Shown here in pieces: positions 1 through 33,971 of a stretch of DNA of 33,971 bases. Below the pieces are notes generated by a model that made no database searches, was not told the DNA's origin, and saw only the letters and a list, made by a program, of their open reading frames with translations. The DNA is from a virus, in IMG/VR virus record IMGVR_UViG_3300037847_004030, positions 1 through 33,971 of that record; one strand, 5' to 3'. Both the position numbers and the translations under genes were made by a program. Within the stretch, counting starts at the first letter, position 1, and each line of letters opens with the position of its first letter.

Positions 1-390
1 TTAATTAAAATTGCAGATGATGGTTCAAGTCCTGCTACATTAGGACACACTACTTCGTGTTCAATTTCATTTACTAATGATATGGCAGATGCAACTACAA
101 AAGATTCTGCAGGTTTTTCTGAAGTAATTGCAGGATTAAGATCAGCAGAGATTTCTTTTGATGGTCTTGTGGACTACACAGATGGTTCAAGTGGTGGTGC
201 TGAAATTGCGCACAAACTTTTAACAAGACAAAAATGTGATTTTTCGTTCGGAACTGCTGCCACGGGAGATACTGTTTACACAGGAGAGGGTTTTATTTCT
301 TCGTGTGAGATAAGTGGTACGATGGAAGAAGCAGTTACTTATTCAGGAACGATAGTAGTTACAGGTGCAATCACAGAATCAGTAAACTAA
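1..390 (+). CDS. Major tail protein (tail tube), 5' partial
   Basis: This frame is open from the first base and ends with TAA at 388-390, so the N-terminus is missing. The visible 129 residues have the features of TP901-1-like major tail proteins: a beta-rich sequence, the phrase GHTTSCSISF near the start, then ATTKDSAGF and a C-terminal SCEISGTMEEAVTYSGTIVV strand pair. These proteins form the tail tube. It sits just before the tail assembly chaperone and tape measure genes, the usual order. The missing start is probably the gene that begins at 33955 (MASTV), at the other end of the window. An internal ATG at 82 is not the likely start because the conserved fold begins before it. The tail protein call is fairly sure; the exact subfamily is inferred. 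Confidence 0.8.
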   Translation, partial: LIKIADDGSSPATLGHTTSCSISFTNDMADATTKDSAGFSEVIAGLRSAEISFDGLVDYTDGSSGGAEIAHKLLTRQKCDFSFGTAATGDTVYTGEGFISSCEISGTMEEAVTYSGTIVVTGAITESVN

Positions 391-393
391 CAC

Positions 394-423
394 TTGATTT
401 ATAATGTGTAATTGTTATATTTG
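394..423 (+). promoter_or_regulatory. Bacteroidota-type promoter before the tail chaperone gene
   Basis: A -33-like TTG (394-396) is followed after 19 bases by TATATTTG (416-423), which matches the Bacteroidota -7 box TAnnTTTG. The start codon at 443 lies 19 bases after the box, leaving a short AT-rich leader. It would let the chaperone and tape measure genes be transcribed separately from the abundant tail tube gene. Confidence 0.6.
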
Positions 424-442
424 TTATTGTAAACTATTTTAA

Positions 443-808
443 ATGACAAAGCAAAGAGGTTATTACACTCTTAAATTAGGGGGAAAAAATCGCACACTTC
501 ATTTTAGCATGAACTTTTGGGCAACCTTTACAGATATGCTCGATATTTCCCTTGATGAAATTGGAGGTGTATTTGAAAAAGGTGCTTCACTTAAAACAAT
601 CATCACGATTGTATATGCAGGTATTTTAACTTACGATCAAGAAAATAAAAACGAAATTGATTATGATAATTTTGATGTTGGAAATTGGCTTGAAGATGCT
701 ACTTCTGAAGATATAGAGAAGATCATTAAAGCTATGACTGAATCAAGAATATTAGGTAATGATTTAAATGCAGGTATAGAAAGAAACCCTGATTCAAAAA
801 AAAAATAA
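443..808 (+). CDS. Tail assembly chaperone, zero-frame product (gpG-like)
   Basis: A 121-residue protein between the major tail protein and tape measure genes, the position of lambda gpG and its relatives. It contains a helical, acidic domain (FWATFTDMLDISLDEIGG, later WLEDATSEDIEKIIKAM) and ends in KKK encoded by ten consecutive A residues directly followed by TAA. Such proteins coat the tape measure during tail assembly. The A-run and the open -1 frame beyond it (793-1134) indicate a programmed -1 frameshift giving a 230-residue fusion, as in gpG/gpGT systems. Function is inferred from position, size and frameshift layout rather than from strong motif recognition. Confidence 0.75.
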   Translation: MTKQRGYYTLKLGGKNRTLHFSMNFWATFTDMLDISLDEIGGVFEKGASLKTIITIVYAGILTYDQENKNEIDYDNFDVGNWLEDATSEDIEKIIKAMTESRILGNDLNAGIERNPDSKKK

Positions 809-1134
809 ACGATAAAACTTCTTGGGAAGATATAATTGATTTCTATATTGGATATTGTGGAATCAACCCTAATGAGTTTTGGACTAACACTTTCAAAGAA
901 AATAAACTTATTTCTGAATCTTATGTTATAAGAATTAATGCAGAGTGGGAACAAATTAGGTTTTTAGCTGCTATGGTTCATAATGTAAATTGCTCAAAGA
1001 AATCTCAAATGATAAAGCCACACGAATTATTTGAGTTGCCACAAGATAAAATAAAACGAAATCAAGCAAAAACATCAAAGGAAGATTTTGAAAAGTATAT
1101 GGAACTCGTGAATAGTAAGTTGAATAAAAAATAG
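793..1134 (+). CDS. Tail assembly chaperone, -1 frame extension (gpT-like)
   Basis: This frame opens at 793, just after a TGA at 790-792, and runs to TAG at 1132-1134. It has no early start codon; its first ATG is near 973. From 805 it encodes about 109 residues with a folded-domain look (TSWEDIIDFYIGYCGINPNE, later AEWEQIRFLAAMV) and a charged tail ending SKLNKK. It is therefore best explained as the second half of a frameshift fusion with the chaperone at 443-808, made by slipping one base back on the A10 run at 796-805. This matches gpGT-type proteins, whose T domain contacts the tail tube subunit. No protein would be made from it alone. Confidence 0.75.
   Translation, partial: FKKKINDKTSWEDIIDFYIGYCGINPNEFWTNTFKENKLISESYVIRINAEWEQIRFLAAMVHNVNCSKKSQMIKPHELFELPQDKIKRNQAKTSKEDFEKYMELVNSKLNKK
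796..805 (+). other. A10 slippery site for -1 frameshift
   Basis: Ten consecutive A residues, read as Ser then three Lys codons (TCA AAA AAA AAA), sit immediately before the zero-frame stop TAA at 806-808. The -1 frame is closed by TGA at 790-792 and open from 793 to 1134, so the shift can only happen across this run. The run would also permit transcriptional slippage, which cannot be told apart from ribosomal slippage by sequence alone. Confidence 0.75.
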
Positions 1135-1135
1135 T

Positions 1136-1143
1136 TATTTTTG
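1136..1143 (+). promoter_or_regulatory. -7 box TATTTTTG fused to the tape measure start
   Basis: TATTTTTG matches the Bacteroidota -7 box and is followed by exactly four bases (TACT) and then the ATG at 1148. With a start site four to five bases past the box, the mRNA would begin at or next to the A of ATG, so it would be leaderless. No TTG at the preferred -33 distance is visible. Confidence 0.5.
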
Positions 1144-1147
1144 TACT

Positions 1148-2962
1148 ATGGCAGACCAAAATTATAAATTACGATTTGACTTTATTGCAAACAACACAAA
1201 ATTCAATAGTGCTATTGGTGTTTCAGAGGGTAAGTTAAAAAGATTTAGTTCTCAAATGACCAAAACTGGTCGTATGCTAAGTACAAGATTATCACTTCCA
1301 TTAGCTGCAGTTGGAACTTTAGCAATAAAACAAGCTGCCAATTTTGAAAAATTACAAACGACTTTAAATACTTTAACAGGATCTGCCGAGGAGGGTGCAA
1401 AAGCATTTGAAAGATTAGTACAATTTAGTGCAAAAACTCCTTTTCAACTTGGTGATTTAGTGCAAGTTAATAATACCCTTATGGGATTTGGATTAACTGC
1501 AAATCAAGCATTTAATAGCTTATCTATGCTTGGTGATATTGCAGGAATTGTTGGTGGTGATTTACAAAGTATAAGTATTGCATTTGGTCAAGCTGCTGCC
1601 GAGGGTAGAGTAATGACACGAGATTTAAGACAATTCATAAATAATGGTGTGCCTATATTAGACATTTTAGCGACATCTATGGGTGTTGCAAGAGGTGAGA
1701 TAATGGATATGGCTTCAGAGGGTAAGATAACCTTTGACATATTAAATAAAGCCTTTCAAGATGCTACAAGTGAGGGTGGTAAGTTTGAGGGTGGTATGCA
1801 AGTTTTAAGTCAAACACTTAATGGTTTATTTTCAACCTTAAAAGATAATGTAAATATTGCACTTGCTGAACTTGGTCAAGAAATTGCTGATGCTTTAAAT
1901 CTTCAAGAGGGTATTCCAAAACTAACTCAATCTATTGGTAGTTTAGTTGATGGTTTTAAAAATTTAGATGATAAGACACAAAGATTAATAATTGTTTTAG
2001 GAGGTGTTGGAGGTTTATTTCCTTTAATAGCAGTTTTTGTTGGAACAACTTTACCATTATTTTTAGCAGGTGTTTCAGCTATGGCTTCTCCAGTAATTAT
2101 TTTAACTGGGTTAATTGTTGGACTTACTGTAGCTTTAGAAAAATTAACTGATATTGATTTTACAAAGTTTTTTGGTCCTGGTGGTGCATTAGGTTTTGCA
2201 AAGTTTATAGGTCAAAGACAAGTTAATGAATTAATGGCAGGTGGTCGAGGTGCTGATGTACCATCTGGATTTATCGGTCCACTTGGTCCTGAACAAGATA
2301 GATTGCCTTTCTCATTAGTACAAGCACCTGGTACATTTGAAATTATTAAAGAAAAAGCAAATGACTTAAATGAAGTTTTAAGAGAAACTGTTGTTACAGT
2401 AAATGAAATTACTACAAGAGGATTTGTTCCTATGGTAAAAATATCTGCAAAAGTTCTTACAGAATTACCAAAAAAACTTGAACCAATCATAACTCAATTT
2501 GATTATTTTGCAATGCAATTAATACCTCAAATAGGTCAAGCAATTGTGCAAGGGTTTAATGCAATAGCACAAGGTGAAAATCCTTTAAAGAGAATTGGCA
2601 CTATATTAAAAGGTTTAGTCGCAAGATTACTTGCTGCTGCTGCTGCAGCTATGTTACTTGGTGCATTTTTAGGAGGTGCAGGTGGTGGTTCAAGATTACT
2701 AAAAAATTTAGGTGGTATAAAAGGTTTATTTACTTCATTCTCTGGAATAGAATTAGCAAGAGGGGGTATCATATCAGGACCAACAACTGCTCTTATTGGA
2801 GAATATCCTGGTGCAAGATCAAACCCAGAAGTAGTTGCACCTTTAAGTAAATTAAAAACAATGATTGGTGGTGGTGCTACACAAGGCGAGTTTGTATTAA
2901 GAGGTCAAGATTTAGTAGTGGCACTTCAAAGAGCTGAAAGAAATAGAAATAGATTTAAATAA
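1148..2962 (+). CDS. Tape measure protein
   Basis: A 604-residue protein that sets tail length and helps DNA pass into the host. Residues about 50-230 match the tape measure N-terminal domain: QAANFEKLQTTLNTLTGSAE, AKTPFQLGDL, GRVMTRDLRQFINNGVPILD and EGKITFDILNKAF. Long hydrophobic stretches follow at about 280-335 and 490-515 (RLLAAAAAAMLLGAFLGG), as expected for membrane-penetrating segments. The C-terminus has the common motif ARGGIISGPTTALIGE then PEVVAPLSKL. It is short for the family, which suggests a tail below roughly 100 nm by the usual length rule. Its stop overlaps the next start as TAATG. Confidence 0.93.
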   Translation: MADQNYKLRFDFIANNTKFNSAIGVSEGKLKRFSSQMTKTGRMLSTRLSLPLAAVGTLAIKQAANFEKLQTTLNTLTGSAEEGAKAFERLVQFSAKTPFQLGDLVQVNNTLMGFGLTANQAFNSLSMLGDIAGIVGGDLQSISIAFGQAAAEGRVMTRDLRQFINNGVPILDILATSMGVARGEIMDMASEGKITFDILNKAFQDATSEGGKFEGGMQVLSQTLNGLFSTLKDNVNIALAELGQEIADALNLQEGIPKLTQSIGSLVDGFKNLDDKTQRLIIVLGGVGGLFPLIAVFVGTTLPLFLAGVSAMASPVIILTGLIVGLTVALEKLTDIDFTKFFGPGGALGFAKFIGQRQVNELMAGGRGADVPSGFIGPLGPEQDRLPFSLVQAPGTFEIIKEKANDLNEVLRETVVTVNEITTRGFVPMVKISAKVLTELPKKLEPIITQFDYFAMQLIPQIGQAIVQGFNAIAQGENPLKRIGTILKGLVARLLAAAAAAMLLGAFLGGAGGGSRLLKNLGGIKGLFTSFSGIELARGGIISGPTTALIGEYPGARSNPEVVAPLSKLKTMIGGGATQGEFVLRGQDLVVALQRAERNRNRFK

Positions 2963-5900
2963 TGGCTTACGGTGTAAAATATGAACTTGATTTTTCAGAC
3001 ATCAAGGGAAATAAAAGAAGTGTAGAAATTCTTAAAAAAGATTATACAGGTGAAATATTTTCTATTGTAGGTACTGACAGTCCTGTGATTATTAAATACA
3101 CTAATGATGATGACTTCTATAATCCAATAATCGGTTCATCTTGTGTCTTAAATATCAAAACTACTGATACAATTACTTATGATGAATTTACAAACTTTGA
3201 TGAAAGAGAATATAAGGTTAGGGTAAACATAGGTGTAGATGATCCACAAGCAGATATTAATTCACCCCTTTGGGAACTTGCTGATACAAATTGGGAAGCA
3301 ACAGATTTTAACTGGGCAGCTTCAACTGTGTTTCAAGTTTATTGGGAGGGGTTTTTAGTTTCAGATACTTTCAGAGAAGCTATACAATCAAAACCCTTTG
3401 ATATAACATTAAGGGCAATAGATAATTTAGGTTCATTAGAAGCATATTTAGTTCCTGATGGTAATATAAACACTAATGCTGATGGAACTATTAAAACTGC
3501 TGCAGGTGAACAAGATAATATAGATACTGCATTTTATTATTTACACAAAATATTAGAACAAACTGGATTAGAGTTTGATATATATATTCAAAATAATATT
3601 AGAAGAACATTTGATGGTTTGATTGTTAGTCAAAACAGAAACCTTTTTCAAGATATAAGAATTAATGAGTTTTCATTAATGGACAATTTTGCAAAGAAAA
3701 ATGCAAAAGAAGTATTAGAGGAAATATTAAGAATTACAAATTCAAGAGTTTATCAAGCTAATGCTTCTTGGTATGTTGTTTCAAATAGTAATTATTATGA
3801 TGTAGCTATTGCAGGTCAATTAGGCGATTTTGACCAAAATCAACTTGCTGAAGTGCCAAGTGTTTCTACTAATGCAGTTACAAATAAAACAACAACAAGT
3901 GGAACACTTAATGGAACAATAGTTTCAGATAAAGGTTTACAAATTATTGAAAGAGGATTTTATTATGGTACAAGTCCAATTTATATACAAAATGAAAAAG
4001 AAGCATCAACAGATACATCAAGTAATTTTACTTTAAATATATCTAATTTAATTGAGGGTGAAACTTATTATATTCAAGCCTATGCAAAGAACAATATATT
4101 TTTAGAGGGGCTTGGAAATGTAGTACAATATATTCCTGGTGAAAGTGATGATGATGATGAAACTCCTATTAGACCTGTTGTGCAAATGCAAAATATAAAT
4201 CCTTACACAGTTGAAAATGATAAGATGTTATTTACAGGTCAATTCTCAAATGTAGGTCAAAGTAATGTTATTGAATATGGTTTTTATTTTGGAACTGATG
4301 CTAATAATTTTAACAACAATACTCAATATCCTATAGCAACAGGTGTAAATATTTCTGTTGCGACTGCATTTGCAGGTGATACATCAGCAGCACCTTTTAA
4401 TTTAACACTTGCTTCAGGACAACCATTTTACATAAATGCTTATGCTAAAAATTCACAAGGTGAGGGTGTAAGTGCAACTACACTACAATATACATGGAAT
4501 GCTTGGCAACTTCGTAAACAATCTGATAACTCAACACAAAGTGTGCCTTATACATCAGATTCAAGAGGTGATAATGTTTATTTATCTACTTCTTCAAGTT
4601 CATCTGATTGTTATACTATAATGGTTGGTCAATATTTAACAAGCTTAAGTGGACTTCCAACTATTGCAGGTGCTTGTGATGATGATACTACAGAACCTAC
4701 ACCATCAGTTGAAGAAACTTGTAAAGAAGTAACATTATATAGAAGTAGTACTGCTTTTAGTTTATGTTGTGAAGATCCAACATCAAGAACTGCTTACATA
4801 AATGGTGAATCATTTACAAGTAGCGATACAACAAAAGTATTTAATAATGATGCTTGTTCTGAAACATCACCAAATTCACCACTTCCTGCTCAATATTTAT
4901 CTGAAAATTTAGCACAATATAGATATTGGAATGGAACTGTATTAGGAAATGTAATTAATTGTCAAGACAATTCAGGTGTTGATGTGTGTGATCCTGATGT
5001 TTTAAATCCAAGTGGTTGGCTTGTTCAAAAAGATAATTCATTAGACAGAGTAAAGGTTGCATATAATTCAACTTATGGTATAGATCAAAGAGTAATAATT
5101 GATAGTGATTCTGAAAATTGTTATACAATTATTGAATCCTTTAGAGATGGTACAACAATAACAACACCAGAAATTAGTTCTACTTGTAATACTCAACCAC
5201 CAACTCCAACTCAACAATGTCCAACAATGACATTCTTTGCAAGATACTTATTATGTGGTGGAGATGAAATAAAAATTATGGGTAACAATGTAGATAATTT
5301 CCCTAATGTTATTAAAAAAGTAAGCACAAATGAATGTTGGAGTTTTATTGATAGAACAAGTGTACCAACAATTGATGATGAATTTAATTTAGGTTGTTTC
5401 CCAACAAATAAGTTTACAGTTAAAAATGGAATAGTAAAAGGTTTTCCAAGTTGTGATGATTGTTTAGGTGTATCTACAACTACACAAGTTGCAACAACAA
5501 CAACTTCTACAACACAGGCAATTTTTTATAGACAATATATCGAGATACAATCAAATTGTAGTGATGCTGACCAAATTTTAGAAGTATCAAATACTGTTAA
5601 TAGTTTTCCAAATGTTATTACAGATGGTCTTACTTGTTTTAGAAATCAAAATGCAGGTGGTCAAGGTCAAGATGGTGATGTAGATAATTATATTGGATTT
5701 AATAGTGGTACACTATCAACTGATTGTGCTTCTTGTAATCAATATATTTCAACTACAACAACACAAACACCAACAACCACACAAGCACCTTGTAAAGCGA
5801 TTTCAGCATCAGTTACAACAATAGCATTAAATGCTTGTTGTGGTGCAAAATCAACGACTATATATATAAATGCAAACAATATTTTACTTGCAAGTGTTAT

Positions 5901-6021
5901 ATATACAGATGCAGCTTGTACTACTGTTCTTCCTGCAGGTAATTTTATTAACACAGGTGGTCAATTATATTTTTGGACTGGTAATACACTTGTCGAACAA
6001 GATTGTCCACAGTGTCCATAA
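2962..6021 (+). CDS. Tail hub/adhesin with FN3-like and Cys-rich modules
   Basis: A 1019-residue protein directly after the tape measure gene. Residues 1-290 look like a baseplate hub domain (an EGFLVSDTFRE strand region, DNLGSLEAYLVPDG, an AFYYLHKILEQTG helix, FAKKNAKEVLEEILRI). Two FN3-like domains follow at about 300-395 and 405-510, each with a GFYYGT or GFYFGT motif. An acidic GESDDDDE linker lies between them. From about 510 the protein is built of repeated Cys-rich modules in the order III-I-III-II-II-I: type III carries NCYTI or DCYTI, type II carries NFPNVI or SFPNVI, type I carries a CC pair and YINGE or YINAN. Thr-rich linkers (VATTTTSTTQ; STTTTQTPTTTQ) join the last modules. Likely role: baseplate hub plus host-surface binding arm. 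The hub call is inferred from position. Confidence 0.65.
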   Translation: MAYGVKYELDFSDIKGNKRSVEILKKDYTGEIFSIVGTDSPVIIKYTNDDDFYNPIIGSSCVLNIKTTDTITYDEFTNFDEREYKVRVNIGVDDPQADINSPLWELADTNWEATDFNWAASTVFQVYWEGFLVSDTFREAIQSKPFDITLRAIDNLGSLEAYLVPDGNINTNADGTIKTAAGEQDNIDTAFYYLHKILEQTGLEFDIYIQNNIRRTFDGLIVSQNRNLFQDIRINEFSLMDNFAKKNAKEVLEEILRITNSRVYQANASWYVVSNSNYYDVAIAGQLGDFDQNQLAEVPSVSTNAVTNKTTTSGTLNGTIVSDKGLQIIERGFYYGTSPIYIQNEKEASTDTSSNFTLNISNLIEGETYYIQAYAKNNIFLEGLGNVVQYIPGESDDDDETPIRPVVQMQNINPYTVENDKMLFTGQFSNVGQSNVIEYGFYFGTDANNFNNNTQYPIATGVNISVATAFAGDTSAAPFNLTLASGQPFYINAYAKNSQGEGVSATTLQYTWNAWQLRKQSDNSTQSVPYTSDSRGDNVYLSTSSSSSDCYTIMVGQYLTSLSGLPTIAGACDDDTTEPTPSVEETCKEVTLYRSSTAFSLCCEDPTSRTAYINGESFTSSDTTKVFNNDACSETSPNSPLPAQYLSENLAQYRYWNGTVLGNVINCQDNSGVDVCDPDVLNPSGWLVQKDNSLDRVKVAYNSTYGIDQRVIIDSDSENCYTIIESFRDGTTITTPEISSTCNTQPPTPTQQCPTMTFFARYLLCGGDEIKIMGNNVDNFPNVIKKVSTNECWSFIDRTSVPTIDDEFNLGCFPTNKFTVKNGIVKGFPSCDDCLGVSTTTQVATTTTSTTQAIFYRQYIEIQSNCSDADQILEVSNTVNSFPNVITDGLTCFRNQNAGGQGQDGDVDNYIGFNSGTLSTDCASCNQYISTTTTQTPTTTQAPCKAISASVTTIALNACCGAKSTTIYINANNILLASVIYTDAACTTVLPAGNFINTGGQLYFWTGNTLVEQDCPQCP

Positions 6022-6929
6022 TGAGATATATTTGCGCACAACCTGCATCAATTTATTATTCTTGGCAAGTAGATACAATGATTCATAGTTTTATAAACAA
6101 TGGTATAAAACAAGAGCAAATAGATATTGTTTTTGCTGATAAACCAGAATATGAAAATTGTTGTTTTTATTTATTATCTAAATATCCAAAGGTTAATTTT
6201 TATTTTTATCCAGATTTAAGAAAAACAATAAAATATATTTCAAGCATAAGACCTCATATTCTTAAAAAACATTTTTATAGATATGCTGATTTATATAAAG
6301 GAACATTTTTATATCATGATTGCGATATAGTACTTACAAAACCTTTAGAACTTGATGGTTATGTATGTGGTTGTAATCCAACTTGTTATTTAAGCAATAC
6401 AATTAGCTATATTGGTCATAATTATATAAAATCTAAAGGTGAAGATGTTTTAAATTTAATGTGTAAAGTTGCAAATATTGATAAAGATATAGTAAAACAA
6501 AATCAAGATAATTCTGGTGGGTGTCAATATCTTCTGAAAAATATAGATTATAAATTTTGGGAGGAGGTTGAAATAGATTGCGAAAACTTATTTACAGAAG
6601 TTGTAAAATTAAATGTTAAGAAAAAAGCTAAAGACAAAAATTATCACGAGATACAAATTTGGTGTGCTGATATGTGGGCAGTGCTTTGGAATCTTTGGAA
6701 AAGAAATAGAGAAACAAAAATAATTGATGAGTTAAATTTTACTTGGGCAACACACGAAAGAGAGCAGTGGGGTAAATATGCAATATTTCATAATGCAGGA
6801 GTAAACAATGATAAAAATGCAGCTTTTTATAAAGCAAAGTATTTATCCAAAAAACCTCCAAAAAATTTAAAAATAAATCCAAGATTAGCTTCATACGAAT
6901 ATTATGAGTTAGTAAAACAAATATTGTAA
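6021..6929 (+). CDS. Putative GT-A type glycosyltransferase in the tail operon
   Basis: A 302-residue protein with an N-terminal alpha/beta region (IYYSWQVDTMIHSFINNG, QIDIVFADKPEYENC), a YADLYKGTFLYHDCDIVLTK segment with a DxD motif at D100-C-D102, and a late HNAGV at about residue 257. The helical stretch before a metal-binding DxD and the late His are typical of GT-A nucleotide-sugar transferases. The fold assignment is from motif pattern only. I chose ATG at 6021, which overlaps the adhesin stop as TAATG, over a TTG at 6003. Its coupling to the Thr-rich adhesin suggests that it could modify that protein. It has no signal peptide or membrane segment, so it should act in the cytoplasm. Confidence 0.55.
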   Translation: MRYICAQPASIYYSWQVDTMIHSFINNGIKQEQIDIVFADKPEYENCCFYLLSKYPKVNFYFYPDLRKTIKYISSIRPHILKKHFYRYADLYKGTFLYHDCDIVLTKPLELDGYVCGCNPTCYLSNTISYIGHNYIKSKGEDVLNLMCKVANIDKDIVKQNQDNSGGCQYLLKNIDYKFWEEVEIDCENLFTEVVKLNVKKKAKDKNYHEIQIWCADMWAVLWNLWKRNRETKIIDELNFTWATHEREQWGKYAIFHNAGVNNDKNAAFYKAKYLSKKPPKNLKINPRLASYEYYELVKQIL

Positions 6930-6934
6930 ATTTG
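6927..6934 (+). promoter_or_regulatory. -7 box TAAATTTG fused to the next tail gene start
   Basis: TAAATTTG matches TAnnTTTG and its first three bases are also the TAA stop of the glycosyltransferase gene. Four bases (TAAT) separate it from the ATG at 6939, the same geometry as at 1136, 14030, 15125 and 20746, predicting a leaderless transcript. Confidence 0.5.
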
Positions 6935-6938
6935 TAAT

Positions 6939-8222
6939 ATGGGAATTATTAGAGCAGAGCAAACAAGATTACTACAAGAAAATGGTACTGAAATAATTGA
7001 ATTTTTTGTTTATGATAAAAATGGTGATCCAAAATCACCACTTAATGAAACAAAAGATGTTTTAAAACAAATACCAAGTGTTTTAAGTCCAATAAATCAA
7101 GATTTAGAACTTGAATATTTACCACCAGTAAGAGATGTAATAAAAAAAACAAAAACAAATGCACTTCAACTTTTAAATAAAAATCCAAATTTTAGATACC
7201 AAAATTTCAATTGGAACATTACTTCATCTTTAGGTTCTGTTCAAATACCAAGTCAAATTTTAGCAGGTGTAAATCCAATTTCAGGTATTTATTGTTTATA
7301 TCAACCATCTATTCCTTTAACAGATAGTAAAACAACTCATTTAGTAAAAAACATTTTATCAGATACACCAATTGTAAGTGGTCGTGATATTCAGATAAGT
7401 TGGAACTATTATATCTTTACAGGTATTGGTGCAACTAATGTAAAACAATTTATAAGCATTGGTCTTGATTCTACAAATAATGGAAGTATTAATAAGATGT
7501 ATAATTTTGAAACTAATAAATTTGAAACTGGAACTTTTACAAATGATGAGTATTTTCAAAAAATAGATTACACAAATTTAGATCAATGGAGTAAATATAC
7601 AACAACAATACAAGCTAATTTAACTTCTACAGAAACAAGTCCTCATATAGAAGTAAAGTTGTTTCAAGTATCAGGATCTGAAGTACCATTTGGAAAAGTG
7701 TTTTTTGATGGTTTATCTATATCACAAAAAATATCTTCTACAACTAAAACTCACACAAGGAGGAGGGGTAATTTATTTAGAAATATTGGTGGCGAAATAA
7801 CTCTTGATGAAAATGAAAATGTAACTGGCGAATATATTCAAAAACAAACTTTCTTATCTAACGAAATCGATAAAAATAGCATTAATTATTTTCCAAACGA
7901 ATTTAGTAGAAAAGATAGACCTTTAAGTTTCTATTCTACAAACACCCTTGATAAAAATGTATTACAAGAAATTATTAATGATTATAGAAGTCCTTTAAAA
8001 AGATATGAGGGAACATTTTACAAAGATGATTCTGATGTAGTTCCTGTTTATTTTTATCACAAGCTATGGGTTAATTTTGGCACAACTGTACTTCAAGAAC
8101 CAGTTAGTGCTATTATTGATGAAATGGAGTTTGATGTTAAGCAAAATCAATATAGAATTGTTATGCACTTACCTAATCAAGATGATGATCAAGTTGCATT
8201 TGATTTATATAAATTTGAATAA
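6939..8222 (+). CDS. Tail/baseplate protein with jelly-roll-like middle domain
   Basis: A 427-residue protein at the end of the tail module. Residues about 75-260 look like a carbohydrate-binding jelly-roll: NFRYQNFNWNITSSLG at the start, then DLDQ/YTNLDQWSKYTTTIQ and GKVFFDGLSISQ at the end, the usual ligand-domain phrasing. The C-terminal 150 residues (TFLSNEIDKNSINYFPNE, LQEIINDYRSPLKRYEGTFY, EMEFDVKQNQYRIVMHL) resemble the end of phage tail hub proteins that follow a rotated baseplate domain. Together with the N-terminal domain of the gene at 2962 it may supply one split hub. Function is inferred from position and composition. Confidence 0.55.
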   Translation: MGIIRAEQTRLLQENGTEIIEFFVYDKNGDPKSPLNETKDVLKQIPSVLSPINQDLELEYLPPVRDVIKKTKTNALQLLNKNPNFRYQNFNWNITSSLGSVQIPSQILAGVNPISGIYCLYQPSIPLTDSKTTHLVKNILSDTPIVSGRDIQISWNYYIFTGIGATNVKQFISIGLDSTNNGSINKMYNFETNKFETGTFTNDEYFQKIDYTNLDQWSKYTTTIQANLTSTETSPHIEVKLFQVSGSEVPFGKVFFDGLSISQKISSTTKTHTRRRGNLFRNIGGEITLDENENVTGEYIQKQTFLSNEIDKNSINYFPNEFSRKDRPLSFYSTNTLDKNVLQEIINDYRSPLKRYEGTFYKDDSDVVPVYFYHKLWVNFGTTVLQEPVSAIIDEMEFDVKQNQYRIVMHLPNQDDDQVAFDLYKFE

Positions 8223-8261
8223 AAATTTTTTTATAATGAAAAAATATTTAACTTTACACCA

Positions 8262-8519
8262 ATGATTCTAAAGAACATTTTACAAGGTTGGGGAAATTGG
8301 GCATTAAGTCAATTTAAATTGGTTAATCCTGAAATCGTACAAATGTCAAAGATGAGATTGCTTATATGTGATATTTGCGAAATCAGATCTGGTCATATTT
8401 GTAACCCCAAAAAACAGGGTGTAAATGTTAAAACTAAAGAAATAAAAAACGGTTGTGGGTGTGCAATACCACCTAAAACACTTTCCCCTGATTCCAAGTG
8501 TCCTTTAGACAAATGGTAA
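8262..8519 (+). CDS. Small Cys-rich, zinc-ribbon-like protein
   Basis: An 85-residue protein. The first 30 residues are a hydrophobic helix (MILKNILQGWGNWALSQFKL); the rest has a CDICEIRSGHIC cluster, a later GCGC and a final KCPLDKW. This spacing of CxxC, C, CGC and CPxxKW recurs in small phage proteins of unknown function and suggests metal binding. The sequence shows no catalytic motif. The gene lies between the tail and replication modules and has a near-promoter TAACTTTA at 8249-8256, five bases before the ATG. Role unknown. Confidence 0.6.
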   Translation: MILKNILQGWGNWALSQFKLVNPEIVQMSKMRLLICDICEIRSGHICNPKKQGVNVKTKEIKNGCGCAIPPKTLSPDSKCPLDKW

Positions 8520-8528
8520 AATAAATAT

Positions 8529-8741
8529 ATGACTATAGAACAATCATTTATCAATGATTTCGAGATTGAGTTCATTGATGATTTAAGGCGATTAAGCCTT
8601 TTAAAGAAAGATGTTGCCGAAAAGTTAGAAATAACTATGCCAACACTTAATTCAAAGATTCAAAACCCTGAAACTTTTACAGTCAAGGATTTGAAGAATT
8701 TGAAAGAATTAGAATTTAAGTTAGAAACTTTAAATATATAA
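8529..8741 (+). CDS. Small HTH (XRE-like) DNA-binding protein
   Basis: A 70-residue protein whose residues 25-60 fit an XRE-type helix-turn-helix: LLKKDVAEKLEITMPTLNSK, then a NPETFTVKDLKNL stretch typical of small phage regulators of this group. It is the first gene of the recombination and replication block and could regulate it, but no operator is evident next to it. The start is an ATG at 8529; the previous gene ends ten bases earlier. The DNA-binding call is fairly good; whether it is an activator or repressor cannot be read from sequence. Confidence 0.6.
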   Translation: MTIEQSFINDFEIEFIDDLRRLSLLKKDVAEKLEITMPTLNSKIQNPETFTVKDLKNLKELEFKLETLNI

Positions 8742-8743
8742 TA

Positions 8744-9208
8744 ATGAATAAAGAGAAAACTACGACAACTTCAAAAAAGGCAGTTGCCAAAAAGATGGAT
8801 TTTCCTAATTGGAGTATTAATCTAAAAATCTTTAGGATTCAAAATGAGATAGAAGCAATTATCAAAGATGCTAACAATCCTTATTTTAAATCTAATTATG
8901 CCGACATTAATGCAATGTTAGAGCAATTACAACCCTTACTTAATAAATATAAAGTATGTATTGAACAACCAATTAATGATAGTAAAGTTTTTACTATTCT
9001 TACTTGTGTTGAAACAGGTCAATCTAAATCTTCAAGTTTAGAATTGCAACTTGTGTCTGATCCACAAAAACTTGGAAGTGCTATAACTTATTATAGAAGA
9101 TACACTTTGCAAGGTTTACTTGGAATTAGAACTAAAGATGATGATGCAAATACTGCATCTGGGAAAACTATAAGTGAAATGAGAGATATTAAAATTAACG
9201 AAATATAA
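8744..9208 (+). CDS. erf: Erf-family single-strand annealing recombinase
   Basis: A 154-residue protein with the diagnostic ERF signature: NNPYFKSNYADINAMLEQLQ, then LLNKYKV, QKLGSAITYYRRYTLQGLLG and a DDDAN end to the core. Erf proteins anneal complementary single strands and act in recombination-dependent genome circularisation and replication. It starts three bases after the HTH gene stop and is followed by an SSB-like gene and an exonuclease gene, a complete annealase, SSB and exonuclease set. It is shorter than P22 Erf because it lacks a long C-terminal extension; the core is whole. Confidence 0.92.
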   Translation: MNKEKTTTTSKKAVAKKMDFPNWSINLKIFRIQNEIEAIIKDANNPYFKSNYADINAMLEQLQPLLNKYKVCIEQPINDSKVFTILTCVETGQSKSSSLELQLVSDPQKLGSAITYYRRYTLQGLLGIRTKDDDANTASGKTISEMRDIKINEI

Positions 9209-9212
9209 TATT

Positions 9213-9512
9213 ATGGCAGAATTTGTAAGAAAAGATGGTACTGGGCAACTTAACAAGAATGACTTCAAAAAAACTGAAAATCACCCTGATTATAGAGGTG
9301 ATGCAGTTATTGATGGCAAACAAAAAGAATTAAGTGCTTGGGTAAAAACCAATGTTAAAGGTGAAAAATATTTATCAATAAGTATTCAAGATCCATACGA
9401 TAAAGATAAAGTCAAAACTGAATCGATTCCTGTGAGAGCAGAGCAAGATAAATTATTAGATACTGTAAACACAAAGCAAGGTAACAACGAAGAAGATGAC
9501 TTACCATTTTAA
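9213..9512 (+). CDS. SSB-like single-strand DNA-binding protein
   Basis: A 99-residue protein. The middle section (HPDYRGDAVIDGKQKELSAW, then VKGEKYLSIS) fits the short OB-fold proteins grouped as DUF736-like. The C-terminus is EEDDLPF, an acidic tip ending in Pro-Phe like that of bacterial SSB, used to recruit partner proteins. It lies between the Erf and exonuclease genes and closes its operon at a terminator hairpin at 9517-9540. The SSB role is inferred from the tip, the size and the neighbours. Confidence 0.65.
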   Translation: MAEFVRKDGTGQLNKNDFKKTENHPDYRGDAVIDGKQKELSAWVKTNVKGEKYLSISIQDPYDKDKVKTESIPVRAEQDKLLDTVNTKQGNNEEDDLPF

Positions 9513-9516
9513 CTTT

Positions 9517-9540
9517 AAGGGGGTTTTTACCCCCTTTTTT
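9517..9540 (+). terminator. Intrinsic terminator after the SSB-like gene
   Basis: AAGGGGG (9517-9523) pairs with CCCCCTT (9530-9536) around a six-base loop and runs into a T tract to 9540. It starts five bases after the SSB-like gene stop. Confidence 0.85.
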
Positions 9541-9552
9541 AATATCTAAATT

Positions 9553-9672
9553 ATGATAGAACATATTTTATACAATGATGTAATAAAGCAATTAACTAAG
9601 ACAATTGAAAAATTAGAAAAAGAAAATAAAGATTTAAAAGATGAAAATAGAAAACTTAAAAATAGCAAATGA
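9553..9672 (+). CDS. Small coiled-coil protein
   Basis: A 39-residue ORF from ATG 9553 to TGA 9670-9672. It is a charged heptad-type helix (IEKLEKENKDLKDENRKLKN) preceded by a hydrophobic start (MIEHILYNDVIKQL). It lies just after the terminator and overlaps the exonuclease start (9641) by 32 bases in another frame. Composition and position between a terminator and the next operon favour a real gene, but it is too short to prove. If real, it could be a dimerising partner of the nuclease or only a translation leader for it. Confidence 0.45.
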   Translation: MIEHILYNDVIKQLTKTIEKLEKENKDLKDENRKLKNSK

Positions 9673-10438
9673 TTCTATTGAGGAGTATCATTCAAAGAAA
9701 TCAATATCAGCAAGTAGCTTAAAATACATAGCACAAACATCTGTGTTTCACTATATTAATAAGAAACCTATCGAGCAAACTAAATATATGATTAGGGGTA
9801 ATGCAGTACACACAATTTGTTACGAGGGTGTTGAAGAATTTAAAAAACAATATTTTGTTTTACCGAAACTTGATCTTCGTAAAAAAGATGACAAAGAACT
9901 TAAGGCAAAACTTTTTGAAAAAAATGTAGGTAAAATAGCTTTAGATGAAGAAGAAGATACAATTATAAGAGGTATTTATAAGAACTTTAATAGTAGTGAA
10001 AAAGTAAAAAAATGGATAAAGGGTAAAGTTGAGGTTTCTCATTATGGAACTTATCAAGGTATTGATGTAAGAGTTAGACCTGATTGTTTAGGTGAAGATT
10101 GGATTAGCGACATTAAAACTTGTCAAGATGCTTCACCTGAAAAATTTAATAGAGAAATAGAAAATCGTAAGTATCACCTACAAGCATATTTTTATTGCTT
10201 AATGTTAGGTATTGATCCATCAAGATTTCGTTTTATAGCTTGTGAAACTAATCACCCATTTGCAGTTGAGGTTTATAAGTTAGATCATGTTTTTATTGAA
10301 AATGCACAAGCAGATTTCGAAAGAGCATTTACTTTTTGGAAACTATATAAAGAAAAAGGTATTATTACTGGGTATCAATCGCAAGATTTTGACGAAGATG
10401 GTACGATAATTTTAAAAGGTTGGAAAAAAAGAAAATGA
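9641..10438 (+). CDS. PD-(D/E)XK exonuclease (RecE/DUF3799-like)
   Basis: A 265-residue nuclease. The N-terminus has SASSLKYIAQTSVFHYINKK followed by GNAVHTICYEG, typical of the RecB/YqaJ-like group. The active-site core is RPD148 ... D157-I-K159, followed by YHLQAYFYCL with the conserved Gln at about residue 181. Such enzymes resect DNA ends to make the single strands annealed by Erf; the Erf gene two places upstream makes this the likely partner. It ends in ATGA overlap with the next gene. Direction of resection and substrate cannot be read from sequence. Confidence 0.85.
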   Translation: MKIENLKIANDSIEEYHSKKSISASSLKYIAQTSVFHYINKKPIEQTKYMIRGNAVHTICYEGVEEFKKQYFVLPKLDLRKKDDKELKAKLFEKNVGKIALDEEEDTIIRGIYKNFNSSEKVKKWIKGKVEVSHYGTYQGIDVRVRPDCLGEDWISDIKTCQDASPEKFNREIENRKYHLQAYFYCLMLGIDPSRFRFIACETNHPFAVEVYKLDHVFIENAQADFERAFTFWKLYKEKGIITGYQSQDFDEDGTIILKGWKKRK

Positions 10439-11112
10439 AAGATTTAAGATTAGTAAGAAAAATAGTTAATAATTACTTTGAAATCAATATAAATAATAAA
10501 TCAAGAAAAAGAGATTTTGTTGATGCAAGAAGATTTTATTACCATTTATCAAGAGAATTTGTGCAAAATGCTACACTTGAAAAAATAGGTTCACTTGTGA
10601 ATCGAGATCATGCTTCTGTAAATTTTGGTATTAAAACATTGAACTCTTTTTTAGAATATGATAAAAACACTCAAAATAATTATTTAACTTTAAAACAAAT
10701 ATGTTTAAGTAAATTAGATGAGTTGGCAAATCCATACGAAAAATATTTAAGCAAAGAAGATAAACTTCAACATAGTGTTATGGAATATTTAAGTTTTCAG
10801 CACCCAGATATTTATGCAATACATTGTGCTAATGAGGGTAAAAGAAGTCCTTTTGAAAGATTTAAGTTTAAATATTTAGGTGGCAAAGCAGGTGTTCCAG
10901 ATATACTAATATTTAGATCAAATGGAGTTAAAAATGGTCTTGCCATAGAATTAAAAGTAGGCTATAATAAACCTACTGACAATCAGAAAGAAGCATTAGA
11001 AAGATTAAGAAAAGAAAATTGGGAGTGTCATTGGACAAATGACTATGATAAAACTATTGAAATTATAGACAAATATTTATCATTAAATGACACCACCGAC
11101 ACAACAGTTTAA
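10435..11112 (+). CDS. DnaA-domain-IV-like HTH fused to a VRR-NUC nuclease
   Basis: A 225-residue two-domain protein. Residues about 20-80 match the DnaA C-terminal DNA-binding domain: RKRDFVDARRFYYHLSREF, then LEKIGSLVNRDHASVNFGIK, where RDHASV (R57-V62) matches the DnaA signature RDHSTV. Residues about 105-215 match VRR-NUC: HSVMEYLSFQHP, GKAGVPD156ILIF, AIE172LK174VGYNKPTDNQ. VRR-NUC domains are PD-(D/E)XK nucleases acting on branched or flapped DNA. The fusion suggests a nuclease directed to a duplex site, perhaps the origin or recombination forks. I chose ATG 10435 (ATGA overlap) over a TTG at 10420. Domain calls are firm; the combined role is inferred. Confidence 0.8.
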   Translation: MKDLRLVRKIVNNYFEININNKSRKRDFVDARRFYYHLSREFVQNATLEKIGSLVNRDHASVNFGIKTLNSFLEYDKNTQNNYLTLKQICLSKLDELANPYEKYLSKEDKLQHSVMEYLSFQHPDIYAIHCANEGKRSPFERFKFKYLGGKAGVPDILIFRSNGVKNGLAIELKVGYNKPTDNQKEALERLRKENWECHWTNDYDKTIEIIDKYLSLNDTTDTTV

Positions 11113-11113
11113 A

Positions 11114-11350
11114 ATGGTATATTGGTCAGAATCTAAGCAAAGGATTCGTTATACTGAAATACATAATTTCGAAGATCACGAAAACTATGAGTATGTTGGT
11201 TCACTTACAAGGGTAGAATTCGATTTACTAATAGAAGCACTTTTTATGAAGTTTCAAGATGAAGAAATTTGTTTTGAAGATGTTCAACTTATGTATGATA
11301 GGTTGCGAAAATTTTGCAACGAACTAAAGAATATCACGGACAACCTATAA
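11114..11350 (+). CDS. Hypothetical protein in the replication block
   Basis: A small soluble acidic protein of 78 residues from ATG 11114, or 87 from ATG 11087 in the same frame. I prefer 11114 because it follows the previous stop by one base, as most genes here do, while 11087 would overlap the nuclease gene by 26 bases. Its middle reads VEFDLLIEALFMKFQDEEIC and it ends with a helix (YDRLRKFCNELKNITDN). No domain recognised. Context suggests a replication or recombination accessory protein. Confidence 0.55.
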   Translation: MVYWSESKQRIRYTEIHNFEDHENYEYVGSLTRVEFDLLIEALFMKFQDEEICFEDVQLMYDRLRKFCNELKNITDNL

Positions 11351-11356
11351 AGATAA

Positions 11357-12040
11357 ATGAAAAAAAGTTATTATGCGATAATACCTGCTTATGTAAGGTA
11401 TGATAAAACACTTACCCCTAATGCTAAATTATTATATGGCGAGATTACTGCCTTATGTAATGAAAAAGGATATTGTTTCGCCACTAATAAATATTTTTCA
11501 GATTTGTATAGTGTGTCAAATACTTCAATTTCCAAGTGGATTTCTCAATTAAAAGATAGTGGATATATCAAAATTAAAATGCTTTATAAAGAAAATTCTA
11601 AAGAAATAGAATCAAGGCAGATGTATTTAACAAATTTTCAAGAGGTATTGAAGAAATCTTCAAGGGGTATTGAAGAAAAGTTAAAGGATAATAATATTAT
11701 TATAAATAATAATAATACAGAAGAATATAAAAAGAAAGATTTTCCAGAGATGGTTATTAAATCATTTGAACCTATTTGTAATTTATTTCCCCCACAAACA
11801 AGACCAAAAACAAGAAATGAAATTAACTCTTGGCTTGATTGTATAGATAAGTTAGATAGGTTAGATGGATACAGTCCAAGAAAGGTTTATTACATAACTT
11901 CCAAAGTTCGATCAGATGAATTTTGGAGAGATAACTTTTTGTCAATCTTAAAACTTCGTAAGAAAAATAAAGATGGGATAAAATATATAAATCTATTTGA
12001 AGCCAAATTTGGAAAACAATTAAAACAAATGAATTTATGA
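11357..12040 (+). CDS. Winged-helix replication initiator (lambda O-like layout)
   Basis: A 227-residue protein. Residues 1-85 form a phage replisome-organiser type winged helix: YYAIIPAYVRYDKTLTPNAK, LLYGEITALCNEKGYCFATN, then VSNTSISKWISQLKDSGYIK. A low-complexity linker with NNIIINNNN follows at about 111-121, then a C-terminal helical domain (FPEMVIKSFEPICNLFPPQT, LDCIDKLDRLDGYSPRK, FWRDNFLSILKLRKKN) of the kind that loads or contacts a helicase. The gene stands before a primase-helicase gene. Two 20-base direct repeats and an AT-rich stretch lie in the linker coding region, like the origin inside lambda O. It ends in ATGA overlap with the next gene. Confidence 0.78.
   Translation: MKKSYYAIIPAYVRYDKTLTPNAKLLYGEITALCNEKGYCFATNKYFSDLYSVSNTSISKWISQLKDSGYIKIKMLYKENSKEIESRQMYLTNFQEVLKKSSRGIEEKLKDNNIIINNNNTEEYKKKDFPEMVIKSFEPICNLFPPQTRPKTRNEINSWLDCIDKLDRLDGYSPRKVYYITSKVRSDEFWRDNFLSILKLRKKNKDGIKYINLFEAKFGKQLKQMNL
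11637..11722 (+). repeat. Candidate replication origin: two iterons plus AT-rich unwinding region
   Basis: Two direct repeats, 11637-11656 and 11659-11678, agree at 19 of 20 bases (ttcaagaggtattgaagaaa) with a start-to-start period of 22 bases, about two helix turns. Each holds the dyad TTCAA-N6-TTGAA. The period is not a multiple of three, so the copies are read in different frames and protein repeats cannot explain the match. An almost pure A/T stretch with repeated AAT follows at 11687-11722. The layout fits an initiator-bound origin within its own gene. Confidence 0.55.
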
Positions 12041-12366
12041 ATAAAACACTTGTAAAAGAATTAAAAGTAAAAGCTGAATCGACTGCTGAAAAGTTTTCTA
12101 TTAGTAAGAGAGAGGGAAACTTCAACAATGAAATATTTAAGGTACTTGAAATAATTCCAATGTCTGATCATACTGCAACTGTTATAATGAAAAAAAATAC
12201 TGGTAAAAAAGCTGCATTCTTTTTTTATTATCTCAATCGTGGAATGTCAAAGGGTTGGCATTATTTTGTACCAACTGATTCTCATATTTTAGGTATGCAA
12301 TCATTTAATTTTTATAAATTAGAAATCGAAAGGAATAATTATAAAGAAAACTTTAATGAAAGATAA
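12037..12366 (+). CDS. Hypothetical protein between initiator and primase-helicase
   Basis: A 109-residue protein starting inside the initiator stop (ATGA) and overlapping the next start at 12356 by 11 bases, so it is tightly coupled to both. It has an N-terminal helix (LVKELKVKAESTAEKF), a beta-rich centre (FKVLEIIPMSDHTATVIMKK, KAAFFFYYLNRG) and a GWHYFVPTDSHILGMQSFNF segment near the end. No family recognised. The position suggests a helicase loader or replication accessory factor, but the sequence does not show this. Confidence 0.65.
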   Translation: MNKTLVKELKVKAESTAEKFSISKREGNFNNEIFKVLEIIPMSDHTATVIMKKNTGKKAAFFFYYLNRGMSKGWHYFVPTDSHILGMQSFNFYKLEIERNNYKENFNER

Positions 12367-14029
12367 ATTTTTAAACTTCGGAATTGACATTGGTTTTAAA
12401 ACTGGTGAGTTTCACACGACTTGTCCAAAATGTTCACACAAAAGAAAAAAGAAAACTGAAAAATGTTTATCTATAAATGAACCTAAAGGATTATTTAATT
12501 GTCATCATTGTAGTTGGAGTGGTAATGTAAATCTTCAACAAAAAAGAGAGTATGTAAGACCACTTGAAGTAAAAGCTGAACTATCTGATAAAACTCTAAA
12601 ATGGTTTGCTAAAAGAGGTATTTCTGAAACTACAATCGTTAATTGGAAGATTACTGAAACCAAAGAGTATTTTCCACAAGTAAATAAAGAAAGAATAGCC
12701 ATCAACTTTAATTATTATCGTGAGGGTGATCTAATCAATGTAAAATATCGTGATGGTCAAAAAAACTTTAAACTATTTAAAGATGCCGAACTTATATTCT
12801 ATGGTCTTGATAACATTAAAACAATGGACACGATTTATGTTGTCGAAGGTGAAATAGATGCACTCTCACTTCACGAAGCAGGACTTTATAGTGTTTGTTC
12901 AGTTCCTAATGGTGCATCAAAAGGATCGCAACGATTAGAGTACTTGGATAATTGTTGGGAATACTTTGTTGATAAAAAAGAAATTGTTCTTTGCACAGAT
13001 AATGATCAAGCAGGGTTATCTTTGAGAAACGAACTTGCAAGAAGATTTGGACAAGGTAGATGTAAATATGTAGAGTTTGGAGATTACAAAGATGCAAACG
13101 ATATATTAGTAAGCAAAGGTGCAAGTGAACTTCGAGAGGTAATAAGTAAAGCAAAAAACTTTCCGATTGAGGGTGTGTTAAATATTAACGATATTTGGGA
13201 TAGTGTAATAAACTACAACGAAAATGGAATCAAAAATTATAGTGTGCGACTTGGCGACAGTAACCGATATTATAACATTAGCTTCGGAGAATGGACTGTT
13301 ATCACAGGGATTCCAAATTCGGGCAAGTCAGATGTCTGCGACCAAATTTGCATTAATCTTGCGTTATCCGAGAATTTTCGAGTAGCAATGTTTTCTCCAG
13401 AGAGTTTTCCTTACGAAGCCCATATTAAAAGATTAGCTAATAAGATAAACGAAAAAGAGTGTACTATAGAAGATCTAAATAAAACCAAAGATTTTATAGA
13501 AGAACATTTTTACTTTGTTAAAATTGACTTTGACAATCTTACACTCAAAGGCATATTAGATGCTTTTAAGCAGCTTGTGTTTCAAAAAGGGGTTAATATA
13601 TGTGTGATTGATCCATACAATATGTTAGATCATTCGGCACAAAGAGATTTTACTTATGTTGGTAAATTGCTTTCAGAGATTACCCAGTTCTGCCAACAAA
13701 CCAACACTCATTTGTTTTTAGTAGCACACCCAAGAAAAATGGAAAGTGTTGATGGAAAATATAGAGTACCTAATCCTTATGATATTTCTGAATCAAGCCA
13801 CTTCTTTAACAAAGCATTTTCTTGTATTACTGTTTATCGTAATCTTGGACAAAGAACTATCTATGGAAGTGATAGTGTTCAGGTGTATGTTCAAAAAGTA
13901 AAGAGAAAAGAAAATGGACAACAAGGCGATTTTATGATAGCACCTGATTTTAAAAATGGAGGTGTATATAAAGCAGTTGATAAAGACAAACAAAGATTTG
14001 AGGTAATAAGAGATAATATTCCTTTTTAG
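12356..14029 (+). CDS. Primase-helicase (T7 gp4-like)
   Basis: A 557-residue replication protein. Residues 23-52 hold a zinc-binding domain with C23-x2-C26 and C49-HH-C52. A TOPRIM domain follows at about 160-260 (YVVEGEIDALSLHEAG, then LCTDNDQAGLSLRNELA and DANDIL). The RecA-like helicase domain has Walker A GIPNSGKS at 318-325 and a Walker B-like ICVIDPYNMLD near residue 420. It unwinds the fork and may make primers; the full primase core is not certain because the region between zinc and TOPRIM is short. It is the last gene of the replication operon and ends at 14029. Confidence 0.93.
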   Translation: MKDKFLNFGIDIGFKTGEFHTTCPKCSHKRKKKTEKCLSINEPKGLFNCHHCSWSGNVNLQQKREYVRPLEVKAELSDKTLKWFAKRGISETTIVNWKITETKEYFPQVNKERIAINFNYYREGDLINVKYRDGQKNFKLFKDAELIFYGLDNIKTMDTIYVVEGEIDALSLHEAGLYSVCSVPNGASKGSQRLEYLDNCWEYFVDKKEIVLCTDNDQAGLSLRNELARRFGQGRCKYVEFGDYKDANDILVSKGASELREVISKAKNFPIEGVLNINDIWDSVINYNENGIKNYSVRLGDSNRYYNISFGEWTVITGIPNSGKSDVCDQICINLALSENFRVAMFSPESFPYEAHIKRLANKINEKECTIEDLNKTKDFIEEHFYFVKIDFDNLTLKGILDAFKQLVFQKGVNICVIDPYNMLDHSAQRDFTYVGKLLSEITQFCQQTNTHLFLVAHPRKMESVDGKYRVPNPYDISESSHFFNKAFSCITVYRNLGQRTIYGSDSVQVYVQKVKRKENGQQGDFMIAPDFKNGGVYKAVDKDKQRFEVIRDNIPF

Positions 14030-14037
14030 TAACTTTG
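14030..14037 (+). promoter_or_regulatory. -7 box TAACTTTG fused to a small gene start
   Basis: TAACTTTG starts one base after the helicase stop (14027-14029) and is followed by four bases (TTAA) and ATG 14042. Same geometry as the other fused promoter/start sites. No TTG at the usual -33 distance. Confidence 0.5.
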
Positions 14038-14041
14038 TTAA

Positions 14042-14209
14042 ATGTTTGATATTGATATAGCAGTTATGAGGGGTTTTGGTGTAGGTTTTAACTACACTAA
14101 TGAAGATATTGAGGGTGTTAAAACTATTGCTGATGATCTTCGACATACTATCCAAATAATCTTTTTCTTCGTAATAATTAACATAAATTACTATACTCCA
14201 GTAGAATAA
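14042..14209 (+). CDS. Small membrane protein
   Basis: A 55-residue ORF ending at TAA 14207-14209. It starts with a soluble part (MFDIDIAVMRGFGVGFNYT, then DDLRH) and ends with a hydrophobic helix (TIQIIFFFVIININ). A TAnnTTTG box exactly four bases upstream supports expression. The single C-terminal segment suggests an inner-membrane tail-anchored protein. Function unknown; membrane-acting superinfection exclusion or host modulation are possible but not shown. Confidence 0.6.
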   Translation: MFDIDIAVMRGFGVGFNYTNEDIEGVKTIADDLRHTIQIIFFFVIININYYTPVE

Positions 14210-14251
14210 TATTAAAATTTTTCTCGTTGATTATCAATTAGTTAGGAATTA

Positions 14252-14296
14252 TTTACATAAAATATTTTTTTATATGTAAAATATTCTTTATATTTG
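14252..14296 (+). promoter_or_regulatory. Inverted repeat plus -7 box upstream of the orphan genes
   Basis: The 126-base gap 14210-14335 is nearly all A/T. It contains an inverted repeat TTTACATA (14252-14259) and TATGTAAA (14273-14280), 13 bases apart, then TATATTTG at 14289-14296, a match to TAnnTTTG. The dyad covers the region where RNA polymerase would contact the -33 and spacer, so it may be an operator. The leader to ATG 14336 is about 39 bases and rich in AACAA. Confidence 0.5.
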
Positions 14297-14335
14297 AGTA
14301 TTATTAAAAACAACAATAACTAAAAAATAAAGAAA

Positions 14336-14635
14336 ATGGAAAATAAAATTAAATTAAAATTATACATATATAGAGATCAAAATAAAAGTAGCTATTTTTT
14401 TAGGCTTGGTAACTTTGGAGATGATTATTATATTAAAACTTGCAAAGTACATTCAAGCGACTACCAATGGTTTATTAATATGTTAAAAAATGACTATGGT
14501 TTGATTTTTCCTAAAAACTTTAAAAATAATTGGAACTGTGATTATGATAAAGAATTTAATCAAACAGTAATTGTTTATAAAGATCTTACAACAGAAACAA
14601 AGGAAAATATTACACCTTATAGTAGCTTTGTATAA
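14336..14635 (+). CDS. Orphan hypothetical protein
   Basis: A 99-residue protein rich in Tyr, Phe, Lys and Asn. It has alternating strands (KIKLKLYIYRDQNKSSYFF, YYIKTCKVHSSDYQWFINML) and no recognised motif, signal or membrane helix. It is the first gene of a small unit bounded by an inverted-repeat promoter upstream and a strong hairpin at 14660-14678. Location between replication and packaging modules is typical of variable accessory genes. Function unknown. Confidence 0.6.
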   Translation: MENKIKLKLYIYRDQNKSSYFFRLGNFGDDYYIKTCKVHSSDYQWFINMLKNDYGLIFPKNFKNNWNCDYDKEFNQTVIVYKDLTTETKENITPYSSFV

Positions 14636-14659
14636 AATCAATCATTGTTTTAAAATTAA

Positions 14660-14678
14660 GGGGGTGAAAATCACCCCC
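14660..14678 (+). terminator. Strong GC hairpin, probable terminator
   Basis: GGGGGTGA (14660-14667) pairs perfectly with TCACCCCC (14671-14678) around a three-base loop AAA. The tract after it is ATTTAACTT rather than a long T run, so termination strength is uncertain; A/T-rich flanks on both sides would extend the stem. Confidence 0.65.
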
Positions 14679-14700
14679 ATTTAACTTAAAAGTAATAAAG

Positions 14701-15036
14701 ATGAGTATCAAAAATATATATAGAGAAATTAGTAAAATTAAAAATAACGAACCTTTAGATGTTAATACATTTGAGGAACTAACATTCAAAACTGGAATGT
14801 TAGGAGAAAAAAGATCTAAATATACTTTTAATAATGGACTAACATTATCCGTAGTGGGTGGTGATGGTTTCTATGGAGATGGTATAGAAGATTTTGAAAT
14901 CGCAATATTAGATAGCTTTGATGAACTTATGTCATTGAATATATTTTCTGATGAATATGGTAATGTTTCAGGTTGGCAAACCAAAGAAGATATTACTAAA
15001 TGGATTCAAAGAATAAAACAATATAGTGTCGATTAA
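14701..15036 (+). CDS. Orphan hypothetical protein
   Basis: A 111-residue acidic protein with an N-terminal helix (MSIKNIYREISKIKNNEP), a conserved-looking core (LTLSVVGGDGFYGDGIEDFE, then IAILDSFDELM) and a C-terminal helix (DITKWIQRIKQYS). It lies between two strong hairpins (14660-14678 and 15093-15121), so its message is insulated. The small acidic form would suit a DNA-mimic or host-inhibitor, but no family was recognised and this is only a guess. Confidence 0.65.
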   Translation: MSIKNIYREISKIKNNEPLDVNTFEELTFKTGMLGEKRSKYTFNNGLTLSVVGGDGFYGDGIEDFEIAILDSFDELMSLNIFSDEYGNVSGWQTKEDITKWIQRIKQYSVD

Positions 15037-15092
15037 AACCACTTTCCGACATAAACTGTGAAAGATAATAGGAAGTTATGAAACCTGGTTTT

Positions 15093-15121
15093 AACCCTAC
15101 TTGAAAAAGTGGGGTTTTTTT
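15093..15121 (+). terminator. Intrinsic terminator before the packaging genes
   Basis: AACCCTACTT (15093-15102) pairs with AAGTGGGGTT (15107-15116) with one G-T pair and a GAAA loop, followed by T's to 15121. The region 15037-15092 has no gene; TerS genes often follow a pac or cos site, and this gap is a possible place for one, though nothing diagnostic is visible. Confidence 0.85.
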
Positions 15122-15124
15122 ATG

Positions 15125-15132
15125 TATTTTTG
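15125..15132 (+). promoter_or_regulatory. -7 box TATTTTTG fused to the TerS GTG start
   Basis: TATTTTTG is followed by TAAT and then GTG at 15137. A TTG at 15101-15103 lies 21 bases upstream as a possible -33 element, inside the terminator stem and loop. The box rules out any start upstream of 15132 in this frame, because such starts would lie in the terminator or promoter. Confidence 0.6.
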
Positions 15133-15136
15133 TAAT

Positions 15137-15580
15137 GTGAAAACAAACAAAAAAGAACATACTAAAAAAGCACTTCTAAATGCACTTGAGAAGTCATTAG
15201 GAGTTGTTACAAAGGCTTGTAAGATTGCAAAGGTAGGTAGGACTACTTTCTACCAATATCTCAAAGAAGATAAAGAGTTTGCAAAGCAAGTAAAAGATAT
15301 TGAGAACATAGCACTTGATTTTGCTGAATCACAACTTCACAAACAAATAAGTGAGGGCAATACAACTGCAACAATATTCCTTTTAAAGACAAAAGGTAAA
15401 TCTCGTGGTTATGTTGAGAGAAGCGAGATAGTACACGACAATAATGTTAAATCTACAATTATAGAATGGACACCACCAACAAAGTTGAGCAAAAATGCAA
15501 TAGACAATTCTACGACCTTATTAGATCAAACAAAAGATTCAAAGTCCATCAAGGAGGAACAAGAAGTGGAAAAACAGTAG
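15137..15580 (+). CDS. terS: Terminase small subunit
   Basis: A 147-residue protein when started at GTG 15137, the first start after the promoter box. The N-terminus is a helix-turn-helix of TerS type: KKALLNALEKSLGVVTKACK, then GRTTFYQYLKEDKEFAKQ. A helical oligomerisation stretch follows (IENIALDFAESQLHKQISEG, TATIFLLKTKGKSRGY). It should bind the packaging site and hand DNA to TerL. The last 115 bases overlap the TerL gene in another frame. A TTG at 15101 is in frame but lies in the terminator hairpin. Confidence 0.85.
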   Translation: MKTNKKEHTKKALLNALEKSLGVVTKACKIAKVGRTTFYQYLKEDKEFAKQVKDIENIALDFAESQLHKQISEGNTTATIFLLKTKGKSRGYVERSEIVHDNNVKSTIIEWTPPTKLSKNAIDNSTTLLDQTKDSKSIKEEQEVEKQ

Positions 15581-16650
15581 CAGTTTGTCAATACCTGGTG
15601 TATTTGATAACAAGTACAAAGAAACCATTGACAATATCTATTGTTCGTAAAACCTTACCTGCACTTAAAGGATCTGTGCTTCGTGATATAATGAATATTC
15701 TCCAGGAAACTGGTATTTACTATTTAGGAGTGCATAACAAAGCTGAAAACACTTTTAAGTATAACAATCACTTAATTGAGTTTCTTTCAGTAGATGAACC
15801 ACAAAAGATTCGTGGTCGTAAAAGAAATATAGCTTTCTTAAATGAGGGCAACGAATTAAACATAGAAGATTTTCGCCAAATCAATATGAGAACTACTGAT
15901 ATGGTAATTGTTGATTTTAACCCATCAGATCCTGTGCATTGGATTTATAGCGATCTAATACCAAGAGATGATTGCGACACTTGGATAACAACATACAGAG
16001 ATAATAACTTTTTATCAACAGAACTTGTCAATGAAATAGAAAGAATGAAAGAGAGAGATCCAGATTACTGGAGAGTATATGGTGAGGGATTACAAGCAAT
16101 CTTTAGTGCAAGACAAGTATTTAATAACTGGGAGTTTATTGACTATAAAGATTTCCCAGAGTTTGATTTAGATGTAGAAGGTGTTATTGGTATCGATTAT
16201 GGGTATTCTAACGATCCTACTGCAGTTGTATTAACATTTAGACAAAACGATAAACTTTACATTCACGAACTTTTATTTCGTAAGGGAATGACTAATTCTG
16301 ATATTGTGGATTTTCTTAAATCTAATGGTTATGGACAAGTAATATGTTATGCTGATTCTGCTGAACCAAAATCTATAGAGGAGATGAGAAGATTAGGAAT
16401 GTTTATAAAACCTGCAGTAAAAGGTCAAGGAAGTATAAATGCAGGAATATCACTTCTAAAAGAATATGATGTAATTGTAAGTAAAGAATCACAGAACATT
16501 TTACGAGAATATCACAATTATTATTGGGAAGAACTTAAAGATGGAACGATAATAAATAAGCCACAAGACAAAGAAAATCATACTATGGATTCCATTCGTT
16601 ATGCAGTTTATTCGAGGTTCGGAAAGAGAGAAAACTTTTTTGTAATTTAA
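15466..16650 (+). CDS. terL: Terminase large subunit
   Basis: A 394-residue packaging motor. Walker A is GGTRSGKT at residues 30-37, Walker B-like RNIAFLNEGNEL near 120-132, and the nuclease domain starts at VIGIDYGYSNDPTAVV near 240, with a later YADSAEPKSIEE. The type resembles the PBSX/SPP1 group of TerL. The ATP site lies only 30 residues in, so the start at 15466 is needed, which forces a 115-base overlap with TerS. It pumps DNA into the prohead through the portal and cuts it. All key motifs are present. Confidence 0.95.
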   Translation: MDTTNKVEQKCNRQFYDLIRSNKRFKVHQGGTRSGKTVAVCQYLVYLITSTKKPLTISIVRKTLPALKGSVLRDIMNILQETGIYYLGVHNKAENTFKYNNHLIEFLSVDEPQKIRGRKRNIAFLNEGNELNIEDFRQINMRTTDMVIVDFNPSDPVHWIYSDLIPRDDCDTWITTYRDNNFLSTELVNEIERMKERDPDYWRVYGEGLQAIFSARQVFNNWEFIDYKDFPEFDLDVEGVIGIDYGYSNDPTAVVLTFRQNDKLYIHELLFRKGMTNSDIVDFLKSNGYGQVICYADSAEPKSIEEMRRLGMFIKPAVKGQGSINAGISLLKEYDVIVSKESQNILREYHNYYWEELKDGTIINKPQDKENHTMDSIRYAVYSRFGKRENFFVI

Positions 16651-16654
16651 TTGC

Positions 16655-16662
16655 TATTTTTG
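16655..16662 (+). promoter_or_regulatory. -7 box TATTTTTG before the portal gene
   Basis: TATTTTTG five bases after the TerL stop matches the Bacteroidota -7 box. The leader to ATG 16681 is 18 bases (TAAGATAAAAGAGATCTA). No TTG at the best -33 distance was seen. Confidence 0.45.
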
Positions 16663-16680
16663 TAAGATAAAAGAGATCTA

Positions 16681-18918
16681 ATGGCATCAATATTATCAAG
16701 ATTTAGAAACTTGATTTCTAAAAATTTTCAGCAAACAAGTCAAGAGTTTAATAGAGCAATCTATAATTATTTAGGAAACACAATTATTTGGAATCCTGAA
16801 AACGATAACACTTACATAGAAAAAGGTTATCAATACAATACAACAGTATATTCTATAGTAAACCTAATTGCTAAAACTGCAGCAACGATTCCACTTCAAG
16901 TTTATGAGATTAAAAACGAGAATGAACTTAAAAGATATAAGTCAATGACAAGTGGTATTGCAAATGGTGCAGCACTACATAAAGCAGAGATATTAAGAAA
17001 GCATTCATTAGAAGAAGTTACAGATACTGAATTACACGAATTATTGTCAAGACCTAATCCTGCACAATCTTATAATTCTTGGATTCAAGAGATAATAGCA
17101 TTTGGTAAACTTACTGGTAATCGTTATATCTATGGATTAAAACCTGACACAGGTGCTAATCAAGGTAAGTTTCAAGAACTTTATGTTTTACCAAGTCAAA
17201 AAGTAGAAATTAATAGTGGAGGAATTTTTGAACCAGTCAAATCATATTCATTAGAGTACAATGGTTATTATAAAATGGCAGCAGAAGATATTTGCCATAT
17301 TAAAGATTTTAACCCTTACTATGATGGAACTGGTTCACACCTGTACGGAATGTCGCCTTTAAAAGCAGGTTTAAGATCTTTAGATACAAATAACGAAGCA
17401 GTAACGACAGGTGCAAAATATTTACAAAACCAAACTGCAAGAGGTGTTTTAATGAGTGATGAGGGTGATTTAAATGAAGTTCAAGCACAACAATTAAAAG
17501 AGAAGTTTAGACAAAATTATTCTGGAAGTAAAAATGCAGGTGATATTGTTATTACACCAAAGAAACTTTCTTGGATTAATTTTGGTATGAGTGCAAGTGA
17601 TTTATCTCTTATTGAACAGTACAATGCAAGTATTAAAGATTTATGTAATATCTATTCAGTACCTGCAGTTCTTTTAAACAATACTGAATCTTCTACTTAC
17701 AACAATGTTATAGAAGCGAAAAAGAGTTTATATCAAAATGCAATTATACCAGAGTTAAATAAGATCAAAGATGAATTAAACAGATGGTTAGTTCCTGCTT
17801 ATGGTGAGAAACTTTACATTGACTTTGATTACACAAGTATTTCTGAAATGCAAGAGGAAATGGATAAAGTAGTAAATCAAATGAGTAGTGCTTGGTGGCT
17901 TACACCTAATGAGAAAAGACAAGCTATGAGTTATGGTGTTGAAGTTGATAACGAAAAACTTAATGATTACTATATACCAATGAATCTTGTGCCACTTGGT
18001 GAAGAAGCTATTGAAGAAGATTTTAAAAGTGTAAAAGTTGATTACAATGAACTTCTTGATTCGAAAAGGCAAGTTCGTAGAGATGTTTATACTACTGCAT
18101 CAGAAGCAAGAGAAAGAGCAGAAGCTATAGGTTGTTCTGGTATTCATTCTCACGATTCTGATGGACAAACTATATATATGCCTTGTTCATCACACGAAGA
18201 TTATATTGATATTGTAGGATCAGATGTAAAGTATCACAATGATGATGAAGAACACGATAAAGAGTATATTGATAAACCTGTAAAACCAGGAAGTGCAGTA
18301 GAAACAGGATTAAGAAACAAAGTAAAAGAACACAACGAAAAAGTAGGTAATGATAAAACAAAGAGAACAACTTATAGAACCTTACAAACAGTATTCAATC
18401 GTGGTGTAGGTGCATATCGTACAAATCCACAAAGTGTAAGACCAAGTGTAAGAAGTGAGGATCAATGGGCTTATGCAAGAGTAAACTCTTTTCTTTATGT
18501 TTTAAGAAACGGAAAATTTAGATCTGGTAAACACGATACTGATTTACTTCCAAGTGGACACCCAATGTCAAGTAAGAAATCCATTAGCAAAGCTGAAAGC
18601 TATAAAGATTATCCACAAGGTGCGACTAATAATGCAAAAAGAATGTTAGAGTGGAGAGAGAAATATGGTCGTGATGTAGTTAAAGGTGGTACAGAGGTTG
18701 GTTGGAAAAGAGCAAATCAACTTGCTAATAGAGAACCATTATCACTTGATACTGTTAAGAGAGTTCATAGCTTTTTATCAAGACACGAAGATAATGCGAA
18801 AATTGCCGAAGAATATAGAAACGAACCTTACAAAGACAAAGGTTATGTAGCTTATAATCTTTGGGGTGGTAAAGCAATGGTTTCTTGGGCAAAAAGAATC
18901 TCTGAAAATGCTGACTAA
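16681..18918 (+). CDS. Portal protein with two C-terminal accessory modules
   Basis: A 745-residue protein. Residues 1-450 are an HK97-type portal: QYNTTVYSIVNLIAKTAATI, HELLSRPNPAQSYNSWIQEI, the segment YGMSPLKAGLRSLDTNNEA, then VPAVLLNN and WWLTPNEKRQAM. Portals are about 400-450 long, so 300 residues are extra. Residues 465-508 form a small module (DVYTTASEARERAEAIGCSG, then HSHDSDGQTIYMP). Residues about 540-630 form another (GVGAYRTNP, WAYARVNSFLYVLRNGKF, DLLPSGHPMS), and 640-741 a third (YKDYPQGATNNAKRMLEWRE, VGWKRANQLANRE). Such modules occur attached to head proteins in other phages; their role is unknown. The MuF gene overlaps its end by 11 bases. Confidence 0.9.
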   Translation: MASILSRFRNLISKNFQQTSQEFNRAIYNYLGNTIIWNPENDNTYIEKGYQYNTTVYSIVNLIAKTAATIPLQVYEIKNENELKRYKSMTSGIANGAALHKAEILRKHSLEEVTDTELHELLSRPNPAQSYNSWIQEIIAFGKLTGNRYIYGLKPDTGANQGKFQELYVLPSQKVEINSGGIFEPVKSYSLEYNGYYKMAAEDICHIKDFNPYYDGTGSHLYGMSPLKAGLRSLDTNNEAVTTGAKYLQNQTARGVLMSDEGDLNEVQAQQLKEKFRQNYSGSKNAGDIVITPKKLSWINFGMSASDLSLIEQYNASIKDLCNIYSVPAVLLNNTESSTYNNVIEAKKSLYQNAIIPELNKIKDELNRWLVPAYGEKLYIDFDYTSISEMQEEMDKVVNQMSSAWWLTPNEKRQAMSYGVEVDNEKLNDYYIPMNLVPLGEEAIEEDFKSVKVDYNELLDSKRQVRRDVYTTASEARERAEAIGCSGIHSHDSDGQTIYMPCSSHEDYIDIVGSDVKYHNDDEEHDKEYIDKPVKPGSAVETGLRNKVKEHNEKVGNDKTKRTTYRTLQTVFNRGVGAYRTNPQSVRPSVRSEDQWAYARVNSFLYVLRNGKFRSGKHDTDLLPSGHPMSSKKSISKAESYKDYPQGATNNAKRMLEWREKYGRDVVKGGTEVGWKRANQLANREPLSLDTVKRVHSFLSRHEDNAKIAEEYRNEPYKDKGYVAYNLWGGKAMVSWAKRISENAD

Positions 18919-20539
18919 AAAATTCAAAAGAAATTATCATAAAGATTGGTTAAAGCAATTAGATAGTAGCGAATCAAAACAAGATCGTAAATGGTTTAAT
19001 TACTTTAAAAAAGAAAATGATAGCATTATTGATGAATTTCTTGCATTAAACAAACAAATACCTGACTTACAATTTAAATTTAAAGAATCAGATTTAAGAA
19101 ATCTTTATGTTGAGTTATATCAAGAAATTGGTAATAAGTTTGCAAAATGGTATGCAAGTAATTTTGATAAGTATATCGCAAAAAACATTAGTGTTGAATA
19201 TAACGATATATGGAATGAGAAGTTTGCATATATAGGAGGTCAAGTAGCAGGTGAAAGAGTTGTAAGTATTGCAGGTAATAGAAGAAAAGAATTTGTTAAA
19301 ACATTAAAAAGATATATGGCAGATCCTGACTTTCAATCTATGAATGAAGCAAGAGCAGGAAGAATATTAAGAAAAAAGTTTGATGAACTTACTGTTTCAA
19401 ATGCAAAAAGAATAGTTAGAACAGAATCTGTTAATGCTGCTAACTATGCAACTAATCAAAGTGCAGTAGATATATTTGGTAAAGAAAATTTAAAAAAAGA
19501 ATGGATTGCTACTTTAGATAACAGAGTAAGAATAGATCATATTGAAGCAAATGGACAAGTTGTTAATATGGAAGAAAACTTTTTGGTAGGTGGTGAGGAA
19601 TTAGCATATCCAGGAGATAGTAGGGGATCTGCTGCAAATGTAATTAATTGTAGATGTACTAATGCACCTTTTCCAAAAGAAGAAGTTATTGAAGAAAGTA
19701 TTCCAGAGAGAATTGAACCAATGCCAGTTAGGGTTCCTGGACAAAGAATTATTCAAGAAGAAAGACCTAAATTTTATCCAAGTCAAATAGATGAATTAAA
19801 AGAATTAGGTTTTCAATTAGGTGATGATGATGGATATTTAAGAAATTTTGTTAAACCAGTAAATTTTAAAATAGTAAAAAATTCAACAAAAAACTATTAT
19901 AGACCATCAGAAAACACAATTTATCTTGGTGTAAAAAATACGTTAGATAATTGGTGGACAAAGGGTAATGGTAAAGGTGTACTTGTTCACGAAATCGGTC
20001 ATTCAATACATACTACAAGGAAATTGTCATACAATGTCGGTGTAAATAATCATTATGCACACCCAAAATTTGCAGAAAAAATGAAAGATTGGCGAGATAG
20101 GTTATTAGTTAATAAACGATTCAATGTTGATAAAATGTCTGATATGTTTGAAAAACTTGATACAAAAGGTCTTTTAAAAATAAATAATAGTGCATTAGCA
20201 AACAATCTAAATAGAGGTGAGGGGGTTTTTACACCTTTAGATAATGCCAGAAAATTATTTCCAAATATACCTGAAAGCAAAGTTACTTTTGACTGGGTTA
20301 CTACTAATGATTTTTTTGGTGCTATAAATAATATGAAATACTTTGGTTTTGGTCATAGTAAAAGATACTATATAAAAAAGAAATCAAATAGTTTTGCAGA
20401 AGTTTTTGCGAATGTTTATGAGTGGAAATATAATGGAAATGTAATTATGGAAAAATACTTTCCACAACTATATAAAGAAGCATTAGATCTATTAGATGAA
20501 TTATTAGAATCAGGAGAATTTACACCAATAAAATTATAA
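18908..20539 (+). CDS. MuF minor head protein fused to a zinc metallopeptidase
   Basis: A 543-residue protein. Residues about 130-255 are the MuF/SPP1 gp7 head domain: NAKRIVRTESVNAANYATNQ, WIATLDNRVRIDHIEANGQV, then FLVGGEELAYPGDSRGSAAN and VINCRCT. Residues about 300-543 form a second domain with a zincin motif H361-EIG-H365 and a plausible third ligand E498 (SFAEVFANVYE), preceded by DFFGAINNMKYFGFGHSKRY. MuF proteins are packaged at the portal, and some carry C-terminal toxin domains delivered to the host. I start at ATG 18908; an in-frame GTG at 18866 lies deep in the portal gene. Head domain firm; toxin role inferred. Confidence 0.88.
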   Translation: MLTKKFKRNYHKDWLKQLDSSESKQDRKWFNYFKKENDSIIDEFLALNKQIPDLQFKFKESDLRNLYVELYQEIGNKFAKWYASNFDKYIAKNISVEYNDIWNEKFAYIGGQVAGERVVSIAGNRRKEFVKTLKRYMADPDFQSMNEARAGRILRKKFDELTVSNAKRIVRTESVNAANYATNQSAVDIFGKENLKKEWIATLDNRVRIDHIEANGQVVNMEENFLVGGEELAYPGDSRGSAANVINCRCTNAPFPKEEVIEESIPERIEPMPVRVPGQRIIQEERPKFYPSQIDELKELGFQLGDDDGYLRNFVKPVNFKIVKNSTKNYYRPSENTIYLGVKNTLDNWWTKGNGKGVLVHEIGHSIHTTRKLSYNVGVNNHYAHPKFAEKMKDWRDRLLVNKRFNVDKMSDMFEKLDTKGLLKINNSALANNLNRGEGVFTPLDNARKLFPNIPESKVTFDWVTTNDFFGAINNMKYFGFGHSKRYYIKKKSNSFAEVFANVYEWKYNGNVIMEKYFPQLYKEALDLLDELLESGEFTPIKL

Positions 20540-20541
20540 TT

Positions 20542-20745
20542 ATGGAAGATTTTGACAAATTAATAAAATTACAAGATGAATATTTAAAACTTCACCCTAA
20601 TTCTGAAGTACCTGATATTAGTTTTCCTGGTGGCGATATTGGTAAACTAATTGAAATGTTAGAAAATGCTAATGGTAGAAAAATAGAGGTAATTGAAGAT
20701 AGTGGTGCTTTTGATCTTGTAGAATATAAGTATATAGAAAATTAA
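20542..20745 (+). CDS. Small acidic protein after the MuF-peptidase gene
   Basis: A 67-residue acidic protein that starts two bases after the MuF stop and ends just before a promoter box, so it appears tied to the MuF gene. It reads as an N-terminal helix (MEDFDKLIKLQDEYLKLHPN), a GDIGKLIEMLENAN helix and a final strand pair (RKIEVIEDSGAFDLVEYKYI). No family recognised. Its place directly after a MuF-linked metallopeptidase is where an immunity or chaperone protein would be found; this is inference. Confidence 0.6.
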   Translation: MEDFDKLIKLQDEYLKLHPNSEVPDISFPGGDIGKLIEMLENANGRKIEVIEDSGAFDLVEYKYIEN

Positions 20746-20753
20746 TATCTTTG
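20746..20753 (+). promoter_or_regulatory. -7 box TATCTTTG fused to the prohead protease start
   Basis: TATCTTTG starts at the base after the previous stop (TAA 20743-20745) and is followed by TAAA and ATG 20758, again four bases. It would drive the prohead protease and major capsid genes as a leaderless message that ends at the hairpin 22692-22718. Confidence 0.55.
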
Positions 20754-20757
20754 TAAA

Positions 20758-21462
20758 ATGGAAAATATAATATATAAGTCAAGCCCAATCGGTGAATTAA
20801 TTGATGCCGATGAAAAATCAGGAATCGTAAAAGGATATGGTTCAGTATTTAATAATGTAGATAGCGATGGTGATATAATCACACCAGGTGCTTATACAAA
20901 AACTATAATGGAAAATGGTAAGCGAGTAAAATACTTATACCAACACAATATGGAACAACCTATTGGTAAAATGCAAAATCTTTATGAAGATGACAAAGGT
21001 CTTGTATTTGAAGCAGTAGTTCCAAAAACACAACTTGGTAAAGATGTTTTAGAACTCATGAAAGCAGGTGTAATTACTGAAAATAGTGTAGGAATTTTAC
21101 CACTTCAAAAAGAATCTGGTATGGGTGAGAATTATAATAGAAAACTTACTGAAGTAAAGTTGTATGAGATTTCAGCAGTAACACTTGCTGCAAATGATGA
21201 AGCAATGATATTAGATGTAAAAGGGAATATAGATAAGGAAAAAGTATTGAAAAGATTTGATAAACTTGTGAAGTTAATTCGCAAGGGTAACATATCTGAC
21301 AATTTAGGTTATGCTATTGAAGCAGAACTTATAAAGCTAAAATCAATTTTTAACGATAGTGCCACTTTGCCGACTGAAATTGAAGTCACAGAGCCGACAG
21401 AAATAAAAGGAGATAATAGCGAGATTTATAATTATTTGTTTAATAAATTAAAAAATTCGTAA
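20758..21462 (+). CDS. HK97-family prohead protease
   Basis: A 234-residue serine protease that cleaves the capsid delta domain during head maturation. The fold markers are GIVKGYGSVFNNVDSDGDII, YLYQHNMEQPIGKM with catalytic His63, and ITENSVGILPLQ with Ser110, then LYEISAVTLAANDEA. The third triad member lies in the VKLYEIS strand region by analogy. It lies directly before the major capsid gene, four bases away. The C-terminal 80 residues, with ATLPTEIEVTEP, are a variable tail. Confidence 0.93.
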   Translation: MENIIYKSSPIGELIDADEKSGIVKGYGSVFNNVDSDGDIITPGAYTKTIMENGKRVKYLYQHNMEQPIGKMQNLYEDDKGLVFEAVVPKTQLGKDVLELMKAGVITENSVGILPLQKESGMGENYNRKLTEVKLYEISAVTLAANDEAMILDVKGNIDKEKVLKRFDKLVKLIRKGNISDNLGYAIEAELIKLKSIFNDSATLPTEIEVTEPTEIKGDNSEIYNYLFNKLKNS

Positions 21463-21466
21463 TACA

Positions 21467-22672
21467 ATGAACGAAGAAATCAAAAAGGAATTAGACCAAA
21501 TCGGAGATTTAGTTGATTCCAAAATTGAAAAAGCAATGAATGCTGCTGAAGATAATGCGAAAGGTGAAATAGAAGAATCACTAAAAAGTGAGATTTCTAA
21601 CTTATCTAACGAGTATCTTGAGAAGCACGAAGCTATGCAAAAAAGAATGGACACTATCGAAATCGAAGCTAAAAAAAATGCTATTGATAGTAAGCCAATG
21701 ACATTTAAAGGTGCTTTAAAAGAAGCAGTTGATGGTGGTGCAATCGAGGGGCTTAAAAAAGGTCAAACGAGAGCAGCTTCATTCGAGGTAAAAGCCGATA
21801 TGACAACTGGTGCAGATTTTACTGGAGAAGTAATTGCTGCAACAAGAGTACCTGGTATAAAGTATGATCCTGCAAATGCAGTTCATGTTAGATCTATTGT
21901 ACCTGTTGGAACTACAAACTCTGACACAATTAGATATATAACTGAAAGTGCATATACACAAGGTGCTGCTGCAACTTCAGAGGGAAGTGCTTTAGGTCAA
22001 ACTGACTTTAACTTAACTGCATCAACTGCGAATGTAGAGTTAATTGGTACATATTTAAGAATTAGTAAGCAAATGTTAGATGACACAGAGCAACTAACTT
22101 CTTATATTTCTGCAAGAGTACCAAGCAAACTTATGGCAGTAGAAGATGACCAGTTATTAGGTGGTAATGGTGTTGCACCAAACTTAGAGGGATTAAGAAA
22201 TTCAGCTACAGAATGGAGTACAAGTGCATCAGGTTTTGGTGCTTCTGACTTCGCAACTCCTCAACAATTTGATGTATTAATTACTGCACTTAACCAAGTT
22301 GCTAAATTTAATTATACTTCAGATGGTATTTTATTACACCCAACTGATTTCCACAAAATCTTATCTCTTAAAGATTCTGACAACAGATATTTGAAAGACC
22401 AAGTTTATCAAGGACTTCAGCCAACATTTATGGGTGTACCTGTTAGATTATCAACTGCTATGGCAGAGGGAGAATTTATCGTAGGAAACTTTAGCCAAGC
22501 TGCACAGATTTGGCAAAGAGAAAATGTAAGTGTCGAGTTCTTTGAGCAAGATTCTGATAACGTTCAAAAGAACTTTATCACAGTAAGAGTTCAAGAGAGA
22601 ATAGCTATGACTACTTACTTACCAAATGCTCTATGTAGAGGATCATTCGCAACTGTGATTGCTGCTCTATAA
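21467..22672 (+). CDS. HK97-fold major capsid protein
   Basis: A 401-residue capsid subunit. Residues 1-75 form a coiled-coil delta/scaffold domain (LDQIGDLVDSKIEKAMN, EYLEKHEAMQKRMDTIEIEA), which the upstream protease should remove. The HK97 core follows: RVPGIKYDPANAVHVRSIVP, then LGQTDFNLTASTANVELIGT, the E-loop/P-domain region, YISARVPSKLMAVEDDQLLG, and near the end VGNFSQAAQIWQRENVSVEF. The gene ends before a strong terminator at 22692-22718, fitting high expression. Confidence 0.96.
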   Translation: MNEEIKKELDQIGDLVDSKIEKAMNAAEDNAKGEIEESLKSEISNLSNEYLEKHEAMQKRMDTIEIEAKKNAIDSKPMTFKGALKEAVDGGAIEGLKKGQTRAASFEVKADMTTGADFTGEVIAATRVPGIKYDPANAVHVRSIVPVGTTNSDTIRYITESAYTQGAAATSEGSALGQTDFNLTASTANVELIGTYLRISKQMLDDTEQLTSYISARVPSKLMAVEDDQLLGGNGVAPNLEGLRNSATEWSTSASGFGASDFATPQQFDVLITALNQVAKFNYTSDGILLHPTDFHKILSLKDSDNRYLKDQVYQGLQPTFMGVPVRLSTAMAEGEFIVGNFSQAAQIWQRENVSVEFFEQDSDNVQKNFITVRVQERIAMTTYLPNALCRGSFATVIAAL

Positions 22673-22691
22673 TCATTTGTGATTATTTTAT

Positions 22692-22718
22692 AAAGGGGGT
22701 TTCGTACCCCCTTTTTTT
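22692..22718 (+). terminator. Intrinsic terminator after the major capsid gene
   Basis: AAAGGGGGT (22692-22700) pairs with ACCCCCTTT (22706-22714) around TTCGT and continues into T's to 22718. It isolates the capsid message from the accessory insert downstream. Confidence 0.9.
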
Positions 22719-22770
22719 ATACCCTAATGTTAAATTATCATTAAAAATTATCTTTATTATTAAAAAAAAT

Positions 22771-22800
22771 TTGGTATTTTAAAAAAGATTTGTAATTTTG
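22771..22800 (+). promoter_or_regulatory. Bacteroidota promoter of the accessory insert
   Basis: TTG (22771-22773) and TAATTTTG (22793-22800) are 19 bases apart, the best -33/-7 pair in the window together with that at 394-423. The leader to ATG 22819 is 18 bases. It opens a unit of three tiny genes between the capsid and connector genes. Confidence 0.65.
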
Positions 22801-22818
22801 TTTTCAAATACAACAATT

Positions 22819-22923
22819 ATGAAAAAAGAAATACTTGAATTATTATTATATGCTTTAGTAGGTACAGGTATATTTATTTGTATGATACTATTTGCAGATA
22901 TATTAAAAATGTTTTTGTTATGA
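22819..22923 (+). CDS. Tiny single-span membrane protein
   Basis: A 34-residue ORF with one membrane helix from about residue 8 to 26 (LLLYALVGTGIFICMILFAD). It follows a well-formed promoter and its stop overlaps the next start as ATGA, both arguing that it is translated. Function unknown; small membrane proteins in such inserts may alter host entry or lysis, but nothing here shows which. Confidence 0.6.
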   Translation: MKKEILELLLYALVGTGIFICMILFADILKMFLL

Positions 22924-23066
22924 TAAAAGCAACAAAAAAAGAAATCAACATGCCAGTAGATGTTAAGCTACAAAAGAGAATTATAAAATATATTGTTTGG
23001 GGTTTACCTCAATTTACATTTTGGGCAATTCTATTTATTAACTTTTTATTTTGGTTATTTAGATAA
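22920..23066 (+). CDS. Small membrane protein
   Basis: A 48-residue protein from ATG 22920, in ATGA overlap with the previous gene; an ATG at 22878 in the same frame lies well inside that gene and is less likely. The N-terminus is basic (MIKATKKEINMPVDVKLQKR) and the C-terminal half is a hydrophobic aromatic helix (FTFWAILFINFLFWLF). It should sit in the inner membrane with its basic end in the cytoplasm. No family recognised. Confidence 0.6.
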   Translation: MIKATKKEINMPVDVKLQKRIIKYIVWGLPQFTFWAILFINFLFWLFR

Positions 23067-23224
23067 TGGCAAAGAAAATAGCACCAAAAATAATGAGTTT
23101 AGTGGCTCAACATATTGATAAAGAAAAAATATCTTCTGATGATCTACACTTCATATTAGAGAAATCTTATTTGATAGAAGATAGAATAGAAAAGAGTAAC
23201 GAAAGAAATACTTTAGTTAATTAG
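23066..23224 (+). CDS. Small soluble hypothetical protein
   Basis: A 52-residue, mostly helical protein starting in TAATG overlap with the previous gene and ending at TAG 23222-23224. The sequence begins MAKKIAPKIMSLVAQHIDKE and continues with SSDDLHFILEKSYLIEDRI. It is the last gene before a terminator. No family recognised. Confidence 0.6.
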   Translation: MAKKIAPKIMSLVAQHIDKEKISSDDLHFILEKSYLIEDRIEKSNERNTLVN

Positions 23225-23251
23225 TTTTTTTCATATAATTAAGTTGTTTTG

Positions 23252-23284
23252 AAGTGGTTAATTTAGGTTAGCCACTTTTTTTTT
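23252..23284 (+). terminator. Intrinsic terminator after the three small genes
   Basis: AAGTGGTTAA (23252-23261) pairs with TTAGCCACTT (23268-23277) with one G-T pair and loop TTTAGG, followed by T's to 23284. Confidence 0.85.
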
Positions 23285-23291
23285 AACTTTA
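23284..23291 (+). promoter_or_regulatory. Degenerate -7 box before the nuclease gene
   Basis: TAACTTTA differs from TAnnTTTG only at its last base and is followed by four bases (TGGT) and ATG 23296, the same spacing as the fused promoter/start sites. It is the only promoter candidate between the terminator and this gene. Confidence 0.35.
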
Positions 23292-23295
23292 TGGT

Positions 23296-23658
23296 ATGGA
23301 TAGCAATGCAGTAGGTTGTATTGCCGAATATCAATTTGGTATTGAATGTCTTAAACGAGATATAATAGTTTCCTATCCCCTAATTCATTCCTCCCTTTAT
23401 GATTGCATAGCTGACACAGGGAATAATATTTATCGCATACAGATAAAATCTACTTTACAAGATTATAGAAAACATAGAAAAACAATTCATATAGCTTGGC
23501 ATCACCCTTACGAGAAAAAAGATGTAGATTACTTTGCAATATGGGTTGATAAGTTTCAAGGCTTTTTTATATTTAAAAATGATGGTAAAAGAATGTCAGT
23601 AAGGTTAAGCCTTACAAATGATAATTCAAAATATTTTAATAACTTTGACTTTAAATAG
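23296..23658 (+). CDS. PD-(D/E)XK nuclease, insert gene
   Basis: A 120-residue single-domain protein. It has GCIAEYQFGIECLKRDIIVS, then a nuclease core YDCIAD (acidic residue) and IYRIQIKST (Q-x-K), matching the small PD-(D/E)XK group that includes intron-type and Holliday-junction-like enzymes (PDDEXK_5). It lies alone between two terminators in the head gene cluster, where no head function needs it. It could be a free-standing homing-type nuclease, a junction resolvase or an anti-competitor enzyme. The fold is likely; the target is unknown. Confidence 0.72.
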   Translation: MDSNAVGCIAEYQFGIECLKRDIIVSYPLIHSSLYDCIADTGNNIYRIQIKSTLQDYRKHRKTIHIAWHHPYEKKDVDYFAIWVDKFQGFFIFKNDGKRMSVRLSLTNDNSKYFNNFDFK

Positions 23659-23681
23659 TTTTTTCTTTCTTTATTCTTTTC

Positions 23682-23716
23682 AAAATGCACTATAAATTTT
23701 ATGGTGCATTTTTTTT
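23682..23716 (+). terminator. Intrinsic terminator after the nuclease gene
   Basis: AATGCACTATA (23684-23694) pairs with TATGGTGCATT (23700-23710) with one G-T pair and loop AATTT, flanked by A's before and T's after to 23716, so it may work in both directions. The next promoter box begins two bases later. Confidence 0.8.
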
Positions 23717-23717
23717 G

Positions 23718-23725
23718 TATTTTTG
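23718..23725 (+). promoter_or_regulatory. -7 box TATTTTTG before the connector operon
   Basis: TATTTTTG immediately after the terminator T tract; a 15-base leader (TTTTAAATAATAATT) leads to ATG 23741. It would drive the connector genes to 25506 and possibly the lysis genes. Confidence 0.5.
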
Positions 23726-23740
23726 TTTTAAATAATAATT

Positions 23741-23854
23741 ATGTTAATAGACATTTTAAGATTTTTTGGTTTAAATGAGAATCAAAATAAAAACACAAAA
23801 GAAACAAAGGAATTGAAACAAGCATATAGGCGAAAAACAAAAAAATTGAAATAA
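23741..23854 (+). CDS. Small basic protein opening the connector operon
   Basis: A 37-residue protein: a short hydrophobic start (MLIDILRFFGL) then a polar, strongly basic tail (KQAYRRKTKKLK). Its stop overlaps the connector start as TAATG and it follows a clear -7 box, so it is probably translated. Function unknown; it may serve as a translation leader for the connector gene. Confidence 0.55.
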   Translation: MLIDILRFFGLNENQNKNTKETKELKQAYRRKTKKLK

Positions 23855-24399
23855 TGAAATATTATAGTAATCCTTTAAATCGTTTTCATACACAAATTAA
23901 AATAACTGCTACAACAGGATCAGAGATTATTAATACTGCTACTGCAAAATCTTATATGAGAGTTGATACATCTGCTGATGATACTTTGATTGGTCAAATG
24001 ATTACACAAGCAAGGATTATTATCGAGAATTATATTACAAAAGATATTGTTGCAAAAACAAGAAAACTATATTTAGCAACAGTTGATGAAAGATTTGTTT
24101 TGCCATTTTCTCCTATAGCTTCTATTCAATCAATTACAGTTGATGGAACTGCAACGACTGCTTATACAAGTTATGGTCTTGATGATACAATAGTAGAGTT
24201 AGAGAGTTTACCAGCAGAAGAAGTTATTGTAAGCTACACAACTTCAGGTTTAAGTGATAGTTTTTTAATACAAGCTAACTTACAACTTGTATCTACACTT
24301 TATGATAATAGAGCAGATTTTGTAATTGGTAATATTGTAAGTGATATACCTACTGATGTAAAAAGTATTTTAAGTTCTTATAAAACAATGTTTATATAA
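23854..24399 (+). CDS. Head-tail connector (gp6/phiE125 gp8-like)
   Basis: A 181-residue adaptor that binds under the portal. It has the family pattern: AKSYMRVDTSADDTLIGQMI, TQARIIIENYITKDIV, a beta part LPFSPIASIQSITVDG with YGLDDTIVELESLP, and a final helix region ANLQLVSTLYDNRADF. It begins the standard order of connector, head closure, neck and tail terminator genes, joined by overlaps of one to four bases. Confidence 0.88.
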   Translation: MKYYSNPLNRFHTQIKITATTGSEIINTATAKSYMRVDTSADDTLIGQMITQARIIIENYITKDIVAKTRKLYLATVDERFVLPFSPIASIQSITVDGTATTAYTSYGLDDTIVELESLPAEEVIVSYTTSGLSDSFLIQANLQLVSTLYDNRADFVIGNIVSDIPTDVKSILSSYKTMFI

Positions 24400-24725
24400 T
24401 GAATCCAGGTAAATTAGATAAAAGAGTTTTAGTCAAAAGACAAAGTAAAACTGCTGATGGTTTTGGTGGGTTTACTTCATCACTTTCAACTCAAACAACA
24501 ATTTGGGCGAGTGTGAATTATACAGATGGTGATATAACAACAAAAAATGGTAAAAGAGATAGGAATTTAGTTATTGAACTTATAGTACGAAAAAAAACTG
24601 CTGATAATATTGCAACGACAGATCTGCTTGAAATAGAAAATGTAAGTGGTCAATTTCAAATAAATAGTATGTTTGATAGTAATTACAAATATTTTACATC
24701 TATAACGGCAACAAAAAGAGATTAA
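24399..24725 (+). CDS. Head closure protein (SPP1 gp16-like)
   Basis: A 108-residue head-tail joining protein. MNPGKLDKRVLVKRQSKTAD followed by GFGGFTSS, then TTIWASVNY and a late YKYFTSITATKR fit the Phage_H_T_join family. It closes the filled head below the adaptor ring. TAATG overlaps connect it to both neighbours. Confidence 0.88.
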   Translation: MNPGKLDKRVLVKRQSKTADGFGGFTSSLSTQTTIWASVNYTDGDITTKNGKRDRNLVIELIVRKKTADNIATTDLLEIENVSGQFQINSMFDSNYKYFTSITATKRD

Positions 24726-25072
24726 TGGAAATAAGAGTTAATAAATCTGATCTTCGCAAAATCGATAGGTTGTTTAGTAAACTTGAAAAAGTTAGTGAGA
24801 GAGATGCAGATATTATTATAGATAAAAATGGTTTAAGTATTGTTAGAGAAATCAAAAGACCACCAATACCAGTTGATACTGGTAATTTAAGAAACAATGT
24901 TGTGTATAATGCAAGAGAAAAAGCAATAGAATCAAAAGCACCATATTCAGGTTTTCTTGAATTTGGTACAAAGTTTCAAAAGGCACAACCATATTTCTTT
25001 AGTAAGATAAACACAGGTATAAAAAAATTAGTTTTAGATTTAAATAATGCGATTACAAGGGCTTTAAGATGA
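24725..25072 (+). CDS. HK97 gp10-like tail completion/neck protein
   Basis: A 115-residue protein with the gp10 signature: KRPPIPVDTGNLRNNVVYNA, then ESKAPYSGFLEFGTKFQKAQ and PYFFSKI. These proteins join the tail to the head. The stop overlaps the tail terminator start by four bases (25069-25072). Confidence 0.9.
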   Translation: MEIRVNKSDLRKIDRLFSKLEKVSERDADIIIDKNGLSIVREIKRPPIPVDTGNLRNNVVYNAREKAIESKAPYSGFLEFGTKFQKAQPYFFSKINTGIKKLVLDLNNAITRALR

Positions 25073-25506
25073 AAGAACCAATAAGATATATAAGACAAAA
25101 GATATTTACTCTATTAAACGGAAACGTTAGTTATGGAGGATCTAATGTGCCAGTTTACAATCGTGTTCCATCAACACAAAGTGAACCATACATAATTATC
25201 TATTCAGTTGATACTGCACAAACAAATCAAAACCAAAGTGATTTTATTGTAGAATGTATAACAAGAATAGAAGTTGTAACTGCATTTTTTTCAGATGATG
25301 GTGGTGAACTGCAAGTAAACGATATTGTAGAATCTATATTAGAATTAATAAAAACTTCTACAACTGATTTCTTTGATTTAACTTCTAACAACTTTAATGT
25401 TTTTACATCTAATGTAAATGGCATAGCATATAGTGAAGAAAATGATGATGAGAAAACTTATTACAGAGCAATCATAGATATTGCAAACAGAGTTCAACAA
25501 AATTAA
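25069..25506 (+). CDS. Tail terminator/completion protein (gp17/DUF3168-like)
   Basis: A 145-residue protein: IRYIRQKIFTLLNGNVSYGG, then VPVYNRVPSTQSEPYIII, a strand ECITRIEVVTAFF, and helix QVNDIVESILELI. This fits tail terminators that cap the tail tube and bind the neck. The usual next gene would be the major tail protein; here the lysis and fibre genes come in between, and the major tail gene begins at 33955. Confidence 0.85.
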   Translation: MKEPIRYIRQKIFTLLNGNVSYGGSNVPVYNRVPSTQSEPYIIIYSVDTAQTNQNQSDFIVECITRIEVVTAFFSDDGGELQVNDIVESILELIKTSTTDFFDLTSNNFNVFTSNVNGIAYSEENDDEKTYYRAIIDIANRVQQN

Positions 25507-25511
25507 ATAAA

Positions 25512-26006
25512 ATGACAAAGTCAAAAAAATTTAGCAAACATATAACTTGGAAAGAAGCAACAGGTTCAGCAACTGCCAAAAAATTAGAAATAGACAACAC
25601 TCCAAATGATGAGCAATTAAATAATATGCAAGATCTTGCAGAAGATTTATTTGAACCATTAAGAGAGAGGGTGGGTGAACCAATATTAATTAATAGTTTT
25701 TTTAGATGCGAAGAATTAAATAAAGCTATTTCAGGTTCAGCTACAACTTCACAACATATACAAGGTTGTGCTATTGATCTTGATGCTACAAAGATTTCTA
25801 ATTGTGAATTATTTTATATCATTAAAAATGAATTTGAATTTGATAAGCTAATATGGGAGTTAGGAGATGACAACAATCCTGCTTGGATTCACGTTAGTTA
25901 TGTTAAAGGTAAAAATCGTGGTCTTGTATATCAAGCAAAAAGAAAATCTGGTAAAGGTTTTACTACATACCATATATTTAATTTAGACCAAGTAGAAGAT
26001 GAGTAA
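25512..26006 (+). CDS. Endolysin, M15-family peptidase
   Basis: A 164-residue cell wall hydrolase. It contains LRERVGEPILINSFFRCEEL and the zinc set SQH82 ... AID89LD and W-I-H127-VSY, as in M15 D-Ala/L-Ala-D-Glu endopeptidases that cut peptide cross-links. There is no signal peptide, so it would need a holin; the next gene provides one. The start at 25512 is the only ATG near the reading frame's conserved part. Confidence 0.9.
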   Translation: MTKSKKFSKHITWKEATGSATAKKLEIDNTPNDEQLNNMQDLAEDLFEPLRERVGEPILINSFFRCEELNKAISGSATTSQHIQGCAIDLDATKISNCELFYIIKNEFEFDKLIWELGDDNNPAWIHVSYVKGKNRGLVYQAKRKSGKGFTTYHIFNLDQVEDE

Positions 26007-26454
26007 GCAAAAAAAGAAATTAAAAGATACTGCAGTAGGTAAGTTTTTATCAGGTGCAGGTTCTTCTATTGTAGATTCATTAGGAGATGTTCTTCCTGAC
26101 AAAGGTGTTTTTGGGCTTGTAAAAAACCTTATAAAAAAAGATCCAGTATTGCCACCAGAAGATAAAGAAAAGGCATTAGCACTTTTAAATCAAGACACAA
26201 TAGAAATGCAAGAAGTATCTAAAAGATGGGCAAGTGATATGCAAAGTGATTCTTGGCTATCTAAAAACACAAGACCAATGGCTTTAATATTTCTTACAGT
26301 TTCAATGGTGTTGTTAATATTTGTTGATTCAAGTGGTATTGAATTTAGTGTTGATAGTGGTTGGATTGATCTTTTAAAAAGTTTACTTATTACCGTCTAT
26401 GTAGCTTACTTTGGTTCAAGAGGTGCAGAGAAGTTTAAAAGCATAAGTAAATAA
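25999..26454 (+). CDS. Holin, 3-TM (GTA-holin) type
   Basis: A 151-residue protein overlapping the endolysin stop by eight bases. The pattern VSKRWASDMQSDSWLSKNTR, then PMALIFLTVSMVLLIFVDS and LLKSLLITVYVAYFGSRGAE with EKFKS fits the three-TM holin family (PF11351). Two clear membrane helices are visible; the third is weak. It should form the lesion that releases the endolysin. The N-terminal 90 residues are soluble and helical, longer than a minimal holin. Confidence 0.82.
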   Translation: MSKQKKKLKDTAVGKFLSGAGSSIVDSLGDVLPDKGVFGLVKNLIKKDPVLPPEDKEKALALLNQDTIEMQEVSKRWASDMQSDSWLSKNTRPMALIFLTVSMVLLIFVDSSGIEFSVDSGWIDLLKSLLITVYVAYFGSRGAEKFKSISK

Positions 26455-26594
26455 TGGCAAAAATTAGGCGACCAAAATTATTTGCTAAAGTAGATAAACC
26501 AAAAAAAAAGCGACCTGGAGTGCATTCAAAAAATGCAAGTAGAAGTCAATCAGCTTATAAAAAAAAATACAGAGGACAAGGTAGAAAACATTAA
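26454..26594 (+). CDS. Small, strongly basic protein
   Basis: A 46-residue protein with about 17 Lys or Arg and few acidic residues: KVDKPKKKRPGVHSKNASRS, then YKKKYRGQGRKH. It starts in TAATG overlap with the holin gene. The sequence would bind DNA or RNA or membranes. Similar short KKKRPG... RGQGR proteins are known to me from marine phages, without known function. It could be a packaged, DNA-condensing protein; this is inference. Confidence 0.65.
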   Translation: MAKIRRPKLFAKVDKPKKKRPGVHSKNASRSQSAYKKKYRGQGRKH

Positions 26595-26606
26595 TTATTA
26601 ATTTAG

Positions 26607-26614
26607 TATTTTTG
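26607..26614 (+). promoter_or_regulatory. -7 box TATTTTTG before the appendage genes
   Basis: TATTTTTG followed by a 17-base A/T leader (TATTAAAATTAATAATA) and ATG 26632. It opens the appendage operon (26632-33072), which follows without clear terminators. Confidence 0.5.
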
Positions 26615-26631
26615 TATTAAAATTAATAATA

Positions 26632-26904
26632 ATGGCAACAGATTTATATTTCACAGGTGATTTTCAAAATGCTGCCTTTGGACACAAAGGTTTAAGAATT
26701 TTAGGTGCAGGGGAAAGTTCAGCAGGTTCAGAGAAATTTTTAGCAATTCAAGTAGTTGCAGATGCACAAGTTGATTTTACAAGTGCAGCAAGTGCAGGTG
26801 ATACTACAATTACTAATTTAGAATTAGAAGCAGGTTTTATTATTTATGGTAATTTGACTTCTATAACAGTTGATAGTGGAAAAATAGTAGCTTATTTACA
26901 ATGA
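26632..26904 (+). CDS. Small beta-rich structural protein
   Basis: A 90-residue protein: MATDLYFTGDFQNAAFGHKG, a Ser/Ala/Gly-rich middle (DFTSAASAGDTTITNLELEA) and IIYGNLTSITVDSGKIVAYL. All-beta composition, lack of Cys and a promoter of its own suggest a virion decoration or appendage protein. No family recognised. Its stop overlaps the next start as ATGA. Confidence 0.6.
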   Translation: MATDLYFTGDFQNAAFGHKGLRILGAGESSAGSEKFLAIQVVADAQVDFTSAASAGDTTITNLELEAGFIIYGNLTSITVDSGKIVAYLQ

Positions 26905-27026
26905 TAGGATTATTAAATACATTAGCAACTGTATCACAAAAATTAAAATCTCACGTTGAGAAATATTGGAATGAATGGTTTGTAAATTGGGAAAGCGAAA
27001 ATACAGATTGGGATAAAGCACAATAA
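26901..27026 (+). CDS. Small Trp-rich amphipathic protein
   Basis: A 41-residue ORF in ATGA overlap with the gene before it and 11 bases before the next. It has a hydrophobic start (MIGLLNTLATVSQKL) and then four Trp (KYWNEWFVNWESENTDWDK). Overlap with the upstream gene supports translation. It recalls the tiny protein at 33821-33925 (QKL/R then Trp pattern). Function unknown. Confidence 0.5.
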   Translation: MIGLLNTLATVSQKLKSHVEKYWNEWFVNWESENTDWDKAQ

Positions 27027-27037
27027 ATTAAAATAAT

Positions 27038-27964
27038 ATGGCAAGTTTAACAGGTAATAAAATAAAAGATACTTATACATCACTACTTAAAGTTGGTGAT
27101 AATGGTGCAATAGACAGTTCAGCACAAGCACTTACAGATGGTGCAGGAAATTCTCTTGGACTTACATTAACAAATGCAGGTGTTATTGTTTCATCAACAA
27201 ATGGAACTTTAATAGGTACATCTGATACAAATGTAGTTGGTGCTTCACTTTTAAATATTAGTGGTAATGGTACTGCAGGTCAATTAATTCAATCAGATGG
27301 TGATGGATCATTTAGTTATACAGATGCTGCAAGTGGAGATATTACTGGAGTAACGGCAGGAGATGGATTGTCAGGTGGAGGTTCGAGTGGTGCAGTAACT
27401 TTAAGCTTAGATTCATCAACTCCTAATTCTTTTACTGCAGGAGGTAATGGTTCTTCTGGAGGTGTAACATTAGCAGATGGTGATGTTCAAGTAAGAACTG
27501 GTACAGGTAGTGTAGCGAAAATTAAAATGTATTGTGAAAGTTCTAATGCACATTTTCAAACAATACAAGCAGCACCTCATAGTGCAGCAAGTTCAGCAGT
27601 ATTAACTTTACCTACTGCAACAGGTACTCTTGTAGCAACAGGAGATACATCAAGTGTATCGTTAGGAATGTTAGCAGCTAATTTTAAATCAATCGTTGCA
27701 CTTTCAGGAACAGAGGTTAATTGGGCAAATGGACAAGTTTTTACAAAAACATTATCAGGCAACACTACATTAACATTTACAGGTGTTCAAACAGGTATGC
27801 AAATTAATTTAGTAATAAGTGGTAATTATACTTTAACTTTACCATCAAGTGTTAAAGAATTAACAAATGCTTCTACTTATGATGGAAGTGGGGAAAATTT
27901 AATATCAATAGTATCAACAAATGGTGCGACTGAACAATTCGCAACAATCAATAAAGTAGCATAA
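27038..27964 (+). CDS. Tail fibre-like structural protein
   Basis: A 308-residue Gly/Ser/Thr-rich protein. The N-terminus MASLTGNKIKDTYTSLLKVG followed by DNGAIDSS recalls the start of marine phage fibre proteins. The middle is a repetitive beta region (ITGVTAGDGLSGGGSSGAVT, LTLPTATGTLVATGDTSS) and the C-terminus reads LTLPSSVKEL, typical of small fibre tips. It probably forms part of the appendages with the 28448 gene. Exact role unknown. Confidence 0.7.
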   Translation: MASLTGNKIKDTYTSLLKVGDNGAIDSSAQALTDGAGNSLGLTLTNAGVIVSSTNGTLIGTSDTNVVGASLLNISGNGTAGQLIQSDGDGSFSYTDAASGDITGVTAGDGLSGGGSSGAVTLSLDSSTPNSFTAGGNGSSGGVTLADGDVQVRTGTGSVAKIKMYCESSNAHFQTIQAAPHSAASSAVLTLPTATGTLVATGDTSSVSLGMLAANFKSIVALSGTEVNWANGQVFTKTLSGNTTLTFTGVQTGMQINLVISGNYTLTLPSSVKELTNASTYDGSGENLISIVSTNGATEQFATINKVA

Positions 27965-27965
27965 T

Positions 27966-28448
27966 ATGAAAGCAGTAAATAACAACGGAGAAATTACTTT
28001 TTATCAGTCAGTACCAAATTCATTTAGGTCATCAACAGGATTACATTATAATGTTCAAAATTGGTCTGAACAAGATATGAAAGACAATGGATTGTTTGAT
28101 GTAATTATAGAAGATGGTTTTGATAGTAGAATACACGATTTAGGTGAGATCTATTGGGATACAGAAGCTACTGTATTTAGAAAAGATAAGATTAATAAAA
28201 CTTGGTCGCAATCATTAACAGATTTAAAAGCACAACAAATTAACAATTTTAAAAGTCAAATTGGGAGTAAACTTGCTGAAACAGATTGGTATATAATTAG
28301 AAATGCAGATAGTGGTGCAGAAGTACCATCTGAAATTACAGATGCAAGAGCAGCATTAAGAACTCAATCTGACACAGTAGAAAATGAAATCAATGCTAAA
28401 ACTACTAAAGCAGCAGTTATGAGTTATGATTTCCCAAACATTGACTAA
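27966..28448 (+). CDS. Fibre-associated protein, possible fibre assembly chaperone
   Basis: A 160-residue protein between two fibre genes. The C-terminal half, with LAETDWYIIRNADSGAEVPS and ITDARAALRTQSDTVENEI, follows the pattern of short tail fibre assembly proteins: a TDW motif, a Pro-containing turn and an R-x2-L helix. The N-terminal half has ITFYQSVPNSFR, YNVQNWSEQDM and an acidic strand region. It ends in TAATG overlap with the giant fibre gene, as fits a chaperone or connector for that fibre. Function inferred. Confidence 0.55.
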   Translation: MKAVNNNGEITFYQSVPNSFRSSTGLHYNVQNWSEQDMKDNGLFDVIIEDGFDSRIHDLGEIYWDTEATVFRKDKINKTWSQSLTDLKAQQINNFKSQIGSKLAETDWYIIRNADSGAEVPSEITDARAALRTQSDTVENEINAKTTKAAVMSYDFPNID

Positions 28449-31400
28449 TGGCAGTAAACAAAAGACTTATAGGTGCAGGTGCTACAGGAAGTTCTGCATT
28501 AGTACCGAGTGATAATTTTAAAGTAATAAAATACACAGGTACTGGTGCTTCTCGTTCAGTTTCAGTCGGATTTCAACCTGATTTTGTTTGGATTAAACAT
28601 ATAGGTGGAACAGGTTCACATTCGTGGACAGATTCTTCAAGAGGTAACAATTTAGTTTTACAATCAAATGAAACTTCAACAGAAGCAAGTGGTCAAATAA
28701 CTTTAGATAGTGATGGATTTACAATTGGTAATGATAATGCTTTAAGAAATACTAATGGAGAGGAATATGTAGCTTGGTGTTGGAAAGCAAACGGAGGAAC
28801 TACAAGCAGCAATTCTGATGGCAGTATTACATCAACAGTACAAGCTAATGCAGATTTAGGATTTAGCATAGTTCTTTATCAGGGAACTCAATCAAGTGCT
28901 ACTGTCGGACATGGTTTAGGAATTGCGCCAAAATTAGTAATTACAAAATCGAGAGGTACTGCTCAAGGGTGGCCGACTTTAATTGTTGGTTCAGATGGAA
29001 CTGTATATGGTGGTACCAGATTAAATGAATCAAATGCTAACAGTTCAGGTAATGGTACAGGTTTCTTTCAAAATGCTGCACCTACAACAAGTGTTTTTTC
29101 ATTAGGTGCAAGTGATGAAAGTAATCCAAATGGAACGAATACAATTGCATATTGTTTCGCAGATGTTGATGGTTATCAAAAAATTGGTTCATATACAGGA
29201 ACAGGAAGTGCAAGTGATAGACCTATTATTGAAACAGGATTTGAACCTGCTTTTGTAATGATAAAAAATGTAAGTTCTACGGGTTCTTGGATGATACACG
29301 ATAATGCAAGAAACACAACAAACCCAAGAGATAAATATTTAAGAGCAGATGCAAATAATGCAGAGGGATCTGCTGCTGAATTTGGATTAGATTTTTTGAG
29401 TAATGGTTTTCAAATAGGACCAACAACTAATTATCATTGGAACACAAGTGGTAATACATATATTTATTTGGCAGTAGCTGCAGATCCTGACACAGAAGCA
29501 CCAACACTTGCAAGTAGTTTTAATGCGGAACTTTATACAGGTAATGCAACTAATAATAATGTAAATATAGGTTTTGATTCAGGTTTAACTTGGATTAAAA
29601 ATAGAACAGATGCAGGTTCTTATCATATTTTATTTGATGTAGTTAGAGGTTTAAATCAAGTAATCCATTCAGGTCGTGACCAGGCACAGCAAGGAAGTAG
29701 TAATAATTTTAGTTATGAGAATGGTGTTTTATCGTTTGATGGTTCAACAACTTGGGGAAATAAATTAGCAAGTGATTATGTCGCCTGGAATTGGAAAGCT
29801 AATGATAATGAACCTACGATTTTACCTAATACAGAATTATCATCTTTAATATCTAAATATAAATTTGAAGATAATGCAAATGACAGTTATGGAAACAACA
29901 ATGGAACTGCTTCTAATTTATCTTATGTTTCAGGGAAGTTTGGTAATGCAGCAGATTTTAATGGAACAAGTAGTAAAATATTATATCCACAAGCTGCACC
30001 TTTTAATGATTCTAATACTATTTTAGCAATTAGTGTTTGGGTTAAACTTGATGCTGCTTCAGATGAGTTTGTGGTAATGAGTGCATCTTCAACATCTGAC
30101 CAAAGTGATTATGGTCTTTTAATTGTTGGTGGGAATAGACCAGGTAGAGTGTTTTTAAGTGATGCACCAAGTAATGCTAATGAATATCAAGCAACTTTTG
30201 GTTCAAGTAATAATACAAATTGGAATCATTATGTATGGCAATTGAGTGCAAGTGGTGGAATTGAATTATGGTATAATGGCACAAAACAAACGAGAACAAC
30301 ATTAGTTTCGAGTGGTTCTATGGATGAAACAAAATGGTTTGGTGATCTAACTTATGCAACAAGTGTTCAATGGGCAACTGGTATTAACAGAGTTGTAACA
30401 ACTGCATATTCTGATGGTTCAATCGATCAAATGAGATTATTTAATGCTGAATTAACATCTTCTGAAATAAGTGATTTATACAATGAAGGTCTTGAAGCAT
30501 TAGTTAGTGCAAATGCTAATGCAGGATTTAGTATAGTTAAATTTGATGGTGGTGGTTCTGTAAATAATGTACCACATGGATTATCAGCTGCACCTGAAAT
30601 GATTTTATACAAAAGATTAGATTCAGCAGGTGATTGGCAGGTTTATCATATATCTATTGGTAATGGTAATAAATTAACTTTAAATTCTTCTGCTGCATCT
30701 TCAAGTACTTCAAGATTTAATAGTACAAGTCCTACTGCAACAAATTTTACATTTAACAGTTCAAGTTATACAGGTAATATAATTGCCTATTGTTTTCATT
30801 CTGTTACAGGATACAGCAAGTTTGGAAGTTATGCAGGTAATGGAAGCACTAATGCTATAACAACAGGATTTAAACCTGACTTTGTATTTATCAAAGTTTA
30901 CGACAATACTGATCAATGGGTTATAATAGATAGTCGTAGAGGTGGCACAAAAATATTACAACCAAATTTAAATGCTGCTGAAAGTACAGAATCAGGTGTA
31001 AATGTAAGTTTTACATCAACAGGATTTACACACACAGGTAGTGGTGGTGGAATTGGTCAAGTAAATTCAAGTGGAAGTAATTATATATATTGGGCAGTAG
31101 CTAAAAATGTACCAAGCAATACAACTCTTGCAGATAGCTTTAATGTAACACGATATAGTGGAAATGGTGGAACAAAATCGATTACAGGTCTTGGTTTTAG
31201 ACCTGACTTTTTGTGGATAAAAAACAGAACATCATCTGCACAGGGGCATATAATTCAAGACACTTTAAGAGCTGCAGGTTCTACTAAAGTTTTATTTACT
31301 TCAGAAAGTTCAGCAGAGGGTACTTATGGTCAATATGGTCATACATCTACTTTTGATTCTGATGGATTTACTGTTGTAAATGGTTCAGGAGAACACACAA

Positions 31401-31837
31401 ATACTTCTGCGGAAAATTATGTTGCCTGGTGTTGGAAAGCAGGTAATAATTGGGAATCTAATTTAGATGGTTCAATTCCAAGTGTGGTAAATGCAAATAC
31501 TGCAAATGGATTCAGTATAATTAAATATACAGGTACATCTGCAAGTAGCCAATCAGTTGGACACGGTTTAAATTCTACTCCTGAACTTGTAATGATTAAA
31601 AATTTAGATGCTTCAGAGGGTTGGATTGTTTGGGCGACAGGTTTTGGAACATCAAATTGGTTAGAATTAAATTCAAATGTAGCTTATAATCAAGATAATG
31701 CAGGTTGGGGTGGTACACACAGTTCTACAGTTGTAAACTTACAGAATGGTGGTGCAGCTCGTTCAAGTGCTAATGGAGTAGATTACATAGCTTATTGTTG
31801 GCATTCAGTATCAGGGTTTAGCAAGATTGGATTTTAA
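28448..31837 (+). CDS. Giant repeat fibre with LamG-like insert, 5' part of a split gene
   Basis: A 1129-residue fibre of three repeated modules. Module A runs from a YTG/GFxPDFVWIK start to YVAWCWKA; B from GFSIVKYTGT, VGHGL to IAYCxHSVxGYSKIG; C from SYTGNGS, PDFVFIK to YIYxAVA. The order is A-B-C, A, LamG-like insert, B-C, A-B. The insert at about 465-680 has LISKYKFEDNANDSYGNNNG, VSGKFGNAADFNG, WNHYVWQL and IDQMRLFNAELTSSEISDLY, a concanavalin-like fold often binding sugars. The modules match the DUF7483-type repeats of marine phages. The frame stops right after GFSKIG, where module C should begin; its remainder is in the next gene. Confidence 0.82.
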   Translation: MAVNKRLIGAGATGSSALVPSDNFKVIKYTGTGASRSVSVGFQPDFVWIKHIGGTGSHSWTDSSRGNNLVLQSNETSTEASGQITLDSDGFTIGNDNALRNTNGEEYVAWCWKANGGTTSSNSDGSITSTVQANADLGFSIVLYQGTQSSATVGHGLGIAPKLVITKSRGTAQGWPTLIVGSDGTVYGGTRLNESNANSSGNGTGFFQNAAPTTSVFSLGASDESNPNGTNTIAYCFADVDGYQKIGSYTGTGSASDRPIIETGFEPAFVMIKNVSSTGSWMIHDNARNTTNPRDKYLRADANNAEGSAAEFGLDFLSNGFQIGPTTNYHWNTSGNTYIYLAVAADPDTEAPTLASSFNAELYTGNATNNNVNIGFDSGLTWIKNRTDAGSYHILFDVVRGLNQVIHSGRDQAQQGSSNNFSYENGVLSFDGSTTWGNKLASDYVAWNWKANDNEPTILPNTELSSLISKYKFEDNANDSYGNNNGTASNLSYVSGKFGNAADFNGTSSKILYPQAAPFNDSNTILAISVWVKLDAASDEFVVMSASSTSDQSDYGLLIVGGNRPGRVFLSDAPSNANEYQATFGSSNNTNWNHYVWQLSASGGIELWYNGTKQTRTTLVSSGSMDETKWFGDLTYATSVQWATGINRVVTTAYSDGSIDQMRLFNAELTSSEISDLYNEGLEALVSANANAGFSIVKFDGGGSVNNVPHGLSAAPEMILYKRLDSAGDWQVYHISIGNGNKLTLNSSAASSSTSRFNSTSPTATNFTFNSSSYTGNIIAYCFHSVTGYSKFGSYAGNGSTNAITTGFKPDFVFIKVYDNTDQWVIIDSRRGGTKILQPNLNAAESTESGVNVSFTSTGFTHTGSGGGIGQVNSSGSNYIYWAVAKNVPSNTTLADSFNVTRYSGNGGTKSITGLGFRPDFLWIKNRTSSAQGHIIQDTLRAAGSTKVLFTSESSAEGTYGQYGHTSTFDSDGFTVVNGSGEHTNTSAENYVAWCWKAGNNWESNLDGSIPSVVNANTANGFSIIKYTGTSASSQSVGHGLNSTPELVMIKNLDASEGWIVWATGFGTSNWLELNSNVAYNQDNAGWGGTHSSTVVNLQNGGAARSSANGVDYIAYCWHSVSGFSKIGF

Positions 31838-31869
31838 CAAAAAGATATGACACAACAGATAACTGGAGA

Positions 31870-33072
31870 ATGTATGATAGTGTAAGACAAAATGCACAAC
31901 CATTTGATGAAATATTGTATCCGAATTTAGGAAATGCAGAAGAAGATAACGATACTTTTGTTACAGGCACAACATCTACAGGTTTTACATTAGGTTCAGG
32001 AAATGGTTCTAATGCATCAGGGGGAAGTTATTTATATATGGCATTAAAACAAAATGCTACATTGAGCACAGAAAAAGCAAAAAGTTTTAATGTAACTACA
32101 TATACTGGGAATGGTAGTACAAATAGTATTACAGGGGTAGGATTTAGACCTGACTTTGTATGGTTAAAAGATAGAGATAGCACTAATTGGCATACACTTT
32201 TTGATAATGTTAGAGGTCCTGCTGCCAGAATTCATTCAAATTCAAGTAATGCACAAGATATGACAGGTACAACCTCATTAACTTCATTTGATTCTGATGG
32301 ATTTAGTTTAGGAAGTAATGCTAATGAAAATACAAACACAAATGATTATGTAGCTTGGTCGTGGAAAGCAGGTAATAACTGGGTAAACAATAATGATGGT
32401 AGTGTTTCTTCTATTGTTAATTATAATACAGGTAATAAATTTTCAATAGTTCGTTATACAGGAACAGGTTCAGCTACAACCGTAGGACATGGACTTGGAA
32501 CTTCACCAACTTTTATTATTGGAAAAACATTAAACAGTTCAGCTAAATGGAGAGTATATCATTCAGGCTTAGGTGGTGCGGCTAATTATCTTAATTTAAA
32601 TGATACTTTTGCTAAAGGTACATCTTCAAATGTTTGGAATAGTACTGCACCAACATCATCTGTATTTAGTGTTGGATCTGACCTGTCGCCAAACGGTGAA
32701 AGTATGATAGCTTATGTCTGGGCAGATTGTGATGGTTTAAGTAAGTTTGGAACCTATACAGGTAATGGTTCTTCATCAGGAACAGTTGTTGAACCTGGAT
32801 TTTCACCAGATTTCATTATAGTAAGAAGACATGATGGTACAAGTGATTGGGGTATGTTTGATAGTAGTAGAAGTGGATCCTATTATCAAAAAGGTTTAAA
32901 AGCAAATACTAATGATTCTGAATTTGCAGAAACAAATATTAATAGTTTTTGTGAATTTTTAGCTGTAGGTCATGGTGATGCAGCTAATGGTGGTTTTAGG
33001 TTTAGAGATAGTGGTTCGCAATATAATGTGTCAAGCGCAAGTTATATATATATAGCATTTAAAATAAATTAA
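31870..33072 (+). CDS. Giant repeat fibre, 3' part of a split gene
   Basis: A 400-residue protein that continues the repeat series: the rest of module C (open in this frame from about 31831: TKRYDTTDNWRMYDSVRQ, later SYLYMALKQN), then a full A (FRPDFVWLKDRDS, YVAWSWKAG), B (VGHGLGTSP, MIAYVWADCDGLSKFG) and C (FSPDFIIVRRHDGT, SYIYIAFKIN). The first 20-23 residues expected for the first C are absent. Its ATG at 31870 lies mid-module, so it may not be a true start. Most likely this is the C-terminus of the same fibre as 28448-31837, separated by a short deletion with frame change, real or from assembly. Confidence 0.72.
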   Translation: MYDSVRQNAQPFDEILYPNLGNAEEDNDTFVTGTTSTGFTLGSGNGSNASGGSYLYMALKQNATLSTEKAKSFNVTTYTGNGSTNSITGVGFRPDFVWLKDRDSTNWHTLFDNVRGPAARIHSNSSNAQDMTGTTSLTSFDSDGFSLGSNANENTNTNDYVAWSWKAGNNWVNNNDGSVSSIVNYNTGNKFSIVRYTGTGSATTVGHGLGTSPTFIIGKTLNSSAKWRVYHSGLGGAANYLNLNDTFAKGTSSNVWNSTAPTSSVFSVGSDLSPNGESMIAYVWADCDGLSKFGTYTGNGSSSGTVVEPGFSPDFIIVRRHDGTSDWGMFDSSRSGSYYQKGLKANTNDSEFAETNINSFCEFLAVGHGDAANGGFRFRDSGSQYNVSSASYIYIAFKIN

Positions 33073-33074
33073 TT

Positions 33075-33365
33075 ATGGCAGATTTAGATATAGAAGATAT
33101 TAAAAAAAAGAAGTTTAACATAAGTATAGAAAACTTGGTTACAATAGGTATGGTTATTGTAACTGCTACTGGTATGTGGTACTCGCTTCAAGGAGAAATA
33201 GAAGAAGCTAAATTATTGCCAGAACCAGAAGTTTCAAGAACAGAGTATGATTTAAAAGACCAACTTGTCAGAGAAACTATTATATCTACACAAAAGAAAG
33301 TAGAAGAAATAGATGAAACTGTTAAAAAGATTGATGATAAACTTTTTGAAATAATAAAAAAATGA
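33075..33365 (+). CDS. Membrane-anchored coiled-coil protein
   Basis: A 96-residue protein: a charged start (MADLDIEDIKKKKFNIS), one membrane helix (LVTIGMVIVTATGMWYSL at about 21-38), then a long coiled coil (TEYDLKDQLVRETIISTQKK, VEEIDETVKKIDDKLFEI). It starts three bases after the fibre gene and overlaps the next gene as ATGA. The form is like an inner-membrane spanin or a tail-associated anchor; the next gene is exported, which would suit a two-part envelope system, but no lipobox is seen there. Function unknown. Confidence 0.65.
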   Translation: MADLDIEDIKKKKFNISIENLVTIGMVIVTATGMWYSLQGEIEEAKLLPEPEVSRTEYDLKDQLVRETIISTQKKVEEIDETVKKIDDKLFEIIKK

Positions 33366-33673
33366 GATTTATAGTATTAGCATTATTGATTAGTTGTTTT
33401 AGTTATGGTCAAGATATAACTACAGTACATTTTAATTATAAGTGGAACGAAAGAAACTCTTATAAAGGTTTAGATAAATTAAGAAACTCTAAAGTACAAT
33501 ATGCTTTTGTAGAGGACCAAAGTGATAATATAAAGAAATCAATAAAAAGTGTTCCAACAATCGTTATATATAACGATTCAAAGCCGATAGCTAAATTTGA
33601 AGCAGGATTAACAATGGAAATAACAGTAAGATTAGATAGCATACAGGCTATTATAAATAAATATAAAAGATAA
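33362..33673 (+). CDS. Exported thioredoxin-fold protein lacking active-site cysteines
   Basis: A 103-residue protein. A signal peptide is plain: MRFIVLALLISCFSYG then Q, a usual cut site in Bacteroidota. The mature part has thioredoxin-like order: HFNYKW28-N-E-R-N32, a helix, a strand KVQYAFVED, then a cis-Pro motif SVP65TIVIYND and a final KFEAGLTMEI strand and helix. The place of WCxxC is taken by WNERN, so both redox cysteines are replaced by Asn. It probably acts in the periplasm as a binding domain rather than as an oxidoreductase. The one Cys left lies in the signal peptide. Fold inferred from pattern. Confidence 0.65.
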   Translation: MRFIVLALLISCFSYGQDITTVHFNYKWNERNSYKGLDKLRNSKVQYAFVEDQSDNIKKSIKSVPTIVIYNDSKPIAKFEAGLTMEITVRLDSIQAIINKYKR

Positions 33674-33819
33674 TGCAAGGATTTGAACCAACATTTTTAG
33701 GAGTAGCAGTATATGTAATAACAATATCACAAATTAATGCAGTACTTCAAGGACTTCTAATAATTGCAACATTGGTCTATACAATTATAAAAATATATCA
33801 ACTTTTAAAAAACAAATAA
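33673..33819 (+). CDS. Small two-span membrane protein (holin-like)
   Basis: A 48-residue protein in TAATG overlap with the gene before it. It has a first hydrophobic stretch (FLGVAVYVITISQINAVL) and a second (LLIIATLVYTIIKIYQLL) ending in KNK. Two helices with a short basic end fit small class II holins, but the identified holin lies at 25999 and this could instead be an antiholin or have another envelope role. Confidence 0.55.
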   Translation: MQGFEPTFLGVAVYVITISQINAVLQGLLIIATLVYTIIKIYQLLKNK

Positions 33820-33820
33820 T

Positions 33821-33925
33821 ATGGCAAAAATATTCGAATATATAGCACAAAAACTAAGAAACTTCAATCATTGGTTTGCTACTGGTTGGAACAAAATCAT
33901 CAAAAAATTATTAATCAAAATTTAA
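33821..33925 (+). CDS. Tiny amphipathic cationic protein
   Basis: A 34-residue ORF one base after the previous stop. It forms an amphipathic, basic, Trp-containing helix (EYIAQKLRNFNHWFATGWNK, then IIKKLLIKI), which would bind membranes or nucleic acids. Tight spacing supports translation. It resembles the tiny protein at 26901-27026 only in its QKL/K-R then Trp pattern. Function unknown. Confidence 0.45.
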   Translation: MAKIFEYIAQKLRNFNHWFATGWNKIIKKLLIKI

Positions 33926-33926
33926 T

Positions 33927-33934
33927 TATATTTG
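33927..33934 (+). promoter_or_regulatory. -7 box TATATTTG before the major tail gene
   Basis: TATATTTG two bases after the previous stop; a 20-base A/T leader leads to ATG 33955. It suits a strongly expressed tail tube gene. Confidence 0.5.
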
Positions 33935-33954
33935 TAGTATAAAAATTATAAGTT

Positions 33955-33971
33955 ATGGCAAGTACAGTATT
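33955..33971 (+). CDS. Start of a gene, probably the major tail protein, 3' partial
   Basis: ATG GCA AGT ACA GTA TT at the window end encodes MASTV. Major tail proteins of the TP901-1 group often start with a short MAS-x-V-x-N-G-T run just before the LIKI-type strand that opens the frame at base 1. Joining the two ends directly would give a stop (GTA TTT TAA), so a few bases are missing between them. The call rests on this fit, a promoter box upstream and the absence of another major tail gene. Confidence 0.55.

Follow-up and report, generated by a model that had tools for sequence, protein, structure and literature searches.

The enzymatic role of a glycosyltransferase (GT) gene that lies among phage tail genes, and the substrate on which its product might act, are the questions raised by this locus. 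The stretch of DNA analysed (the window) is an IMG/VR virus record of 33,971 bases with a complete-looking siphophage gene set. The original prediction was that the phage may add sugar to its own Thr-rich tail arm. The following features of the window are involved.

1-390: major tail protein
1148-2962: tape measure gene
2962..6021, + strand: tail hub/adhesin-like protein (1019 aa) with Thr-rich linkers in the C-terminal half; proposed acceptor
5473..5523, + strand: Thr-rich linker 1 (STTTQVATTTTSTTQAI), hub residues about 838-854; predicted disordered
5743..5787, + strand: Thr-rich linker 2 (YISTTTTQTPTTTQA), hub residues about 928-942; predicted disordered
6019..6023, + strand: TAATG stop/start overlap of the acceptor gene and the GT gene
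6021..6929, + strand: glycosyltransferase of predicted GT-A fold (302 aa), phrog_4417 family; proposed poly-Thr O-glycosylation
6318..6326, + strand: DxD motif (D100-C-D102), expected metal/nucleotide-sugar site; invariant residues
6789..6833, + strand: HNAG...K motif; H257, G260 and K271 invariant in 50 representatives
6939-8222: 427-aa protein

Organization of the gene pair

The GT gene begins in the stop codon of the hub gene, as had been claimed: the A of its ATG at 6021 is the last base of the hub TAA stop, which gives a one-base overlap (TAATG), and its own stop codon ends at 6929. The location in the tail operon is also upheld, because the hub gene directly follows the tape measure gene. 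The term adhesin, which had been used for the upstream protein, stands only as far as this position in the tail module is concerned. The 1019-aa protein gave no significant match in Pfam or PHROGs, so the name hub/adhesin rests on position alone.

The Thr-rich linkers noticed earlier in the upstream protein are present, and a weaker Thr-rich stretch is found near residue 307. When all open reading frames of the window were subjected to the poly-Thr test, none passed except the hub. The AlphaFold2 model of the hub is of low confidence (pLDDT 63, pTM 0.27) and was therefore used only for linker disorder and not for fold comparison. In this weak model the linkers have pLDDT values below 50 and lie between beta-rich parts.

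Fold and family of the glycosyltransferase

The 302-aa product is, according to its AlphaFold2 model (pLDDT 95, pTM 0.91, alignment of 45 sequences), a protein of the GT-A glycosyltransferase fold, from which sugar transfer is inferred. Comparison of the model with solved structures by Foldseek gave 276 PDB matches at E<=0.001; the 50 listed are without exception glycosyltransferase structures. The matches listed include the UGGT catalytic domain, LgtC, XXYLT1, LARGE1, COLGALT1 and blood-group enzymes. A fold prediction without a GT-A domain would have refuted the original prediction, and the reading of the gene as DxD-containing and GT-A-like is borne out. The DxD motif is invariant in 45 relatives, and D100 and D102 are invariant in 50 representatives of clusters formed at 70% identity, as are W15, D65, P78, Q212, W214, H257, G260 and K271. 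We take the HNAG...K motif to resemble the HxxG/K motif of GT8-type enzymes. The fold neighbours listed are mostly retaining enzymes, and an alpha linkage is a guess that rests on this. The protein is most naturally read as an active nucleotide-sugar enzyme, although activity itself is inferred.

The GT8/GT24/GT6-type GT-A enzymes (LgtC, UGGT catalytic domain, XXYLT1, LARGE1, blood-group transferases) share the overall fold and the DxD with the window GT, but identity is only about 10%, TM-scores are about 0.4-0.54 and neither Pfam nor PDB gives a sequence match. None of 45 family members had a significant Pfam match (profiles of GT8, GT24, GT2, GT25 and others), no PDB sequence matched the GT, and an NCBIfam search assigned it to no family. 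For a possible likeness to plant Hyp/Ser glycosyltransferases, the Pfam matches gave no support. The GT matches phrog_4417, a family of unknown function, over its full length (E=1.7e-57, residues 1-301). Phrog_4417 is the same full-length family as the window GT and had no function assigned before; the fold and the acceptor are proposed here.

Many phage GTs act on DNA (PMC12619734), and the enzyme could be imagined as a DNA glucosyltransferase for hypermodified bases of the phage genome. This carries hardly any weight for a gene that lies inside a structural operon and whose family is coupled throughout to poly-Thr virion proteins, and enzymes that modify proteins, lipids and polysaccharides are among the closest solved folds listed.

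Occurrence of the family in phages

Homologues of the GT were detected by tblastn in 74 phage records; most belong to phages of Lactobacillus, Enterococcus, Staphylococcus and Lactococcus, and one to a Chryseobacterium phage. IMG/VR contains hundreds of family members. The homologues include Lactococcus phage 1706 orf14, bIL285 orf45 and phiFL1A gp51. The GT gene is directly 3' of the major tail protein gene in 1706 and in Enterococcus phage phiFL1A, and directly 3' of the capsid protein gene in bIL285 and CHPC836. The GT thus changes place among structural genes and is tied to no single one.

Poly-Thr proteins encoded beside the glycosyltransferase

In the closest 80 contigs, the gene immediately 5' of the GT usually encodes a Thr-rich protein. 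A first, stricter rule (at least 8 Thr in 20 residues) applied to about 170 loci gave a poly-Thr protein at position -1 in 66% and at +1 in 0.6%. This threshold was replaced because it misses short C-terminal tails such as TTTTTTSHG*. Under the rule adopted (5 Thr in a row, or 6 of 9, with GTs clustered at 70% identity), 44 of the 49 GT clusters have a poly-Thr protein somewhere in the examined locus, at -1 in 33/49 and at +1 in 0/48. The criterion was loosened after the Firmicutes tails had been seen, which qualifies the figure of 44/49; the loci are also related to each other and many contigs are fragments, which qualifies all cluster counts.

Five of the 49 clusters (L052, L060, L069, L240 and L242) have no poly-Thr protein by this rule. 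In L052 a Thr/Pro linker (APPTPTTAPPTTAPPTTT) is present but does not reach the threshold. L240 and L242 come from bacterial assemblies. Three loci that had been regarded as exceptions (bIL285, L230 and L234) were rejected as such, the tag being found on a tail-tube or small protein elsewhere in the locus.

Among phages of Lactococcus, Lactobacillus, Enterococcus and Staphylococcus, the tag is usually carried by the major tail and/or capsid protein, whose sequence closes for example with TTTTTTSHA*. The major tail proteins of 1706 and phiFL1A end in ...GVTTTTTTTTTTHHD and ...TTTTTSTTTTTTSSTTTTTTTQASSK, respectively, and the tail-tube tail of 1706 is TTTTTTTTTTHHD. The tail-tube proteins of bIL285 (tail TTTTTTTTTRHD) and vipetofem end in ...SKTTTTTTTTTRHD and ...TTTTTTTTTAAGK, respectively, and Lactobacillus phage major tail or capsid proteins end in ...TTTTTTSHG or ...TTTTTSHA.

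The predicted coupling of the GT to a Thr-tract structural protein therefore holds in 44/49 clusters, but the proposed acceptor is poly-Thr and not Thr/Cys-rich. The tail arm as acceptor fits the hub of the window, but in Firmicutes phages the C-terminus of the major tail and/or major capsid protein mostly takes the presumed role. Regular occurrence of the GT without tail proteins bearing Thr tracts would have spoken against the original prediction; this was checked and is not what the clusters show.

Association of the tag with the enzyme within protein families

Co-occurrence of the GT and Thr tracts over phage genomes, which had been suggested as a check, is supported by structural homologues that lack both the tract and the GT. 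In the hub family, all tested untruncated GT-positive hubs of about 1000 aa have poly-Thr linkers, and wherever the flank of a poly-Thr hub is present the GT overlaps it or lies within 4 nt downstream. Shorter hub homologues have no GT downstream and lack poly-Thr in 12 of 12 cases tested; a search of the whole records of 13 of them found no GT.

In the major tail (tail-tube) protein family of phiFL1A, the GT accompanies all three members with a poly-Thr tail and none of the 11 without, one of the tail-less homologues lacking the GT being 87% identical in its core. In the corresponding family of bIL285, the counts are 11/11 and 0/35. Trees of the two families have tag and GT switching together, with 2 changes per family on the best tree, or 1 when only strongly supported branches are counted. 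The table of tag and GT used for the trees, extended with further loci, contains no off-diagonal case in 51 rows. Because many loci are related, independent switches are few, and the tree evidence is strong but statistically incomplete.

When GT-positive and GT-negative phiFL-type phages are compared, DNA similarity breaks off where the tail-tube core ends and returns close to the end of the GT gene, which indicates that the poly-Thr tail and the GT form one inserted cassette. In GT-less relatives of some phiFL-type phages, another C-terminal extension seems, by eye, to be in the place of the cassette (L250 C-terminus, L247 region). That tail and GT move as one segment could also mean that poly-Thr is a plain spacer or neutral repeat, linked to the GT merely by a shared cassette. 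Many poly-Thr phage proteins lack a phrog_4417-family GT, which agrees with such a spacer; this appeared in a reverse test that scanned for eight consecutive Thr codons independently of the GT. An in-frame T8 tract was present in 84 loci, of which 12 carry the GT, in most cases 2-25 nt downstream. None of 36 loci without an in-frame tract carries it. Poly-Thr thus does not imply a GT of this family. Some other poly-Thr phages encode different GTs near the tract: L441 has one of the GT4 type, and L371 has proteins of the GT25 and TOD1/MUCI70-like types. This hints that other GT families may serve the tag.

Linkage alone does not explain a second tagged protein far from the GT. In Lactobacillus phages the capsid and the tail-tube protein are both tagged and only one adjoins the GT, and in Lactobacillus, Lactococcus and other phages the tag is also present on a protein 2.7-2.9 kb (about 3 kb) away. 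The tracts are encoded by mixed ACN codons and not by pure repeats, which makes simple repeat slippage unlikely, and the tag turns up again on proteins that are not related to each other, as well as in a bacterial peptide. A neutral spacer is accordingly regarded as very improbable, and a tag that serves as the substrate of the GT remains the preferred explanation.

Bacterial relatives

The GT family is rare outside phages. An even draw of 396 Bacteroidota genomes contained 2 with the family, the starting genome included. It was detected in 35 of 401 genomes of the taxonomic family of one Sphingobacterium hit, in which the chromosomal relatives are longer proteins. A C39-peptidase ABC exporter is encoded at 15 of 23 chromosomal GT loci, and small GG-leader peptides, some with poly-Thr cores, are often encoded nearby. 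The peptides just 5' of the GT in L241 and L496 contain ...LGGVSWTTTTTTSSVPV... and ...LGGDGPTTPDPGDPITTTTTV..., respectively. Independently of the phages, these sequences suggest Thr-rich peptide as a substrate of the family.

GT2 genes are found near some of the chromosomal relatives, and serotype-altering phage GTs are known (mentioned in PMC12619734). Both would be consistent with an enzyme that alters a cell-wall or surface polysaccharide of the host, blocking superinfection or changing adsorption, with an incidental Thr-rich neighbour. The exporter and leader peptides point away from such a role, and in phages the GT follows capsid, tail-tube or hub genes, its presence tracking poly-Thr and not one neighbour. 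The enzyme is moreover a compact 302-aa fold with no added segment. Action on the host surface is considered improbable, and glycosylation of the phage's own Thr-rich proteins is retained.

Comparison with known systems

In the mycobacteriophages Che8, Corndog and Myrna, phage-encoded GTs add sugar to virion proteins, at the C-termini of capsid and tail-tube proteins (Freeman 2023, as cited in PMC12363180 and PMC12619734). The enzymes include Che8 gp110 and Corndog gp38. The likeness is that of a phage GT acting on the C-termini of the phage's own capsid and tail-tube proteins, which for the phrog_4417 pair is proposed. When Che8 gp108-110 were compared with the GT family profile, gp108 and gp110 had E values of 0.3-0.5 and gp109 was not listed, so that no homology was found. 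Unlike the phrog_4417-family GT, the Che8 GT genes are far from the structural genes, and the Che8 capsid and tail proteins lack the poly-Thr tail of phrog_4417-family phages. The proposed acceptor of the window is an internal hub linker and not a C-terminus as in the mycobacteriophages.

The Ig-like and Fn3-like decorations of major tail proteins, with which the extension in GT-less relatives of phiFL-type phages is compared by eye, differ in being protein domains and not a glycosylated tag. General Bacteroidota O-glycosylation acts on exported proteins at the host's own motif, and it is not needed for a cytoplasmic phage enzyme. No literature on poly-Thr tails or on a poly-Thr/GT pair in phages was found among open-licence papers, most subscription journals being outside the search. 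The earlier statement that no such pair is established is thus correct for poly-Thr and GT in the open literature, but not for self-glycosylation as such, which is known from mycobacteriophages. The phrog_4417 GT/poly-Thr pair would be a new form of it, in which the sugar is inferred.

Proposed mechanism and significance

The GT very likely O-glycosylates virion proteins of the phage itself at their poly-Thr tracts. The analysis shows a GT-A fold, an invariant DxD, overlapping genes and a tight coupling in the genome between the GT family and poly-Thr virion proteins; in the absence of biochemical data, the transfer, the sugar, the linkage and the benefit are inferred. In the proposed mechanism, the soluble GT-A enzyme would take a nucleotide sugar of the host by means of the DxD and a metal, and would attach the sugar to threonines within the poly-Thr linkers of the preceding gene's product, the tail protein. 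The TAATG overlap probably couples translation of acceptor and GT, so that both would be made together in the host cytoplasm. The exposed, disordered tracts may then be glycosylated before or during tail assembly. The putative product is a tail hub whose disordered linkers bear clustered O-linked sugars like a small mucin stalk, with linkers that may be extended or stiff and protease-resistant, and that may provide shielding or tuned contact with the receptor or cell surface. On tail-tube and capsid proteins, a glycosylated C-terminal tail would coat the particle.

A wider interpretation, favoured with considerable reservation, is that of a portable module in which a poly-Thr tag, either a C-terminal tail or a linker, is combined with a dedicated GT. 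It would be shared by phages whose hosts span at least two bacterial phyla, with the tag on capsid, tail-tube or hub proteins, would be kin to bacterial GTs modifying Thr-rich exported peptides, and would be matched independently by other GT families paired with poly-Thr proteins.

If this is true, a function is provided for an unassigned family in well-studied Lactococcus and Enterococcus phages, and the conspicuous poly-Thr tails on capsid and tail-tube proteins are explained. The tag and enzyme pair would also be a simple tool for cytoplasmic O-glycosylation. Virion glycosylation would be predictable from sequence, by a poly-Thr tail together with a phrog_4417-family GT, and glycosylated virions would be far commoner than the few mycobacteriophages in which they have been demonstrated. 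The occurrence of the pair on tail, tube and capsid proteins of many unrelated phages points to a common, unnoticed sugar-coating of phage particles.

Poly-Thr-tailed structural proteins in phages

Two consecutive tagged proteins occur in one phage locus (L206), where a second protein with a poly-Thr tail is followed by a 125-aa tail protein containing 34% Thr (L206:4620-4997) and then by the GT-A fold glycosyltransferase (GT). In a separate phage group (L441, L329, L352 and L395), several structural proteins, including the tail tube and scaffold- or decoration-like proteins, carry poly-Thr tails simultaneously, and the phrog_4417 GT is absent. Two features were located in L441:

10034-10612, major tail protein
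2369-3628, GT4 enzyme, near the poly-Thr-tailed structural genes

Another phage with a poly-Thr protein (L371) contains adjoining GT25-like and TOD1/MUCI70-like glycosyltransferases (6670-8519).

The tail-tube genes of two relatives without the GT (L247 and L250) seem to encode a different C-terminal extension where the poly-Thr tail would be; this extension is possibly Ig/Fn3-like and perhaps frameshifted. In a Lactobacillus phage relative (L270), the GT is split over two frames, with matches 65 and 628 nt after the major capsid protein, and the capsid C-terminus is shifted. Either a sequencing error accounts for both, or the two have decayed together.

DUF7483 copies are repeated across two adjacent open reading frames of the window (28448-33072), in four and two stretches. 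These frames, split at about 31837-31870, are possibly a single large fibre protein broken by a frameshift or an assembly error.

Bacterial relatives of the GT

A longer relative of the GT is present in genomes of the taxonomic family of a Sphingobacterium. It shares its loci (L241:5609-5857; L480-L499) with a C39 ABC exporter and small, Cys-rich, often Thr-rich peptides with a GG-leader, which may represent a class of glycosylated exported peptides.
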